From: Lacticaseibacillus kribbianus
GTDB taxonomy: Bacteria > Bacillota > Bacilli > Lactobacillales > Lactobacillaceae
Assembly: GCF_020180945.1 (NCBI RefSeq)
Contig: NZ_JAIPUL010000001.1
Location: 186,001 to 250,000 of the forward strand
DNA length: 64,000 bases
Direction of reading: 5' to 3'
Below are positions 1-64,000 of the stretch, in pieces. The first letter of the stretch is position 1, and each line of letters starts with the position of its first letter. Both the position numbers and the translations under genes were made by a program. The notes below the pieces were generated by a model, which was given only the letters and a program-made list of their open reading frames with translations, did not search any database and was not told where the DNA came from.

Positions 1-913
1 GAGGCAGCGTCTGCTTCAACTGGGCAATCGCGTCTTGCACCTCTGGCAGCGGGAAGTCATACCGGAAGGCACTCTGAACCGTCACCGTACGCACGCCAGC
101 GAACTCCTTGACGAAGCGATCGATACGACGGGGTGACAGGCCGCCACGGAAAATTGCGGACCCCATGCCGACAATCGGGTAAACGGGAATCTGCTCATCG
201 GCCGCAAACTCATACAGACGCGCGATGGCCAGCTTGTTTCCGATGATGGCGTTCATAAATCCTGATGATAAGGCAGAATCAGAACCCGCCAGGAACACGC
301 GTAAGTAGTCTGGGCGGTAGCCGAAATGTTCTTCATGCAGCTTGAGGTACTCGTGAAGAATCTCGGGTGCATGTAGCTGTGTCTCAAAATTCTCGAATAA
401 CGGGATCATCTCGATGTGATCGCCGTTCTCACGCTGATTGGTAAAGACCTGTTGCTTGAAGTGTGCGAGCTGCTCAAAGCGGTCTTGCATCTCGATCAGC
501 TGATCCGCACTTTGGGCCATCGGTAAGATGGCCTCAAACAATGGCCGTGAATCAAACTGTAAATCGTGTGCGAAGTCTTCGGCCGACAAGAAGGTAGTCA
601 TGGCCTGCATCAAGCTGTAACCTTCTTCTTCCCAGATGTTCGGAAAACGAAACGTGATGAATTTGTCTCGCCCCAATTCGTGGGTTTTGAAGTAGTCGTA
701 CTGCGTGGAAAATAGGCGGTCAACCACCGCTGCGTCGGCGTGCTTACCTTCCCAGTCCCACATATACTCATCGACGTCAAGGTCGGCAAAATTCTTGTAC
801 GCCTCGGTCGTCTCTGTATACGCTGAAATGAAAGGGTTCTGGTTCACGTCCCAAAACGCTGCCCCTGCGTTATCCGGGTGTTGGGTGCCCATCGTGACTG
901 GAATACTGCGCAT
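1..913 (-). CDS. ppcA: Phosphoenolpyruvate carboxylase, archaeal type (5' part, runs off window)
   Basis: Carboxylates PEP to oxaloacetate in the cytoplasm. The reading frame starts at ATG 911-913 behind an AGGAG ribosome site and stays open to the window edge, giving about 304 residues of a family usually near 500. The N-terminus carries MGTQHPDNA, close to the MSTQHPDN signature of the archaeal-type enzyme, and further on GGLSPRR and VRTVTVQSAFRYDFP are present, also typical. The frame looks intact as far as it can be read. This family is unrelated in length to the 900-residue bacterial PEPC and is known in archaea and a few Gram-positives such as Leuconostoc and Oenococcus. The preceding gene on the same strand is the MerR gene, about 100 bases upstream. 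Confidence 0.88.
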   Translation of the reverse strand, partial: MRSIPVTMGTQHPDNAGAAFWDVNQNPFISAYTETTEAYKNFADLDVDEYMWDWEGKHADAAVVDRLFSTQYDYFKTHELGRDKFITFRFPNIWEEEGYSLMQAMTTFLSAEDFAHDLQFDSRPLFEAILPMAQSADQLIEMQDRFEQLAHFKQQVFTNQRENGDHIEMIPLFENFETQLHAPEILHEYLKLHEEHFGYRPDYLRVFLAGSDSALSSGFMNAIIGNKLAIARLYEFAADEQIPVYPIVGMGSAIFRGGLSPRRIDRFVKEFAGVRTVTVQSAFRYDFPLPEVQDAIAQLKQTLP

Positions 914-944
914 TATGTCTACTCCTATGATTGTTTTTAATTTT

Positions 945-972
945 GTAACCCCACGAAAATATATAGGGTTAC
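945..972. promoter_or_regulatory. Inverted repeat upstream of ppcA (candidate operator)
   Basis: GTAACCC at 945-951 and GGGTTAC at 966-972 form a perfect 7-bp inverted repeat with a 14-base A/T-rich spacer, inside the AT-rich leader of the PEP carboxylase gene. It could be an operator or a short stem in the leader RNA. No regulator is implied by the sequence. Confidence 0.35.
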
Positions 973-1012
973 TATAAATTATATCACCAAAAAATTCTGG
1001 AACCAGCTAATG

Positions 1013-1453
1013 CTAGGCTTCTTTAGTTAAGCGACTCTGATACGTTACTGTGCCGTCTGCTGCAATAGTCGCAAAAACCGTGCGTCCAGGCTGATCAGTC
1101 AGTGGTCCTAACTCAACCAGTAACCGGTCATCGTCCGCCTCGACAGCAGCCACCGTCGTCAGTAGCTTTGACAACCGTGCACTTTGCGCCATCTCCTGTG
1201 CGGCACGCTCGGCGGCTACTCTCAGCGTGAAACCGGTGTCCAGGTTCGCTTTGATGGCGCTCATGACCAGCACGTCATGGTACGTGTAGTGCTTGTTGCG
1301 CCCTTGCGCCTGCACCGGATGAATCAAGCCCTTCTGCTCCCAATAACGCAGCTGGGCATCGGTCACACCGCACACACGCTTGGTTTCGCCGGCGCCGATG
1401 GTTAGATCTAACTGTCGCAGCTTGGCTACTGTCTGGTTGATACTGTCTGCCAT
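1013..1453 (-). CDS. MerR-family transcriptional regulator
   Basis: A 146-residue DNA-binding protein. Residues about 20-60 (GETKRVCGVTDAQLRYWEQK and the following KHYTYHDV) match the winged helix-turn-helix of MerR regulators, here shifted some 18 residues inward. The C-terminal part is short and has no metal-binding Cys cluster of the kind seen in MerR or ZntR, so a drug or stress ligand is more likely (inference). It is divergent from the multidrug exporter that starts 80 bases away, which suggests it controls that exporter and itself through the palindrome at 1493-1509. The start ATG at 1451-1453 follows AAGGAG. Confidence 0.85.
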   Translation of the reverse strand: MADSINQTVAKLRQLDLTIGAGETKRVCGVTDAQLRYWEQKGLIHPVQAQGRNKHYTYHDVLVMSAIKANLDTGFTLRVAAERAAQEMAQSARLSKLLTTVAAVEADDDRLLVELGPLTDQPGRTVFATIAADGTVTYQSRLTKEA

Positions 1454-1470
1454 TTTCTTGCTCCTTCGTA

Positions 1471-1509
1471 TTGACTTACTTCCGGATGAGTATAACGTAT
1501 AATACGTTA
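1471..1509 (+). promoter_or_regulatory. Divergent merR / exporter promoter with 17-bp palindrome
   Basis: TTGACT at 1471-1476 and TATAAT at 1498-1503 face the exporter gene, with an overlong 21-base spacer. MerR-type promoters have spacers longer than 17, although 19-20 is usual. The perfect palindrome TAACGTATAATACGTTA at 1493-1509 covers the -10 region and is the natural operator candidate for the divergent MerR protein. Confidence 0.5.
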
Positions 1510-1532
1510 AGAAATCGAAGGAAGTGTCTAAA

Positions 1533-2960
1533 ATGTCTTGCCTTGATTATAATCACAAGCCGATTAACGTGCCAATGATGGTCGCCACGCTGATCGTCGG
1601 CGTCTTCATTACCGTCTTGAACCAAACGTTGCTGACTACGGCGCTGCCGACGCTGATGGCGACGTTTCGTGTCGGTCAAAGCACGGTGCAGTGGCTGACG
1701 ACCGGGTTTCTCCTGGTCAACGGTATCATGATCCCGCTGACGGCGTACCTGTCCGACCGTTTCTCCGCTCGGCGCCTGTATCTGGCCGCGCTGGGCATCT
1801 TCATCGCCGGCACGGTAATCGCGTTGGTAGCCCCGACGTTCGGCCTGTTGCTGACCGGCCGGCTGGTGCAAGCAGTTGGCGTGGGTATCAGCTTACCGCT
1901 TCTGCAAGCGCTACTCCTAGCACTGTTTCCGCCCGAGAAGCGGGGCATGGCGATGGGCTTAGCCGGGATCGCCATCGGGGTCGCGCCGGCGATCGGCCCG
2001 ACGCTGTCCGGCTGGATCCTCGCCAGCTTCGGGTGGCGCGCCTTGTTCGGGTTGATTCTACCCGTTGCCGTGGTGGTGCTGCTGGCGGCGATGGTCTTCG
2101 TGCGCGATCTGCTGCCAACGACTGATGCCAAGTTAGACTGGTTATCATTAGCGCTAAGCGTGACCGGCTTCTTCTGCCTGCTGTTCGGCTTCTCGCTGAT
2201 GGGCACACTGGGGATTGCATCGGCGCGCGTCTGGGAGAGCCTGCTGGTCGGGCTGATTCTCGTGGTCGCCTTCTTCAAGCGCCAGCTGACGCTCAAGCAG
2301 CCGTTTCTACACGTCGAGATTCTCAAGAACCGCACCTTCCGTCGCTCGACGCTGCTAGTGGCTTGCACCAACATGGCAATGATTGCCTGCGAGCTGATCT
2401 TGCCGATGTACCTGCAACTGGTGCTGGGCAAAACCGCCTTGCAGTCCGGCCTGATTCTGTTTCCCGGCGCCTTAATCAGCCTGGTTCTGGGGCCGATCGC
2501 CGGCATCATTTACGATCGCCACGGCATCAAGCACCTGGCGCGTATCGGCTTCTTGTTGCTGGCCGGAGGCACGCTTCCCTTTCTCTGGCTGGCAACTACC
2601 ACGCCGACCTGGTGGGTCACGTTGTGGTACACCTTGCGCATGGCAGGCGTCTCCTTGGTCATGATGCCGCTGACGACCAACGCAATGAACACCTTGCCCA
2701 AGCGCCTGATCGGCCACGGCACCGCGGTGAATAACACGCTACGCCAGGTGGCAACGTCGATGACCACCGCCTTGACCGTCACGATCTTGGCCGATGTGAA
2801 CGGGGCAGCCAGTCCGGCGGCGCTGGCCGGGTATCACGTTGCCTTTGGGTTCACCATGCTGATCGCCTTGCTTGGACTGCTTCTCGCCTGGCATCTTACT
2901 CAGGCCCTGAAAGTTGTGCCGCAAAGCGCGACACAGAGCGCCCATACCCATCACGCGTAG
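1533..2960 (+). CDS. MFS multidrug exporter, DHA2 (EmrB/QacA) family
   Basis: A 475-residue integral membrane protein, the length of the 14-helix drug:H+ antiporters. Hydrophobic helices run throughout. The segment YLSDRFSARRLYLAALGIF is the loop 2-3 signature of the major facilitator superfamily, and GPTLSGWIL after RGMAMGLAG is the motif C region typical of drug:H+ antiporters. ATG 1533 is preferred over GTG 1524 because GAAGGAAG ends 9 bases before the ATG but abuts the GTG. It is divergent from a MerR regulator, so ligand-induced efflux is likely; the substrate cannot be read from the sequence. Confidence 0.88.
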   Translation: MSCLDYNHKPINVPMMVATLIVGVFITVLNQTLLTTALPTLMATFRVGQSTVQWLTTGFLLVNGIMIPLTAYLSDRFSARRLYLAALGIFIAGTVIALVAPTFGLLLTGRLVQAVGVGISLPLLQALLLALFPPEKRGMAMGLAGIAIGVAPAIGPTLSGWILASFGWRALFGLILPVAVVVLLAAMVFVRDLLPTTDAKLDWLSLALSVTGFFCLLFGFSLMGTLGIASARVWESLLVGLILVVAFFKRQLTLKQPFLHVEILKNRTFRRSTLLVACTNMAMIACELILPMYLQLVLGKTALQSGLILFPGALISLVLGPIAGIIYDRHGIKHLARIGFLLLAGGTLPFLWLATTTPTWWVTLWYTLRMAGVSLVMMPLTTNAMNTLPKRLIGHGTAVNNTLRQVATSMTTALTVTILADVNGAASPAALAGYHVAFGFTMLIALLGLLLAWHLTQALKVVPQSATQSAHTHHA

Positions 2961-3074
2961 TGGGCGCGCATCGATCACACCGAATGCTCATTAACTGACA
3001 TCAAAATTCTGTTAAACTGAATCCTATGCTCGGCCGCCGTGCTGACTAACTACTTAAGAAAAGAGCTGCTACCT

Positions 3075-3764
3075 ATGTCAAACGACTTTCTGAACCAAGT
3101 GAAAGGTAAGATGATCGTGTCCTGCCAAGCCCTCCCAGAAGAGCCGTTGCACAGTTCCTTCATCATGGCTCGCATGGCCAAAGCCGCCAAACTGGCCGGC
3201 GCCCCTGCTATTCGGGCCAACTCGATCGTCGATATTGAAGCGATTCAAGCCGAAACCGGTCTGCCGGTGCTCGGAATCAACAAGCACGTCTATCCAGACG
3301 CTGAAACGTTTATCACGCCAACAATCGAAGATATGACAGCCATTGCAGAAACTGGCTGCGCAGCGGTCGCCGTTGAGGTGACTGGGCGTACCCGCCCACA
3401 CGGCCAATCACTGGCTGACAACGTGAAGCAATTCCGGGCGGCATACCCAAACACACTGCTGATGGCCGACACCGCCAGCCTAGCCGATGTGTCCCAGGCC
3501 GACGAGTTAGGCTTTGATATGATCGGCACCACACTGTACGGCTACACCGAAGCGACGGCCGGCCGCGACCTAGCCACCAATGATTTTGAGTATCTGAAAC
3601 AGGTACTCAAGGCGGCGAAGCACCCGGTCATTGCGGAAGGCAAGATCGACACGCCTGAAAAATTGCGGCGTTGCATCGACCTTGGGGTCCACGCCGCCGT
3701 GGTCGGCAGCGCGATCACTCGACCGCTCACGATTGCGCAACGTTTCATGCAGGCGCTGGCTTAG
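3075..3764 (+). CDS. nanE: N-acetylmannosamine-6-phosphate 2-epimerase
   Basis: Converts ManNAc-6-P to GlcNAc-6-P in sialic acid and ManNAc catabolism. The 229-residue product matches the usual NanE length. It shows the TIM-barrel phosphate-site sequence VIAEGKIDTPEKLRRCIDLG followed by AAVVGSAITRP, and N-terminal MIVSCQALPEEPLH. ATG 3075 (MSNDF) fits the family better than the in-frame GTG 36 bases upstream. It stands alone here: no nanA, nanK or sugar PTS gene is next to it. Confidence 0.9.
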   Translation: MSNDFLNQVKGKMIVSCQALPEEPLHSSFIMARMAKAAKLAGAPAIRANSIVDIEAIQAETGLPVLGINKHVYPDAETFITPTIEDMTAIAETGCAAVAVEVTGRTRPHGQSLADNVKQFRAAYPNTLLMADTASLADVSQADELGFDMIGTTLYGYTEATAGRDLATNDFEYLKQVLKAAKHPVIAEGKIDTPEKLRRCIDLGVHAAVVGSAITRPLTIAQRFMQALA

Positions 3765-4018
3765 TGCAATCGCCAAACAGTAATAATCAATAGACACGAA
3801 GATGGAACCCCAAATCACTCCAGGTTTCACCTTTTTGGGCGAATTTGTTTTTGAATCGGCGAGAATTCAGCGAATCCGGTAAATACTACTTGCCGATATA
3901 AATAGTCTTACTAAATGTAACGTTAGAAAGCGGCATCCGCAGCATGAGAAGGACTTGTTATTCGTGATTGATATTTGTTATCCTCAAGCTCCAATACGAA
4001 ATGGGGAGGTAGTTGTTG
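3765..4018. other. Intergenic region between nanE and the conjugation module
   Basis: About 250 AT-rich bases without a convincing gene. Base composition drops here relative to nanE, so a junction of the mobile element may lie in this stretch. I found no repeat matching the right-hand end of the element. GGGGAGG at 4003-4009 is the ribosome site of the next gene. Confidence 0.4.
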
Positions 4019-4432
4019 ATGATTGGTTCATTGGTTTCAACGTTGAATGCTGGACTTGATACTTGCGTTGACTTTGTTGCAAATGCAGTTGGCGGCATGA
4101 TTGCTGTGCTAATTACTGGCGTCAGTGATACGATTGGAGCGCTGTGGTGGCACGTTCTATTCCCATTCTTCATGCAGGGCTGGGTAATGATCACAGCGGC
4201 CTTGCTAGTCTGTGCATTGGCATATTTCGCTTTACCGCTATTTCTGTGGTTTTTCTATTCGATCATGCGAGTAATCTTCATACTGGCGGTTGCTTCGTTA
4301 GCAATCTTCGTCATGTTTCAGATCGGTAGAGTGCTTACCAAAGTCGCAATCTTAGCCTTCGTCTTCGGCTACCTGCCTTACCTAATCATTCGTAAAGTCC
4401 GCGGACGCAACACTGTCACAATTCCAGAATAA
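4019..4432 (+). CDS. Small polytopic membrane protein, unknown
   Basis: A 137-residue protein with about three hydrophobic segments: residues about 22-50, 55-85 and 85-125. It ends in a basic/polar tail (RKVRGRNT). ATG 4019 is chosen over TTG 4013 because GGGGAGG lies 9 bases ahead. It faces the tcpC gene tail to tail and the two share one terminator. It has no counterpart I recognise in Tn916, and it is the only gene on the plus strand in the element. It may be element cargo or a chromosomal gene at the border. Confidence 0.6.
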   Translation: MIGSLVSTLNAGLDTCVDFVANAVGGMIAVLITGVSDTIGALWWHVLFPFFMQGWVMITAALLVCALAYFALPLFLWFFYSIMRVIFILAVASLAIFVMFQIGRVLTKVAILAFVFGYLPYLIIRKVRGRNTVTIPE

Positions 4433-4436
4433 CGAC

Positions 4437-4490
4437 AATACCCGGCACGACCTGCTACGCTAGTTTCAGCGTTAGGTCGTGCCGGGTATT
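4437..4490. terminator. Bidirectional intrinsic terminator
   Basis: Arms of 17 bp at 4437-4453 and 4474-4490 pair perfectly, with an inner ACGCT/AGCGT stem and T-rich flanks on both strands. It ends the small membrane gene on the plus strand and the conjugation operon on the minus strand. Confidence 0.9.
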
Positions 4491-4493
4491 TTA

Positions 4494-5417
4494 TTAGATG
4501 CCGTCAGTGATAATCCAGTTGTTACTTTGCTTGGAAAGGGTCAGGGTGTATTGCGATACTTGGCTCATGTCATTGTCAGTGTCGAGGTACTTCACAGACA
4601 GGGTAACTGTCAGGCCGTGCTTAGTCTGCTTGAAGATAGGATCTAGCAGTTCCACAAACTTGAGATTCCGTTTGATAGGTCGTGTCCCGTCCTTAACGTA
4701 ATACTTGAGTTCGTTGCGATCACTTTGTGGGTACAATGCGAAGAACGTTTTGAGAAACTTAGTTACGTCGTCTGCGGTGGAGCTGTCTACCGAGTTGTCA
4801 GACTGCGCATCAGGTAGCTTGACGCGTGCCGTTGCTGGCTCCGCAGCGATGGTTGGGTTCTTGGTGACCACCATATCGCCGTTGTCATTTTGCATAACGT
4901 TGATGGTGTAAGTGCTGTTCACTGACTTCTTGTCTTTGCCCTTGGTGAGATCCTGCTTTACCGTGAATAGCACACGGAACGTATCTTTAGCCGTCTTGCT
5001 CACGTCCCAGATCTTGACTTCACTTACTGCGGCTGTGGTGGGAATGTCACTCCGCACGGTGTCAGCGTTCAGTGATTGTAGTTGCTCAACGAGATACGGC
5101 TGCAAGGCTCTCTGCCGCTGATCGAGGGCTTCGTGGCTGGGCTGCCACGAGTAGTAGAGCTTGGCGAAGTCGGTAGTGAAGGTCGCTAAGGCGTGCGTGT
5201 CGATCACCTTGGTCTTAAACACTTGAACTTCATGCACCGTGTGGGTGTCAATGGCGGTCATGTTTTTGTAGACGCCGAAGCTGGTGCTACCGATCAACAC
5301 CGCCCAGCAAAGCAGTGTGATCGGGCGACGCAAGCCACGGTGCTTAATTTTAGGCGGCTTGGGTGCTGCTGGCTTCTTCTTGAACCAGCCGTTCTTTTGG
5401 GTTTTGTTTTTACTCAA
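4494..5417 (-). CDS. tcpC: Conjugal transfer protein TcpC (Tn916 Orf13 / ICEBs1 ConB-like)
   Basis: A 307-residue VirB8-like component of the mating channel. A basic Lys/Pro-rich cytoplasmic N-terminus (residues 1-30) is followed by one membrane helix at about 32-50 and an extracytoplasmic region with two alpha+beta domains, the TcpC arrangement. It is the last gene of the conjugation operon and its start overlaps the stop of the upstream gene by 4 bases, implying coupled translation. The assignment rests on topology, size and position at the end of a Tn916-like order. Confidence 0.85.
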   Translation of the reverse strand: MSKNKTQKNGWFKKKPAAPKPPKIKHRGLRRPITLLCWAVLIGSTSFGVYKNMTAIDTHTVHEVQVFKTKVIDTHALATFTTDFAKLYYSWQPSHEALDQRQRALQPYLVEQLQSLNADTVRSDIPTTAAVSEVKIWDVSKTAKDTFRVLFTVKQDLTKGKDKKSVNSTYTINVMQNDNGDMVVTKNPTIAAEPATARVKLPDAQSDNSVDSSTADDVTKFLKTFFALYPQSDRNELKYYVKDGTRPIKRNLKFVELLDPIFKQTKHGLTVTLSVKYLDTDNDMSQVSQYTLTLSKQSNNWIITDGI

Positions 5418-5947
5418 GGTTCGTTCACCTTGTCCTTTCTAATTTCGTAGCAGCGGTAAAAATCATCGTAAATATCAAGAAAGCGCACGAACAGGCGTTG
5501 TAGCGAGATTCGCTTGTAGCTCTCATAGTCGGTTTCAATATACTGGCCGAGCTCACGGTCGTTGTTGAAATATTCTTCGGCCAAGTAGCGCTCGCGGTCG
5601 AGGATATACTTGCGGTCTTCTGGGGCGAAGACCTTGCCCTTGAGCCATCGATCAACGGCCACTTCATGCGCGACAGCGAGGCGATACTCGCGCCGGTGTC
5701 CGAATTCCATTTCCGGCATCCGGTCAACGAAGCGATCGAGAACGTGGCACAGGTCATCGGTGTTGGGTAGGCGTTGTTTGAAGAACTTGATGCGTTCCCA
5801 CTCACCTGACGCAAAGTCGAGTTCCTTGATGCGTAGTGCACGGTTGTCGCCAAATTTGAGATCGATGTGCGCCTTTTGCAGCGCATCGTCATAGGTATTG
5901 GTGATGAGATCCATCCAGTCAAAATAACCGATACCGTTTTGATCCAT
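5414..5947 (-). CDS. Unknown cytoplasmic protein inside the conjugation operon
   Basis: A 177-residue, charged, probably helical protein with no signal peptide or membrane segment. ATG 5947 (MDQNGIGYF) has AGGTG six bases ahead; GTG 5956 is an in-frame alternative. It sits between the cell-wall hydrolase gene and tcpC, a position normally without a gene in Tn916, and it is translationally coupled to tcpC. I do not recognise the family. Tyr, Asp and Arg are frequent in the C-terminal half (DREL, DIYDDFYRCYE). Confidence 0.7.
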   Translation of the reverse strand: MDQNGIGYFDWMDLITNTYDDALQKAHIDLKFGDNRALRIKELDFASGEWERIKFFKQRLPNTDDLCHVLDRFVDRMPEMEFGHRREYRLAVAHEVAVDRWLKGKVFAPEDRKYILDRERYLAEEYFNNDRELGQYIETDYESYKRISLQRLFVRFLDIYDDFYRCYEIRKDKVNEP

Positions 5948-5956
5948 CGTCTTCAC

Positions 5957-6952
5957 CTACTTCTTCACACGCCCGGCGCCGATCAGGTGGACTTGCCAAT
6001 AACTTGAGTTCAAATCGGCATATCCCAGCGGGTCGCCCGCATTATACATTTTCATGCCGCCGACATAGATCCCAACGTGGGTCACATAGTCGGCAGTGTC
6101 ATAGGTTGAGTGGAAGAACACTAAGTCGCCGGGCTTAGCATCTTTGATGTTCAGGTGTGCCGTGGCGTCGTATTGTGCTTGTGCGGTGCGGGGGAGTTTG
6201 ATCCCAGCTTTGCCGTAGCACCAACTGGTCAGCCCGGAACAGTCAAAGCCTGTTGTTGGCGTTGAGCCGCCGAACACATAACGAGTGCCTTGATATTTGA
6301 GCGCCTCATCCATGATCGCTTGCACCGTTTTGTCGTCGAACTTCGCGCCACCCGTCACAAGGTATTGCGAGATGACCGACACATAGTACATGTTCCCATA
6401 GGCATATCGCCAACCGTCTTTAGCAACCGCGTTGGTGTAGGTGACTTTCTTGCCACCAGATTTTTCTTTAGCAAAAGATGTTGCCAGCTCAAGCGTGTAC
6501 TTTTTGCCCTGCTTAGCAACGTAGTCAATAAAGCTGCCACCATAGTTGTAGCTTTGAATCGCAGTGTTGAGATCCACGCCCGCAGCTTTCATGCTTTTTA
6601 ACAGCGACGCGAAATATTTTACGCCTTGCTTGATGGACGCTTCGGTATCTAGCGTATTGACCGGTAGTCCCAGCGATTCGCTGGCTTGCATCACGTCGCC
6701 ACCCTTGCCGCCAGATTCGACCTGCATGATGGCGAGTATCACCATCACCTGGTCTGAAATGCCGAACTCTTTACAATACTTTTCGACCGTCAGCTTATGC
6801 TTGTAGACTTCAGCGGATAAGTTCATCGCGTCGGCTGTGATCGCAGAGGCAGGCTGGTCTTCGTCATCATCAGAGGCAATGACCGCAAAAAACAGACCGC
6901 CAATCAACAGTATCGGGAATGCGGCAAGAGCTAACCAGCGCCAGAGTTTCAT
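5957..6952 (-). CDS. Two-domain cell-wall hydrolase (lysozyme-like + NlpC/P60), Tn916 Orf14 / CwlT-like
   Basis: A 331-residue enzyme that opens peptidoglycan for the conjugation channel. Residues 5-27 form a membrane anchor or signal helix. Residues about 50-190 resemble the lysozyme/transglycosylase domain, with catalytic Glu in MQVESGGKGGD. Residues about 210-330 are an NlpC/P60 endopeptidase with Cys near 238 in FDCSGL, His near 289 in THVGIYVGG, and the PGDLVFF motif. The start overlaps the upstream VirB6-like gene by 4 bases. Both catalytic centres look intact. Confidence 0.92.
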   Translation of the reverse strand: MKLWRWLALAAFPILLIGGLFFAVIASDDDEDQPASAITADAMNLSAEVYKHKLTVEKYCKEFGISDQVMVILAIMQVESGGKGGDVMQASESLGLPVNTLDTEASIKQGVKYFASLLKSMKAAGVDLNTAIQSYNYGGSFIDYVAKQGKKYTLELATSFAKEKSGGKKVTYTNAVAKDGWRYAYGNMYYVSVISQYLVTGGAKFDDKTVQAIMDEALKYQGTRYVFGGSTPTTGFDCSGLTSWCYGKAGIKLPRTAQAQYDATAHLNIKDAKPGDLVFFHSTYDTADYVTHVGIYVGGMKMYNAGDPLGYADLNSSYWQVHLIGAGRVKK

Positions 6953-9048
6953 CGCTTCCTACGCCTCTTAGCCTTTTTGATCCGCTGTAGCTTTGGGTTG
7001 CGTGGCTTGGCTGGCTTTTCGGAAACGAGGGTCAGTGGCTTCTTGGTTTTATCCGTTGGCGGAGTGAGTTCTTGGTGTGGTGTTATTGTGGGTTCTGCTT
7101 GCGGCTTCGTGGCTGGACGTGGAGGCCGAGTTGATGTTGGCTTCGTGGCAGCACGCTTAGGTTGCCCACTGGTATCAGCTTGTTCGGATTTCGGCTTGGG
7201 AGGGGTGGCAGTTGTTGGCTTACGAGTTGGTTCAACCGGCGGCTTGGTATCCGTTGGTTTTGGCTTTTCAGGATCAGCTTTAGGCTTGATCGCGAGTTTG
7301 CGTTCTTGCATTTGCTTACGCCGCTGCTCAAGCTGTTTGTCGCGTTCCTGCTGATTGGCCTCACGCCGCCCCTTGAAGCTGTCCTTCGCAGTTTCGGCGG
7401 CCTCCTTAGTCAGTTGCTTACCACGATGCAGGCCATACAAGACGTTGGTTGGCGCGTCCTTTACTTGATTCAGACCGCGCTTGGTCTTGTCTTTGAGCTT
7501 GTTGCCGACATCAGACACATCGGCAAGTTTTTCACCCAGACGTTGGCTGCGCGGTTTCTTCGGCTGTTGCGGCTTGGTGGCGTCAGCGGTTTGTTCGCGT
7601 TGCGTGCCAGTAGGGAGCTGTGGTGTTTGCGGCATTCCGTGACCTTTACCATAGCCTCGTGACAGGAAGCGACCTGCCATCGCGCCACCCATTGCACTAC
7701 CGACGAACTGCCGGAGCATCCGGTTCCCACGACGCGAGAAGCGCTGTGCGCCTTGCTGTGCGTCAGAGCTGTGTAGCTGCATCATACCCATCAGGTCTCC
7801 GAGCTTCATCCAAATTCCCGCAAAGATGGTGACTTGCAGGAAGGCCACGAGGAAGAACGGCGAGGTAGCCGATAGCCCGTAAACCATTGCCGATAGCGAG
7901 AACGCCATCGTGATCACCAGCGTCACGCCAACTCGTGTCATGATCGTGTTGAACAGCTTCATGATATTTTGCTTCATCAGGCCGTTAAAGGACGGCAACA
8001 TGGCGAGTAAGAACGACACCGGTAGGAACGTTGCGTAGATGATAAAGAGTATCTGGCTGAACAGCATCATTGCCGTCAAGAAGAAGACAAACAAGGTGAT
8101 CGCTACGTTGAACAGGACAACAAAGGTCGTGGTACCAAGTCGATTGATCGTCATGGTCGGCGAGAGGTTCTCGTTGTCATTGTCTTCAATTTCAGCTTTC
8201 ACTACGTCGGTGCGAGTTTTACCCTTGTCCCCAAATGGATCGGTCTTCATCAACGTATTCACGCGATCTTTGCCAACGTTGTCAGCGTCGCTGTCCCCAA
8301 ACTGTAAAAGCGTCCAGGGCTGCTTCACTTGAATTTCAAAGAGCGTGTCACGGATCGCATCGACGCCTGATTTATCGGAGGCCGTATCCGTGCCCATAAT
8401 CATCTTGGAGCCGGTGTTGAGAGCGCTGGTGCTGATGTCGGAGCTGAACTCGTTGATCTTGCTGACGTAATCTGGCGCATAGGCGATGAAGCTGGCCGAG
8501 GTAATGAAGATCACCACGAAGTTGACCATCGCCGAAATAGCTTTCGAGGTCTCGCGCTTGATGATGCCGGTATAGGCGACATAGATACCGACAACTAACG
8601 TAATCATCAGGAGCAGTCCCGGATAGAACCCGTCCGTGGTGAAACCATCTTTTGAGACCCCGGCTAGAAGCTGCATGTTCTTTCCAATCGCGTCAGACGT
8701 ATCTTTGATGAAGTCTAGCGAATAGGCTTGCTGAATCAGGTAGCCCGCAGCGTTTGAGAGATAGACCGAGAGCGTCCACAAAAAGTTGGTGATGGCATAC
8801 AGGCCATAGCTTACGGACTTGCCGATACCATCGCCCCAGTTCCACGGGAGCCAGTCCCAACTCGTATCAACAAAGTAGTCAAGCTGGTAGTGCGACAACG
8901 GGTACTTGGAATACTCGTTGGAACCGCCAGACTGATCGTCTACCAGTCCCGCTGCGTGTACCGGTTGACCGCCGACAAGTACCAACACCAACATGAATGC
9001 CGCGACAACACCGAGGAACAGCAGCCGCCGACGGTTAGCTTTCGTCAT
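6949..9048 (-). CDS. VirB6-like multi-spanning conjugation channel protein (Tn916 Orf15 / ConG-like)
   Basis: A 699-residue protein. The N-terminus is a signal peptide ending at HAA near residue 33. Several membrane helices follow, at about 75-105, 140-160, 168-190 and 300-420. The last 220 residues are a hydrophilic tail rich in Lys, Pro, Thr and Gln (KPKPTDTKPP style). This is the topology of the Orf15/ConG group. It overlaps the VirB4 gene by 14 bases and the hydrolase gene by 4. The Lys/Pro-rich tail probably faces the cytoplasm or wall (inference). Confidence 0.85.
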   Translation of the reverse strand: MTKANRRRLLFLGVVAAFMLVLVLVGGQPVHAAGLVDDQSGGSNEYSKYPLSHYQLDYFVDTSWDWLPWNWGDGIGKSVSYGLYAITNFLWTLSVYLSNAAGYLIQQAYSLDFIKDTSDAIGKNMQLLAGVSKDGFTTDGFYPGLLLMITLVVGIYVAYTGIIKRETSKAISAMVNFVVIFITSASFIAYAPDYVSKINEFSSDISTSALNTGSKMIMGTDTASDKSGVDAIRDTLFEIQVKQPWTLLQFGDSDADNVGKDRVNTLMKTDPFGDKGKTRTDVVKAEIEDNDNENLSPTMTINRLGTTTFVVLFNVAITLFVFFLTAMMLFSQILFIIYATFLPVSFLLAMLPSFNGLMKQNIMKLFNTIMTRVGVTLVITMAFSLSAMVYGLSATSPFFLVAFLQVTIFAGIWMKLGDLMGMMQLHSSDAQQGAQRFSRRGNRMLRQFVGSAMGGAMAGRFLSRGYGKGHGMPQTPQLPTGTQREQTADATKPQQPKKPRSQRLGEKLADVSDVGNKLKDKTKRGLNQVKDAPTNVLYGLHRGKQLTKEAAETAKDSFKGRREANQQERDKQLEQRRKQMQERKLAIKPKADPEKPKPTDTKPPVEPTRKPTTATPPKPKSEQADTSGQPKRAATKPTSTRPPRPATKPQAEPTITPHQELTPPTDKTKKPLTLVSEKPAKPRNPKLQRIKKAKRRRKR

Positions 9049-11500
9049 CAGCGATCACCTCCACGGGTTTCGGTGGCCGAGTGTCAAAGGCGTGGTGTAG
9101 GTGTTCAAAGATATAGTCAAAGTGCAGCACGCCGACGTGCCCCCAGATGTCTTGGAACAAGCACTCCCCATTGTCTAGCGACCGCAGCCGATTTTGGTTG
9201 CCTTCGTCTTCGGCGTCTAGCCCAAAGAAGTTTAAGGTGTTTTTGATCTCCGTGATGTCGGTGCTACGGAAGGCAAACTTCTGGGCGATGTTGTTCTTCA
9301 TCTTTTCATCCAGTAAATCGTCCGCGTTTTGGGTCACGAGGTAGACCCCGGCGTTCATGGAGCGACCTTCGCGAATCAGTTTCATGGACAACGCCTTACC
9401 TTGCGCGACATTCAAGAACGCCCAGGCTTCGTCCAAGTCCACGATCTTGAATTGGGCGCGGTCTTGATGAATGAAGTCGATCGCGAACGTGCTGATGATC
9501 ATGAGCATGGCGACGGATAACATTTCGGCCGTGATATATTCTTCCTGCGTCTTGTCGGCGTCTGGCAGCACCAAGTCTGCGATTTGCACGATGTTGATTT
9601 TGCGGTCAAGTGCGATCGTCCGCCGCGCCGTCCCGTCAGAGAACAGTAGTGCCGCAAAGTCGTAGTCCGTGAAGGATTCGATGTGATCGGCAATGTTGCG
9701 TGCGATTGGCGTGTCTTCGCGGCGGAGTTCGTCGATGACTTTCAACAATCCCGGTTCAGGTGCTTGCGTCACTGCGCGGATCGCCTTGCGCAGCGTTGGG
9801 AAGCGGTCAGCGTCACGGCTTGAGATCCCCGTGAGGAAGGTTAGGGTGTCAACGGCCAACGATTCCGAATCCTTTAAGTTAGACAAGATGATATAAGGAT
9901 CAAGCAGCCCACGGTTCTGTTCCTCACTGGTCAAGTTGACGATATTGATTTCGTCACCCATGAAGTCGAGGTTCTCCGCCCAGCCAGTACGTTCCGACTT
10001 TGGATCAAGGATCAGTGCCTGTGCTCCGTAAAGGACGGCGTAATAGACGAGCAGATTGTTGGAGAAGGACTTCCCACCACCCAAGCTACCGAGGAAGGCG
10101 GCGGATAAGGCATTGGTGACTGTCCCCTTGATACCTTGCGCGGCAATATCTGGTTGGAGATAGACGTTCCGCCCGGTGTCCACGTTGTACCCGATGTAGA
10201 TACCTTCCTTTTCACCTAGCGATTGCGTTGCACCGAAGCCTAGCGAAGCGATGAAGTCGCTGGTCACATATTGGATATAGTCGTTGATGTAGCGCTTGGA
10301 AGCAGGGATAAACTCACTGTGTAGCCCCAGCATGTCGCCGAATGGTCGCACGAGCTTGATGTTAAGGCTGTCGTAAAAGTCGAGTAGCTGATCAGCGCGG
10401 CGCTTCATTTCATCTTCACTGCGCCCAGCCACGCGAATGACGTAGCTGATCTTGTACATGGCGTCCTTAGTCTGGTCGAGGTTGCTTTCAAGTTCATCGA
10501 CTGAATCTAAAGCGTCGCTGACGCCGCGTGTCGTCTCGTTGCCGGACTGGTAGGCGTGTTCGTCCAAGTCCTTGAGTTCTTTCTTCTTGTTGCGTACCTT
10601 GGTCAGCGCCTTCTTGTTCGTCACGATCTCAACGTTCAAGCTGGTGTCGATGGGAAAGTCGAACTGGCTTTGCTGGAAGTAGAAGATTTCGCTGCCGGGA
10701 AATTCGAGTTCACCCACGATGTCGGAAAGCGTCAGGTACGTCACGTAGCTGGCATCTAGCCCGTGGGTGATCTTGATGGAGCGTTGGTGCTGCTCAATCA
10801 GCGAACGGGTTGGCTTGATCAAGTCATAGCGCTTGATAATGATGTCGCGCTTGGACTTCTTGTGGGGCAAGTGATATTTGTAGTCGTCGTAGTCCTGACC
10901 CGTCATGCCGTAGAGGTGTTCGAGCAGGTAGCCGAAGTCGTTCTTATCGAGCGGACGAACTTTGAACCGGCGACCAATCTTTTCGGCAAGGAACTTAGCG
11001 GACTTGGCGTAGCGTTCCACTTCGGCGTTGTTCATGGTGAAAAAGTCACCAGCAAACGTTGTGTTGAACTCGGCGAAGAAGTCCCGAATGCCCAAGGACA
11101 TATCCTTGAAGATGGACTTGGCGGTGACCTCTGCGTCATTCAGCAGCAGCTTAAAGCCGATGAAGAAGAGGTAGTCCACTTGGTTGTCCCCAACGTTTTC
11201 GGTCAATGCTTCGGCTTGGCCGTCGATATGCTGGAAGGCGATGTCTTTCAGCGAGCCTTTGACCAACTTCTTTGAGCGGTCGAGGGTGTCCCGGACACTG
11301 GCTTCGGTGGCAAGTTGCAAGAGGTGTAGTTTGCCGTCGCGGTTCTGGGAAATCAACTGGCGTAAGTTCTCATGGACTTGTTGCTTTTGTTCAGGGCTTA
11401 GAAACGAGTAGTTGTACGGGATCAGTTCAAAATAGGCAAAGCACTCGCCGTCAGTGTTCCAGACGAGGTTGTCTTCGATATACTTAATTGGAAATTTCAT
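9035..11500 (-). CDS. VirB4/TcpF-type conjugation ATPase (Tn916 Orf16 / ConE-like)
   Basis: An 821-residue ATPase that powers the type IV secretion machine. Walker A is GSLGGGKSFSNN near residue 470 and Walker B is KIVDLDEAWAF near residue 690. QNADDLL follows, as in other VirB4 proteins. The length fits the Orf16 family (about 800). Its start overlaps the tcpE gene by 17 bases. ATG 11500 is preceded by GGAGGTACC, a strong ribosome site lying within tcpE. Confidence 0.93.
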   Translation of the reverse strand: MKFPIKYIEDNLVWNTDGECFAYFELIPYNYSFLSPEQKQQVHENLRQLISQNRDGKLHLLQLATEASVRDTLDRSKKLVKGSLKDIAFQHIDGQAEALTENVGDNQVDYLFFIGFKLLLNDAEVTAKSIFKDMSLGIRDFFAEFNTTFAGDFFTMNNAEVERYAKSAKFLAEKIGRRFKVRPLDKNDFGYLLEHLYGMTGQDYDDYKYHLPHKKSKRDIIIKRYDLIKPTRSLIEQHQRSIKITHGLDASYVTYLTLSDIVGELEFPGSEIFYFQQSQFDFPIDTSLNVEIVTNKKALTKVRNKKKELKDLDEHAYQSGNETTRGVSDALDSVDELESNLDQTKDAMYKISYVIRVAGRSEDEMKRRADQLLDFYDSLNIKLVRPFGDMLGLHSEFIPASKRYINDYIQYVTSDFIASLGFGATQSLGEKEGIYIGYNVDTGRNVYLQPDIAAQGIKGTVTNALSAAFLGSLGGGKSFSNNLLVYYAVLYGAQALILDPKSERTGWAENLDFMGDEINIVNLTSEEQNRGLLDPYIILSNLKDSESLAVDTLTFLTGISSRDADRFPTLRKAIRAVTQAPEPGLLKVIDELRREDTPIARNIADHIESFTDYDFAALLFSDGTARRTIALDRKINIVQIADLVLPDADKTQEEYITAEMLSVAMLMIISTFAIDFIHQDRAQFKIVDLDEAWAFLNVAQGKALSMKLIREGRSMNAGVYLVTQNADDLLDEKMKNNIAQKFAFRSTDITEIKNTLNFFGLDAEDEGNQNRLRSLDNGECLFQDIWGHVGVLHFDYIFEHLHHAFDTRPPKPVEVIADDES

Positions 11501-11876
11501 TGTGGTACCTCCAGACGTAGGTCACAGCTGTGTCTTGTTTCTCTTTTTGCGATTTCACAGGTTTACCAGCATAGGTGAGCTTCGGGGTAATGGCGTAGTT
11601 GATCACCGACCGCAAGAACCCCATTGGTTTCTTGTTGTCGAAGGTCTTCTGGCTCAAGAACCAAGTTAGCCCGGCAGGAATGCCAACATATTTGAGAAAC
11701 GCGCCGTCAATGAACGATAGTGGTGGCAAGTCGCCTAGTAGCATGACCGCAAACAAGCTGACGATGAACCACGTCATTTGCGTAAATGTGATTGGAAACG
11801 GCAGTTGCAGGTCATTGATGGCATACAGCACCTTTTCCACTGACCAGATGCTGGTGTAGGAACGGACTTTCTTCAT
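11484..11876 (-). CDS. tcpE: TcpE family conjugal transfer membrane protein (Tn916 Orf17 / ConD-like)
   Basis: A 130-residue protein with two hydrophobic helices at about residues 33-47 and 62-78, and a cytoplasmic C-terminus ending YVWRYHNEIS. TcpE proteins have this size and shape and always precede the VirB4 ATPase, as here. AAAGGAGATCAC precedes ATG 11876. Confidence 0.85.
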   Translation of the reverse strand: MKKVRSYTSIWSVEKVLYAINDLQLPFPITFTQMTWFIVSLFAVMLLGDLPPLSFIDGAFLKYVGIPAGLTWFLSQKTFDNKKPMGFLRSVINYAITPKLTYAGKPVKSQKEKQDTAVTYVWRYHNEISN

Positions 11877-11937
11877 GTGATCTCCTTTCGTTGTGAGATA
11901 AAAGGGCTGACGCCTTTTGCAGCGCCAGCCCAGAGAG

Positions 11938-12435
11938 TTAGTCTAATAATTGGTAGATGCCATAAGGCGTTTCAACGTAACCGCCCTCAATTTCGAGGTC
12001 ACGTCCGACCTTGGCATAGTCGATATAGTTTTCGACCTGTGGCGGAATCTCGCCGAACCAGCCTTCATCAGCCAGTTCTTCGGCCAACTCCGTCATGTTG
12101 GCAACGTGGTAACAAGCAATGTCATCTTTGTGTGCAGCGAGTTCGATTACGTTGTCGTACCACTCGCCGATAAGCTCTTTGATGGCAGGGTAAATCTCGG
12201 TGCCTTTCAATGCTTCAACGGCTGCGGCAGCTTCGTTAATCTCACCAATCGTGGAATACTCACTAAAGACAACGGGGCCTTCGTAGTCCTGAACCATGTA
12301 TTCTTCGTACTGGTCGTTTAGTCCTAGCTTTTCGGTGAGTTCTTCATTGTTGATTGGTGGGGTGAACCATGCGCCGACGATTTCGCCTTCGTTGTATTTG
12401 CCAAGATTGGCAATAAAGACTTTGATGTCTTCCAT
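11938..12435 (-). CDS. ardA: Antirestriction protein ArdA (Tn916 Orf18-like)
   Basis: A 165-residue, very acidic DNA-mimic protein that blocks type I restriction enzymes, protecting the element as it enters a new host. Recognisable features are the start DIKVFIANLGKYNEGEIVGAWF, the middle VVFSEY with an acidic helix, and the C-terminal YIDYAKVGRDLEIEGG. It lies in the same place as orf18 of Tn916, just upstream of tcpE. Only 3 bases separate it from the preceding small membrane gene, so the two are co-transcribed. Confidence 0.92.
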   Translation of the reverse strand: MEDIKVFIANLGKYNEGEIVGAWFTPPINNEELTEKLGLNDQYEEYMVQDYEGPVVFSEYSTIGEINEAAAAVEALKGTEIYPAIKELIGEWYDNVIELAAHKDDIACYHVANMTELAEELADEGWFGEIPPQVENYIDYAKVGRDLEIEGGYVETPYGIYQLLD

Positions 12436-12438
12436 AGG

Positions 12439-12660
12439 CTAAGCTCCCATGACGCGGTTGAACAGATTCAGCAGCACGTCTTTGACTCCAGCGGTATTGA
12501 ACACCAGCCCCACGGCGATGATCGCAATGACCAAGAAGCCAATCAACTTGGAAAATTCACGCTTGAAGCCGAGGTAGACCCCGATAATGGCAATCGCCAT
12601 CAGCACCAAGCTCTGGGCGTTGGAGGTGAACCAGTTAAACAAGTTTTGTCCGAAATTCAT
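12439..12660 (-). CDS. Small membrane protein of the conjugation operon (ConC/TcpD-like position)
   Basis: A 73-residue protein with two membrane helices at about residues 15-30 and 38-58. ATG 12660 is favoured because AAAGGA lies 8 bases before it, whereas ATG 12669 overlaps that site. Size and position just before ardA/tcpE resemble the small membrane proteins ConC/TcpD of related elements. The match is by topology only. Confidence 0.65.
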   Translation of the reverse strand: MNFGQNLFNWFTSNAQSLVLMAIAIIGVYLGFKREFSKLIGFLVIAIIAVGLVFNTAGVKDVLLNLFNRVMGA

Positions 12661-12758
12661 AATAATCATCCTTTGATTTTTAGTTTTGTGACCAGGGCTC
12701 CTTTCAAGATTGCCGCTGTTTTGGCGCGGTCAGCAGTGACCGGGTCATGGGTAACAGA

Positions 12759-13493
12759 TCAGAAAAGTTCAGTTTGAGTTGCGTGGTGGTGCTTGATGCG
12801 ATCAAGGGCACGCCGCCAGTATTCTTCGCTAATTTCATAGCCGATGAAGTGGCGGTCAGTGTCCATTGCAGCAATCGCGGTGGTGCCAGACCCCATGCAG
12901 TTATCCAGCACGATCTCGCCGGGTTGGGTGTAAGTCTTGATGAGGTAGGCAAAAAGATCGACAGGCTTTTGCGTCGGGTGCCAGCCGGTGCGATCAGACT
13001 TGTAGTTGAGTACGTCAGACGGGTAGTTAGTCCACTCTTGCGTGTAGCTATCGGGAGCGTTCCACGGGTGCAGTTGATTGGAATTTTCATACTTACGCGA
13101 GTTGACGGTTTTGTTATAGGGGAGCAGTCCTTGAGGAAAATACTTCATGCCTTTGGTGTCAGGGGAGTTACCAAAGTTGGCCGTACCCGACTTGGAGAAG
13201 ACGAGAATCTCCTCGAAACGGGATAAGGGGCGGTTCTTGGCATTGACGAAGTTGGTGACAGTATTCTTGATCCAAACCCACTTGTAGCGATACAAGGCCG
13301 GATTTGATTGCACTGAGTCCGCAGAGAAACGTTCAGTTGCGGATAGCACGATCGCGCCTTGAGGTTTGATGAGCCGTTCGTATTGACCCCAGAGGTGGGA
13401 AAACGGAATCACCTTGTCCCAAGCGTTGGCTGTGGTGCCATACGGCAAGTCGCACAGGATCATGTCGATGGAGGATGTCGGTAAGTCCGCCAT
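12759..13493 (-). CDS. DNA methyltransferase, beta-class layout (N6-adenine or N4-cytosine type)
   Basis: At least 244 residues. The catalytic motif appears as LCDLPYG near residue 14 (DPPY family), and the cofactor motif LDNCMGSGTTA lies near residue 195. This motif IV-before-motif I order defines beta-class amino-methyltransferases such as M.EcoRI-like and CcrM-like enzymes. No restriction gene adjoins it, so it is probably an orphan that marks element DNA against host restriction (inference). Translation upstream of ATG 13493 continues in frame as IKLDVIYNRECLEG, a conserved start of this family, up to a stop at 13551-13553 without any ATG, GTG or TTG; see findings. Confidence 0.85.
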   Translation of the reverse strand: MADLPTSSIDMILCDLPYGTTANAWDKVIPFSHLWGQYERLIKPQGAIVLSATERFSADSVQSNPALYRYKWVWIKNTVTNFVNAKNRPLSRFEEILVFSKSGTANFGNSPDTKGMKYFPQGLLPYNKTVNSRKYENSNQLHPWNAPDSYTQEWTNYPSDVLNYKSDRTGWHPTQKPVDLFAYLIKTYTQPGEIVLDNCMGSGTTAIAAMDTDRHFIGYEISEEYWRRALDRIKHHHATQTELF

Positions 13494-13623
13494 GCCTTCC
13501 AGACACTCGCGATTGTAGATGACGTCTAGTTTGATTGCGGTGATACTCCTTTAGTTGAATTTGTGACCATCACTCCTTTTTGAATTGCGATTGTTTTGTC
13601 ACGGTCAATCGCGACCGAGTTGG

Positions 13624-13950
13624 TTAATCGAAAAATAGGTCTTCCACCGGTGTAGCGAAGACCGGCCAGCCTGAATCTTCGGCTGTTTGATAAAGTAGTC
13701 GGCGCAGTTCGCCGTAGTTCAGGGCGCGCCCATCGCGGCCGATCAATGCCGCAGGGTACCCTTGTTGCTGGTGCCGCCAAGCGATGTAGTCTTGTGCTGT
13801 GAAGCCAAAACTATTCATGTCGCAGATACGCCGGTACTTCTTGTGTTCGATGACGCCGACTAGCGCGGCCTTGTAGACGTAGATGTTCAGCGCGCAGTCT
13901 TTGAATTGCTTACCTCGCAGCGGGTGGGAAGCCAGCACGTCATTGACCAA
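13624..13950 (-). CDS. Unknown 108-residue ICE protein
   Basis: Begins at TTG 13950 with AGGAGG eight bases ahead; GTG 13959 is in frame but lies inside that ribosome site. The start overlaps the end of the relaxase gene, so translation is coupled. It is soluble with no membrane helix, contains VIEHKKYRRICDMNSFGFT and an acidic/aromatic end EDLFFD. It occupies the position of orf19 in Tn916, but I see no clear homology and assign no function. Confidence 0.6.
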   Translation of the reverse strand: MVNDVLASHPLRGKQFKDCALNIYVYKAALVGVIEHKKYRRICDMNSFGFTAQDYIAWRHQQQGYPAALIGRDGRALNYGELRRLLYQTAEDSGWPVFATPVEDLFFD

Positions 13951-15130
13951 ACATGTCACCTCCTAGCTCCTCGCTACCAACGGTCTGTTGCTCAATCAGC
14001 TTGAGGTGCTTGTCGGTCAGCTCGGCGTCTTTGATCATGAGTTGCAAGTCAGTAGTGCCGAAGTAGTTGTCGATTTCCTTGATGACTTTGAGGGTAGGCA
14101 TGACCTGCTTTTGTAGCCACGCCTTGGTCTTGTTTAGGTCAAAGGGCTGTGGGTCAGTGGTCAGGCGGATTGGCTGGCGACCTTTGCCGATGAAGTATGA
14201 CCAACGTTCGTTGAGGGGCCACTTGAGGCGGCTTTTATCCGGGACTTCATCAACAAACCGCATATAGCGCGTGATGATACCAAACGCGACCTTTTCGGCA
14301 TCACGGGTAATCAACATGTTCTCAATCGCTTTGATGGCCCGCTCGTTTTTCAAACGAATCTCAAATCGGTTGATGATCGGCGTGTCAGCAATCGAGATGC
14401 CACGCTTGGCAGCTTGTTCAGCGGCTTTTTCGTAGATGCAGAAATACACGTCGCTTTTCATCGTGCCGACGTAAAGCGTATTGCCCCGGCCAGCCTCATC
14501 GAGATCCACGAGCTTACCTGATTGCAGCCCCTGAAATGACCGCATGACAGAGATGCACTCGTTGTTCAGACACTTATCGACCAGCTCTGGAATGTTTAGC
14601 AGGCCGACCATGTCGTTAATCGCAATATCGACCCGCTTGAAAATGCCGCCAGCTTCATCGACGCGAAGGAAGTAGTCGTACCAGTTTTCACCGTGACTAA
14701 GCAGAATGCCTTCAAACTCTCGGCAGCCTTGGCCTTTCATCTCAACCAACGTGCCGAGGTTGGAGCCAACCGGTGCTACCATGACCTGAATGTTGGAGAA
14801 GATATACATAGCCGAATAGCCGTAGAAGCCATGTTCCTCAAATATCAGGTGTTCTGGGGTCAGACCGAGAATCTTGGTGATCACAGTCTTGGCGTCATGT
14901 GTCGGGAACCGTACACGCATGTAGTCAAACATTAGCGTTAGTTCTGGTTCATCGTTCCAGTTCTTGAGCAGCCGGTCGATTTCCATTTGCAGTGATGAGC
15001 TAGGGTTAGTCTTGCCGTTCTCCACTTGGACGTAATGCATCCGCATGACACCTAAGCGCCGGGCGACTTGAGCTTGGGTCAGCTTGAGTTGCTTGCGTTT
15101 GGTTTTAGTTTTTTCATGCCATGAGCACAT
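13940..15130 (-). CDS. MobT-type relaxase (Tn916 Orf20 / ICEBs1 NicK family)
   Basis: A 396-residue nickase of the Rep_trans type that cuts oriT and leads the strand into the recipient. A Cro-type helix-turn-helix occupies residues about 10-45 (KLTQAQVARRLGVMRMHYVQ), as in Orf20. The rolling-circle initiator domain follows, with FKRVDIAINDM as a conserved metal-site strand and NRFEIRLKNERA further on. ATG 15130 is preferred to the upstream in-frame ATG because GAAAGGAG stands 7 bases ahead. The candidate oriT lies about 125 bases upstream. Confidence 0.92.
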   Translation of the reverse strand: MCSWHEKTKTKRKQLKLTQAQVARRLGVMRMHYVQVENGKTNPSSSLQMEIDRLLKNWNDEPELTLMFDYMRVRFPTHDAKTVITKILGLTPEHLIFEEHGFYGYSAMYIFSNIQVMVAPVGSNLGTLVEMKGQGCREFEGILLSHGENWYDYFLRVDEAGGIFKRVDIAINDMVGLLNIPELVDKCLNNECISVMRSFQGLQSGKLVDLDEAGRGNTLYVGTMKSDVYFCIYEKAAEQAAKRGISIADTPIINRFEIRLKNERAIKAIENMLITRDAEKVAFGIITRYMRFVDEVPDKSRLKWPLNERWSYFIGKGRQPIRLTTDPQPFDLNKTKAWLQKQVMPTLKVIKEIDNYFGTTDLQLMIKDAELTDKHLKLIEQQTVGSEELGGDMFGQ

Positions 15131-15435
15131 GGCAACGCTCCTTTCAAAAAATGAATGATGGATTGGGGTTGCCATCCATCATTTTGCCTTCTTCTATTGA
15201 AACGCCGTCATATCAACCTTTCTACCCCGTGTTCAGGCACAGACGTTGTATTTAATACCCCCCTGTTAGAGTACTGGGGGTAAGCGGTCGGCTGGCGCCG
15301 ACCGCTGCCACTCACGCTTGCGGCTTTCGCGCTGCACGCCGCGCGTGGCGGCAGGGTGCAGCCTTGCTGAACAGATTGGGTAGTCATTGACTTGCTCCTT
15401 TCAAAGGTTTTGTTTTGGTGCCGACATGCAGCCGA
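15131..15435. other. Non-coding oriT region upstream of mobT
   Basis: About 300 bases without a gene, packed with inverted repeats. AATGATGGAT/ATCCATCATT lies near 15150-15180, the C-run/G-run repeat at 15256-15282, a perfect 9-bp hairpin at 15284-15305, and GCTGCAC/GTGCAGC near 15330-15360. This density is what is expected of an origin of transfer, possibly joined to a single-strand origin. Confidence 0.65.
15256..15305 (-). other. oriT: Candidate origin of transfer (oriT) with nick-site hairpin
   Basis: On the minus strand the sequence reads TTACCCCC, AGTACT, then CTAACAGGGGGGTA. This resembles the C-run / CTAACA / G-run inverted repeat that forms the nick region of Tn916 and ICEBs1 (recalled from family knowledge). 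Next to it GCGGTCGGC (15284-15292) and GCCGACCGC (15297-15305) make a perfect 9-bp stem with a 4-base loop. It is correctly placed between the coupling-protein and relaxase genes. Confidence 0.75.
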
Positions 15436-15696
15436 TTAGTAATGGTGCGCCCAGTCATGGTAAGTGAGAACCATGCCGTCGCCAGAAATATCAGCCGTGA
15501 ACCAGAAATACACGGGTTTGCCCGATACGGTGCGATCAGCGGTCAATTCTAGCCAGTGATCGCCGTCTTCCCAGGGTTCAATGTAGTCGCAAAGCTCCAT
15601 TAAGGCGTCTTCGGCATCACTCATTGTCCCGGCTTTGATTGTATTGGCGTAGTCTTCTGTAAACTGCATCTTGTTTCTAAACTGTGGTGTAATCAT
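15436..15696 (-). CDS. Small acidic ICE protein, paralogue F
   Basis: An 86-residue acidic protein of unknown function. It shares a plan with five other proteins of the element: an N-terminal F-x2-DY (FTEDY), a middle helix (DAEDALMELCDYI), a Trp-containing strand, then a FWF-type strand and a closing VLTYHDW strand. It starts inside the stop of paralogue E (ATGA overlap), so the two are co-translated. It is the nearest gene to the oriT region. Confidence 0.65.
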   Translation of the reverse strand: MITPQFRNKMQFTEDYANTIKAGTMSDAEDALMELCDYIEPWEDGDHWLELTADRTVSGKPVYFWFTADISGDGMVLTYHDWAHHY

Positions 15697-15968
15697 TCTT
15701 CATCACCTTCATCTGCGACGTTGGTGTACGTCATGGTCAAGCCACCGTCGTCGCCAGTGGTGACATTGAACCAAAAACACTTCGGAAAACGATCAGCCGT
15801 CAGTCCACCAGGAGCGCCCATCCAGATTCGTGAGTCTGGGTACTCGTGGGCGTGCATTGCCATCCATTCAAGTTGATCTTCCGCGTCCTCAGCAGATTGG
15901 AAAGGCACGTTCTCGTGAAAGTCGTTGAGGAATTGCGCGCGGTTTTCGATTTTGACATCAGTGCTCAT
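15693..15968 (-). CDS. Small acidic ICE protein, paralogue E
   Basis: A 91-residue acidic protein of unknown function. It follows the same plan as its neighbours: FLNDF near residue 13, the helix DAEDQLEWMAMHA, RIWMG, then CFWFNV and LTMTYTNV, ending in an acidic tail DEGDEE. AGGAGGTG precedes ATG 15968. Paralogue F is directly downstream with a 4-base overlap. Two members downstream of the coupling protein and four upstream suggest tandem duplication. Confidence 0.65.
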   Translation of the reverse strand: MSTDVKIENRAQFLNDFHENVPFQSAEDAEDQLEWMAMHAHEYPDSRIWMGAPGGLTADRFPKCFWFNVTTGDDGGLTMTYTNVADEGDEE

Positions 15969-15978
15969 TTGGCACCTC

Positions 15979-17346
15979 CTATTCTATTGGGGTTGCAGGA
16001 ACGGTATTAGCTGCGGCACCGATTTCGGTGAGAAAATCATAGCCGCGTGGTACTAGTGGTGTGTAAAATTCAGAGATGACGCTGCCGCCAGTGTTCACAT
16101 AGCCGCGTCCCTTGATTGGCTTTTGAAAAAAGTCTTTGTTGGTTTCGCCGAACATCATGGAATAGCCCAACTCACTCATGCGCCCAAGCGCAACGCGGAA
16201 CATGAACTGATCTCTGATCCCGTCGCCGAGATATTTGGCGTCAGGGCGTTGGCAGGCCAACACGAGGAAGAAGCCAGCTTGACGGCCAAGCATGACGATC
16301 TGTTTGAGCTTGGACATGACTTGCATGGCATCGCGTCCCAAGGCGTCCATAAAAGCAACATATTCGTCAAAAATCAAGAAGTGAGCTGGTAAGCCAAGAT
16401 AGGCGTAATTCTCACCCGTCTTGTAACCGGGCATTTGCTTCATCTCATCATTGCGGCGCATCATTTCTTGGTAGAAGGCTTCTACTGCGCCAAGCATGGC
16501 TTCCTTCTTGGAATAGACTCCTGTCATCACGTCAGCCAAATCGGCGAGGTCAGCGTTTTTCGGGTCAAGAATGGTGAGCTGGGCACCGTCTTTCAGCAAC
16601 GCTTCAATTAGCGTCAAAATAAAGTAGGTCTTACCACCGCCCGTACCACCAGCAATCAGCATGTGGGGCAGCGCATCATAGTGCCAAGCCACCGTTTCCA
16701 TGAGCTGCATGGAGCCATGTTCACAGGTCACGTCAGCAATGGTGATACGCTTGCCGATTGTGTCGTAAAGCAAGGTGTACTCGACATAAGAATCGTGCAG
16801 GATCTTGTCTACCAGCTCACAGTAAAGACCAGCTTCTAGCTTCTTTTCCAAGTGAAGGAGCTGATCTTGATAGGAAGACATGACGATTTCAACGGAAACG
16901 TGGATCAGCCCGTCCTTGAGCCGATAGTAGATTTTGGGAAAGTGCGAGATTTTCTCTTTGGTACGCGTTGAACCTAAGTCTTTGAAGAAACTCTCACTGT
17001 TCGACTGGTCAGTTTGGTACCACTTGTTCTCCATGATCATACGGGCGAGTTTTTGGCGGTGTTCCATCTGCTTGTAGGAATCCGCAAACCAAGTTCGATA
17101 TGCCCACAAGCCAACACCAAATAGTAGCGCTGTGCATAAACTGTTAATAATCAGCGGCAGCCATGACCAAGGCAAGACCGCCACGTTCGGCCAACTAAAG
17201 AATTTCCAGTTGATTTGTCTTAGCAGCGGCCAATAGGCAATGGCAGCGCCAGTTACCCACAAGCCAACCACAACGGTCATGGCCGTGTTGTAGAGTAGGT
17301 TGCGTTGACGCGGATAGACCCGTGTACCGCGATACGTGAATTTCAT
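15979..17346 (-). CDS. tcpA: FtsK/HerA-type coupling protein TcpA (Tn916 Orf21 / ConQ-like)
   Basis: A 455-residue ATPase that hands the relaxase-DNA complex to the channel. Two N-terminal membrane helices lie at about residues 20-42 and 62-85. Walker A GGTGGGKT is near residue 235 and Walker B FLIFDEYVAF near 325, followed by the FtsK-like MLGRQAGFFLVLACQRPDA. The start ATG overlaps the stop of acidic paralogue D (ATGA). Length and order match Orf21. Confidence 0.93.
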   Translation of the reverse strand: MKFTYRGTRVYPRQRNLLYNTAMTVVVGLWVTGAAIAYWPLLRQINWKFFSWPNVAVLPWSWLPLIINSLCTALLFGVGLWAYRTWFADSYKQMEHRQKLARMIMENKWYQTDQSNSESFFKDLGSTRTKEKISHFPKIYYRLKDGLIHVSVEIVMSSYQDQLLHLEKKLEAGLYCELVDKILHDSYVEYTLLYDTIGKRITIADVTCEHGSMQLMETVAWHYDALPHMLIAGGTGGGKTYFILTLIEALLKDGAQLTILDPKNADLADLADVMTGVYSKKEAMLGAVEAFYQEMMRRNDEMKQMPGYKTGENYAYLGLPAHFLIFDEYVAFMDALGRDAMQVMSKLKQIVMLGRQAGFFLVLACQRPDAKYLGDGIRDQFMFRVALGRMSELGYSMMFGETNKDFFQKPIKGRGYVNTGGSVISEFYTPLVPRGYDFLTEIGAAANTVPATPIE

Positions 17347-17630
17347 TCGTCAATATTTACGCCGTCGTAGCCAATTACGAGGCCAAGTGGGCTACTTGAA
17401 ACGTTGAAACTAAAGCGGGCTCCTTGAAGGTAGGCTTCGGGTTTCGCACACTGCTCGCTGGCTAAAATCAAATCACAAGCATTCATGCCAGCTTGAATCG
17501 CGTGATTAGCTGCGTCGATTAAGTTGATGATGACGTCACCAGTGGGTGATGCTCCGTTGTCAAAGTCAGCGATGTGTTCGTAGTGAAGTTGAAAGTCATC
17601 CAAGTTGACGAGGGTTACTTGATCATTCAT
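17343..17630 (-). CDS. Small acidic ICE protein, paralogue D
   Basis: A 95-residue protein of unknown function, starting at ATG 17630 behind AAAGGAG. It is the most diverged of the six paralogues but keeps DFQLHY, a long helix (VIINLIDAANHAIQ), the strand ARFSFNVS and the closing LVIGYDGV. Its stop overlaps the start of the coupling-protein gene, tying it into the transfer operon. Confidence 0.6.
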   Translation of the reverse strand: MNDQVTLVNLDDFQLHYEHIADFDNGASPTGDVIINLIDAANHAIQAGMNACDLILASEQCAKPEAYLQGARFSFNVSSSPLGLVIGYDGVNIDE

Positions 17631-17649
17631 AGAAATTCTCCTTTGGGCG

Positions 17650-17898
17650 TTACTTGACGCCAATGTATTTGATAGCGGGTTGTCGGTCTTCGGTGTCGAT
17701 GTTGAAGCTGAACTCTTTGGATTCATGATCGCGGGTACATTCGCCGTCTACCCAGATGGAAAACGGTTCGCCACCAGTTGCCTGTTCGGCAGCCATTAGC
17801 ACCATGTCAATCAAAGCGTCCGGGCTAGGATCATGGAAATCAGGGTCAACTAGCGCGGGATAGTCTTCCAAGAATCCGTCGATATTCATTGCGGACAT
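17650..17898 (-). CDS. Small acidic ICE protein, paralogue C
   Basis: An 82-residue acidic protein of unknown function starting at ATG 17898 with AAAGGAG seven bases ahead. It shows the shared plan clearly: GFLEDY, SPDALIDMVLMAAEQA, PFSIWVD, KEFSFNI and AIKYIGV. Between PFSIWVD and KEFSFN lies a charged hairpin (GECTRDHES). Confidence 0.68.
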   Translation of the reverse strand: MSAMNIDGFLEDYPALVDPDFHDPSPDALIDMVLMAAEQATGGEPFSIWVDGECTRDHESKEFSFNIDTEDRQPAIKYIGVK

Positions 17899-17932
17899 TT
17901 TCGAGCTCCTTTCATTTGTGATAATACGAAAT

Positions 17933-18190
17933 TCAATCCACACCCATATAAATCACGGTGTCTTCAAGCAAGTTGAAAATGAATTCCTTTGGTTCGTCAT
18001 CAATCATGTTGTCATCAACCCAGATAATGAATTGACCGTCCATTGCCTGTGCTGCGGCATCAGCGACCAATTCCCGTAAAAAATCAGCGCTTGGGAGAAC
18101 GCCATCCGTTCTGACAAGTCTGATGTAGTCTTCGATGAATTCGGTGATTTCAAAATTTTGTGGTTGAATCAATCTCACATCCTTATTCAT
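17933..18190 (-). CDS. Small acidic ICE protein, paralogue B
   Basis: An 85-residue acidic protein of unknown function. ATG 18190 overlaps the last codons of paralogue A, so translation is probably coupled; no strong ribosome site is seen. Shared elements are EFIEDY, ADFLRELVADAAAQA, FIIWVDD, PKEFIFNL and VIYMGV. The match to paralogue C in the IWVD and KEF-FN strands is close. Confidence 0.66.
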   Translation of the reverse strand: MNKDVRLIQPQNFEITEFIEDYIRLVRTDGVLPSADFLRELVADAAAQAMDGQFIIWVDDNMIDDEPKEFIFNLLEDTVIYMGVD

Positions 18191-18446
18191 CGCTGACGCC
18201 CAGATACGAGAGCCGTAAGCCATCTTCACCCTCGTATGAAGTGAACGAGAACAGCTTATTCGTGCCGTCGTTGGTCTGTTCGCTGTCGATATGCAGGTGT
18301 TGGTAGGATTCAGGGCTTTCTTCCATGAGTTCCATCATGTCTTGCAGGATCTCGTCGGGGTCAAGGCGGTAGTCGTTGTCGATTTCTTCGTTATAGTCGT
18401 CGATGAACACTTCACGACCAACTACGGTCAATGTGGAAGTCATCAT
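18183..18446 (-). CDS. Small acidic ICE protein, paralogue A
   Basis: An 87-residue, strongly acidic protein (more than 20 Asp/Glu against a handful of basic residues). Shared plan: VFIDDY, PDEILQDMMELMEE, then LFSFTS and LRLSYLGV. ATG 18446 follows AAAGGAG at a 10-base spacing. It is the first of four tandem members upstream of the coupling-protein gene. Confidence 0.66.
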   Translation of the reverse strand: MMTSTLTVVGREVFIDDYNEEIDNDYRLDPDEILQDMMELMEESPESYQHLHIDSEQTNDGTNKLFSFTSYEGEDGLRLSYLGVSDE

Positions 18447-18523
18447 CAGGGATCAACTCCTTTCGTTAGTGGTAAGCAACCGCCACAGTGGGCGGCGCGC
18501 GCGAGGAGTGGAGCAATGAACAG

Positions 18524-18895
18524 CTATTTCTTGTCATTGTTGTTTGGCTTCTCCTGTGGCTTGACCGGTGCGCTGGCGATCACGAGATCCCTGGCCTTCA
18601 TGTACCACGAAGTTTCAACGCGGTTGAAGTTCGCGTTTGCCACGGTGTCGATCACGGGATCAACTAGGGTGACGATTTGGTTGTACTTGAAGTCCTTGAC
18701 ACCAGCCTCTGCCGGAATTGAAACTTGGATCATCATTCCCTGTTTCATTGACTTCAAGTCATAGGTGCGTTCCTTCACGTCGTCGGTACGGTTACCGTCT
18801 TCGTCTTGCACGAAGCGTTCGCGACGCTGGCCGGAGAATTTTAAGACGCCAAAGGTTTCTTCTAAGTCGATAACGATGCCTTCTGCTAATCGCAT
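18524..18895 (-). CDS. DUF961 protein (HelP/YdcP-like, Tn916 Orf22-like)
   Basis: A 123-residue protein of the DUF961 family. ICEBs1 HelP (YdcP) of this family acts as a helicase processivity factor that lets the host PcrA helicase unwind the nicked element. Seen here: VIDLEETFGVLKFSG at the start, RTYDLKSMKQGMMIQVSIP in the middle, and a Lys/Asn-rich tail. It is the second of two adjacent DUF961 genes, as with orf23-orf22 of Tn916. Confidence 0.82.
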   Translation of the reverse strand: MRLAEGIVIDLEETFGVLKFSGQRRERFVQDEDGNRTDDVKERTYDLKSMKQGMMIQVSIPAEAGVKDFKYNQIVTLVDPVIDTVANANFNRVETSWYMKARDLVIASAPVKPQEKPNNNDKK

Positions 18896-18913
18896 GTGGG
18901 TTCCTCTTTTCTT

Positions 18914-19237
18914 TTATTTGACTGGGACAATATCGTCGGCATTGCAGATGTAGCGCACAAAGGCTTGTTCACCGATCCGGTAGCCAACAGTTGCAATACG
19001 CGGTTTGATGATGGTGACCGGTGCATCAACTTCAATGCTTTCGGCCTTGTCACCTTTCTTCGCTGGAATGGTGATCTCGATGTTGTCGGTACGCTGCAAG
19101 TCAGAGAACAACTCGTAAGTGCGGGAGACAACCTTACGATTGTCGCGATCACCTTCTGACAGTTCGCGTTTGAGCGAGCCGAAGTAAAGGTGACCGAACG
19201 TCTTTTCAATATTTGGTGCAACAAATTTGAGTTCCAT
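18914..19237 (-). CDS. DUF961 protein (HelP/YdcP-like, Tn916 Orf23-like)
   Basis: A 107-residue DUF961 member with MELKFVAPNIEKTFGHLYFG at its start, then SRTYELFSDLQ, IEITIPAKKG and VRYICNADDIV at the end. It is about 20 bases ahead of the second DUF961 gene and was presumably duplicated from it long ago. The role is inferred from HelP: support of strand unwinding during rolling-circle replication and transfer. Confidence 0.83.
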   Translation of the reverse strand: MELKFVAPNIEKTFGHLYFGSLKRELSEGDRDNRKVVSRTYELFSDLQRTDNIEITIPAKKGDKAESIEVDAPVTIIKPRIATVGYRIGEQAFVRYICNADDIVPVK

Positions 19238-19279
19238 ATTGTAGCCTTCCTTTCGTATTCAAAAAGCCGGGTAGTGGGG

Positions 19280-19522
19280 CTACTCGGCTGTGGCTTGGTG
19301 ATAGTATTCGGTTAGTTGTTGAAGCAGGTAGTCGTAAAAAGACTTGGAGATTGGGTGAACGGTGCGGCCATCAGCGTATCGCGGGAACTGGATATACCAG
19401 CGGTACTGACCTTCGATTAGCTTCACGTTTTTCAAGATGAGTACATGATCCAGTACGATGTCGCCTTGGAGCAGTACGTCGCCACCGGGATCGGGGTACA
19501 TATTCATAGAAGAAATGCGCAT
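19280..19522 (-). CDS. SpoVG-like protein
   Basis: An 80-residue protein. The stretch VLDHVLILKNVKLIEGQYRW followed by IQFPRY and VHPISKSF resembles SpoVG (VLDHEFVVHDIRVIDG and AHPI), a small nucleic-acid-binding regulator. Such proteins occur near the front of some Gram-positive conjugative elements. ATG 19522 lies one base behind the adhesin stop codon, so it is probably translated by coupling; no clear ribosome site is seen. Confidence 0.65.
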   Translation of the reverse strand: MRISSMNMYPDPGGDVLLQGDIVLDHVLILKNVKLIEGQYRWYIQFPRYADGRTVHPISKSFYDYLLQQLTEYYHQATAE

Positions 19523-19523
19523 G

Positions 19524-22500
19524 TTACTTGCCGTCTTTCTTCTTGGCACCACCGATCACAACCATTGCAGCGAGGACGCCGAGCAGCAGTACTACACCGA
19601 TGACCATGAGCCAACCAGCCTTGGCGTTACCAGTTTGTGGTAGACCAGGCTTCGGCGTTTGCTTGTCTTTCATGATAGCCTTCACGATTTCACCGTCCTT
19701 CGTGATTTCGAATGGTACAAGGGCTTCGCTGATTTCGTAGCCCTTTGGTGCGTCGTATTCTTGGAAGCTGTACTTGCCAGCAGGCAGGTTACCAAAGGAG
19801 AAGACCCCGTTCTTGTCGGTGCGACCAGATACGACTGTCTTGCCGTCTTCGTCCAGAATGCGGATACCCGTGTTTGGCAGTCGCTTCCCAGTAGAAACGT
19901 CGGTCTTGGTCAGTTCGCCCGTGCCCTTGATCAAGTCGTTGGTCAGTTCAAAGGCAATCGCGGTTTCCTTGGCGTCAGCCTTGGTCTCACCAATCTGCTT
20001 GTCCTTGCTATCGAAAACCGTTACGCCGTCCTTGGTGGACACGAGCTTGAGGGTTTCCTTAGAAAGCACAAGGTTGGTGGCAGAAGGCTTGGATTCACGG
20101 AGATAGAAGGTGCCCATAGGTAGGTGCTTGATGGAGCCAGTGGAATCTTTGCCGACAGTGATAGTCTGAATCACCTTTTTGTCAGCATCGAGCAGTTCAA
20201 AAACTGCGACAGTTGCGTTGCCAGTCATGGCGTAGGTGTAACCCTTACCCGAAACCAGCGTGGCAACTTCATTGATTTTCTTGAATGACAGTTCGTTTTC
20301 ATGGAGCTTGTTGTCGATCACCTTGCCGTCATTGAGGTCAATGTGTTTGATCTTCTCGTTATCGGTGGTGTGGAAGTGGAAGCCGTACATCGTGGTATTC
20401 AAGTCGTGCTTCTCACCAGCATCAAGTTCCTTCACGAAGTAGTAACCTTCGGGAAGCTGAATCGCGCCAAATTCGGCTTTACCGTTCTCTACCGTCGTGG
20501 TGGCGACCAGTGATTCAGATGGGATTACAGTTTCGCCGATCGTGGTTTCGCCTTGAGTAAACAAGGCAAAGACCTGGCCGTTGGCAGCGACATTTTTAAT
20601 AACTGGGAGGTTGTCCTTCCAACCGGTGATACTTTCCTCTTGCTTGTTGAGCGTGATGTCGAGCTGTTGGAAGTCGTTCTTGGCTTCAAGTGAGGTGGAG
20701 GTCACCGTCACTTCTTGCCCGGCATACTTGAGCTCAAAAGCAATCGGATCGGTGTTCATGATGAACCCGGTTGGTGCAGAGATTTCAGTTGCCGTGTACT
20801 TGCCAAGATAGAGTTCTGGGGTCTGAATCTGACCTTGAGCGTCAGTGGTGCCGGTAGCAACCACGTCACCCTTGTGTGCATGAACGGCGCCGTCAGCAGT
20901 CGTAATATTTTCGGCTGCTTTGAACTCGAACTTCGCACCAGCGAGGGCGGTGTAGTCGTAGCAGTACTTATACTGATCGCCATATTCAGTTTCAACTTTT
21001 TCGACGGCGACTGGGGTAGCCCCGGTCTTGGTCAAGGTGGCGACACCCTTTTGGGAGAGGTCAGCGAACTTGATGACCACGATGCCGTCTTTGTGGCTCC
21101 CGTCGATGGTGAACTTGACTGGTTCTTTAGCTAGTACATAGCCTTCTGGAGCTTGAACTTCTTCGAGCTGGTACTTGCCGTAGCCAAGAGCTTCGGCGGT
21201 GATCAACTCACCGGAGTTATCGGTCACAAACTTATCAGTCGTACCGGTCTTATCAGCAGTTGGCTGGACTTCGTACTTGTTGGTTTGCAGGTTCTTGATC
21301 CGGAAGATTGCACCAGCGCGCAGCACGCTCTTACCAGTTTCGGTATCGACCTTGACTACTCGCAGCTTTTCTTCAATGACCTTGTTTTCGATGCTATAAT
21401 GCTGGGACTTTTGGGTGCCGTCAACGGTAACCGTGAACGGCTTGATGCCGTTGTAGCCTGTTGGGGTCTTGGTTTCAGCTACGGTGTAGGTGTCGTAAGG
21501 CAAATCCGAGAACTTCACGTAGCCTTGTTCGTCAGTCGAACCGATGCGAACAACCTTGCCGGTAGTCTTGCTGGTGACGGCGAATTCGACGTCTTTGAGC
21601 ATGACCGGCTTAGTGCCTTTGCCTTGGGTTGACCAGTCGTAGTTCCCGTACTTGAGCAAGTCAAGATCACCAGTGATGACTTGTTCCTTGACCGTCGTAG
21701 TAGCGGCAGCAGTCGTAACGTTCTGACCAGCGTAAGCCAGCTTGAAGGCGTGCTTTTGCGGATCAAGCACGTATCCAGTTGGTGCCTTCACTTCTTGCCA
21801 GTAGTAATCGTCCAGCTCCAAGCCAGAAACGGATGCGGTGTTGTTGGCGATCGTCACCGACTTCACGAGCTTGTCATCGGCTGCACGGTGAAGTTCGTAG
21901 ACAGCACCGTTAAGGCTGGCAGCACCTTGTGGCTGCTTACCCGTAACGGTGTCTTCTTTGATGATCGTGGCAGTGCCGCGTTGTTCTTGATCAGTCGTAT
22001 CGACGTGAGCAGTGGTGACCGCGACAGTTTGACCAGCATACTTCAATTCAAACGGCAGCTTGGTCGTGTTCAGAACATAGCCAGCAGGGGCTTTTTCTTC
22101 CAGTGCGTAGTAGCTACCAAGCTTGAGGTTTTGCAAGGTTCCCTTGCCACTGCCATCGGTCGTGATTGCGCCGACCCGTGTGCCGGTGCTGGTGTAGATC
22201 CCGTAAGCTGCGCCGTTAAGCGAGTAGTAGGCATTGAACATGTCGCTGCCGAACTCACGCCCGATCTTGGCGAGGGTCACATTGCCGAGTTGCTCCTTGT
22301 TGCCGAGGACAACTTCAACGGTCTTGCCGGGTTCGATGGTGACTTCCTTGAGTTCGCCTTTGTTGACGTAGCCGTTAGGAGCGGTGACTTCGCTGATTTT
22401 GATCTTGGTACCAGCTTTGATCCCGTTCAGGGCAGCATAGCCGTCAGTGCCAGTCGTGACTTCCTTGGTGGTGCCATCGTATTCAAACTTGAGCTTGGCA

Positions 22501-23336
22501 CCCGGTAGCGCCTTGTTGGTATCGGCGTCAACTTTTTGGGCTTTCACGTTACCGTTGAGATTAACTTTAATAGGTAGAGAGAACTCGCCGTTGTTGGACA
22601 GCTTGAAGTTGACGAGCTTTTGTTGTGAGCCTTTCGTGTAGACGAAAGAGGTACCCACGTCAGCAGCTTTGGCAATCGCATAAGCCACCTTACCAGATTC
22701 CTTCGACTGGGCAGTGGCCGTCAGCGTGAGCTTATTGCCAGACTTCGTAATATTGAGGCTTGCGGTGTTCGCCGTTTGCTGGGCGAAAGCTGCGAGCCGT
22801 CCGTTAGTATCAGTCAAGGTGATTGAATCACCGACTGCCAGCGTGATTTGCTTACCGTTGAAAGATGGCTTGCGATCATGCGCAGCAACCTTATCAAGGA
22901 TTGCTTTCTTTTCAGATTGATAGGTCTTGTTAGGTGTGGTGAGTAACGAATCGCCGAGCGTTTCCCAAATAATCATCTGGGTCACGGCGTAGTTGCGGTT
23001 GGTTGGGTTTTGGTAGTAGCCGTAGTAAGCAATCTTGGCTAGTTGATCCTTCTTAGCGTCGGAGTAGGTGCTGGGGTTGTAGCCGGAGCCACTCATATCG
23101 AGATCGACCCCGTGCTCCACACAGAAGGCAACTTTGCCGTCCACCTTTTTCATCCACATACCTGTGTCCGTCCAATGTAAGCCATTGAACAGATGTAGGT
23201 GCCAAGTATTGCGCCAGTCAGCAACCTTGGTGTTGGTCATGCTGGCAGCAAGCGCCATTGAGACCGGGATAAAGAGCTGGACGAACAACGATACCAATGC
23301 GACAATCACAGCGGATCGTCTGGCTGTTTTCATCAT
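19524..23336 (-). CDS. LPXTG-anchored surface adhesin with thioester domain and about nine Cna-B repeats
   Basis: A 1270-residue cell-wall protein. Start ATG 23336 has GGAG ten bases ahead; an upstream extension is in frame but lies in the leader. Residues 1-30 are a signal peptide ending MALA. A thioester domain follows, with Cys in VAFCVEHG and the partner Gln in AVTQMIIWE (TQxA type), able to bond covalently to a host or matrix amine. About nine Cna-B/SpaA-like beta domains come next, with repeated K-D/T and Y-x-L-x-E motifs that usually form isopeptide bonds. The end is LPQTG, a hydrophobic helix and KKKDGK for sortase anchoring. It is the first gene of the ICE operon. Confidence 0.92.
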   Translation of the reverse strand: MMKTARRSAVIVALVSLFVQLFIPVSMALAASMTNTKVADWRNTWHLHLFNGLHWTDTGMWMKKVDGKVAFCVEHGVDLDMSGSGYNPSTYSDAKKDQLAKIAYYGYYQNPTNRNYAVTQMIIWETLGDSLLTTPNKTYQSEKKAILDKVAAHDRKPSFNGKQITLAVGDSITLTDTNGRLAAFAQQTANTASLNITKSGNKLTLTATAQSKESGKVAYAIAKAADVGTSFVYTKGSQQKLVNFKLSNNGEFSLPIKVNLNGNVKAQKVDADTNKALPGAKLKFEYDGTTKEVTTGTDGYAALNGIKAGTKIKISEVTAPNGYVNKGELKEVTIEPGKTVEVVLGNKEQLGNVTLAKIGREFGSDMFNAYYSLNGAAYGIYTSTGTRVGAITTDGSGKGTLQNLKLGSYYALEEKAPAGYVLNTTKLPFELKYAGQTVAVTTAHVDTTDQEQRGTATIIKEDTVTGKQPQGAASLNGAVYELHRAADDKLVKSVTIANNTASVSGLELDDYYWQEVKAPTGYVLDPQKHAFKLAYAGQNVTTAAATTTVKEQVITGDLDLLKYGNYDWSTQGKGTKPVMLKDVEFAVTSKTTGKVVRIGSTDEQGYVKFSDLPYDTYTVAETKTPTGYNGIKPFTVTVDGTQKSQHYSIENKVIEEKLRVVKVDTETGKSVLRAGAIFRIKNLQTNKYEVQPTADKTGTTDKFVTDNSGELITAEALGYGKYQLEEVQAPEGYVLAKEPVKFTIDGSHKDGIVVIKFADLSQKGVATLTKTGATPVAVEKVETEYGDQYKYCYDYTALAGAKFEFKAAENITTADGAVHAHKGDVVATGTTDAQGQIQTPELYLGKYTATEISAPTGFIMNTDPIAFELKYAGQEVTVTSTSLEAKNDFQQLDITLNKQEESITGWKDNLPVIKNVAANGQVFALFTQGETTIGETVIPSESLVATTTVENGKAEFGAIQLPEGYYFVKELDAGEKHDLNTTMYGFHFHTTDNEKIKHIDLNDGKVIDNKLHENELSFKKINEVATLVSGKGYTYAMTGNATVAVFELLDADKKVIQTITVGKDSTGSIKHLPMGTFYLRESKPSATNLVLSKETLKLVSTKDGVTVFDSKDKQIGETKADAKETAIAFELTNDLIKGTGELTKTDVSTGKRLPNTGIRILDEDGKTVVSGRTDKNGVFSFGNLPAGKYSFQEYDAPKGYEISEALVPFEITKDGEIVKAIMKDKQTPKPGLPQTGNAKAGWLMVIGVVLLLGVLAAMVVIGGAKKKDGK

Positions 23337-23371
23337 AGTTGTTAGTCTCCATTCATTGAAAATTGGGTATG

Positions 23372-23409
23372 AAAAAAGCAAATGAAATGTCGAAATGACT
23401 TCATTTGCT
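23372..23409 (-). terminator. Intrinsic terminator/attenuator in the leader of the adhesin-ICE operon
   Basis: On the minus strand AGCAAATGAA (23400-23409) and TTCATTTGCT (23377-23386) pair over 10 bp and are followed by a run of T at 23372-23376. It lies 36 bases before the adhesin start, inside its leader, so transcription of the whole element may be gated here. Confidence 0.7.
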
Positions 23410-23670
23410 TCTATATATACGAGTAGCAATCAATGGTGACCTTTATTTACTGGTGTTATGCCTGTGTGCTTAGGAGTTTGTCAGCTAGAGGGTCTTACGC
23501 CACATTTTTCGTGTACGAGAATTTGTACGCATTCACTGCAACTTATTGAGAAAATTTGAAAGTTGACGCTGACAATAAACTTCGTGAAGCCTTATTCCAT
23601 ATGACTTTTTGAGAACTTTTGAGAAAAAGTCGTATAAAGTACGGCTTCACCAACAAGTAAGCAAACCAAA
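23410..23670. other. Right-hand end of the mobile element, AT-rich, with nested inverted repeats
   Basis: AT-rich and without a gene. GTGAAGCC (23584-23591) pairs with GGCTTCAC (23643-23650), and inside it ATATGACTTTTT (23599-23610) pairs with AAAAAGTCGTAT (23624-23635) with one G-T position. The loop contains TTTTGAGAA twice. To the right the base composition jumps to the G+C-rich chromosomal level. This may be the recombination site or a terminal recognition site of the element. Confidence 0.5.
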
Positions 23671-23673
23671 CGA

Positions 23674-23705
23674 GGCGTCCGGCAGTTATTCCCGGGCGCC
23701 TTTTT
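23674..23705 (+). terminator. Orphan intrinsic terminator at the element boundary
   Basis: GGCGTCCGG (23674-23682) pairs with CCGGGCGCC (23692-23700) with one G-U, followed by TTTTT. No plus-strand gene lies upstream in the element; only a 15-codon open tail ending at a TAA near 23660 precedes it. It may belong to a chromosomal gene whose 3' end marks the insertion point. Confidence 0.6.
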
Positions 23706-23721
23706 CGTGCGCAGACGCAGA

Positions 23722-23882
23722 CAGCCCGAACCGTGGTGACGCGGTTCGGGCTGCATGGGTGGTTCGGTTATGGTTTCGCTGCGGCGTCAGCGCGCACCGA
23801 CCGCGCCGCCCTCAGCCAGGCCAAAAGCAAACCGCCGCGGTCGTCGCGTCCCTTTTGGACGTCGGCGGTCGCGGCGGCTTTT
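23722..23882. terminator. Hairpins between the element and maa
   Basis: CAGCCCGAACCG (23722-23733) pairs perfectly with CGGTTCGGGCTG (23742-23753). A second, longer, imperfect G+C-rich stem near 23832-23880 is followed by a run of T on the plus strand and probably acts as terminator around the end of maa. No gene is seen. Confidence 0.5.
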
Positions 23883-24497
23883 TTAGTTCAGCATGGCCGG
23901 GTCGATGCGGTGGTTCTTGAAGTAGAAGTCGCGGTCGTGGTCGTTGATCGGCCGTGCAATCTTGCAGGGGTCGCCGAACGCGACCACGTTGCTCGGCAGG
24001 TCGTGGGTGACCACGCTGCCGGCACCGATCACGACGTTGTCGCCGATGGTGACGCCGGGCAGCACGATCACGCCGGCGCCCAGCCAGCAGTTCTCGCCGA
24101 TGAACACCGGCGCGTTGTACTGCAGGCCGCGCGCCCGCAGCTCGGGCAGGATCGGGTGGCCGGCGGTCGCGATGGTGACGTTCGGGCCGATCATGGTGCG
24201 GCTGCCGATGGTGATGTGCGTGTCGTCGACCAACGTCAGGTTGAAGTTGGCGTAGACGCCGTCGCCGAGGTGGACGTGGTGGCCGCCAAAATTGGAATGA
24301 AACGGCGGCTCCAGGTAGCAGTCCTTGCCGATGTCGGCGAACATCGCCTCAAGCAGCGCGGTGCGGCGGGCGGCCTCGCTTGGCCGCGTGTGGTTGTAGT
24401 CGTAGAGCTTCTCGAGGCACTCAACCTGGACCGCCGCGATGGCGGGGTCGCCGGGGTTGTAAAGCGATTGGTTGTGCATTTTGTCAGCTTCTGTCAT
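23883..24497 (-). CDS. Maltose/galactoside O-acetyltransferase family protein
   Basis: A 204-residue left-handed beta-helix acetyltransferase that moves acetyl from acetyl-CoA to sugars. It has the Mac N-terminal region (about residues 8-60) and then hexapeptide repeats, with the catalytic His in TAGHPI and the CoA-site stretch FIGENCWLGAGVIVLPGV. The last part is GDPCKIARPI. AAAGGAG precedes ATG 24497. It overlaps the end of the broken MFS gene by 14 bases, forming one operon with it. The true substrate is unknown; such enzymes are thought to detoxify sugars for export. Confidence 0.88.
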   Translation of the reverse strand: MTEADKMHNQSLYNPGDPAIAAVQVECLEKLYDYNHTRPSEAARRTALLEAMFADIGKDCYLEPPFHSNFGGHHVHLGDGVYANFNLTLVDDTHITIGSRTMIGPNVTIATAGHPILPELRARGLQYNAPVFIGENCWLGAGVIVLPGVTIGDNVVIGAGSVVTHDLPSNVVAFGDPCKIARPINDHDRDFYFKNHRIDPAMLN

Positions 24498-25688
24498 GTT
24501 CTGCTCCTTTCAGCAGGCGGATTGCAATCAGGGTGCCAATGGCGATGGCGGCGAGAATGCCGGCGATCCAGCCCAGCGCGTTTTCGGTCAGGCCGGCTGT
24601 GCCCAGGCGGCCCAGCCAGTTCCAGACCGGCGGGGCGGCGAAGGCGCTGGTGACCGTGGCGATGGTCAGGGCGCTGGCGGCCAGGTCGATCTGCGACGGC
24701 GCCAGCCCCAGGTTGGTGCGGTACACCAGGTAGGGCCCGGTGTACGAGTAGATCCAGTTGAAAAACACGGCGGCGGCGACGGCCCCTGCCGGTTGGTGAA
24801 AGATCAGCATCGCCCAGACGCCGAGCGCCGCGCCGAGGTAGCCGACGGCCAGCGTCAGTGCCCCGAGACGGCGGTGCAGGCGGCCGAAGGTGAGCCCGGC
24901 GACTAGGCCGCCGACGTTCATCGCGGCCAGCGTCCAGTTCGCCACGGCGGCGCCGCCGCCGCCGTGCGCGGCAAACAGCGCGGACAGCTTCAGCTGAACG
25001 CCCCAGATCAGCAGGTAGGTGAGAAACGCCAGCGCGCACAGCCCCCACTTGCCAAGCGGCAGGCCGGCCCGCGCGTCGGCTCGGGCTTGCCCGGGTGCCG
25101 CGCTTGCGTGCTCGTCGCCGGCCGCCTGGGTCACGCTGGCGGTCGCCGCGGCGTCGGTGATCGTCTCGTCCGCCGCGTTGCCGCCCGGCAGCACCCGCGC
25201 CGCCAGGAACGCCAGCGGCAACAGCAGCAGGTACAGGGCGAAGACGCTGCGCCAGGCGATGGCGACCACCAGCCCGGCCAGCGCCATCAACAGCGCGTTG
25301 CCCAGCGCCGACAGGCCGGTCTGGTAGCCCAGCAGCCGGGCCCGAAAGTCGCCGCGGTAGGTGCGGGCGATCAGCCCCAGCGCGTGCGGCGAGAACAGGC
25401 CGACGCCAAGCCCTAGGCCCAGCCGCGTGAGCAAAAAGCCCCAGTAGGGCATGGGCACCAGCGGCAGCGCGCCGAAGCCGGCGGCGGCAATCAGGCCGGT
25501 GCACACCACCGCCCGCACGCCGTGGCGGCGGGTCAGCCACGGATTGGCCAGCAGGGTGGTGAGCGCGGCGACTGCGCGGGGTAGAGCCGCTCAAGGTGGG
25601 GAATCAGGCCGGTGATCAGGCTGGCACAGCCGCCGACCAAAGACAGGCTGAGGATGCTGGTCAGCAACCAGTTGTCACGTCTTGTCAT
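24484..25688 (-). pseudogene. MFS transporter, frameshifted near the N-terminus
   Basis: The N-terminus MTRRDNWLLTSILSLSLVGG starts at ATG 25688 and reads to LYPAQS, then shifts frame near 25565-25580 and stops at 25533-25535. The rest (ALTTLLANPWLTRRHGVRAVV onward, about 345 residues with eleven or so helices) continues intact in another frame to 24484. Spacing between the YP and LLANP motifs also looks short, so a small deletion is likely rather than a single lost base. The shape is that of CynX-like exporters. Either a pseudogene or a sequencing error; with maa downstream it would form an acetylate-and-export pair. Confidence 0.75.
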
Positions 25689-25749
25689 AATAAAAAGGCC
25701 TCGCTTTCATGCGAGTACCTTATCACGCGCGCCGAATCTGTGGGCGACA

Positions 25750-26613
25750 CTATTCAAGACAGTCGGCGTCATCGGCCGCAAACGGCGCGGCGCGGAAGGC
25801 GGACGGGGTGCGGTGGACCAAGTGGCGGAAGTTGCGCTGGAAGGTCTTGACGCTGCCGAAGCCGCAGACGCTTGCGATGTAGTCGATGCCGGCGGTGCTT
25901 TCCACCAGCAGGCGCTTGGCCGCGATCACGCGCACCTGCGTCAGGTAGTCGTGCACGGTCATGCCCATCGCGTCTTGGAACTGCTGGTTCAGCGTGGTCT
26001 GGGAGACGTGCGCCCCGGCGGCCAGCGCGGCGACGGTCAGGTCGCCGGCGTACCCGCGGTGGATGCGGTCGATCACCGCGTCGACCAGGCCGGGGTTCAG
26101 CGCCACCGCGCTTCGCTGGTGCGCGGCGAAGTGGCGGTCGAGCAGCACCAGCAGCCGGTAAAAATGGCTGAGCACCAGCAGCCGGTCGTCTGCGTCGAGC
26201 GTCGGGCGGATCAGGCTGCGCATCGCCTGCGCCTCCGCGAACAGCGCGCGGTAGGCGGCCGGTGCGACCGCCTCCGATGCCCGGCCGCTCAGCGTCAGCT
26301 GCCAGTCGGCGCTTTGCGGCAGCTTGCCCTGCAGGAAGGCCTCCGAGATGATGAAGCCGAACTCGTCCCACTCGAGCGTGTTGTCGCCGTCCGCCTCGTG
26401 GCTGACGCGGCGGTCGACGGCCCAGTAGTCGCCGGGGCGGTAGGTGGTGACCGTCTCGCCGGCGACGAAGCGCAGCGGCCCGCCGGCCACTAGGAAGTTC
26501 AGCTCGACTTCGGGGTGCCAGTGCGGCGCCACCGTGATCGGCGTGCCCGCCTTGTGCTGGAAGAACTTGAACGGCAGGGTCGGCCACTGCTCGACTTGCT
26601 CGAATCTGATCAT
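25750..26613 (-). CDS. AraC-family transcriptional regulator with cupin sensor domain
   Basis: A 287-residue regulator. Residues about 15-90 form a cupin-like sugar-sensing domain (HWHPEVELNFLVAGG, RPGDYWAVD). Residues about 180-280 hold two helix-turn-helix motifs (LTVAALAAGAHVSQTTLNQQ and IDYIASVCGFGSVKTFQRNF) typical of AraC/XylS proteins. AAGGAGG precedes ATG 26613. It lies upstream of the MFS-maa pair on the same strand and may control it (inference from position). Confidence 0.9.
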   Translation of the reverse strand: MIRFEQVEQWPTLPFKFFQHKAGTPITVAPHWHPEVELNFLVAGGPLRFVAGETVTTYRPGDYWAVDRRVSHEADGDNTLEWDEFGFIISEAFLQGKLPQSADWQLTLSGRASEAVAPAAYRALFAEAQAMRSLIRPTLDADDRLLVLSHFYRLLVLLDRHFAAHQRSAVALNPGLVDAVIDRIHRGYAGDLTVAALAAGAHVSQTTLNQQFQDAMGMTVHDYLTQVRVIAAKRLLVESTAGIDYIASVCGFGSVKTFQRNFRHLVHRTPSAFRAAPFAADDADCLE

Positions 26614-26807
26614 CTGCTGCCTCCTTGGAATCTGCCCCCATTATAGCAGAGCCCGGACACGCCAAAAACCCGCCGGCAGGCACCGGTGGGTCTTGTGGAT
26701 TCAAGGATTCGGCGTCAGGGGCGCGCGCAGGTGTCGGCAACTGCTTGCAATTTTGTCCCGTCAACTATGCTAAGCTTGGGGTAATCATCCCGCAAAGGAG
26801 AACCAAC

Positions 26808-27638
26808 ATGAGCATTCGACTGATCGCATTAGACATCGACGACACGCTGCTTGACTCCCACCACCGCATCCTGGACTCGACCAAAACCGCGGTGGCGGCC
26901 TGCCTGGCCCGCGGCATCAAGGTGGTGCTGACCTCGGGGCGGCCGCTTGCCGGCATCGTGCCCTTCATGGCCGAGCTTGGCATCGAAGGCGACGCGCAGT
27001 ACGCCGTCACCAACAACGGGGCGGTGGTGCTGACCGCCACGGGCAAGGTCGTCTCAAGCCAGCTGGTCGACAACGCCGGCTACCGCCAGATGACCGCCCT
27101 GGGCCAGGCGCTCGGCGTGCCGTTCAACGTGGTCGACGCCGCAAGCACCATCATCACGGCCGACCGCGACGTGGACGCGATGATCGTCCAGCAGGCCGCC
27201 GAGAACGCCGCCGGGCTCCTGATCCGCAATCCGGACGAGATGCCTGACGACTTCGCCATCACCAAGGGCCTGTTCGTCGGAGGAGAGGCGCTGCTCGATG
27301 ACGCCGAGCCGCGGGTGCGCCTGGCGCTTGACGCCGAGTACAGCGTGCTGCGCGCCGGTCGCAACTTCCTCGAGGTGATGGCCCAGGGTGTCGACAAGGC
27401 GTCCGGGCTCGCGCACCTCGGCGCGCTACTGGACATCGCGCCCGCCGAGATGATGGCCTTTGGCGACGAGGGCAACGACCTGGCGATGTTCAAGCTGGTC
27501 GGCCTGGCCGTGTGCATGCAAAACGGCTCGGGAGAGGCCAAGGCCCACGCGGACGTCGTGACGGCCAGCAACGATGACGACGGCATCGCCCAGGCGATCG
27601 CCCGCTACGTGCTGAACGATCAGGAGGTGGCGCGATGA
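26808..27638 (+). CDS. HAD-superfamily Cof-type phosphatase (YidA-like)
   Basis: A 276-residue sugar-phosphate phosphatase of HAD class IIB. Motif I is ALDIDDTLLDS at the start, motif II is VVLTSGRP near residue 45, and motifs III/IV are the Lys in DKASG and MMAFGDEGNDLAMF near residue 220. CAAAGGAG lies 8 bases before ATG 26808. The next HAD gene overlaps it by 4 bases, so the two are co-translated. Confidence 0.9.
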   Translation: MSIRLIALDIDDTLLDSHHRILDSTKTAVAACLARGIKVVLTSGRPLAGIVPFMAELGIEGDAQYAVTNNGAVVLTATGKVVSSQLVDNAGYRQMTALGQALGVPFNVVDAASTIITADRDVDAMIVQQAAENAAGLLIRNPDEMPDDFAITKGLFVGGEALLDDAEPRVRLALDAEYSVLRAGRNFLEVMAQGVDKASGLAHLGALLDIAPAEMMAFGDEGNDLAMFKLVGLAVCMQNGSGEAKAHADVVTASNDDDGIAQAIARYVLNDQEVAR

Positions 27639-28426
27639 TTCGCCTGATTGCAACAGATATGGACGGCACCTTCCTGAGGGGCGACGGCACATATGACCGG
27701 GCGACGTTCGCCGCGCTGCACGCCCGGATGCAGGCGCAGGGCGTGCGGTTCGTGTGCGCCAGCGGCAACCAGTACGCCCAGCTACATTCCTTTTTCGCCG
27801 CGTACCCGGATGTCTTGTACGTGGCGGAAAACGGCGCGTACATTCGCACCGCAGACCGTGAGCTCGCCTTTCACGCCTTCGCCCCGGATGTCGTGGCGGA
27901 TGTTCTGGCGATTCTGGCCGGTTTTCCCGAGCTGCAGGTGCTGGTCTGCGGCCGACGCAGCGCGTACGCCGGCCCGACCGTGCCGGCCGCTCATATCGCC
28001 GAGATGCGCCGCTACTACCACCAGCTCGCGGTGGTGCCGGCGGTGGCGGACGTCGAGGATGACGTGCTGAAGTTCGCCCTGAGCTGCCCGCCCGCGCGCA
28101 CCGAGGCACTGGTGGCGGCGCTGGGCGAGCGGCTCGGCGGTCAGGCCGTGGCGGTCAGCTCCGGGCACGGCGACATCGACCTGATCCAGCCCGGCGTGCA
28201 CAAGGCCGCGGGGCTGCGGGAGCTTGGGGCGACGCTCGGCATCGACGTGGCGGAGATGGCGGCGTTCGGCGACGGCGGCAACGACCTGGAGATGATCCGC
28301 GAGGTCGGCCTGGGCGTGGCGATGGCAAACGCCCAGGCCCCGGTGCTCGCGGCGGCCGCCGACCGCTGCGACGACAACGAGGCGCAGGGCGTGTTGACCT
28401 ACATCGACCGGCACCTGCTGGCCTGA
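27635..28426 (+). CDS. HAD-superfamily Cof-type phosphatase
   Basis: A 263-residue HAD IIB phosphatase with TDMDGTFLRGDG as motif I, VCASGNQ as a variant of motif II, HKAAGL with the conserved Lys, and MAAFGDGGNDLEM as motif IV. GGAGGTGGCGCG precedes ATG 27635, which overlaps the stop of the first HAD gene (ATGA). The substrate is unknown; paired Cof-type genes are common in lactobacilli. Confidence 0.9.
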   Translation: MIRLIATDMDGTFLRGDGTYDRATFAALHARMQAQGVRFVCASGNQYAQLHSFFAAYPDVLYVAENGAYIRTADRELAFHAFAPDVVADVLAILAGFPELQVLVCGRRSAYAGPTVPAAHIAEMRRYYHQLAVVPAVADVEDDVLKFALSCPPARTEALVAALGERLGGQAVAVSSGHGDIDLIQPGVHKAAGLRELGATLGIDVAEMAAFGDGGNDLEMIREVGLGVAMANAQAPVLAAAADRCDDNEAQGVLTYIDRHLLA

Positions 28427-28440
28427 GCCGTAGCAGATGA

Positions 28441-28475
28441 AAGCGCGTGACCCCGCGGGGCCGCGCGCTTTTTGA
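28441..28475 (+). terminator. Intrinsic terminator after the HAD pair
   Basis: AAAGCGCG at 28441-28448 pairs with CGCGCTTT at 28465-28472, with further G+C pairing inside and a T run. It is followed directly by a member of the intergenic repeat family. Confidence 0.8.
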
Positions 28476-28477
28476 TA

Positions 28478-28620
28478 CCAGGGCGGAGTCGGACGGCACC
28501 AGAACGGAGTCGGGCGCACTTCGCAGGATGCACAGCACCGCGCCGGTGTTTGGGCCGGACGTTGGCCCGAGCAGCGGTGCAAGCCGTGCACGCGCGCGTT
28601 GCCCGGCGGCGCCCGCCGAA
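28478..28620 (+). repeat. Intergenic hairpin repeat, diverged copy
   Basis: Starts with CCAGGGCGGAG directly behind the terminator and holds GGGCGCACTT, the core hairpin TTGGGCCGGACGTTGGCCC and GCGTTGCCC in the same order as the better conserved copies near 33210 and 52227. The second CCAG at about 28500 aligns best with the unit start. The middle is clearly diverged. Confidence 0.55.
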
Positions 28621-28667
28621 GAGGGTGCCATCAAAGTTTCGGGTTACTTTGTTGACAGTTTCAAATA

Positions 28668-28701
28668 TTGAACACTATTTCACAATCTGGCATAATGTGA
28701 A
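28668..28701 (+). promoter_or_regulatory. Promoter of the first FMN reductase gene, with TTCACA/TGTGAA inverted repeat
   Basis: TTGAAC (28668-28673) and CATAAT (28691-28696) are spaced by 17 bases. TTCACA (28679-28684) and TGTGAA (28696-28701) form an inverted repeat of 6-bp arms, 11 apart, over the spacer and -10 box. It is a candidate operator for a redox-type regulator. Confidence 0.55.
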
Positions 28702-28735
28702 CGTATAGTTCCTAACCTTAAGGATGGTGAGTGTT

Positions 28736-29332
28736 ATGTTGCATTACATTGGCATCGCCGGCACGAACTCGGCGCATTCCACGAATCGCCAGCTGATTCA
28801 GTTCGTGGCGCGCCACTACGCGCAGGACGCGACGGTCGAGCTGGTTGAGCTCGGTGACCTGCCGCTGTTTTACAAGACGGCCGATCACAGCGTGCCCGCC
28901 GCGGCGACCGCACTTGCGGCCAAGATCGAGGTGGCCGACGGCGTGATCATCGCCACGCCAGAGTACGACCACAGCGTGCCCGCCGTGCTCAGCTCCGCTT
29001 TGGCCTGGCTGTCGTACCACATTCACCCGTTTGCGGGCAAGCCGGTGCTGATCATGGGCGCGTCTTACGGCTCGCTTGGCACCTCGCGCGCCCAGGCGCA
29101 GCTGCGCCAGATCCTCGAGTCGCCGGAGCTTGACGCGCGCATCATGCCGAGTGCCGAGTTCATGGTCGGCCACTCGCTGGCCGCCTTTGACGACAACGGC
29201 GACCTGAAGGACCTGACGCTTGTGGCCCAGCTCGATGCGCTGATGACCAACTTCGCGATTTTTGCGGACGTCAACCGGCAGCTGACCGCCAAGATGACGC
29301 GCACGGCCGACTGGCAGGATAGCAACCACTGA
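28736..29332 (+). CDS. NAD(P)H-dependent FMN reductase
   Basis: A 198-residue flavodoxin-fold oxidoreductase. It has the GIAGTNSAHSTNR phosphate-binding loop at the start, the conserved ATPEYDHSVPAVL motif near residue 85 and KPVLIMGASYGSLGTSRAQ near residue 105. ATG 28736 is preferred over ATG 28724, which overlaps the only purine-rich stretch. A related but longer gene follows 50 bases later; the pair is likely one operon and one arose from the other. Confidence 0.88.
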   Translation: MLHYIGIAGTNSAHSTNRQLIQFVARHYAQDATVELVELGDLPLFYKTADHSVPAAATALAAKIEVADGVIIATPEYDHSVPAVLSSALAWLSYHIHPFAGKPVLIMGASYGSLGTSRAQAQLRQILESPELDARIMPSAEFMVGHSLAAFDDNGDLKDLTLVAQLDALMTNFAIFADVNRQLTAKMTRTADWQDSNH

Positions 29333-29382
29333 TCATTGAAAAAGGAGGAGCAGGCGGCGCGTGCCGCCTGCCAAATAAGACC

Positions 29383-30720
29383 ATGAAATTCGTTGGAATC
29401 GCGGGGTCCATCGCGGATGAATCCTACAACCGCAAGCTTTTGACCTACATCGCCTCCGAGTTCTCGCCGCTGGCCGACATCGAGCTTCTGAGCATTCAAG
29501 ACGTGCCGATGTTCTCCCAGGACGACGACCAGACACAAAGCGCTCCGATCCAGTACCTCGCCAAGAAAATCGCCGCCGCGGACGGCGTGATCCTGGCCAC
29601 CCCGGAGCACAATCACACGCTGGCCCCGGCGATGAAGAACGTCATCGAGTGGCTCTCCTTCAACGTCCACCCGTTCGAGAACAAGCCGGTGCTGATCGTC
29701 GGCGCGTCCTACTACACTCAGGGCTCCTCGCGCGCGCAGCTGTCACTGCGCCAGGTCCTGGAGTCCCCGGGCGTCGGCGCTCTGGTGATGCCAAGCGACG
29801 AGTTCCTGCTGGCGGACGTCAAGACGGCCTTTGACGACCACGGCAACCTCAAGGACGAGCGCACCGTCAAGTTCCTGGGCAGCGTGATGGGCAAGTTCGC
29901 CAAGTGGGTGACCGTGCTCAAGGCGATGAACGAGAAGGTGCCAGACGAGCCGTGGCGCCAGGAGGACCTGAGCGCCGGCCACCCGAGCGACACCACCATC
30001 GACGTGCCGATGGACGCCAAGGACTGGGTCGAGCAGGGCGCGGCCAAGACCAACGCCGCCTCCGGGCACGATTACGTGCAGCTGGACCGCGGGCTTTTGA
30101 CCGTCGATCAGCTCAACTGGTTCCTCAACACGTTCCCGATGGAAGCCACGTACATGGACGACAACAACCAGTTCGTCTACTACAACCACTTCCTGGACCA
30201 CGACGACATGCTGGCGCCGCGCTACCCGTGGCAGGTCGGCAACGCCGCGATCTCCTGTCACCCGGAGCGCGCCCGCGACCACGTCAAGCAGGTGATCTGG
30301 ATGCTGCGCAGCAAGCAAAAGGACCTGTTTGCGATGCCGGTACCGGGCAACAAGCTCAACGAAAAGTACATCATGCACTACTACCGTGCGATGCGCGACG
30401 GTGACGACAACTACCGCGGCGTCAACGAGTGGGTGCTCGACATCTGGCCGATCGTCGCCGACTACCTGCGCCGCACGGGCCAGACCCTGGCGCCGGACCC
30501 AAGCGCCAAGCCGGACGCCGTGAGCGGCGCATCCCAAAGCGCCAAGCCGGCCGCAGACGCCAGCACCGGCGCCTCCGAGTCCGCGGCCGCTCCGGTCGCC
30601 GACGCGACCAGCGGTGCCTCCGAAGCCGCGGCCGCCCCAGTGGTCGATGCGACGAGCGGCGCCTCCGACGCCGGCGCAGCGCCGGTCGCCGATGCGACCA
30701 GTGGCGCCTCCGAAGCCTAG
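29383..30720 (+). CDS. FMN reductase fused to a DUF438-type PAS domain and a Ser/Ala-rich repeat tail
   Basis: A 445-residue, three-part protein. Residues 1-185 are an FMN reductase like the preceding protein (GIAGSIADESYNRK, ATPEHNHTLAP). Residues about 240-360 match the PAS domain of DUF438 proteins (LLTVDQLNWFLNTFPMEATY, AISCHPERARDHV). The last 75 residues are low-complexity repeats of about 15 residues built on DATSGASEAAAAPV. The fusion suggests electron transfer steered by a redox or ligand signal (inference). The plain reductase upstream probably acts with it. Confidence 0.85.
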   Translation: MKFVGIAGSIADESYNRKLLTYIASEFSPLADIELLSIQDVPMFSQDDDQTQSAPIQYLAKKIAAADGVILATPEHNHTLAPAMKNVIEWLSFNVHPFENKPVLIVGASYYTQGSSRAQLSLRQVLESPGVGALVMPSDEFLLADVKTAFDDHGNLKDERTVKFLGSVMGKFAKWVTVLKAMNEKVPDEPWRQEDLSAGHPSDTTIDVPMDAKDWVEQGAAKTNAASGHDYVQLDRGLLTVDQLNWFLNTFPMEATYMDDNNQFVYYNHFLDHDDMLAPRYPWQVGNAAISCHPERARDHVKQVIWMLRSKQKDLFAMPVPGNKLNEKYIMHYYRAMRDGDDNYRGVNEWVLDIWPIVADYLRRTGQTLAPDPSAKPDAVSGASQSAKPAADASTGASESAAAPVADATSGASEAAAAPVVDATSGASDAGAAPVADATSGASEA

Positions 30721-30756
30721 GCGCGGGTGCACGCTTACGATACGTATATGATGTGA

Positions 30757-30786
30757 ACCGCCCTGCCGGCTGGCAGGGCGGTTTTG
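30757..30786 (+). terminator. Intrinsic terminator after the FMN reductase pair
   Basis: ACCGCCCTGCC (30757-30767) and GGCAGGGCGGT (30772-30782) pair perfectly around a 4-base loop, followed by TTTT. Confidence 0.88.
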
Positions 30787-30823
30787 GTGTCCAGCGAGAT
30801 GCGCGGCGGCGCCTTGGCCACAC

Positions 30824-30852
30824 AAAAAGCGCCCGGCAGCTGCCAGGCGCTT
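30824..30852 (-). terminator. Intrinsic terminator of pepQ
   Basis: On the minus strand AAGCGCC/GGCGCTT arms (30846-30852 and 30827-30833) enclose a second GGCAGC/GCTGCC stem and are followed by a T run. It is placed just behind the pepQ stop codon. Confidence 0.85.
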
Positions 30853-30866
30853 CTAAGTGGTGCGGA

Positions 30867-31970
30867 TTAGCCGATCTGGGTGTAGTCCTTCGGGGTGTGG
30901 GTGAAGGGCTCGCAGCCGGTGGCGGTGACGTGGACACAGTCCTCGATGCGGACGCCTGCGACACCGGGGATGTAGATGCCGGGCTCGATGGAGAAGCACA
31001 TGCCCGGCTGCAGCTCCATGTCGTTGCCCTCCATGATGGACGGGAACTCGTGGGTGGACATGCCGATGCCGTGGCCGAGGCGGTGGTTGAAGTACTCGCC
31101 GTAGCCGGCCTTGTCGATCACGTCGCGCGCGATTTTGTCCAGGGCGGCGGCGGTCAGGCCGGGACGCACGGCGGCCTGGGCGGTCAGCTGCGCCTCGAGG
31201 CAAACCTTGTGGATCTCGCGGGCGGTGTCTGAGACGGGACCGCCGAACGCGACGGTGCGGGTGGCGTCGGACATGTAGCCGTGGTTGTTGGTGCCGAGGT
31301 CGAACAGCACGAGCTCGCCCGGCTTGATCTGGGTCTGCTCCGGGCCGCCGTGGGGATCCGCGGCGTCAGGTCCGGCCTGCACGATGGTGTCAAAGGACAT
31401 GTGCATCACGCCTTCTTGCATCATCTTGTACTCGATTTCGGCGACGACTTGCTGCTCGGTGATGCCGGTCTTCAGGGCGGCGAACCCGGCGGCAAAGGCG
31501 CGGTCGGCCTGGGCGCCGGCCTCAATCATCGTCGCAATCTCGTCCGGGGTCTTGATCAGCTGCAGGCCCTCAGTGAAGCGGCTGGCGTCGGCCGGGAAGG
31601 TGGCCTGCGGGAACTCGCGCATGACGGCCTCGAACTTGAAGACGGCGAGGTCATCCTTTTCAATGCCCCACAGGCGCGGGTTCGGGTTGCGGCGCTTGAT
31701 CTGATCGGCAATCAAGGCGAAGGGGTCCTCGTGGTCGAGGTAGCCGGCGACACCGTACGGCCAGCCAGCCTTCTTCACGGCCTCGATGGACAGCGCGGGC
31801 ACGAACAGGAAGGGATCCTGGTCGGGGAAGACGAACAGGCCGGTGATGCGCTCCTCAGGGTCGGAGTAGAAGCCGGTGAAGTAGTTGATGTTGGTGAAGT
31901 TGCTGATGTAGGCGAGGTCGAGGCCCTGGGTTTCGACCCACTGTTGCAGTGCTTGCAGATGTTGGTTCAT
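30867..31970 (-). CDS. pepQ: Xaa-Pro dipeptidase PepQ
   Basis: A 367-residue M24 metallopeptidase that splits X-Pro dipeptides. Metal ligands are visible in order: Asp in LVLFDLGTNN, Asp in YMSDATRT, His in RLGHGIGMSTHEFP, Glu in FSIEPGIY and Glu in VRIEDC. ATG 31970 (MNQHLQAL) follows a GGAGG site; the frame is open further upstream but that part is not protein-like. Divergent from ccpA, the arrangement typical of lactobacilli and conducive to CcpA control of both. Confidence 0.93.
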   Translation of the reverse strand: MNQHLQALQQWVETQGLDLAYISNFTNINYFTGFYSDPEERITGLFVFPDQDPFLFVPALSIEAVKKAGWPYGVAGYLDHEDPFALIADQIKRRNPNPRLWGIEKDDLAVFKFEAVMREFPQATFPADASRFTEGLQLIKTPDEIATMIEAGAQADRAFAAGFAALKTGITEQQVVAEIEYKMMQEGVMHMSFDTIVQAGPDAADPHGGPEQTQIKPGELVLFDLGTNNHGYMSDATRTVAFGGPVSDTAREIHKVCLEAQLTAQAAVRPGLTAAALDKIARDVIDKAGYGEYFNHRLGHGIGMSTHEFPSIMEGNDMELQPGMCFSIEPGIYIPGVAGVRIEDCVHVTATGCEPFTHTPKDYTQIG

Positions 31971-32082
31971 GGTTAGCCTCCTTGACGGCGCGCACGGCGC
32001 CGGATTCACCCTGAAGTATACCATATTGCCCATTTTTCCGGCTTTCTGAAAAACGCACATGAAAGTTTGCATGAAAACTTCA

Positions 32083-32120
32083 GTAAACCGCTTGCATTGC
32101 GATTATACTTTTGTTACAGT
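32083..32120 (+). promoter_or_regulatory. ccpA promoter with overlapping cre-like site
   Basis: TTGCAT (32092-32097) and TACAGT (32115-32120) are 17 bases apart. GTAAACCGCTTGCA (32083-32096) matches the cre consensus except at its first two positions and covers the -35 box, which fits CcpA autorepression. Confidence 0.5.
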
Positions 32121-32161
32121 TGATTGGAAATCAACAGCAGAAGCCAAGGAGCAATGACACA

Positions 32162-33163
32162 ATGGAAAAACAAACTATTACAATCTACGATGTTGCGCGT
32201 GAGGCCAACGTCTCCATGGCGACGGTCTCCCGCGTCGTGAACGGCAACCCCAACGTCAAGCCGGCCACCCGCAAGAAGGTCCTCGAGGTGATTGACAAGC
32301 TCGACTACCGCCCGAACGCCGTGGCCCGCGGCCTCGCGTCCAAGAAGACCACCACCGTCGGCGTGATCATCCCGGATGTCACCAACATGTTCTTCTCGAG
32401 CCTTGCGCGCGGGATCGACGACGTGGCGACGATGTACAAGTACAACATCATTTTGGCCAACTCCGATGAGAACAGCCAAAAAGAGGTGCAGATGCTCAAC
32501 ACCCTGCTGGCCAAGCAGGTCGACGGCCTGATCTACATGGGTAACGACATCTCCGACGGCGTGCGCCAGGAGTTCTCCCGCTCCAAGACCCCGATTGTTC
32601 TGGCCGGCTCCGTCGACCCGGACGAGCAGGTCGGCTCCGTCAACATCGACTACGTGGCCGCCGTTGAGGCCGCAACCACGCAGCTGATCAACAGCGGCAA
32701 CAAGCAGGTCGCGCTGATCACCGGGCCTTTGAGCCAGGCCATCAACGGCCAGTACCGCCTGAAGGGCTACAAGCAGGCGCTGGACAACGCCGGGCTGGCC
32801 TACGACGAGAGCCTGGTCTTCGAGGCCGACACCAGCTACCACGCCGGGCTCGCGCTGTTCGACCAGCTGCAAAAGGCCGGGGCCACCGCCGCCGTCATCG
32901 GTGATGACGAAGTGGCCGTCGGCGTGCTGGACGGTGCGATTGACGCCGGCGTCTCCGTGCCGGACGACTTTGAGCTGATCACCTCCAACAACACCAAGCT
33001 GACCGAGATGGCCCGCCCGCAGCTGACCTCCATCGACCAGCCGCTGTACGACATCGGTGCGGTTGCGATGCGCCTGCTCACCAAGATGATGAACAAGGAA
33101 GACATCGACGCCAAGACCATCCGTCTGGGCTTCGACATCACCTCGCGCAAGTCCACCAAGTAA
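32162..33163 (+). CDS. ccpA: Catabolite control protein A
   Basis: A 333-residue LacI/GalR regulator of carbon catabolite control; it binds cre sites together with HPr-Ser-P. The DNA-binding start is TITIYDVAREANVSMATVSR followed by VVNGNPNVKP and the hinge helix RPNAVARGLASKKT. The periplasmic-binding-like core follows, with the CcpA-typical ARGIDDVATMYKYN HPr-contact helix. AAGGAG is upstream of ATG 32162. Divergent pepQ supports the identity. Confidence 0.96.
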   Translation: MEKQTITIYDVAREANVSMATVSRVVNGNPNVKPATRKKVLEVIDKLDYRPNAVARGLASKKTTTVGVIIPDVTNMFFSSLARGIDDVATMYKYNIILANSDENSQKEVQMLNTLLAKQVDGLIYMGNDISDGVRQEFSRSKTPIVLAGSVDPDEQVGSVNIDYVAAVEAATTQLINSGNKQVALITGPLSQAINGQYRLKGYKQALDNAGLAYDESLVFEADTSYHAGLALFDQLQKAGATAAVIGDDEVAVGVLDGAIDAGVSVPDDFELITSNNTKLTEMARPQLTSIDQPLYDIGAVAMRLLTKMMNKEDIDAKTIRLGFDITSRKSTK

Positions 33164-33177
33164 TGTTTGTTTTTCCG

Positions 33178-33207
33178 AAAGTCGTCGCGGTTGCGGCGGC
33201 TTTTTTT
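33178..33207 (+). terminator. Intrinsic terminator of ccpA
   Basis: AAGTCGTCGC pairs with GCGGCGGCTT through two G-U positions around a short loop, followed by seven T. The hairpin repeat starts three bases after the T run. Confidence 0.85.
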
Positions 33208-33209
33208 GT

Positions 33210-33333
33210 CCAGGGCGGAGCAGGGCGCACTTAGCCGGTCGGCTAGCGTAAGCCTGGCGCTTGGGCCGCACTTTGGCCCGAGAGCCGGGCTTAGCTGGAC
33301 GCACCGACGTTGCCCTGCGGAGCCCGACGATAA
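33210..33333 (+). repeat. Intergenic hairpin repeat, unit 1 of a tandem pair
   Basis: A 124-base unit starting CCAGGGCGGAGCAGGGCGCA. It folds on itself: CAGGGC near its start faces GCCCTG near its end, GTCGG faces CCGAC, AAGCC faces GGCTT, and the core GGGCC-GCACTT-GGCCC forms the tip. It is nearly identical to the following unit. Confidence 0.85.
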
Positions 33334-33455
33334 CCAGGGTGGAGCAGGGCGCACTTAGCCGGTCGGCTAGCGTAAGCCTGGCGCTTGGGCCGCACTTTGG
33401 CCCGAGAGCCGGGCTTAGCTGGACGCACCGGCGTTGCCCTGCGGAGCCCGACGAT
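33334..33455 (+). repeat. Intergenic hairpin repeat, unit 2 of a tandem pair
   Basis: Repeats unit 1 with only a few changes (CCAGGGTGGAG at the start, ACCGGCGTTGCCC near the end). The pair lies between ccpA and the lexA promoter. Beyond it, 33456-33570 shows no gene. Confidence 0.85.
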
Positions 33456-33570
33456 GCCGGACCATGAAACCCATTTTTCCCGCCGAGACGATAAAAATTC
33501 GGGCCGTTCGCGCGCGTTTGGCGTAATCTGAATAAAATGGCGCCAAACCGCGCCGCACCGGCGAAAAAAG

Positions 33571-33599
33571 TTGCAAACACGCGTTTGGTTTGATATATT
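33571..33599 (+). promoter_or_regulatory. lexA promoter with LexA-type operator
   Basis: TTGCAA (33571-33576) and TATATT (33594-33599) are spaced by 17 bases. CAAACACGCGTTTG (33574-33587) lies between them, a dyad with AAAC-N4-GTTT close to the Gram-positive SOS box GAAC-N4-GTTC. It fits autorepression by LexA. Confidence 0.75.
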
Positions 33600-33631
33600 A
33601 GGGTCAGCAAATCTCATTAGGCGGTGATTGT

Positions 33632-34258
33632 ATGCCATCCCAGGCAAGTGCAAAGCGGTGGAAGGACATCCTCCTGACCATCCATGATTCGATTGAGAAC
33701 CGCGGCTACCCGCCGACAGTGCGGGAGATCGGCAAGGCGGTCGGCTTGAGCTCCTCCAGCACGGTGGCGGCGTACCTTGACCGCCTGATCAGCGAGGGCC
33801 TGATCGCCAAGGACCCGACCAAGCCGCGCACCCTCGAGGTGACCAAGGCCGGCCGCGCCTTCGCGTCCATCCAGGAGGCCGGCATCCCGATCATCGGCAC
33901 CGTCGCCGCCGGCACGCCGATCACCGCCATCGAGAACATCGAGGACTACTTCCCGGTGCCCGGCGAGCTGAGCTACGATCCGGATGACCTTTTCATGCTG
34001 CGGGTTCAGGGGAACTCGATGATTAAGATCGGCATCCTGAACGGCGACCAGATCATCGTCAAGCAGCAGGCCACCGCCGAGAACGGTCAGATTGTCGTCG
34101 CCATGACCACCGAGGGTGAGGCGACCGTCAAGCGCTTCTTCAAGGAGGCCCACGGCGTTCGCCTGCACCCGGAAAACGACAGCATGGCCGACATGTACTT
34201 CGACGACGTCATCATCTTAGGCGTCGTGGTCAGTCTGTACCGCCCGGCACTGGTCTAA
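33632..34258 (+). CDS. lexA: SOS repressor LexA
   Basis: A 208-residue self-cleaving repressor. The winged-helix N-terminus has YPPTVREIGKAVGLSSSSTV. The cleavage site Ala-Gly lies in GTVAAGTPI near residue 90. The catalytic Ser is in QGNSMIKIGI and the Lys in EATVKRFF. All required residues are present. The start ATG 33632 has only a weak GGTGA ribosome site. The dyad in the promoter fits autoregulation. Confidence 0.95.
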   Translation: MPSQASAKRWKDILLTIHDSIENRGYPPTVREIGKAVGLSSSSTVAAYLDRLISEGLIAKDPTKPRTLEVTKAGRAFASIQEAGIPIIGTVAAGTPITAIENIEDYFPVPGELSYDPDDLFMLRVQGNSMIKIGILNGDQIIVKQQATAENGQIVVAMTTEGEATVKRFFKEAHGVRLHPENDSMADMYFDDVIILGVVVSLYRPALV

Positions 34259-34262
34259 ACCA

Positions 34263-34308
34263 ACGGCCGCCTGTCTCGCAATGTGCGAGGTGGGCGGCCG
34301 TGTTTTTT
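34263..34308 (+). terminator. Intrinsic terminator of lexA
   Basis: ACGGCCGCC (34263-34271) pairs with the GGCGGCCGT arm ending at 34301, with an inner CTCGC/GCGAG stem, followed by a run of T. Confidence 0.88.
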
Positions 34309-34374
34309 TATTCCGGGCCGAATCGCGCCGTGACGGCGCTTGGAAAACTTTTTTCGCCGCACGAGGCTTAATGT

Positions 34375-34403
34375 TTGACGGGAAAAGTTACCGGCGTTAT
34401 GAT
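34375..34403 (+). promoter_or_regulatory. Strong promoter of the non-coding RNA
   Basis: TTGACG (34375-34380), a 17-base spacer and TATGAT (34398-34403) give a near-consensus housekeeping promoter. There is no protein gene downstream on this strand, so it drives the RNA at 34410-34932. Confidence 0.75.
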
Positions 34404-34409
34404 GCCCTC

Positions 34410-34932
34410 AGATGATCATCTTAGGGCGGGACGGCAGCTCAAAGCCACGGCTGTTGCAGTAGTCACCACCCGGGGAACGGTCAACGGGTCGCCCCGTTAG
34501 TACCCCACCCTTACCAAGCCGGACGTGTATCGCCACCCGGCTTTCAAGTGAAATCGCTTTAGTGTAACTCCCGGTATTAGTTGAGGGAGACACCAGGGAC
34601 AAAGACTGCCACCCCATGGCCGCACCGCCGACTCGCCAACCCGCACCGCGGGGCAGCCGCGACGAGCCGGAGACCGTGGGCTTGTTCAACCGTGTCATCG
34701 CAAGCGCCACCGCGATGGCCAGATCAGATTCACCATCACAGCAGCAAAGGGCCAAGGCCACCGCGAAGCACAAGCGCGGTGGCTTCGGCGCGGCCGCCAA
34801 ACCGGGTCACACAGCAGAACAGGCAAATCGGGGCAGGCACACCACACGGCGTGCCTGTTCGCGTCTCTCGCCCCGCAGCAACGCGAAGTGGCCGGCACGC
34901 CTCCAGGTAGGGGACGTGCCGGCCACTTTTTG
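34410..34932 (+). ncRNA. Probable large structured non-coding RNA, about 520 nt, class unknown
   Basis: It has its own strong promoter, no convincing reading frame and a very strong terminator. Pairings seen along it include AACGGG/CCCGTT near 34475-34500, AAGCCGG/CCGGCTT near 34515-34545, GTGT-CTCCC/GGGAG-ACAC near 34560-34595, GCCACCGC/GCGGTGGC near 34755-34785 and CAGGCAC/GTGCCTG near 34832-34858. I could not fit it to tmRNA, RNase P RNA, SRP RNA or a known riboswitch. The size and ornate folding recall the large RNAs found in lactobacilli (GOLLD, ROOL), but I cannot confirm membership. Confidence 0.6.
34886..34931 (+). terminator. Intrinsic terminator of the non-coding RNA
   Basis: Arms AAGTGGCCGGCACG (34886-34899) and CGTGCCGGCCACTT (34915-34928) pair perfectly over 14 bp and are followed by a T run. 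The facing permease gene on the minus strand ends 9 bases away and may share it. Confidence 0.92.
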
Positions 34933-34939
34933 TGCTCGA

Positions 34940-35878
34940 CTACTGCACCAGCACCATGATCACCGGAATGGCGACCATCGCCAGCAGGGTGGTGGCGGTG
35001 ACGGTGATCGCCGCGGTGCTGGCGTCGGCGCCGTACTGCTTGGCGACCACCGGCGCGTTGGTCATCACGGGCATCGCCGACTGGAGGATGAAGACCTGCT
35101 TCATCAGCATGGGCACCGGTGCGAAGGCGACGAGCAGCGCCATCAGCGCCGGCGCGATCACGAAGCGGCCGGCGCAGATGCCGACCAGCTCCTTGGTGAG
35201 GCGGATGTTTCGGATGCCCGCCTGGTGCATCGCGATGCCGATGAAGAACATCGAGCCGGGAATGGTCAGGTTGCCGACGTAGGTGAGGTCGGCCATGAGG
35301 AAGGTCGGCAGCGTGATGTGGGCGAGCACCAGCACGATGCCGACGGCGAAGCCCAGAAGCGGCGGCGAGAACACCTTGCCCAGCGCCTGCTTGAGGTCGA
35401 GGTGGGCGGGGCGCGGCCCGTCGCCCTGGATCAGGTAGACGCCGACGGTCCAGAAAATCGTGGTGTTGGCCATGTAGTACACCAGCACGTACGGCAGGCT
35501 TTTGGCCCCGAAGAGCGCCATGTTGACCGGCAGGCCGATGAACACGGTGTTGGAATTGAAAAACATGGACTTGAACAGGCCGCGGCGTCCAACCGGCACG
35601 GCCAACAGCCGCGCGACGCCGGTGGCGACGCCGAACAGGATCGCCATCGACAGGACGGGGAAGCGCAGGTCCGGCAGCAGCGTGAGCAGCTCGTGGGCCG
35701 TGAACTTGCCGGTGATGGTGACCAGCATGTAGGCCGGCAGCGCGACTTGCAGCACCACCTTGGAAATGATGCGGCTGGCGCGGTCGTCGAACCAGCCCAG
35801 CGCGGTCAGCGCGTAGCCGATGGCAATCAGGATCAGGATCTCTGAGACCCCGCCGATGCTTGAGAGTAAGGCAGACAA
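34940..35878 (-). CDS. AEC-family transporter (malate permease-like)
   Basis: A 312-residue membrane protein of the auxin efflux carrier family, with ten or so helices in two halves. Typical elements are FFNSNTVFIGLPVNMALFG near residue 110 and LVGICAGRFVIAPALMALLV in the second half. TTG 35878 is the chosen start because AAAGGAG lies 7 bases ahead; the frame is open further upstream but is not protein-like. It resembles the mleP product at 40989. It is the third gene of a likely operon with the DUF488 and MTHFS genes; substrate unknown, probably an organic acid. Confidence 0.85.
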   Translation of the reverse strand: MSALLSSIGGVSEILILIAIGYALTALGWFDDRASRIISKVVLQVALPAYMLVTITGKFTAHELLTLLPDLRFPVLSMAILFGVATGVARLLAVPVGRRGLFKSMFFNSNTVFIGLPVNMALFGAKSLPYVLVYYMANTTIFWTVGVYLIQGDGPRPAHLDLKQALGKVFSPPLLGFAVGIVLVLAHITLPTFLMADLTYVGNLTIPGSMFFIGIAMHQAGIRNIRLTKELVGICAGRFVIAPALMALLVAFAPVPMLMKQVFILQSAMPVMTNAPVVAKQYGADASTAAITVTATTLLAMVAIPVIMVLVQ

Positions 35879-35933
35879 TGGAAGGCTCCTTTGGTGTGAC
35901 AATGAAAAAACCGCAGCGGCAGCCGCTTGCGGT

Positions 35934-36479
35934 CTAGTCGAGGACAATCAGTTGTTGAATCAAAATATCGAAGTCGTTGATGGGCCACGCCGCCGTGGCG
36001 TAGCGCATGACCGGCGGCACCAGCGTGATGGTGGTGCCGCGGTAGCCGGCCAGGAAGCGGTCGTAGTACCCGCCGCCAAAGCCCAGGCGCGCGTGCGTGT
36101 CGGTGGCAAAGGCGATGCCCGGCACCACCACCAGGTCGACCTGCTGGTTGACCAGCGCGGCGTCGTAAGGGGGCTCGGGAATGCCGTAAGCGCTGGTGAT
36201 GCGCCCCGCCGGTCCCGGGTCGGGCAAAAAGGCCATCTGGCGGTGCGGCATGGTCTTGGGCAGGTAGACCGTTTTGCCCGCCGCCTGGGCCGCCTCAATC
36301 AGCGGCGCGGTCGGCATCTCGATGGGACTGGCCACGGTCAGCGCGACGGTGCGCGCCGCCTGCCAGGCAGGAGTCGCCATGAGCCTTTCGGCAAGCGCCG
36401 GGCCGCTGGCTCGGGTCGCCTGCGCCTGGGCCTTGAGGCGGGCCAGCTGCTGGGGGCGAAACAGTTTTTTGTCGCTCAT
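35934..36479 (-). CDS. 5-formyltetrahydrofolate cyclo-ligase
   Basis: A 181-residue folate-salvage enzyme that converts 5-formyl-THF to 5,10-methenyl-THF with ATP. The hallmark is the C-terminal VPGIAFATDTHARLGFGGGY followed by YDRFL, the phosphate and folate site. The N-terminus carries KKLFRPQQLARLK. Its start overlaps the DUF488 stop by 4 bases. Length is usual for the family. Confidence 0.9.
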   Translation of the reverse strand: MSDKKLFRPQQLARLKAQAQATRASGPALAERLMATPAWQAARTVALTVASPIEMPTAPLIEAAQAAGKTVYLPKTMPHRQMAFLPDPGPAGRITSAYGIPEPPYDAALVNQQVDLVVVPGIAFATDTHARLGFGGGYYDRFLAGYRGTTITLVPPVMRYATAAWPINDFDILIQQLIVLD

Positions 36480-36829
36480 GCGTGCGCCCTCAGGTAGGCG
36501 GCCAGCACGGTGGCGTTGTTGGTGACCTCGTCCTTGGCGCCGAACAACAGCAGCACGCGCGGCGCGTCGAGCGCCGCCACCTTGGCCAAAAAGGCCGGGG
36601 TCTCGGGGTTGTCATCGAGCTCCTGGGTGTAGCGGGCGGTGAACTCCGCCGCATTGGCCTCATCGTGGCCGAACCACTTGCGCAGCTCGGTGCTCGGGGC
36701 AATCTGCTTGGCCCAGTCGTCTAAGGCGGCGTTCACCTTGCTGATGCCGCGCGGCCAGACGCGGTCCACCAGCAGGCGGTAGCCCGCCGGCTGGTCCTTG
36801 GCGTAGATGCGAACCGGTACGAATTCCAT
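36476..36829 (-). CDS. DUF488 family protein
   Basis: A 117-residue protein with VDRVWPRGISK, the DUF488 signature, followed by LRKWFGHD and LLLFGAKDEVTNNA. The family's function is not established. ATG 36829 is preferred to ATG 36835 because GGGGGA sits six bases before the former and abuts the latter. It is coupled to the MTHFS gene by a 4-base overlap. Confidence 0.85.
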   Translation of the reverse strand: MEFVPVRIYAKDQPAGYRLLVDRVWPRGISKVNAALDDWAKQIAPSTELRKWFGHDEANAAEFTARYTQELDDNPETPAFLAKVAALDAPRVLLLFGAKDEVTNNATVLAAYLRAHA

Positions 36830-36997
36830 GATCATTCCCCCTTTTACCTCGATTAAAGCAGGCCCAGGCCGGCGCGTCAAGGGCGCCCGGGCGAGGGCTC
36901 GCGGTCGGGCGGTGACGCGGGCGCCTGCAGTGCGCGCGCCGGCCCGCCGTGTCCGTGGTGCGCGCCGGCCCGGTTCGGACCCGCCGGATTCGGCGCG

Positions 36998-38343
<1,346 letters not shown>

Positions 38344-38344
<1 letters not shown>

Positions 38345-39201
38345 TAGGAATCTCCTTTGCTTGCGGTGACCAGCGTCAAGAAGCGTTGCATGGCCGGACT
38401 GGGGACGAGCTGGGCGCCGGTGACCAGCGCCATGTCGAAGGTCGGCTGGCCGGGCTCGGTCAGCGGCAGCGCCACGAGCCCGTCCTCCGGCACCACGGCG
38501 ACGCGGGCCAAAAGCGCGGCGCCGACGCCGGCCTTGACCATCTGCTTGAGGATGGCGACGTCCGGCGTTCGGTAGACGATGCGCGGGTGGACGCCGGTCG
38601 CTTTGGTGAACCAAGCCAGCGCCTTGGTGTGGACGAACCCCTCGGTCAGGCTGACCAGGGGTGTCTCGGCCAAAGTCGCAAAGGCGACGGGGCCGGCTTT
38701 GGCCAGCGGGTGGTCCGGGGCGACGACTAGGCAAAACGGGCCGCTGGACAGCGGCCCGATCGAACCCAGCAGCGCGACGTCGAGGTGCCCGGCGCGCAGG
38801 TCGGCCAACAGCCGGTCGGAGCCCGCCTCGTGGGTGTGCAGCTGGTCCATCAGCCCGGACTTCAAAAGCGCCGGCGCCAGGCGCGGGAAGTAGAAGCTGC
38901 CGATGATCGGCGGCAGCCCCAGCTGAATCTGGGTGGTGCGGGCGCGCGCCAGCTCGGTTTCGGCGACCGCCAGCTGGTGGGTGATCACGGCCGCGTGGGC
39001 GGCCAGCTGCGCGCCGGCCGCGGTGACGGTGACGCGGCCGTGGCTCTGGTCGCGGTCGATCAGCTGGATCTTGAAGTGGGCCTCGAGCCGCTTGAGCGCC
39101 ATCGTGATGGTCGGCTGGGTGACGCCGAAGTGGGCGGCCACCTGAGAAAAATTTTTTAGCTCGCACAGTTTCTGAAAATAGTCTAGGTCACGCGTGTTCA
39201 A
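38344..39201 (-). CDS. mleR: LysR-family regulator of the malolactic genes
   Basis: A 285-residue LysR-type regulator. The N-terminal helix-turn-helix is FSQVAAHFGVTQPTITMALK within residues 18-40, followed by the substrate-binding domain. The TTG start at 39201 has AGGAGGTG ahead. It is divergent from mleS and its tail overlaps fumC, so it probably activates mleS-mleP in response to malate, as MleR does in other lactic acid bacteria (inference). Confidence 0.88.
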
Positions 39202-39219
39202 GCCGGGCACCTCCTGGTC

Positions 39220-39280
39220 ATATAAAAATAGTTTATCATATCTCGGCGGTTTGACTATGATTTTTCCGGCGCGGTAAGCT
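39220..39280 (+). promoter_or_regulatory. Divergent mleR/mleS promoter region
   Basis: ATAT-rich imperfect dyad at about 39220-39241 (ATATAAAAATAG, TTATCATAT) fits a LysR-type binding site. TTGACT at 39251-39256 has only a poor -10 (TAAGCT) 17-18 bases on, as expected of an activator-dependent promoter for mleS. Confidence 0.45.
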
Positions 39281-39312
39281 GGGCTCATCAACAACGCAAA
39301 GGAGAACACATC

Positions 39313-40968
39313 ATGAAATACACCCCACAGCAACTGCTCCACGATCCATTCCTGAACAAGGGTACCGCCTTCTCGCAGGCGGAGCGCGACGCATACGGGC
39401 TCAACGGCCTGCTGCCGGCCGCCATCCAGAGCCTGGATCAGCAGGTGGCCCAGGCCTACGCCCAGTACCTGACCAAGGCCAACGCGCTTGAAAAGCGGCT
39501 GTTTCTGATGCAGCTGTTCAACGTCAACCACGTGCTGTTCTACAAGCTGTTCTCCGAGCACATCAGCGAGTTCATGCCGGTCGTGTACGACCCGACCATC
39601 GCCGACACCATCGAGAACTACAGCGCCTTGTTCGTGGAGCCGCAAAACGCGACGTACCTGAGCATCGAGCGCCAAGACGACATCCCGGCCGCGTTGGCCA
39701 ACGCCGCCAACGGCCGCGACATCCGCCTGCTGGTGGTGACCGACGCCGAGGGAATCTTGGGCATCGGGGACTGGGGCACCCAGGGCGTCGACATCGCCGT
39801 GGGCAAGCTGATGGTCTACACCGCCGCGGCCGGCATCGACCCGTCGCAGGTGCTGCCGGTGGTGCTTGACGCCGGCACCAACAACCAGGCGCTGCTCGAC
39901 GACGACCTGTACCTCGGGCTGCGGCGCACCCGCGCGACCGGCAAGCCGTACCGCGCCTTCGCCGACACCTTCGTCGCGGCGGCGACCGCGCAGTTTCCGC
40001 ACCTCTACCTGCACTTCGAGGACTTCGGGCGCGACAACGCCGCGGCGATTCTGGATCAGTACAAGGATCGCATCACGACCTTCAACGACGACATCCAGGG
40101 CACCGGCATCATCGTGCTGGCCGGCCTCCTGGGCGCCCTGAACATCTCCAAGCAGCGCCTGGAAGACCAGGTCTACATGAGCTTCGGCGCCGGCACCGCG
40201 GGCGCCGGCATCGTGGCCCGCGTTTTCGACGAGTTCGTCGCGCAGGGGATGGCACCCGAAGAGGCGCGCCGCCACTTCTACCTGGTGGACAAGCAGGGGC
40301 TCTTGTTCGACGACGACCCGACGCTGACGCCGGCGCAGCGGCTGTTCGCCCGCAAGCGCAGCGAGTTTGCAGATGCCGCCGCGCTGACCACGCTTGAGGC
40401 GGCGGTCGCGGCGATCCACCCGACGGTTCTGGTCGGCACCTCGACCGTGCCGGGCGCCTTCACCGAGCCGATTATTCGCGAGATGGCGGCGCACACCGCC
40501 CGGCCGGTGATTTTCCCCATCTCCAACCCGACCAAGCTGATGGAAGCGAGTGCCGCCGATCTGATCAACTGGACGGACGGCCGCGCGCTGGTGGCCACCG
40601 GCATTCCGTCCGCGCCGGTCAGCCTGAACGGCGTGACCTACACCATTGGCCAGGCCAACAACGCCCTGATCTACCCGGGGCTGGGCCTTGGCACCATCGC
40701 CGTGGCCAGCACGCGCCTGTCCGACGGCATGATTTCGGCGGCGGCCCACAGCCTGGGCGGCCTGATCGACGCTTCGCAGCCGGGGGCCGCGGTGCTGCCG
40801 CCGGTCACCCAGCTGGACGCGTTCTCCAAGACCGTGGCGGACGCCGTGGCCCAGCAGGCGATCGCCGAAGGGCTGGCAAAGCCGGTGGCGGATGTCGCCG
40901 CCACCGTGGCCGCCGCCCAGTGGCACCCTGAGTACCGGCCGCTGACGGACGTTGAAATCGTGAAGTAA
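39313..40968 (+). CDS. mleS: Malolactic enzyme
   Basis: A 551-residue NAD- and Mn-dependent enzyme that turns L-malate into L-lactate and CO2. It has the malic-enzyme fold: [19 protein letters not shown], the metal-site [10 protein letters not shown] and [11 protein letters not shown], and the dinucleotide loop [10 protein letters not shown]. Overall sequence reads as the malolactic rather than the malic group (for example [15 protein letters not shown]). AAAGGAG precedes ATG 39313. mleP follows after 20 bases. Confidence 0.95.
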
Positions 40969-40988
40969 CCCGTAAAGGAGAAACGACT

Positions 40989-41963
40989 GTGACTGCATTA
41001 TTCACCTCGGTTCAGAGCATTCTGACCATTGTCTTGATCATCGCGCTGGGCTACGTGCTCCAGCGCAACCACTGGTTCGATGAGGCGTTCGGCGCCACCA
41101 TCAGCAAGCTTTTGATGAAGGTGGCCCTGCCGGCGTCGATCTTCATCTCCGTGCTCGAGCGGCTGACGCGCGAGAAGCTGGTGAGCCTGAGCTCCGGGCT
41201 GCTGTACGGCTTCGGCGCCGTCATCCTGGGCTACCTGATTGCCTTTTTGCTGGTGCGCCTGCTCAAGGTGCGGCCGGGCCGGCGGGGGACGTTCATCAAC
41301 ATGTTCGTCAACGCCAACACCATTTTCATCGGTCTGCCGCTCAACCTCGCGCTGTTCGGCGACCGGGCGACCCCGTACTTCCTGATGTACTACGTGGTCA
41401 ACACCGTGTCCACCTGGACGCTCGGCGCCTTTTTGATGAGCTGGGACGACCCGACCGCGGGCAAGGCCAAGGTCGCCTTCAACTGGAAAAAGCTGCTGCC
41501 GGCGCCGCTGCTCGGCTTCCTGGTCGCGCTGGTGTTCCTGCTGCTCAACATCCCGTTCGTCCACGTCGGCTGGCTGGGCTTTGCCGTCAGCGCGCTGGAT
41601 TACGTCGGCGGCCTCGTGACGCCGCTGTCTCTGATCTACATCGGCATCATCCTGGCCAAGGCCGGGTTCAAAACGATTCGCTTCGACCGCGACTCGGTGG
41701 TCGCACTGCTCGGCCGCTTCGTGATCGCGCCGGCCCTGATCACCACGCTGATCGTGTTGGGCCTGCACGCCGGTCTGACCGTGCCGAGCCTCGAGGCCAA
41801 GACCCTGATCGTCCAGGCCGCGGCCCCGGGCCTGGCGGTGCTGCCGATTCTGGCCACCGAGGGCCACGGCGACGTCGAGTACGCCACCAACGTCGTCACC
41901 CTGTCGACGGTGCTGTTCGCCATCGTCGTGCCGGTGGTGATGCTCCTGATTCAGGGGTTCTAG
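40989..41963 (+). CDS. mleP: Malate permease, AEC family
   Basis: A 324-residue membrane transporter with ten predicted helices. FVNANTIFIGLPLNLALFG near residue 115 and LGRFVIAPALITTLIV in the second half match AEC carriers. GTG 40989 follows AAAGGAG by 8 bases. Directly behind mleS, it should bring malate in and lactate out, producing proton-motive force. Confidence 0.92.
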   Translation: MTALFTSVQSILTIVLIIALGYVLQRNHWFDEAFGATISKLLMKVALPASIFISVLERLTREKLVSLSSGLLYGFGAVILGYLIAFLLVRLLKVRPGRRGTFINMFVNANTIFIGLPLNLALFGDRATPYFLMYYVVNTVSTWTLGAFLMSWDDPTAGKAKVAFNWKKLLPAPLLGFLVALVFLLLNIPFVHVGWLGFAVSALDYVGGLVTPLSLIYIGIILAKAGFKTIRFDRDSVVALLGRFVIAPALITTLIVLGLHAGLTVPSLEAKTLIVQAAAPGLAVLPILATEGHGDVEYATNVVTLSTVLFAIVVPVVMLLIQGF

Positions 41964-41964
41964 C

Positions 41965-42015
41965 CCACACCAAAACACGCCGCCTCCGAGTTGGAGGCGG
42001 CGTGTTTTGGTGTGG
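41965..42015. terminator. Perfect 23-bp bidirectional terminator
   Basis: Arms at 41965-41987 and 41993-42015 pair without a mismatch around GAGTT; the stem carries AAAA and TTTT tracts on both strands. It closes mleS-mleP and may also serve the facing gene. Confidence 0.88.
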
Positions 42016-42050
42016 CGCGACTTGGTTGGCGGTCGGGCGCGCCGCCGCGC

Positions 42051-42560
42051 TCAGTTGGCCGAGAGCTCGTTGACCTGGTAGTCGGTGCCGGCGGCCACGA
42101 AGGCCTCGGCCACTGCCTCACCGTACTGCGCGGCCAGCGCCTGTTCGAACACCGGGTGCAGGTCCTGGTTGACGTAGCGCTCAACCGCCGCGGCGAAGGC
42201 GTCGATGCGCCCGCGCTCGGCGCGAGCCTGCCGGTAGTAGCCCTTGGCCACCGGCCAGGCGTCACGCAGCCGCACGCTCAGCTGCACGGTGTAGCGCACG
42301 CGGGCGCCGTCCTGCTGGAAGGCGATGGTGGCGCGGCGCAGGCGTGCGAAGGGCAGGTAGGCGAGAACCCCGATCAGCACCACGACTGCCACGGCCAGGG
42401 CCACCAGCGCGGCGCCGAGCGCTAGGGCGGACACACCGAGCGCGATCGGCACCACCACCGCGAGAACGACGGCGGCGATGAGCACCGCGAGGATGATGAC
42501 GGGGATGGCGGCCAGGCCGGACACCGGCTTGCCGTTGACGAGGATGGTGGATTTTTTCAT
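42051..42560 (-). CDS. Small membrane-anchored protein, unknown
   Basis: A 169-residue protein starting at ATG 42560 (MKKSTILVNGKPVSG) with AGGGA five bases ahead. Two long hydrophobic helices occupy residues about 16-75, followed by a soluble part rich in Arg and Ala (RLRRATIAFQQ, YYRQARAERGR). No family is recognised. It stands between the mle terminator and tpx. Confidence 0.6.
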   Translation of the reverse strand: MKKSTILVNGKPVSGLAAIPVIILAVLIAAVVLAVVVPIALGVSALALGAALVALAVAVVVLIGVLAYLPFARLRRATIAFQQDGARVRYTVQLSVRLRDAWPVAKGYYRQARAERGRIDAFAAAVERYVNQDLHPVFEQALAAQYGEAVAEAFVAAGTDYQVNELSAN

Positions 42561-42660
42561 GTTGGTCCCTGCTTTCATGTTGTTGAGACCAGCTTACCCC
42601 ACAGCACGGGCCGCGTCACGCAATCGGCGCAACCGGTCGAAAAAGCTGCGCGAGCGGCGA

Positions 42661-42700
42661 AAAAAAGGCCGGCCTTCCCGCATCGGGAGGACCGGCCTTT
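42661..42700 (-). terminator. Intrinsic terminator of tpx
   Basis: AAAGGCCGG/CCGGCCTTT (42664-42672, 42692-42700) with an inner TCCCG/CGGGA stem; the T run lies on the minus strand, just behind the tpx stop codon. Confidence 0.88.
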
Positions 42701-42705
42701 GGTGG

Positions 42706-43203
42706 CTAGTGGGCGTGGGTTTCGAGGTAGGCCAGGGCGCTGTCGTAGTCCGGCTCGTCGGTCTGCTCGAGCACCAGCTCGCGGTAGCTGATCTTGCCGG
42801 TCGGGTCGACGACCCAGACGCTGCGGGCGTCGGTGTTGCCGTCGGCGACCAACAGGCCCATCGCGCGGCCGAAGTCGCCTTGCTCGTCGGACAGCAGCTG
42901 GATGCTTGAGACGCCTTCCGCGGCGCACCAGGACTGCTGAACCGTGGCCGGGTTGGTCGACACGGTGATGAAGTTGATGCCGGTGAAGTCGTCCATCGCG
43001 GCGTTGAAGCGCTTGGTGGACACGCTGCAGACGCGGGTGTTGATGTCCGGGACGACGCTGATCAGGGTGTACTTGCCAGCCCAGTCCGCCGGGCCGACCG
43101 GCTTGCCTGAGGCGTCCTGCAGCGTGAAGGACGGAAGGGCCTGGCCGATGCGGGCCGGGTCGCCGCTGGTCTGAAGTGGGGTGCCGTGACGCGTGATTTG
43201 CAT
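42706..43203 (-). CDS. tpx: Thiol peroxidase
   Basis: A 165-residue peroxiredoxin of the Tpx group that reduces peroxides with thioredoxin. The peroxidatic Cys lies in INTRVCSVSTKRFN near residue 60, and the resolving Cys in SWCAAEGV near residue 93. ATG 43203 follows AGGAGGG. Length matches Tpx. trxA at 55978 encodes the likely electron donor. Confidence 0.93.
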   Translation of the reverse strand: MQITRHGTPLQTSGDPARIGQALPSFTLQDASGKPVGPADWAGKYTLISVVPDINTRVCSVSTKRFNAAMDDFTGINFITVSTNPATVQQSWCAAEGVSSIQLLSDEQGDFGRAMGLLVADGNTDARSVWVVDPTGKISYRELVLEQTDEPDYDSALAYLETHAH

Positions 43204-43378
43204 GAAGAACCCTCCTATAATTGTCGTTGCCCTAAGTATAACACATCCGGACAGTGGATTAATTGCAAGCAATTTTATTTCAAAAAATCTACAATTCGAT
43301 GACAGTTGTGTGCAAGTGTGGCGGCCGGGCAAAGGGGGCTGTTACAATACAGGAAGAGAGACGAAAGGAGCGGTTCAG

Positions 43379-43885
43379 ATGGCCAAGTGTTTGATTGTGT
43401 ACACCTCGCAGACCGGGTTCACCCAGCAGTACGCGCTGTGGATTGCGCGCCAGCTGCACTGCGAGGTCGTCGATAGCAAGTTCATCACCCGAAGCGAGCT
43501 GCAGGCCGCCAAGCTCGTGGTCTACGGCGGCCACCTGCTGTGGGGCAAAACCGTCAGCGGCTTCGCCCGCTTCTACCGCCGGTACGCGGCCGACCTGCCG
43601 GAGCACCTGCTGGTGTTCGGCACGGGGATGCGCGCGGCCAGCCAGCTCGACCTCGACCTGGTGCGCGACCACAGCTTCGGCGGCTGCGCCACGCCGCCGC
43701 AGTTCTTCTACTTCCGCGGCCGCGTTGACCCCAAGGCGCTGCCGGTGCGGCTGCGCGTGGTGTTTCACCTGAACCAGCGCTTCCGCGAGACGGCGACCCC
43801 GCTGCCGCCGCGCGCCGCGTCGATCCGGCCGCTGTTGGCCGCCGCGACGCAGCTGGACGACCTCGGGCTGCTCGACGAGGGGTGA
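43379..43885 (+). CDS. Flavodoxin-like protein (Flavodoxin_5 / HemG-like domain)
   Basis: A 168-residue protein with the FMN loop VYTSQTGFTQQYA at its start and VYGGHLLWGKTVSGF near residue 50, as in flavodoxin-domain proteins akin to HemG. The C-terminal third is Arg-rich. GAAAGGAG precedes ATG 43379. A role in electron transfer is likely; a haem role is not supported by the neighbours. The insertion sequence starts 35 bases behind its stop codon. Confidence 0.75.
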   Translation: MAKCLIVYTSQTGFTQQYALWIARQLHCEVVDSKFITRSELQAAKLVVYGGHLLWGKTVSGFARFYRRYAADLPEHLLVFGTGMRAASQLDLDLVRDHSFGGCATPPQFFYFRGRVDPKALPVRLRVVFHLNQRFRETATPLPPRAASIRPLLAAATQLDDLGLLDEG

Positions 43886-43888
43886 GCA

Positions 43889-43917
43889 AAAGGCCGCCAT
43901 CGACGATGGCGGCCTTT
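43889..43917 (+). terminator. Intrinsic terminator after the flavodoxin-like gene
   Basis: AAAGGCCGCCATC pairs with GATGGCGGCCTTT. The end of the stem (CCTTT) is part of the target duplicated by the following insertion sequence. Confidence 0.88.
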
Positions 43918-43920
43918 GTG

Positions 43921-45381
43921 GGGTCTACACTTTCTGGTGTTGGAGAATTCCAACGCCGAGAGTGTAGACCTTTTTTCAATAACAGCGCAAAATAAAAGGG
44001 CACCATCTAGCACCCGTTCTTCGCTCCAAGCGACCAAACCTAAAACAAAGCGAGGTATTAGTGATGTCCAACCTTGATTCTACGCTCTCTGTCCTGGGAT
44101 TGCCATACGAGAACATTCATGTAACCGCAGTTTACGACGGCTACCGAGGCCGGGGCAAGCGGCGCCTTCAGTACCACGTCATTGCGTGTGATCTCACTTA
44201 CCACCGCGATACTTGTCCTCACTGTGGTGAAGACGCGTTGCGACCTAACGGTCATAAGGCGACACACATCCGCATTCAATCACTCAGTCAACTTCCAACG
44301 CTTCTTGAGCTTTCCAAACAGCGCTGGCTCTGCTCGGCCTGCCATCGTACCTGTTCCGCAGAGACACCGCTTGTGGCCTACAATGACACGATTGCCCACT
44401 CAATCAAGCAAACAGTCCTACAGCTTGCCAGGCAGTCCCTCCCCGAAGCAGTGATTGCCAAAAATACGGGTATCTCTGCAGCGACAGTTCGACGAGAACT
44501 CAAGTCCCATCTCCACCATCGCAGTCGCCCGGAGTTGCCGACCAACCTATGTTTTGACGAGTTTCGATCAACTCAGAATATGATGTCCTTCATCTGTATT
44601 GATGGCGATACCCATCGATTGGTGAAGCTTCTTGGCGACCGTCTGAATAAGACTATCAAGGACTTCTTTCTTGCCAACTACTCCACGGCAGAACGCGCCG
44701 CCGTTCAGACCATCACAATGGACATGAACGCCTCCTACCAAGCTTTTATCCACCAAGTTTTCCCCAATGCCCAGCTCATCATCGATCGCTTCCATATCGT
44801 TCAGTTGCTCGGTCACGCGGTGGACACTGTGCGCGTCGCAACGCTTAAGCAGCTCGACGACAAAACGAGCCGAGTCTACCGTATTCTTAAACATCAGTGG
44901 CGGCTCTTCCACAAGGCCGCACCGGACGCGATACACACCAAATACATGCGTGGGCTGAACGAGCATATCACGGAACAGGGCGCCCTAGATGTGGCGTTCA
45001 CCGCCAACCCTCGGTTGGCCACAGTATGCGAAACCTACCAAGCGCTTCACGATGCCTTGATGGGCCACAATCCGCGGCGGTTGTGGCAGTTACTTGAACA
45101 CTACGAGTCAACCGGAACCGAAATGGACACCGCAATCCGCACGCTCAAATCGAACCAGGCTGGAATTCTGGCGGCAGCGGACAGTTGGCGTTCCAACGGT
45201 CCACTTGAAGGGATTAATCGCAAGATCAAAGCGCTCAAGCGATCGTGCTATGGATTCAGAGACCAAGCTCACTTCTTCGAGCGGATCTACCAGATTATCG
45301 CATAAATAACAAAAGAGCCCCTCCAAAGAGGAACTCCCAGAAAATATCAAATTATTCTTCAACACCAGTTGACGCAGAGCC
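43921..45381 (+). mobile_element. ISL3-family insertion sequence, copy 1
   Basis: A 1461-bp element. Imperfect terminal inverted repeats of about 28 bp share CTGGTGTTGGAGAAT (left) and CTGGTGTTGAAGAAT (right, reversed). The 8-bp target duplication CCTTTGTG stands at 43913-43920 and 45382-45389, which fixes the ends. It holds one transposase gene on the plus strand. Copy 2 at 56300-57760 is the same length in the opposite orientation. Confidence 0.95.
44064..45305 (+). CDS. ISL3-family transposase, copy 1
   Basis: A 413-residue DDE transposase. Two zinc-binding clusters lie near the N-terminus (CPHCGED near 51 and CSACHRTC near 90), followed by a helix-turn-helix (LPEAVIAKNTGISAATVRRE). The catalytic Asp residues are in TITMDMNASY and IIDRFHIVQ, and the Glu is in NGPLEGINRKIK. 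ATG 44064 is preferred over GTG 44061 for spacing to GAGG. The frame is intact, so the element may be active. Confidence 0.95.
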   Translation: MSNLDSTLSVLGLPYENIHVTAVYDGYRGRGKRRLQYHVIACDLTYHRDTCPHCGEDALRPNGHKATHIRIQSLSQLPTLLELSKQRWLCSACHRTCSAETPLVAYNDTIAHSIKQTVLQLARQSLPEAVIAKNTGISAATVRRELKSHLHHRSRPELPTNLCFDEFRSTQNMMSFICIDGDTHRLVKLLGDRLNKTIKDFFLANYSTAERAAVQTITMDMNASYQAFIHQVFPNAQLIIDRFHIVQLLGHAVDTVRVATLKQLDDKTSRVYRILKHQWRLFHKAAPDAIHTKYMRGLNEHITEQGALDVAFTANPRLATVCETYQALHDALMGHNPRRLWQLLEHYESTGTEMDTAIRTLKSNQAGILAAADSWRSNGPLEGINRKIKALKRSCYGFRDQAHFFERIYQIIA

Positions 45382-45454
45382 CCTTTGTGCTGGTTCGAGG
45401 GGCGTGCGACCGACCCAAGTGCGTGCGGTCGCGTCGCTTGTGCTCGCAGCGGGG

Positions 45455-47266
45455 CTAGTCGCCGATCTCGGCGGACAGGGCCTCGATCTGGCGCTCAGTG
45501 CGGTCCAAAAAGGCGATCATGTTGCGCAGCGCGGCATCGGTGGTGATGTCGACGCCGGCGACCTTGGCCTCTTCGACCGGCGTCAGGCTGTCGCCCAACG
45601 CCAAGAAGCGTTGCCAGTCGGCGATGGCGGGCGCGCCTTCGTCCTGCACCCGCAGGTAGGCGCCGGTGGACACGACCATCGAGGCGGAGTAGGTGTAGGA
45701 GTAAAGGCCCATGTAGTAGTGCGACTGGCGCATCCAGGTCAGCTCCGGCGCCCCGTCGTCGAGGTCCACGGCGTCGCCCCAGAACTTACGGAGCACGCCT
45801 TTTTTGATGCGGTTCAAGTCGCTTGCGGTGAAGGACTCGCCGGCGTCGATCAGGCGGTAGACCTCGCGCTGGAAGGCCGCCTCCAGCAGGTGGGTGACGC
45901 AGTTGTGGAAGTAGGTGTCCGACAAAAGCCGGCTGAGGGCGAAGCGGCGCAGGCGCGGATCTTCGGCCTTTTCAACCAGGCTGTGGGTCAACAGCAGCTC
46001 GTGGAACGTCGACGGGCCCTCGACGATGTAGGTCGACGGGTTGGCGGCCAGGATGCTGTGGGCGCGGCTGGCCAGCGTCATCTGCCCGGCGTGGCCGAGC
46101 TCGTGCACCAGCGTGTAGATGGCCGGCAGCGTGTCGCTCCAGCTCATCAGGATGTAAGGGTGCGCGGCGTACGGCGCGCTGGCGAAGGCGCCGGATTCCT
46201 TGCCGACGTTAGGGGCAAAATCGACCCAGCGCTCCGGGAACGCGCGCATGATCAGGTCCTGGTAGGCCTGACCCATCGGTGCGACGGCGTCCTTAATGTA
46301 CCGCGGCGCCTGGTCCAGCGTGACCTTGGGACTGTACGTCGGGTCGAGGTCGATCTGCAGGTCGGTGTAGCCGATGTGGTCCAGCCCCCAGAGCTTTTGG
46401 ATGTGACCGACGTAGCGGCGCATCACCGGGGCGAGCTCAGTCATGATCACGTCGATCTGGCGGTCGAACATCTCGCGAGTGACCTCCTGATCGGCCAGCA
46501 GGTAGTCGACCACGGAGTCGTAGCCGCGCATGGTGGCCAGCGTCTTCTCCTTGGCGACCTGCGTGTAGTAGCCGGCGGCCATGCCGTTTTGGTACTCGGC
46601 TAGGGTCTCGCAGAACTTGCGGTACGCGGCGCGGCGCACCTTGGTGTCCGGGTGCTTTTGGTACTCCTCCTCGTAGCTGACGAACGACAGCGGGTAGTCC
46701 TTGCCGTCGACGGTGAAGGTGCCGAAGTCCGCGTCGCCAAAAAGGCTCTGGCTGCGGATGGTGTCCGGCGCGTTGAGGGCGGGGCCGAGCTGGGCCAGCG
46801 CCTTTTCGGCCGCCGGGGCCAGGGCCTGCTTCTTCTCCAGCTTGACGTGGCGGATGTAGGCCGCCAGGTCCTGGTCGGTGGCGGCCACCGCGTCGAGCAC
46901 GGCGTCGGGCTGCTGCTGAAGCTCGGCGTCAAGGAAGGTCAGCTCGCCGTTCAGGGCGGAATCCAGGGCGTCGAAGCGGTTGAGGCGGGCGGCCGCGGTC
47001 GCGTCGCCGGTGTCGGCGGCGGCCGGCAGGAAGGCGTAGTGCGCGGCGCGGTCCTCGATGGTCAAAATGTTGGCGTAGTCGCTCAAGGCGTCGATGATCA
47101 CCGGCGCGTCGGTGAGGCGGCCCTGGTACATCTTGGTGAAGTCGGCGGTCAGCTGCTTGAGCTTGACCAGGTCGGCCTCATAGGCGGTGTCGTCTGGGTA
47201 AAGCGCGGTGAGGTCCCAGGTCGAAGCGGGATCGACATTGGCGCGGGTCAGCGGTGTGGTTGGCAT
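45455..47266 (-). CDS. pepF: Oligoendopeptidase F
   Basis: A 603-residue M3 metallopeptidase cutting medium-length peptides in the cytoplasm. The zinc motif is LVHELGHAGQM near residue 390, with the third ligand Glu in PSTFHELLLTH. The length fits the family. AAAGGAAGTC lies ahead of ATG 47266. It is the first gene to the right of IS copy 1, transcribed toward it, and its 3' end is 66 bases from the target duplication. Confidence 0.95.
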   Translation of the reverse strand: MPTTPLTRANVDPASTWDLTALYPDDTAYEADLVKLKQLTADFTKMYQGRLTDAPVIIDALSDYANILTIEDRAAHYAFLPAAADTGDATAAARLNRFDALDSALNGELTFLDAELQQQPDAVLDAVAATDQDLAAYIRHVKLEKKQALAPAAEKALAQLGPALNAPDTIRSQSLFGDADFGTFTVDGKDYPLSFVSYEEEYQKHPDTKVRRAAYRKFCETLAEYQNGMAAGYYTQVAKEKTLATMRGYDSVVDYLLADQEVTREMFDRQIDVIMTELAPVMRRYVGHIQKLWGLDHIGYTDLQIDLDPTYSPKVTLDQAPRYIKDAVAPMGQAYQDLIMRAFPERWVDFAPNVGKESGAFASAPYAAHPYILMSWSDTLPAIYTLVHELGHAGQMTLASRAHSILAANPSTYIVEGPSTFHELLLTHSLVEKAEDPRLRRFALSRLLSDTYFHNCVTHLLEAAFQREVYRLIDAGESFTASDLNRIKKGVLRKFWGDAVDLDDGAPELTWMRQSHYYMGLYSYTYSASMVVSTGAYLRVQDEGAPAIADWQRFLALGDSLTPVEEAKVAGVDITTDAALRNMIAFLDRTERQIEALSAEIGD

Positions 47267-47373
47267 GGGGATGACTTCCTTTCGTGGTTGCCCTTATTTT
47301 ACCAGTTTTGGGGGCAAGCGCCGACCACTTCTGATATGATAAGACCAGTCAATATAAAGAAAGTTGTGATTAC

Positions 47374-48381
47374 GTGAAACTCTTAAGCGTCGTGGTGCCA
47401 TGCTACAACTCCGCCGATTACATGGCCCGCTGCATCGACGTCCTGCTGACCGCCGGCCCCGAGCTCGAGGTGCTGATCGTCGACGACGGCTCCCGAGACG
47501 ACACCGGCGCCATCGCCGACCGCTACGCCAGCCAGTACCCGCAGGTCCGCGCGCTGCACGAGGCCAACGGCGGGCACGGCCAGGCGATCAACTACGGCCT
47601 GAGCCAGGCGACCGGGCGCTTTTTCAAGGTGGTCGACTCCGACGACTGGCTGGACCCGGCCGCCCTGGCCACGCTGATGGCGCGCCTGGCCGATCCGGCC
47701 TTTACGGCGGGGCTTGACATGCTGATCTGCAACTACATCTACGACAAGGTCGGCGCCAGCCACAAGAAGGTGATCCAGTTCCGCCACCTGCTGCCGCAAG
47801 ACCGCACGTTCACCTGGGCGGACGTCCGGCTGCCGGTGGGCAAGTACCTGCTGATGCACGCGGTGATCTACCGCACCGACTGCCTCAAGGCGGCGCACCT
47901 GACCCTGCCGGCCCACACCTTCTATGAGGACAACCTCTACGTCTTCTACCCGCTGCCTTACGTCGAAAGTGCGCGGTACCTGGACCTTGACCTTTACCAC
48001 TACTACATCGGCCGCGCCGATCAGTCGGTCAACGAGCAGGTGATGATCGGCCGCATCGACCAGCAGCTCTTCGTCAACCGCGCGATGATCGACTACTACG
48101 CCACGCTGCACCTGCGCGATGATCACCTGGCGCGCTACATGCGCAGCTACGCGACCATCGTGACCGGCATCTCGTCGATCCTGCTGCTGCGGGCCAACAC
48201 GCCGGAGGCCTTGGCCAAAAAGCGGGCGCTGTGGGCCTACATCGCCGACACCGACCCGGCGCTTTACACCCAGATGCGCCACAGCCTGGTCGGCCGGGTG
48301 ATGAACCTGCCGGGCCACTCCGGGCGCGCCCTGACCGTCGCCGCCTACCGCGCGGCGCGGCACGTCTACCAGTTCAACTAG
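47374..48381 (+). CDS. Family 2 glycosyltransferase
   Basis: A 335-residue inverting glycosyltransferase of the GT-A fold. Motifs: SVVVPCYNSADYMARCID at the N-terminus, VLIVDDGSRDDTG with the nucleotide-binding Asp, and KVVDSDDWLDP with the metal-binding DSD near residue 90. No membrane helix is evident. The GTG start at 47374 has only a weak ribosome site. It stands alone and the acceptor is unknown. Confidence 0.88.
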   Translation: MKLLSVVVPCYNSADYMARCIDVLLTAGPELEVLIVDDGSRDDTGAIADRYASQYPQVRALHEANGGHGQAINYGLSQATGRFFKVVDSDDWLDPAALATLMARLADPAFTAGLDMLICNYIYDKVGASHKKVIQFRHLLPQDRTFTWADVRLPVGKYLLMHAVIYRTDCLKAAHLTLPAHTFYEDNLYVFYPLPYVESARYLDLDLYHYYIGRADQSVNEQVMIGRIDQQLFVNRAMIDYYATLHLRDDHLARYMRSYATIVTGISSILLLRANTPEALAKKRALWAYIADTDPALYTQMRHSLVGRVMNLPGHSGRALTVAAYRAARHVYQFN

Positions 48382-48387
48382 CACCCA

Positions 48388-48415
48388 AAAAGGCGAGGCC
48401 GCGGCCTCGCCTTTT
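48388..48415. terminator. Bidirectional terminator
   Basis: A 28-base perfect palindrome (AAAAGGCGAGGCC and its complement) between the facing glycosyltransferase and esterase genes. Confidence 0.88.
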
Positions 48416-48434
48416 GTGTGCCCTGAAGGCTTCC

Positions 48435-49211
48435 TCACATGGTCGCGTCGAGAAACGCGAGCACGTCTTCTTGCACCTGCGGCAGGTAACCCTTGCCGTG
48501 CGCCGCACCCGCCAGCGCCCGCACGGTGAACGGCACGTCCGCCGCGCTGGCCGCGGCCGCCATCTGCAGCACGCCGCTCATCGGCACGAACTCCTGCAGC
48601 GAGTTAGCCAGAAACAGCGGCCCGGTGGCGTGGGTCACCCGCGGCGCCGGCGTGGCGGCCGAGTACTGGTCCTGCGTCGGCAGGTAGTTTTGGATGAACC
48701 ACTTGTAAAACCCGGGGTCCGCGCCGTCTTGGTCGATGGTGGCGGAGGCGCGGGCGGCACCGGGGTCGCGTGGCGTCGGCACGATGTCTTGGTGCGTGGC
48801 GAGCCACGGCGCGATGTCCAGGATGCCGGATAGGGACACCGCCGGCATGCCGAAGCGAATCGCCAGCTCCACGGCCATGTTGCCGCCGGCGCTGGCGCCG
48901 ACCGCCGCCATGTGGTCGCTTGGGAAGGGCAGGTCGTGGCGCTTGCACCAGCCCATCAGAGTCGCCATGTCGTCCAGCGGGGCGGGGAAGGGGGCGACGC
49001 TGGACAGCCGGTAGTTGGGCACCATCACGAAGTAGCCGGCCCCGGCCAGCGCCTCGGCCCAGTCGGCCTCCTTGCGCTTGTCGCCCTGGAACCAGCCGCC
49101 GCCGTGGATCAGAATGATGCCACCGCGGGCCGGAACCGCCGGCTGGTACAAGTCGGTGGTCAGCCTGAGCCCCTCGGCGTAAAACACATCCGTTGCAATC
49201 AATTGAGACAT
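48435..49211 (-). CDS. Alpha/beta hydrolase, HSL-type esterase
   Basis: A 258-residue esterase. The oxyanion-hole motif is ILIHGGGWFQGDK near residue 35, the nucleophile Ser is in VGASAGGNMA near residue 102, and the catalytic His is probably in GAAHGKGYLP near the end. GGAGGTG precedes ATG 49211. No signal peptide. Substrate unknown; probably short-chain esters. Confidence 0.87.
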   Translation of the reverse strand: MSQLIATDVFYAEGLRLTTDLYQPAVPARGGIILIHGGGWFQGDKRKEADWAEALAGAGYFVMVPNYRLSSVAPFPAPLDDMATLMGWCKRHDLPFPSDHMAAVGASAGGNMAVELAIRFGMPAVSLSGILDIAPWLATHQDIVPTPRDPGAARASATIDQDGADPGFYKWFIQNYLPTQDQYSAATPAPRVTHATGPLFLANSLQEFVPMSGVLQMAAAASAADVPFTVRALAGAAHGKGYLPQVQEDVLAFLDATM

Positions 49212-49446
49212 CCCGCACCTCCGCGTCCTGTTTCCTTCACTGTACGCGCGGGCACCCGGCGAGGCAATTAATCTGCTCACGGCCGGCCGCACCAAAAGTT
49301 TTTTTGGTCCGCCAGTTCGTGATGAGTTGCACAGTTTTCTCGGCGGCGGGGACACCGCGGCCCGCGCCCCGATGAAGCCGGTTACGCTCACTGGGTCACA
49401 TCGTGAGACAGTGACGGAACCCCGGTGTAACAGCCACTAGAAATAT
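49212..49446. other. Upstream region of the esterase gene and adhE
   Basis: About 230 bases without a gene. A short G+C-rich stretch (49335-49375) and AT-rich DNA near adhE are all that is seen. Confidence 0.5.
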
Positions 49447-49515
49447 TCGTGAAAAAATTCACCGAAACTTGTTTACAAATTCACAAAAGCTTGCTATATT
49501 ATTGTTTGTGAAATG
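49447..49515 (+). promoter_or_regulatory. adhE promoter with Rex-type boxes
   Basis: TTTACA (49472-49477), a 17-base spacer and TATATT (49495-49500) form the promoter. GTGAA-AAAA-TTCAC (49449-49462) is a clean Rex-type dyad upstream of it. AATTCACAA (49478-49486) in the spacer and TTTGTGAAATGGTTAAC just downstream of -10 resemble further, weaker half-matched boxes. This fits NADH/NAD control of adhE by Rex. Confidence 0.7.
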
Positions 49516-49554
49516 GTTAACGAAAACTTGCAAACAAATTGTGGAGGGATCCAG

Positions 49555-52170
49555 ATGCTGAAAGAGACACCTAAAACTGAAGCGCCCGTCGATGTTGACA
49601 AGATGATCGACGAACTCGTTGCCAACGCCCATGAAGCGCTGAAGGTCTTGAAGACCTTCGACCAGGCCAAGATTGACCACATCGTGCACCGCATGGCGAT
49701 TGCCGGCCTTGACCACCACATGGAGCTCGCGAAGCTCGCGGTTGAAGAAACCGGCCGCGGCGTTTACGAAGACAAGGCGATCAAGAACATGTTCGCCACC
49801 GAAGAGATTTGGCACGCCATCAAGAACAACAAGACCGTCGGCGTCATCGCCGAAGACAAGCAGCGCGGCCTGGTTTCCATCGCGGAACCGATCGGGGTCA
49901 TCGCCGGCGTAACGCCTGTGACCAACCCGACCTCGACCACGATGTTCAAGTCCGAAATCGCGATCAAGACCCGCAACCCGATCATCTTCTCCTTCCACCC
50001 AGGTGCGCAGAACTCCTCCGCGAAGGCCCTTGAAGTGATCCGCGAAGAGGCCGAAAAGGCTGGGCTGCCAAAGGGTGCCCTTCAGTACATTCCGGTGCCA
50101 AGCATCGAAGCCTGCCAGAAGCTGATGAACCACCCTGGCATCGCCACGGTTCTGGCCACCGGCGGCCCTGGCATGGTGAAGGCTGCGTACTCCACCGGTA
50201 AGCCAGCGCTGGGCGTTGGGGCCGGCAACGTGCCTGCCTACATCGAGGCTTCCGCCAACATCAAGCAGGCCGTCAACGACGTCATCCTGTCCAAGAGCTT
50301 CGATAACGGCATGGTCTGCGCATCCGAGCAGGCGGTCATCGTCGATGCCGCCATCTACGACGAAGTGAAGGCCGAATTCATCGCCCAGGGCGCCGCTTTT
50401 GCCAAGCAAAAGGACATCCCGGCCCTGAGCAAGACCGTCATCAACCTCGAAAAGGGCTCCGTCAACCCACCGATCGTCGGCCAGAGTGCCCACACGATTG
50501 CGGACTGGGCCGGCATCGAGATCCCAGAAGACGCCCCAATCCTGATTGCCGAACTCAAGGGCGTTGGCCCGAAGTTCCCGCTGTCTCGTGAAAAGCTCAG
50601 CCCGGTTCTGGCCATGATCAAGGCCGAAGACCACGCCGATGGGTTTGCCAAGGCTGAAGGGATGCTTGACAACGGTGGGCTCGGCCACACCGCCGTGATT
50701 CACACCGCCGACGAAGACCTGGCGCTTGAGTACGCCGATCGCATGAACGCCTGCCGTGTGCTGGTCAACTCGCCTTCCACCATGGGCGGTATCGGCGACC
50801 TGTACAACGAGATGATTCCTTCGCTGACCCTGGGCTGCGGCTCTTACGGCGGCAACTCCATCTCCCACAACGTCGGCACCATCGACCTTTTGAACGTGAA
50901 GACCCTCACCAAGCGCCGCAACAACATGCAGTGGGTGAAGCTCCCCCCCAAGATTTACTTCGAGCGTAACTCGGTCCGTTACCTCGAAAAGATGGACGGC
51001 CTGGACCGCGTTCTGATCGTCGGCGACCGCGGCATGGAAAAGCTCGGCTACGTCAAGATCGTTGAAGACGTGCTGAACCAGCGCACCAACGACGTTCAGA
51101 TCCAGACCTTCGTCGATGTTGAGCCGGATCCTTCCTCCAACACCGTTTACAAAGGCACGGAAATTGCCAAGTCCTTCAAGCCCGACGCAATTGTTGCGAT
51201 CGGCGGCGGCTCCGTCATGGATGCGGCCAAGGGCATCTGGCTGTTCTACGATGGCGACGGCGACTTCTTCGGCGCCAAGCAGAAGTTCCTGGACATCCGC
51301 AAGCGTACCTACAAGTTCCCGAAGCCGACCAAGTCCAAGCTGGTCTGCATCCCGACCACGTCCGGTACCGGCTCCGAAGTGACGCCTTTCGCGGTCATCA
51401 CGGACTCCGAAACGGGCATCAAGTACCCGCTGGCCGACTACGCGCTGACCCCGGACGTTGCCCTGGTTGACAGCCAGTTCATCGAAACCGTGCCGCCGAA
51501 GGTTGTGGCCGACACCGGGCTGGATGTGCTCTGCCACGCCACCGAAAGCTACGTCTCCACGATGGCCACGGACTACACCAAGGGCCTGTCGCTGCAAGCC
51601 ATCAAGTCCGTTTTCGCCAACCTTGAAAACAGCTACAACGGTGACCTCGACGCCAAGGCCAAGATGCACGACGCCTCCACGATCGCCGGGATGGCCTTTG
51701 CCAACGCCTTGCTGGGCATCAACCACAGTATCGCCCACAAGCTTGGCCAGACCTTCCACCTGCCTCACGGGCGTTGCATCGCCATCACGATGCCGCACGT
51801 CATCCGCTACAACGCCAAGACCCCGAAGAAGCGGGCCATCTGGGCGAAGTACAACTACTTCCAGGCCGCTGAAGACTACGCCGACATCGCGCGTGCTCTG
51901 GGTCTGAAGGGGAACACCACCGAAGAGCTGGTTGAGGCCTACGTTCAGGCCATCATCGACCTGTCCCACCGCGTCGGCGTCAAGCTGAGCCTGAAGGACC
52001 AGGGCATCTCCAAGGAAGACGTCTTGGCAAGCGTTGATCGCCTCGCCGAGCTGGCTTACGAGGATAACTGCACGGTCACCAACCCGGTTGAGCCTTTGAT
52101 CGCAGACATGAAGCAGATCGTGCTTGATGAATACGAAGGCACCGACTCCGATCCATCCGTTCGCATCTAA
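49555..52170 (+). CDS. adhE: Bifunctional acetaldehyde-CoA/alcohol dehydrogenase
   Basis: An 871-residue two-domain enzyme reducing acetyl-CoA to ethanol and regenerating NAD. The N-terminal aldehyde dehydrogenase half has its catalytic Cys in [11 protein letters not shown] near residue 248. The C-terminal iron alcohol dehydrogenase half starts near residue 455, with the nucleotide loop [13 protein letters not shown] and iron ligands in HATESYVS and [21 protein letters not shown] precedes ATG 49555 by seven bases. Length is normal. Rex boxes upstream suggest induction when NADH is high. Confidence 0.96.
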
Positions 52171-52191
52171 GTTTCACCAACCTTTCACATG

Positions 52192-52220
52192 CCCCGGCCG
52201 CCACTGGCGACCGGGGTTTT
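52192..52220 (+). terminator. Intrinsic terminator of adhE
   Basis: CCCCGG (52192-52197) and CCGGGG (52211-52216) with an inner stem, followed by TTTT. The hairpin repeat starts 7 bases later. Confidence 0.8.
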
Positions 52221-52226
52221 GTGTTC

Positions 52227-52349
52227 CCAGAGCGGAGCAGGGCGCACTTAGCCGGTCGGGTAGCGTAAGCCTGGCGATCGGGCCGCACTTTGGCCCGAGT
52301 GCCGGGCTTAGCTAGACGAACCGGCGTTGCCCTGCGTAGCTCGACGAAA
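52227..52349 (+). repeat. Intergenic hairpin repeat, unit 3
   Basis: A 123-base copy of the family near 33210, starting CCAGAGCGGAGCAGGGCGCA and keeping the tip GGGCCGCACTTTGGCCC and the closing GCGTTGCCCTGCG. It differs from units 1 and 2 at about a dozen positions, several of them compensating inside stems. Confidence 0.82.
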
Positions 52350-52470
52350 CCAGAGCGGCCCAAGGCGCTCTTAGCCGGTCGGGTAGCCTAGCGCGGATGC
52401 GTGGCCGGGCTTTGGCCCGAGCGCGAAGCTTTGCGGATTGTGCAGCGACAGATGGAGCAGGCCAAAATCT
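52350..52470 (+). repeat. Intergenic hairpin repeat, unit 4 (diverged)
   Basis: Second tandem copy, starting CCAGAGCGGCCCAAGGCGCT. The first half and the tip (GGCCGGGCTTTGGCCC) can be followed, the last third hardly at all. The remainder up to 52590 shows no gene; an extended -10 (TGGTAGAAT) near 52590 probably serves zapA. Confidence 0.6.
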
Positions 52471-52627
52471 AAATCGACTGAGCGCACTCCGGCGTCGCGA
52501 GCCAGCGGCGTCGCGTGCGGTCGATGTCCGGGTTGGGGTGGCCATCGGCGTCGCAATCGCCCGGCCGGTAGCGCGTGAATTGCATTCATGGTAGAATAAA
52601 TCAGTATATGAAAAGGAGCGGTGTCGG

Positions 52628-52867
52628 TTGCAAGAACAAAAAAGGCGGTTCAAGGCCGTAATCAATGGCAAGTCCTACACGATCGTCGGGCCCGGCAGCG
52701 CGGCGCACTTTGAGGCGGTAACTGCGATGCTCAACGAGCGGCTCGCGCAGATCAAGGGCCTCGCGCCGAGTCTCAGTTCAGAGGATGCTGCCATTCTGTT
52801 GGCCTTCAACGCGTTGTCCGACGCGGTCAAGATCCAAGCGCAGGCGCAGCGGGACACGCAGGAGTAA
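52628..52867 (+). CDS. zapA: Cell division protein ZapA
   Basis: A 79-residue FtsZ-ring stabiliser. The N-terminal strand KRRFKAVINGKSYTIVG and the helix with LNERLAQIK and ILLAFNALSDAVK match the short ZapA family. The start is TTG 52628 with AAAAGGAG nine bases ahead. cvpA starts two bases behind its stop, the standard zapA-cvpA-mutS2 order of Firmicutes. Confidence 0.88.
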   Translation: MQEQKRRFKAVINGKSYTIVGPGSAAHFEAVTAMLNERLAQIKGLAPSLSSEDAAILLAFNALSDAVKIQAQAQRDTQE

Positions 52868-52869
52868 TT

Positions 52870-53409
52870 ATGCTGAGTTTTGTGATCATCTTGGCTTTGG
52901 CCTATTTCTTTTACGCCGGCGCACGGCGCGGGCTGATGCTTCAGCTGGTGCACGTGGCAGGCTACGTCCTGTCCTTCATGCTGGCGACCGCGCTGTACAA
53001 GGGGCTGGCCAATCAGATCTCGCTTCTGGTGCCGTACCCGTCGGCCACCGAGCAGAGCCGTTTCGTGTTCTTTGATAACCAAGTCGGTCTGACGCTGGAC
53101 GCCGCGTTTTACCGCGGCGTCGCGTTCGTGACGGTGCTGGCACTGGGCTGGCTGGTCACGCGCTTCGTTGCGCTTTGGCTGCACGACCTGAAGTACCGGC
53201 CGCTGGACTCGCACGTCAATTGGCTGCTCGGCGGTTTTCTCAACGTCGCGATGGGCTACCTGTTCATCTTCCTGCTGCTGTACCTGGTGGCGCTGATCCC
53301 AATCGGCGGCCTGCAGGACATGCTGGCCAACTCGCTGGTCGGCCGCGCGATGGTGCGCTACTCGCCGGTCCTGACGAAGCTGTTCACCACGCTTTGGGTG
53401 GCGGGCTAA
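52870..53409 (+). CDS. cvpA: CvpA family membrane protein
   Basis: A 179-residue protein with four hydrophobic segments, at about residues 2-13, 25-45, 78-98 and 118-145. The charged ARRGLMLQLVHVAGY after the first helix is typical of CvpA/colicin V production proteins. Function in lactobacilli is not settled. It follows zapA with 2 bases between. Confidence 0.88.
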   Translation: MLSFVIILALAYFFYAGARRGLMLQLVHVAGYVLSFMLATALYKGLANQISLLVPYPSATEQSRFVFFDNQVGLTLDAAFYRGVAFVTVLALGWLVTRFVALWLHDLKYRPLDSHVNWLLGGFLNVAMGYLFIFLLLYLVALIPIGGLQDMLANSLVGRAMVRYSPVLTKLFTTLWVAG

Positions 53410-53424
53410 ACAGAATGTGCGACC

Positions 53425-53450
53425 AAGGCGAGGCGCAGGCCTCGCCTTTT
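53425..53450 (+). terminator. Intrinsic terminator between cvpA and mutS2
   Basis: AAGGCGAGG (53425-53433) pairs with CCTCGCCTT (53440-53448), followed by TT. It separates zapA-cvpA from mutS2. Confidence 0.8.
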
Positions 53451-53484
53451 GCCTGCCCGGCGACTCTAAGTGAAAGGAAAAACT

Positions 53485-55842
53485 ATGAATACTAAAATTC
53501 TCCAAACCCTGGCCTACGACCGCATCGTCGCCGCGCTGCAGCAGGAGGTCGCCACGGCCGCCGGTTCCCAGCGCGTCGCGGCGATGCGGCCGCAGACCAA
53601 CGCGGATGAGGTCCAGGCGGGCCTGGACGAAACCGCGGACGGGGCGACCATTCTGCGCCTGAAGGGCGGGATCCCGATTCCGACCCTCGGCAACATCGGC
53701 CCGTCCTTGAAGCGCGTGCGCATCGGCTCGGTGCTCAACGGCACGGAGCTTGCGGCGCTTGCGCGGGTGCTGCGCACGGTCAGCGCCGTCGACCGCTTCC
53801 TGACCGATCTGGCCGACAACGTCGACCTGCGCGTGGTGTACGACCTTCAGCAGGCGCTGACCACGCTGCCGCAGCTTGAGCGGCGCCTGACCACGGCGGT
53901 GGACGAGGAGGGCAACCTGACCGATGAGGCCAGCCCCGAGCTCGGCCGCATCCGCCAGTCGATCAAGCGGCTGGAGGGCGACATCCGCTCGCGCATGGAC
54001 AACTACACCCGCGGCGGCACCGCCAAGTACCTGTCGGACCCGATCGTCACCATCCGCGACGACCGCTACGTGATTCCGGTGCTGGCGCAGTACCGCGGCC
54101 AGTTCGGCGGCGTGGTGCACGACCAAAGCGCCAGCGGCCAGACCCTGTTCATCGAGCCGCAGGCGATCGTCGAGATGAACAACCGGCTGCGCGAGGCGCA
54201 GATTGCGGAGGCCACCGAGATCGAGCGCGTTTTGGCCGAGCTCTCCGATGAGGTCTCGCCCAACGCGACCGCGCTGGCCGCCAACGCCGAGGTGATCGGC
54301 CACCTCGACTTCATCAACGCCAAGGCCAAGTACGCGCGGCTGATCAAGGCGACTGAGCCGACCGTCTCGCGCGAAAACCACGTCGACCTGCTGGCGGCGC
54401 GTCACCCGCTTTTGGACCCGCACCGCGTCGTGCCCAACCGCATCACGCTGGGTCAGGACTACCAGGCGATCGTGGTCACCGGCCCGAACACCGGGGGCAA
54501 AACGATCACGCTGAAAACCCTGGGGCTTCTGCAGCTGATGGGCCAATCCGGCCTGTTCATCCCGGCCGCGGCCAACAGCCAGATCGGCGTGTTCTCCGAC
54601 ATCTTTGCCGACATCGGCGACGAGCAGTCCATCGAGCAGAACCTCAGCACGTTTTCCGCCCACATGTCCAACACCATCACCATCCTCGACCACCTGGACA
54701 AGGACGCCCTGGTGCTGTTCGACGAGCTGGGCGCCGGCACCGACCCGCAGGAGGGCGCGGCCTTGGCCATCGCCATCCTCGATGAGGTCGGCGTGATCGG
54801 CGCGGACGTCGTTGCCACCACCCACTACCCGGAGCTGAAGCTGTACGGCTACAACACGCCCAACACGATCAACGCCTCCATGGAGTTCGACGTCGCGACG
54901 CTGCAGCCGACCTACAAGCTGCTGATCGGGGTGCCGGGGCGCAGTAACGCCTTTGACATCTCGCTTCGGCTGGGGCTTGACGCGACCATCGTCGACCGCG
55001 CGAAGCTGTTGATCGCCGATGACTCGCACGACCTGAACAACATGATTGCGGACCTCGAAAGCCAGCGCAAGGCGGCCGAAACCGAGTACAAGGCGACGCG
55101 CCACGAGCTCGACGAGGCCGAAAAGCTCCACAAGGACCTGCAAAGCGCCTACACCGAGTTTTTCAACGAGCGCGAGCGGCAGCTCAACGCCGCCAAGGAC
55201 CAGGCCAACGCGATCGTCGACAAGGCGCAGGACAAGGCCGACAAGATCATCAAGACCCTGCGCCAGATGCAGCTGACCAACCCGGGCACCGTCAAGGAGA
55301 ACCAGCTGATCGACGCCAAGACCGAGCTGGCCAACCTGCACCAGGAGAAAAAGCAGCCCAACCGCGTGCTGCGCCGCGAGAAGCGCAAGCAGGCGCTGGC
55401 GGCCGGCGACCGCGTCAAGGTGCTGAGCTACGGCCAGACCGGCGACCTGATCGAGCAGGCCGACAGCAAGCACTGGGACGTCCAGATCGGCATCATGCGC
55501 ATGCGCATCGCGACCAGCGACATCGAGAAAATCAAAGACGACCCGGAGCCCGAGCCCAAGCGGCGCATCACCGGTGTCAAGGGCGGCGGCATGACCGGCC
55601 CGAGCACCACGCTGGACCTGCGCGGCCAGCGCTACGACGAGGCGATGGCCAATCTCGACAGCTACATCGACTCGGCCCTTTTGGCCAACTACCAGCAGGT
55701 CACCATCATCCACGGCCTGGGCACCGGCGCGATTCGCAACGGCGTGACCCAGTACCTGAAACGCAACCGACAGGTGAAGAAGTTCGGCTTCGCGCCGCAA
55801 AACGCCGGCGGCTCCGGCGCCACCATCGTCGAATTCAAGTAG
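53485..55842 (+). CDS. mutS2: MutS2 endonuclease/ribosome-rescue ATPase
   Basis: A 785-residue protein. The clamp and core helices cover residues 1-300. Walker A is VTGPNTGGKTITLKT near residue 335, Walker B is ALVLFDELGAGTD near 410, and the switch STTHYPELK appears as ATTHYPELK. A coiled coil spans about 515-640. The C-terminal Smr nuclease domain runs from LDLRGQRYDEAM near 712 to HGLGTGAIRNGV. GAAAGGA precedes ATG 53485. In Firmicutes MutS2 splits collided ribosomes or limits recombination. Confidence 0.95.
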   Translation: MNTKILQTLAYDRIVAALQQEVATAAGSQRVAAMRPQTNADEVQAGLDETADGATILRLKGGIPIPTLGNIGPSLKRVRIGSVLNGTELAALARVLRTVSAVDRFLTDLADNVDLRVVYDLQQALTTLPQLERRLTTAVDEEGNLTDEASPELGRIRQSIKRLEGDIRSRMDNYTRGGTAKYLSDPIVTIRDDRYVIPVLAQYRGQFGGVVHDQSASGQTLFIEPQAIVEMNNRLREAQIAEATEIERVLAELSDEVSPNATALAANAEVIGHLDFINAKAKYARLIKATEPTVSRENHVDLLAARHPLLDPHRVVPNRITLGQDYQAIVVTGPNTGGKTITLKTLGLLQLMGQSGLFIPAAANSQIGVFSDIFADIGDEQSIEQNLSTFSAHMSNTITILDHLDKDALVLFDELGAGTDPQEGAALAIAILDEVGVIGADVVATTHYPELKLYGYNTPNTINASMEFDVATLQPTYKLLIGVPGRSNAFDISLRLGLDATIVDRAKLLIADDSHDLNNMIADLESQRKAAETEYKATRHELDEAEKLHKDLQSAYTEFFNERERQLNAAKDQANAIVDKAQDKADKIIKTLRQMQLTNPGTVKENQLIDAKTELANLHQEKKQPNRVLRREKRKQALAAGDRVKVLSYGQTGDLIEQADSKHWDVQIGIMRMRIATSDIEKIKDDPEPEPKRRITGVKGGGMTGPSTTLDLRGQRYDEAMANLDSYIDSALLANYQQVTIIHGLGTGAIRNGVTQYLKRNRQVKKFGFAPQNAGGSGATIVEFK

Positions 55843-55904
55843 GGCTTGCGGCGACTACCGGCGCCCCCAAAGCGGTGGCGGCGGTGAACCGAGTGGGGGA
55901 ACGC

Positions 55905-55933
55905 TTGCTTTTGGTTGCCCAATGAAGTAGACT
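55905..55933 (+). promoter_or_regulatory. trxA promoter
   Basis: TTGCTT (55905-55910) and TAGACT (55928-55933), 17 bases apart, lie 45 bases before the trxA start. Confidence 0.6.
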
Positions 55934-55977
55934 GTAGTTAGTTACGAAAAGTAAGTACATGATAAGGAGTGACCGTG

Positions 55978-56289
55978 ATGGTATTAGCTGTAACCGATCA
56001 GAACTTTGAGACCGAAACCGCAACCGGCGTGACCCTGACCGACTTTTGGGCAACCTGGTGTGGCCCCTGCAAGATGCAAAGCCCGGTGATCGAATCGCTG
56101 GCCGAAAGCCGCAAGGACGTGAAGTTCGTGAAGATGGACGTCGACGCGAACCCGAACACTCCGTCGAGCTTCGGCATCATGGCGATCCCAACGCTGCTGG
56201 TCAAAAAGGACGGCAAGCCGGTCGAGAAGATCGTCGGCTACCACACCAAGGACCAGCTTGAAGAAGTGCTGAACAAGTACACCGACTAA
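55978..56289 (+). CDS. trxA: Thioredoxin
   Basis: A 103-residue dithiol carrier with the active site FWATWCGPCKMQSP near residue 28 and the cis-Pro in MAIPTLLVKKDGKP near residue 72. AAGGAG lies 9 bases before ATG 55978; the in-frame ACG/GTG region ahead is not needed. IS copy 2 is inserted 10 bases behind its stop codon, between the gene and its terminator. Confidence 0.95.
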   Translation: MVLAVTDQNFETETATGVTLTDFWATWCGPCKMQSPVIESLAESRKDVKFVKMDVDANPNTPSSFGIMAIPTLLVKKDGKPVEKIVGYHTKDQLEEVLNKYTD

Positions 56290-56299
56290 CACAAAAAAC

Positions 56300-57760
56300 G
56301 GCTCTGCGTCAACTGGTGTTGAAGAATAATTTGATATTTTCTGGGAGTTCCTCTTTGGAGGGGCTCTTTTGTTATTTATGCGATAATCTGGTAGATCCGC
56401 TCGAAGAAGTGAGCTTGGTCTCTGAATCCATAGCACGATCGCTTGAGCGCTTTGATCTTGCGATTAATCCCTTCAAGTGGACCGTTGGAACGCCAACTGT
56501 CCGCTGCCGCCAGAATTCCAGCCTGGTTCGATTTGAGCGTGCGGATTGCGGTGTCCATTTCGGTTCCGGTTGACTCGTAGTGTTCAAGTAACTGCCACAA
56601 CCGCCGCGGATTGTGGCCCATCAAGGCATCGTGAAGCGCTTGGTAGGTTTCGCATACTGTGGCCAACCGAGGGTTGGCGGTGAACGCCACATCTAGGGCG
56701 CCCTGTTCCGTGATATGCTCGTTCAGCCCACGCATGTATTTGGTGTGTATCGCGTCCGGTGCGGCCTTGTGGAAGAGCCGCCACTGATGTTTAAGAATAC
56801 GGTAGACTCGGCTCGTTTTGTCGTCGAGCTGCTTAAGCGTTGCGACGCGCACAGTGTCCACCGCGTGACCGAGCAACTGAACGATATGGAAGCGATCGAT
56901 GATGAGCTGGGCATTGGGGAAAACTTGGTGGATAAAAGCTTGGTAGGAGGCGTTCATGTCCATTGTGATGGTCTGAACGGCGGCGCGTTCTGCCGTGGAG
57001 TAGTTGGCAAGAAAGAAGTCCTTGATAGTCTTATTCAGACGGTCGCCAAGAAGCTTCACCAATCGATGGGTATCGCCATCAATACAGATGAAGGACATCA
57101 TATTCTGAGTTGATCGAAACTCGTCAAAACATAGGTTGGTCGGCAACTCCGGGCGACTGCGATGGTGGAGATGGGACTTGAGTTCTCGTCGAACTGTCGC
57201 TGCAGAGATACCCGTATTTTTGGCAATCACTGCTTCGGGGAGGGACTGCCTGGCAAGCTGTAGGACTGTTTGCTTGATTGAGTGGGCAATCGTGTCATTG
57301 TAGGCCACAAGCGGTGTCTCTGCGGAACAGGTACGATGGCAGGCCGAGCAGAGCCAGCGCTGTTTGGAAAGCTCAAGAAGCGTTGGAAGTTGACTGAGTG
57401 ATTGAATGCGGATGTGTGTCGCCTTATGACCGTTAGGTCGCAACGCGTCTTCACCACAGTGAGGACAAGTATCGCGGTGGTAAGTGAGATCACACGCAAT
57501 GACGTGGTACTGAAGGCGCCGCTTGCCCCGGCCTCGGTAGCCGTCGTAAACTGCGGTTACATGAATGTTCTCGTATGGCAATCCCAGGACAGAGAGCGTA
57601 GAATCAAGGTTGGACATCACTAATACCTCGCTTTGTTTTAGGTTTGGTCGCTTGGAGCGAAGAACGGGTGCTAGATGGTGCCCTTTTATTTTGCGCTGTT
57701 ATTGAAAAAAGGTCTACACTCTCGGCGTTGGAATTCTCCAACACCAGAAAGTGTAGACCC
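56300..57760 (-). mobile_element. ISL3-family insertion sequence, copy 2
   Basis: A 1461-bp element, same length and ends as copy 1 but inverted. The 8-bp target duplication CAAAAAAC stands at 56292-56299 and 57761-57768. It separates trxA from its intrinsic terminator and leaves that stem complete on the far side. Confidence 0.95.
56376..57617 (-). CDS. ISL3-family transposase, copy 2
   Basis: A 413-residue transposase whose translated sequence is identical to that of copy 1, with the same zinc clusters and DDE residues and an unbroken frame. Identity between two copies 11 kb apart points to recent transposition or gene conversion. Confidence 0.95.
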   Translation of the reverse strand: MSNLDSTLSVLGLPYENIHVTAVYDGYRGRGKRRLQYHVIACDLTYHRDTCPHCGEDALRPNGHKATHIRIQSLSQLPTLLELSKQRWLCSACHRTCSAETPLVAYNDTIAHSIKQTVLQLARQSLPEAVIAKNTGISAATVRRELKSHLHHRSRPELPTNLCFDEFRSTQNMMSFICIDGDTHRLVKLLGDRLNKTIKDFFLANYSTAERAAVQTITMDMNASYQAFIHQVFPNAQLIIDRFHIVQLLGHAVDTVRVATLKQLDDKTSRVYRILKHQWRLFHKAAPDAIHTKYMRGLNEHITEQGALDVAFTANPRLATVCETYQALHDALMGHNPRRLWQLLEHYESTGTEMDTAIRTLKSNQAGILAAADSWRSNGPLEGINRKIKALKRSCYGFRDQAHFFERIYQIIA

Positions 57761-57762
57761 CA

Positions 57763-57792
57763 AAAAACCCGCCGAAGATTCGGCGGGTTTTT
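57763..57792 (+). terminator. Intrinsic terminator (trxA/yslB), cut off from trxA by IS copy 2
   Basis: AAAAACCCGCCG (57763-57774) and CGGCGGGTTTTT (57781-57792) pair over 12 bp around AAGATT. It works in both directions and still serves yslB on the minus strand. Confidence 0.88.
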
Positions 57793-57801
57793 CGTTGTGG
57801 G

Positions 57802-58269
57802 TTACAGGGCGATGGGGTGCTCCGCCGTCGGCTGCGGGGCCTTGAGGTCAAGCACCACGGTGAGGGCGACGACCTTCTTGCGCCGGTCCACCACGGGGTT
57901 GGCCTCGGCGACCACGCCGAGCACCTGCTGGAGGCTTTGGGCCAAGAAGCCGGCCTCGAGGCGAAAGTCCGGCTCGTCAAAGTTCTGGATGCGCGTCTCG
58001 ACGACCGAGCCGCTCAAGGTGTAGTGGCGCTCGTTTTTCTTGGCGGATTCCGGCGCCAGGGTGCCAAAGCCCATCTTCTCGAACAACGCGGCGATGTCCG
58101 GTTCCGCGACCGGCAGCTTGGCGGCCAGCGCGCGGCCGGCCCAGTAGAGGATGCTCGAGGTTTCCACGCCGAGCAGATCCGGGAGCACCAGGTCCCGCAG
58201 CGCCAGCTGACCGAACAGCGGGCCGGTTGCCGGAAGGGTGAGTAGATCTTGATAACTTGCTTTTGCCAT
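57802..58269 (-). CDS. yslB: YslB family protein (DUF2507)
   Basis: A 155-residue protein of DUF2507. It contains LRDLVLPDLLG, ILYWAGRALAAK and FRLEAGFLAQSLQ, as in YslB proteins found next to trxA and murI in lactobacilli and bacilli. The function is not established. GGAGG precedes ATG 58269. It is divergent from murI. Confidence 0.82.
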   Translation of the reverse strand: MAKASYQDLLTLPATGPLFGQLALRDLVLPDLLGVETSSILYWAGRALAAKLPVAEPDIAALFEKMGFGTLAPESAKKNERHYTLSGSVVETRIQNFDEPDFRLEAGFLAQSLQQVLGVVAEANPVVDRRKKVVALTVVLDLKAPQPTAEHPIAL

Positions 58270-58410
58270 GACGGCCTCCTCGTGAACGTTACCCCTAGTA
58301 TACTGGAATCCGCGGGAAAAAACAGCTCTAGCCGGCCCGCGGCGCCACTTGATTTTGCCCGTGAAGACGCCCACAATGAAGGTTCAGACTAAACGAAAGA
58401 GGCGTTAGCT

Positions 58411-59847
58411 ATGAAGACGCAACCAATCGGATTCATCGACTCAGGCGTCGGCGGCCTGACCGTGGTCAAGGAGGCGCTTAGGCAGCTGCCCAACGAAGGC
58501 GTGGTCTTCCTGGGCGACCAGGCCCGCCTGCCTTACGGCCCGCGGCCCGCGGCGCAGGTGCGCGAGTTCACCTGGCAGATGGTGAACTTCCTGCTCGACC
58601 ACGACATCAAGATGCTGGTCGTGGCCTGCAACACGGCGACCGCCGCGGCCCTGCCCGCGCTGAAGGCCAAGCTCGACATTCCCGTGATCGGGGTGATCGT
58701 GCCGGGCTCCCGCGCGGCCATCAAGGCCACCAAGACCCGCCACATCGGCGTGATCGGCACCGAGGGCACCGTGGCCAGCCACGCGTACGCCGACACGATT
58801 CACCGCAAGGCCGACCGGCTGGAGGTGACCGAGCTGGCCGCCCCGAAGTTCGTCCCGCTGGTCGAAAGCAACGAGATGACGACCCCGACGGCCAAGCGCG
58901 TGGTCGCCGAGACCCTCAAGCCGCTTTTGCATCAGGGCATCGACACGCTGGTGATGGGCTGCACCCACTACCCGCTGCTGCGGCCGCTGATCCACAACGT
59001 GATGGGGGCGGGCGTCACCCTGATCGACTCGGGCGCCGAAACCGTCAGCGAGGTGTCCACGCTGCTGGACTACTTTGACATCGCCAACGACGCGCCGGTG
59101 GCGGAGCCGGTGCGCGAGTTTTACACCACCGGCAACGCCGAGCTGTTCGACGTGATCGCCGGCAACTGGCTGGGCATGACGGTCCAGGCGACCCACGTGA
59201 CCATCGACCAGCTCAAAACGGACGGCCCGAGCCGCGCGGCGGCCAAGACCGTCGTGGTGGCCTCCAAGAACGCGGGCAAGGTCAAGGAAATCGCCGCGAT
59301 GTTTGCGGCGGAGGGCGTCAAGGTGCTCAGCCTGCGCGACTTCCCCGACGTGCCGACGGTTCCCGAAAGCGGTAGGACGTTCGAGGAGAACGCCCGGCTG
59401 AAGGCCGACGGGTACGCCCGGGCGCTGGAGCTGCCGGTTTTGGCCGACGATTCCGGCCTGACCGTCGACGCGCTGGACGGGCGCCCCGGCGTTTTCTCCG
59501 CGCGCTACGCCGGCGTCGGCCACAACGACGCGGCCAACAACGCCAAGCTGATCGCCGAGCTCGGAGAGGTGGCACCGAAAGACCGCACCGCGACGTTCCA
59601 CTCGACGTTGGTGTTCGCCAAGCCTAACCGGCCGGCCGATGACCTGGTGGTGACCGGCACCGTTGACGGCCTGATCACCGGCATTCCCCGCGGCGACAAC
59701 GGCTTCGGCTACGACCCGTACTTCATGCTGCCGGCACTTGGCAAGACCATGGCCGAGCTGACGGCGGAGGAGAAAAACGCGGTGAGCCACCGCGGCAACG
59801 CGATGCGCGCGCTTGAAAAGCAGTGGCGCGCCTGGTACGAGAATTAG
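58411..59847 (+). CDS. murI-rdgB: Fused glutamate racemase and XTP/dITP pyrophosphatase
   Basis: A 478-residue bifunctional protein. Residues 1-265 are glutamate racemase, making D-glutamate for peptidoglycan: [11 protein letters not shown], first catalytic Cys in VACNTATA near 74 and second in GCTHYPLL near 185. Residues about 282-478 are the RdgB/Ham1 pyrophosphatase that removes ITP and [32 protein letters not shown] and [11 protein letters not shown] linker of about 15 residues joins them. Such fusions are annotated in several lactobacilli. The phosphodiesterase gene follows after 9 bases. Confidence 0.93.
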
Positions 59848-59856
59848 GAGGGCGAC

Positions 59857-60372
59857 ATGAAGATTGTGGCAGTGAGCGACACCCACGGGGACCGGCAAAT
59901 CCTCCTGGACATTCTGGGCTTTGAACCGGACGCCGCCGCGTACTTTTACGTCGGCGACTCCGAGTTTGCGGCCGACGACGCCGTGTTCAACACCTACCGC
60001 GCGGTGCGCGGCAACATGGACTTCGATCAGGGCTTCCCGCTGAGCCTGACGGCGACGATCGCCGGCACCACCGTTTTTGCGGCCCACGGGCACCGGCTGG
60101 GGGTCAACTACCAGCTGGACGACCTGATCGCGGCCGCCGGGGCGGCGAACGCCGACATCGCGCTGTTCGGGCACACCCACCAGCTGGGCTGCGAGATGCA
60201 CCAGGGGATGCTGGTGCTCAACCCCGGCAGCATCAGCCAGCCGCGCGGCCAGTTCGCCAGCCTCCGCGGCACGTACGCGGTGATCACGGTGACGTCGGCC
60301 GCGTTCACCGTGACCTACCACACCCGCGACGGCAAGGCCGCCCCGGGGCTGGAGCGCACGTTCACGCGGTAG
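59857..60372 (+). CDS. YfcE/MJ0936-family metallophosphodiesterase
   Basis: A 171-residue calcineurin-like enzyme with metal-binding motifs VSDTHGDR at the start, YVGDSE near 30, GNMD near 50, HGHRLG near 75 and FGHTHQ near 108. GGAGGGCGAC precedes ATG 59857. Co-transcribed with murI-rdgB, the usual order in lactobacilli (ysnB-like). The natural substrate is unknown. Confidence 0.9.
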   Translation: MKIVAVSDTHGDRQILLDILGFEPDAAAYFYVGDSEFAADDAVFNTYRAVRGNMDFDQGFPLSLTATIAGTTVFAAHGHRLGVNYQLDDLIAAAGAANADIALFGHTHQLGCEMHQGMLVLNPGSISQPRGQFASLRGTYAVITVTSAAFTVTYHTRDGKAAPGLERTFTR

Positions 60373-60688
60373 GCGTCGTTGCCAGTGGGGACCGCGCCTA
60401 GTTGGGCGCGTTGGGCATTGCGCCGCACGCGTTGTGAGGGTTGCCCGGACGACTCGTTCGCCCGGTTGACTTGGCTAGACCGTCGCCGAGCGTGCCGCCC
60501 GCAGCAATAGACGGTCCCGCTTAGTGAGGCCTCAAGTCACGATGTGAGGCGCAGGCGTGGGCGGGTCGCAAGACCGGTCTTTGGGCTTGCGGGAGCCCCA
60601 CGTGTTCCGTCGCCCAGGCCCGGAGCTGGAAGCCTGGACCGGTCCGCGCCGGAGCCGGGCTCGCAACCACACGAGTGGACAGTTATTC
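60373..60688. other. Gene-free G+C-rich intergenic region with a possible three-way-junction fold
   Basis: No convincing gene. ACCGGTC (60573-60579) and GACCGGT (60637-60643) could close a junction enclosing GGGCT/AGCCC (60583-60587, 60594-60598) and CCAGGC/GCCTGG (60614-60619, 60632-60637). It may be a structured RNA or a leftover of a decayed gene. Confidence 0.4.
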
Positions 60689-60738
60689 AAACGGCCGCCG
60701 CGCCGCCACCCATAGGGCGTGCGGTGCGGCGGCCGTTT
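60689..60738. terminator. Bidirectional terminator between the phosphodiesterase and aquaporin genes
   Basis: AAACGGCCGCCGC (60689-60701) and GCGGCGGCCGTTT (60726-60738) pair perfectly over 13 bp with T runs on either side. Confidence 0.88.
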
Positions 60739-60750
60739 TGGCGTGCCTGA

Positions 60751-61482
60751 TTACATGAAGACGGTCTTGTACAGCAGGATGGCGGAGATGCCCGCGAGGA
60801 TCGGCGCGAGCACCGGGACCCAGGCGTAGCCCCAGTCCGAGCTGCCCTTGTGGCGCAGCGGCAGGAGCTGGTGCAGCAGGCGGGGGCCGAGGTCACGCGC
60901 CGGGTTCAGCGCCGGGCCGGTCGGGCCACCGAAGCTGGCGACCAGGGTGGCGACCAGGAAGCCGAGGGCCATGTGCGCGGTGCCGAGGTTGTCTTGGAAA
61001 AACGGCGCCTTGGTGATGCCCAGTGCCCCGAAGAAGAGAATGAATGAGCCGATGAATTCGTTGATGAAGCCGTTGAGCTTGCTCTTCGTGGCGTTGATGG
61101 TGCTGAAGGTGCCCAGGATGTGCTGGGTGTTGGTGGTCAGGTCGTAGTGCGGCTTGTACGCGGCGACCACCATCGCCTGACCGAACATCGCGCCGAGAAA
61201 CTGCACGATGAGGTACGGCAGGACCTCCGCCCACGGGAACATCCCGGCGACGGCCAGCCCGATGGTGAAGGCGGGGTTGATGTGGTTACCGGAAATGCCG
61301 CCGATGATCATGGCGGGAATCATCACGCCGGCACCGTAGCCGACGGCAATCAGCATCCAGTCGGAGCCGTTCCCCTTCGTCCCTTTCAGGTCCACGTTGG
61401 CCACGGAGCCGTTGCCCAGCGCCACCATAATCGCGGTGCCGATGAATTCGGCCGCAAGCCGAACGCCTAAATCGTATGTCAT
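60751..61482 (-). CDS. MIP-family aquaglyceroporin
   Basis: A 243-residue channel with six membrane helices and both pore half-helices: GNHINPAFTIGLA near residue 68 and GPALNPARDLGPR near 200. The Asp after the second NPAR marks the glycerol-facilitator rather than the water-only group. ATG 61482 (MTYDLGVRLAAEF) is the likely start. Members of this group in lactobacilli pass glycerol, water or lactic acid; which one is not visible here. Confidence 0.9.
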   Translation of the reverse strand: MTYDLGVRLAAEFIGTAIMVALGNGSVANVDLKGTKGNGSDWMLIAVGYGAGVMIPAMIIGGISGNHINPAFTIGLAVAGMFPWAEVLPYLIVQFLGAMFGQAMVVAAYKPHYDLTTNTQHILGTFSTINATKSKLNGFINEFIGSFILFFGALGITKAPFFQDNLGTAHMALGFLVATLVASFGGPTGPALNPARDLGPRLLHQLLPLRHKGSSDWGYAWVPVLAPILAGISAILLYKTVFM

Positions 61483-61652
61483 TTTGTCTCGTTTCTCCCT
61501 TTGCCCTTTTTCTGAAAACACGTAATGCTCACATTCTACCAATTTATAGAAGTATAGGCAAGATTAACGAAGACGTAAAGCTTTTTGCTCGGGATGCAGT
61601 CCGGCCCGGAATCGGGTAAAATGAAGGGGTACCCACAAAGAGGAGTGTGCAA

Positions 61653-62135
61653 ATGATCAACAAAGTGATCGATCACATGATGATAGAAAACCGGCAGCAC
61701 TTCATGATTCCCGGCGAGGTCGTCGCCAGCGTCAACGAGGACAACTCGCTGCGCCACGCCTTCCTGGTGCTGACCAAGGTGCGCTACGCCAAGATTCCGG
61801 TGCTGGACCACGACGACCACCTCAAGGGGCTCTTGTCCCTTTCCATGATCACCAACACGATGCTTGGTCTCGACGACCTGAGCTTCGCGCCGCTGGATCA
61901 GCTGTGCGTGAAGGACGTGATGGAAAAGGACCTCGTGACCATCGAGGACCCGTACGACGTGGAGAACGTGCTGCACCTTCTGGTCGACAACCCGTTTTTG
62001 CCGGTGGTGCAGGCCGACGGCACCTTCACCGGCATCGTGACCCGGCGCGAGGTGATGAAGGGCATCAACTACATCGGCCACAACATCGACAAGCAGTACG
62101 CGGTCACCGCGCGCGAGCCGGTGGCCAAGGACTAG
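61653..62135 (+). CDS. CBS-domain protein (CbpB/YkuL-like)
   Basis: A 160-residue protein made of two CBS domains: residues about 15-75 (MIPGEVVASVNEDNSLRHAF, RYAKIPVLD) and about 85-145 (VMEKDLVTIEDPYDVENVLH, PFLPVVQADG, GIVTRREVMKG). Stand-alone proteins of this kind bind c-di-AMP in Listeria and Bacillus (CbpB/DarB) and control the stringent enzyme Rel; that role is inferred. GAGGAG precedes ATG 61653. Confidence 0.85.
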   Translation: MINKVIDHMMIENRQHFMIPGEVVASVNEDNSLRHAFLVLTKVRYAKIPVLDHDDHLKGLLSLSMITNTMLGLDDLSFAPLDQLCVKDVMEKDLVTIEDPYDVENVLHLLVDNPFLPVVQADGTFTGIVTRREVMKGINYIGHNIDKQYAVTAREPVAKD

Positions 62136-62150
62136 CCAACTCAGACAAGC

Positions 62151-62184
62151 AAAGACGCCGTGCAGTTCGCTGCACGGCGTCTTT
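62151..62184. terminator. Bidirectional terminator
   Basis: AAAGACGCCGTGCA (62151-62164) and TGCACGGCGTCTTT (62171-62184) pair perfectly over 14 bp between the facing CBS and DUF368 genes. Confidence 0.92.
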
Positions 62185-62193
62185 CTTGTCTAG

Positions 62194-63087
62194 TCAGTCG
62201 GTTGCGTCGGGACGGTCGAGGAACAGGGTGGCGAGCACGCCAAGCACCGCGAAAACCAGTGCCACGGCCAGGGCGCCCAGCCAGCTGGCCGGCCACGCCG
62301 AGGCGATGCCGGTGCGCACCAGGATCACCACCGCCGCGGCGACGATGCCGGCAACGGCGTAGTAGACCTGCGCCTCAAAGCGCGCGAGCAGCCACGCCAT
62401 CACGCGCGCGACGGCCAGCAGTCCGAGCGCCGCCCCGATCATGAAGGGCAGAAGCAGCGCGACGCTTTGGCCCGCGGCCGCGGCGGCCGCCCAGTCGCCG
62501 GCAAGCGCGGCACGCGCCGCCGTGCCCAGCTGGCCGACGGCGTTGTACACGGTGCCGTACTGGTCGATCACCATCAGCATGATCGACCCGGAGATGCCGG
62601 GAATCGCCATCAGCGCCACGGAGAACGCGCCGGCCCACAGCATCGTGAAGAAGTCGCCGGCGCTGGTCAGCCGCGGAATCGCAATCAGCGTGCCGGCCTG
62701 CCCCTCGCCGAGGCGTGCCAGGCCGTAGATGACGGCAAAGCCCGCGACGCTTAACAGCGGGTACCAAGGCCGCGGCGGGACCTGGCGCATTTTGCGCCAG
62801 ACGAACGGCACGATGCCGAGCACCAGCCCGGTGAAAAACGCGTAGGCGGCGACCGGCCACGCCGCGGTCAAAGCGAGGATCGCCTTGGTGGACGCGAGGA
62901 TGCCGATGGCGGCGCCGAGCCCGACCGGCACCAGCAGCCGCAGGTGGCGGCGCGGTGCTTCGGTGAAGTGGTTGACGGCCTCGAGCAGGCGGTCGTAGAG
63001 GCCGACCACGACGGCGAAGATGCTGCCAGACAGGCCGGGGATGACGAGGGCGATGCCGATGAAGGCGCCTTTGATCAAGTTGCGCAT
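62194..63087 (-). CDS. DUF368 / PopT-type polyprenyl-phosphate transporter
   Basis: A 297-residue membrane protein with eight or more helices. The duplicated DUF368 motif is seen as ALVIPGLSGSIFAVVVGLYD near residue 14 and MAIPGISGSIMLMVIDQY near residue 160. Members of this family (PopT) return undecaprenyl phosphate across the membrane for wall synthesis. AAAGGAC precedes ATG 63087. The 150 bases upstream hold a short tandem GCGAGCGTTGGCA repeat and no gene. Confidence 0.88.
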   Translation of the reverse strand: MRNLIKGAFIGIALVIPGLSGSIFAVVVGLYDRLLEAVNHFTEAPRRHLRLLVPVGLGAAIGILASTKAILALTAAWPVAAYAFFTGLVLGIVPFVWRKMRQVPPRPWYPLLSVAGFAVIYGLARLGEGQAGTLIAIPRLTSAGDFFTMLWAGAFSVALMAIPGISGSIMLMVIDQYGTVYNAVGQLGTAARAALAGDWAAAAAAGQSVALLLPFMIGAALGLLAVARVMAWLLARFEAQVYYAVAGIVAAAVVILVRTGIASAWPASWLGALAVALVFAVLGVLATLFLDRPDATD

Positions 63088-63237
63088 GGCGGGGTCCTTT
63101 CTAAAGGGAAGGGCGGCGGAAGCGTTGGGCGGGAGGTGCGGCCGCGGCCTCGCGAGCGTTGGCAGCGAGCGTTGGCAGCGGCCGGGAGACGGTGGTGCGG
63201 CGCGACGGCGAGAAACGGCGGGAAAGTGCAGCCGGGG

Positions 63238-64000
63238 CTACGGTCGCGGCATGGTCGGGGTCGGCAGCTGGATGCCTGATTCGGTCAGAGCCTGGCTGTA
63301 GGCGGCGAGAAAGTCGCGCTGGACGGCCAGCTGCTGACCGTTTTGGACGAACATCAGGACCTGGTAGGAGAAGGTGCCGTCGCCGTTATCGGTCAGGCCG
63401 AGGACGTCTGGGCCGCTCTTGATCTCCTTGTGGGTCGGCACCAGCTTGCGGTTGACGGCCGCGATCACCTCGTCGACCTTGGCGAAGTCAGTGTCCGGGC
63501 GCATCGGCAGGCGCACCAGCGCCTGCATGTTGCTGCGCGACAGGTTCGAGACGATGCTGATGTTGCGGTTGGGGATGTAGTTGATCGTGCCGTTGAAGCT
63601 CTGCACGATGGTGGTGCGCAGGCCGACGCTGGTCACCTTGCCGGAGATTGCGCCCAGCGTCACCGAGTCGCCGACGTCGAATTGGCCCTCCAGGATGATG
63701 AAGATGCCGGTGACGACGTCGGACACGAAGCCCTGCGCGCCGAGGCCCAGGGCGATGCCGACCACGCCGGCGCCGGCGATCAGCGTGCCGACGGGAACGC
63801 CGAGCGTCGACAGCACCGCGTACAGGTAGAAGAATAAGACGAGGTAGGAGAACGCGTTGCGCGTCAGCGTGTGCATCGTGTCGACGCGCGTCGGGCTGAG
63901 CCGGCTGCGCCCCTTGTAGGTCACGAAGCCGCGGTTGACCAGCTTCTTGCCGACGCCGTTGATGATGAAAAACAGCAGGGTGAACAGCACGAGCTGCACG
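63238..64000 (-). CDS. Small-conductance mechanosensitive channel, MscS family (5' end outside window)
   Basis: At least 253 residues. The pore helix and beta domain are clear: LIAGAGVVGIALGLGAQGFV near residue 80, then EGQFDVGDSVTLG and VTSVGLRTTIVQSFNGTINY. The C-terminus ends in a short tail. The frame is open to the right edge of the window, so the first membrane helices are probably beyond it. It protects the cell against osmotic down-shock. Confidence 0.9.
   Translation of the reverse strand, partial: VQLVLFTLLFFIINGVGKKLVNRGFVTYKGRSRLSPTRVDTMHTLTRNAFSYLVLFFYLYAVLSTLGVPVGTLIAGAGVVGIALGLGAQGFVSDVVTGIFIILEGQFDVGDSVTLGAISGKVTSVGLRTTIVQSFNGTINYIPNRNISIVSNLSRSNMQALVRLPMRPDTDFAKVDEVIAAVNRKLVPTHKEIKSGPDVLGLTDNGDGTFSYQVLMFVQNGQQLAVQRDFLAAYSQALTESGIQLPTPTMPRP

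Follow-up and report, generated by a model that had tools for sequence, protein, structure and literature searches.

The structured RNA gene that follows lexA in Lacticaseibacillus kribbianus belongs to a family of RNA genes that is almost certainly real and new, and the combination of this RNA with an adjoining, divergently transcribed protein gene suggests, at the level of sequence, a new kind of RNA–protein element. The copy in the window (the whole 64-kb stretch of DNA analyzed here) may represent the RNA half of such a two-part ribonucleoprotein element, in a copy without the protein, a reading that we consider evenly poised between right and wrong. The recurrence of the stretch in the genome and the covarying pairs across its copies confirmed that it stands out beyond chance. 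As read from the copies, the full RNA unit combines an upstream box with a promoter of 17-bp spacing, a predicted RNA of 370–630 nt with compensated helices, and a terminator.

The features of the window copy are collected in Table 1. The near-consensus promoter and the 14-bp terminator announced in the preliminary description were both located, and the strong folding that it had claimed was borne out: the predicted 526-nt transcript gave a folding z of −3.66, and 0 of 100 shuffles folded equally well. The terminator was unlisted in our terminator scan because its 15-nt loop exceeds the limit of 8 nt; it may have a second role for the converging transporter gene. The 3' tail that connects the RNA body to this terminator is unique to the window copy, and other copies carry different terminators at the corresponding place. 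On the 5' side, the blastn pieces of three other copies (L002, L003, and L005; L-numbers are locus labels of this analysis, G000 and G010 stand for the L. kribbianus and L. parakribbianus genomes and G013 for another genome, and numbers such as C1 and C29 denote contigs) extend into the common upstream stretch. The lexA site of the sister species L. parakribbianus is without an RNA unit. At 33210–33455 the window contains another dispersed repeat, GC-rich and present as two units in tandem (about 125 bp); this repeat has dozens of matches in L. parakribbianus, none of them at the orthologous place.

Table 1. Features of the window copy and its 5' flank (window positions).
Feature	Position	Strand	Basis or detail
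lexA intrinsic terminator stem-loop, 5' of the RNA gene	34263..34301	+	18 pairs, then T run
Upstream stretch common to the window copy and three other L. kribbianus copies	34304..34362	+	by eye (L001, L002, L003, L005)
Upstream box GAGGCTTAATGT, G(−44) C(−43); hypothetical Spx/alpha-CTD-like site	34363..34374	+	GC frequency versus control sites
Promoter TTGACG (34375–34380), 17 bp, TATGAT (34398–34403)	34375..34403	+	10/12 matches
Conserved structured RNA body, A type, subfamily 2	34409..34790	+	copy alignment, covariation; start inferred from promoter
5'-end hairpin AGAU-GAUC-AUCU	34410..34421	+	read from sequence and predicted; paired variants in other copies
Match of covariance model R2 (5' half)	34418..34601	+	G000:C1:220418-220601, 120.6 bits, E 8.9e-31
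Multibranch domain, CCC/GGG closing, long-range helix, conserved ACCAGGG	34508..34598	+	alignment structure
Conserved 3' hairpin GGCC..GCCACCGCG..CGCGGTGGC..TTCGGCG	34750..34790	+	copy alignment
9-bp hairpin with poor T tail, at the place of other copies' terminator	34832..34859	+	read from sequence
14-bp terminator hairpin (34886–34899/34915–34928) and T run	34886..34931	+	read from sequence

The 566-nt window stretch returned 13 blast pieces within the L. kribbianus genome. Among 60 genomes, sequence matches were found in three: its own, that of L. parakribbianus (many copies), and G013, where the hit is a chance match in coding sequence. A covariance model of the 5' half (R1) matched 2 of 30 genus genomes at E ≤ 0.001, with 13 matches in L. 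kribbianus and 53 in L. parakribbianus, and a model built from diverse copies (R2) gave 14 and 58 strong matches, respectively. In 16 further congeners R2 gave no match below E 0.1, and the covariance models found no RNA unit in the 28 other Lacticaseibacillus congeners tested. When the filters were tightened and six candidates were scored in each genome, R2 matched only L. kribbianus and L. parakribbianus across 397 genomes of the family, and only L. kribbianus across 398 genomes of the class, a sample that evidently did not include L. parakribbianus.

A total of 73 loci were collected: 14 in L. kribbianus (9 of type A and 5 of type B) and 59 in L. parakribbianus YH-lacS6 (53 A, 2 B, and 4 C), a four-fold difference in copy number in which the latter figure is a minimum, because a fifth C copy is truncated by a contig end, and too low, because contig ends fall in or near units (the starts of contigs C2 and C6 and the ends of contigs C3 and C14). 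From the predicted start to the terminator T run, A units measured by script span 373–460 nt (46 of the 58 intact copies were measurable; the window copy lies outside the measured set). B units span 414–417 nt in L. kribbianus and 528 nt in L. parakribbianus, and three of the four C units 629–631 nt. The alignment of the four C copies has sharp limits, a CGAGC(A/T)TAAAA box on one side and the terminator on the other, with unrelated flanks beyond. Three L. kribbianus A copies are about 95% alike yet have differing 3' tails. All seven B copies (L121–L124 and L157 in L. kribbianus; L151 and L152 in L. parakribbianus) have a palindrome near TACTTTGCNNTRCAAAGTA just past the terminator, and L123 and L151 have a second such palindrome 5' of a PadR-like gene (named by reading).

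Comparison of the copies upheld the view that this is a large structured non-coding RNA gene. RNAalifold predicted 65 pairs from 18 copies, with two-sided changes at 33 of them. A 49-pair structure, derived from 59 A rows within the test alignment itself, was evaluated over 73 rows (70 distinct). It had 90.0% of cells paired against 74.2% in shuffled and 38.5–46.9% in slid alignments, the slide control being biased toward this structure because the structure was taken from those A rows. Covariation, which the preliminary description had proposed to look for in related species, was seen across the copies, with two-sided changes on 36 of the 49 pairs and a covariation score of 0.458 versus 0.190. 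The long-range helix covaries in A and is not retained in B and C. The description had also seen no convincing reading frame and had named a conserved one as evidence against an RNA gene; among 58 A-type copies, no frame was open over the first 100 codons in more than 11.

The promoter, TTG(A/C)C, 17 bp, and TA(n3)T, is present in 69 of the 71 copies with a 5' flank (69 of 73 overall) by an anchored search that favored the 17-bp spacer, and in 60 of the 71 by a free scan. The two copies outside the 71, L065 and L092, are truncated by contig ends. Units L120 and L086 are without the promoter and the first bases, L086 lying at a contig start. Upstream of the promoter, 52 of 69 copies have GC at −44/−43, compared with 4 of 40 control promoter-like sites (p 2e-11), and 57 of 69 have an A-rich segment from −41 to −36, compared with 5 of 40 controls (p 4e-13). 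The AGC of the Spx site is found in 40 of 69 copies versus 2 of 40 controls, and the full AGCA in 6 of 69 versus 1 of 40. In the part of the Bacillus work available, the layout of Spx-activated promoters is AGCA at −45 to −42 with an A-rich −41 to −36, and trxB is Spx-dependent (PMC2801614). The layout of the box upstream of the RNA units resembles that of the trxB Spx site as given there, although the full AGCA is so rare among them. The L. kribbianus genome encodes one ArsC/Spx-family protein, which scores as Spx. One CGAGCTTAAAA box, at G010:C29:28324 (L222), stands alone, with no RNA unit following.

At eight of the 73 loci, a gene of one new protein family (about 500–580 aa) is transcribed divergently from the RNA, and these same eight share a promoter motif. 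A tblastn search over the loci and the window found the gene at these eight only; the window copy is protein-less, and the protein-bearing copy of its subfamily lies elsewhere in the L. kribbianus genome. Divided by subfamily and genome, the loci form 11 classes, eight of which have one partner gene each, all other copies being RNA only; random placement of eight genes put them in eight different classes in 2143 of 100000 trials. No credible match to the protein was found in Pfam, NCBIfam, PHROG, or PADLOC, nor was a nuclease or transposase domain. The family is basic (K+R exceeds D+E in 10 of 10 sequences), and L. suihuaensis encodes two relatives of the protein. Its predicted structure comprises two barrel-plus-helix modules with OB-fold neighbors such as PriB, SSB, and uS12; the protein is predicted to have two OB-fold modules and probably binds nucleic acid. 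Two of the genes look broken: that of L123 (2942–3715 and following) is split between two frames, and that of L064 (922–2409) runs off frame near its end. We think it likely that the RNA works together with the divergent protein.

Where an upstream gene was called (63 of 66 loci examined), it is co-directional with the unit at 52; a second pass gave 54 of 70 (71 loci), and for 33 of these 54 a terminator was found in the intervening sequence. At the four C copies, as at the loci with a protein gene, the unit and its upstream gene point away from each other. For eight of the 14 L. kribbianus copies, L. parakribbianus has a copy in the same intergenic region: the strand agrees in six cases and is opposite in one, and one case was seen from one side. 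RNA identity at the six same-strand sites is 59–70%, and partner protein identity at common sites is 39% (L113/L066) and 45% (L119/L064), with flank identity of 68–94%. The RNA and protein are therefore far more diverged at common sites than most flanking genes. Paralogous RNAs inside one genome are 83–98% identical. Inspection of the four C copies by eye revealed no terminal inverted repeats or target duplications, and one empty site was not alignable. The genome search for mobile enzymes covered RVT_1 and Y1: RVT_1 reverse transcriptase was absent from both genomes and present in 11 of 30 congeners, and Y1 transposase was absent from both and present in 4 of 12 genomes tested.

GOLLD and ROOL are carried by phages, prophages, or plasmids, often near tRNA genes, and GOLLD, ROOL, and OLE are RNA-only homo-oligomers. 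In our family, a tRNA gene (2399–2471, same strand) lies shortly 5' of the C copy L153. According to the accessible portion of one account, ROOL and GOLLD are large elaborate RNAs of unknown function, found in Lactobacillales and borne by phages or prophages (PMC12286853); as far as that account goes, the new RNAs resemble them in being large, elaborate, single units. Unlike them, the new units are chromosomal, number 14 and 59 per genome, include some with a protein gene, and have no Rfam match. The OLE RNA, judging from the titles of references, is likewise large, structured, and provided with protein partners, but the partner here is of a different, unmatched protein family and the RNA is without an Rfam match. 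The membership in GOLLD or ROOL considered in the preliminary description, which had proposed an Rfam search with these models, was not supported. Rfam 15 gave no match in the window at gathering scores and only implausible ones at E ≤ 10; the GOLLD, ROOL, and OLE models matched at neither gathering nor relaxed thresholds. The RNA unit matched no phage or plasmid record, its 3' hairpin pattern was found in no viral contig, and its neighbors are chromosomal. The alternative raised there, a new class, was supported. Despite the size and elaborateness of the new RNAs and the presence of GOLLD and ROOL in Lactobacillales, we give hardly any credence to the idea that they diverged from within one of the known classes of large RNA. 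We regard as equally improbable a protein or peptide gene inside the unit: a 130-codon minus-strand frame (34408–34800) does run across the window copy, but it is not preserved in other copies, and close copies differ by one-base indels. BOX- and REP-type repeats occur in many dispersed intergenic copies, as do the new units, and these species harbor a further, abundant GC-rich repeat. Each of the new units, however, comes with a promoter of its own, a terminator, and a 400-nt fold that covaries, and the two-sided changes and conserved promoters make a non-functional repeat very improbable.

In IscB/omega RNA, IS110 bridge RNA, and satellite group II introns, a protein-bearing element serves RNA-only copies in trans. 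We tentatively propose a comparable class of mobile ribonucleoprotein, which differs from these in that neither genome has a reverse transcriptase or Y1 and no nuclease or transposase domain was found in the partner. Each subfamily would have a single master locus, where a two-OB-fold protein and a 370–630 nt RNA are encoded in divergent orientation, and as many as about 20 RNA-only satellites across the chromosome; the RNA and protein would co-diverge, and a stress regulator would activate the satellites. The partner protein would bind the RNA of its own subfamily, and the RNA-only copies would rely on the master's protein in trans. Spx would turn the RNA on under stress, the units would insert mostly directly 3' of same-direction genes, and the main effect of the particle would be the spread and upkeep of the RNA units. 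Recent bursts of RNA copies count for such an element; we leave self-spreading of the units itself in even balance. The RNA could also act or spread alone next to an unrelated divergent gene, as 65 of 73 loci without the protein gene and the multiplication of the C copies without it might indicate; we consider this unlikely, since eight related genes in eight different classes, always divergent, share one promoter motif. A less probable but serious alternative to the mobile element is a stress-induced particle that serves the cell, its many copies providing dose and being homogenized by gene conversion. The retention of the complete promoter and the fold, the Spx-like box together with a clear Spx, the common intergenic regions, and the likeness of paralogues within a genome all speak for such host use. 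Restriction to a few sister species, the very fast divergence of RNA and protein, the two apparently broken protein genes, and the four-fold difference in copy number speak against it.

Neither the RNA nor the protein fits a described family, and jointly they resemble a self-contained system of masters and RNA-only dependants. With dozens of natural variants in two small, non-pathogenic genomes, its structure, its rules of binding, and its purpose lend themselves to direct tests. The family could represent either a new route by which RNA genes multiply within bacterial chromosomes or a stress particle whose amount is raised by gene dose.
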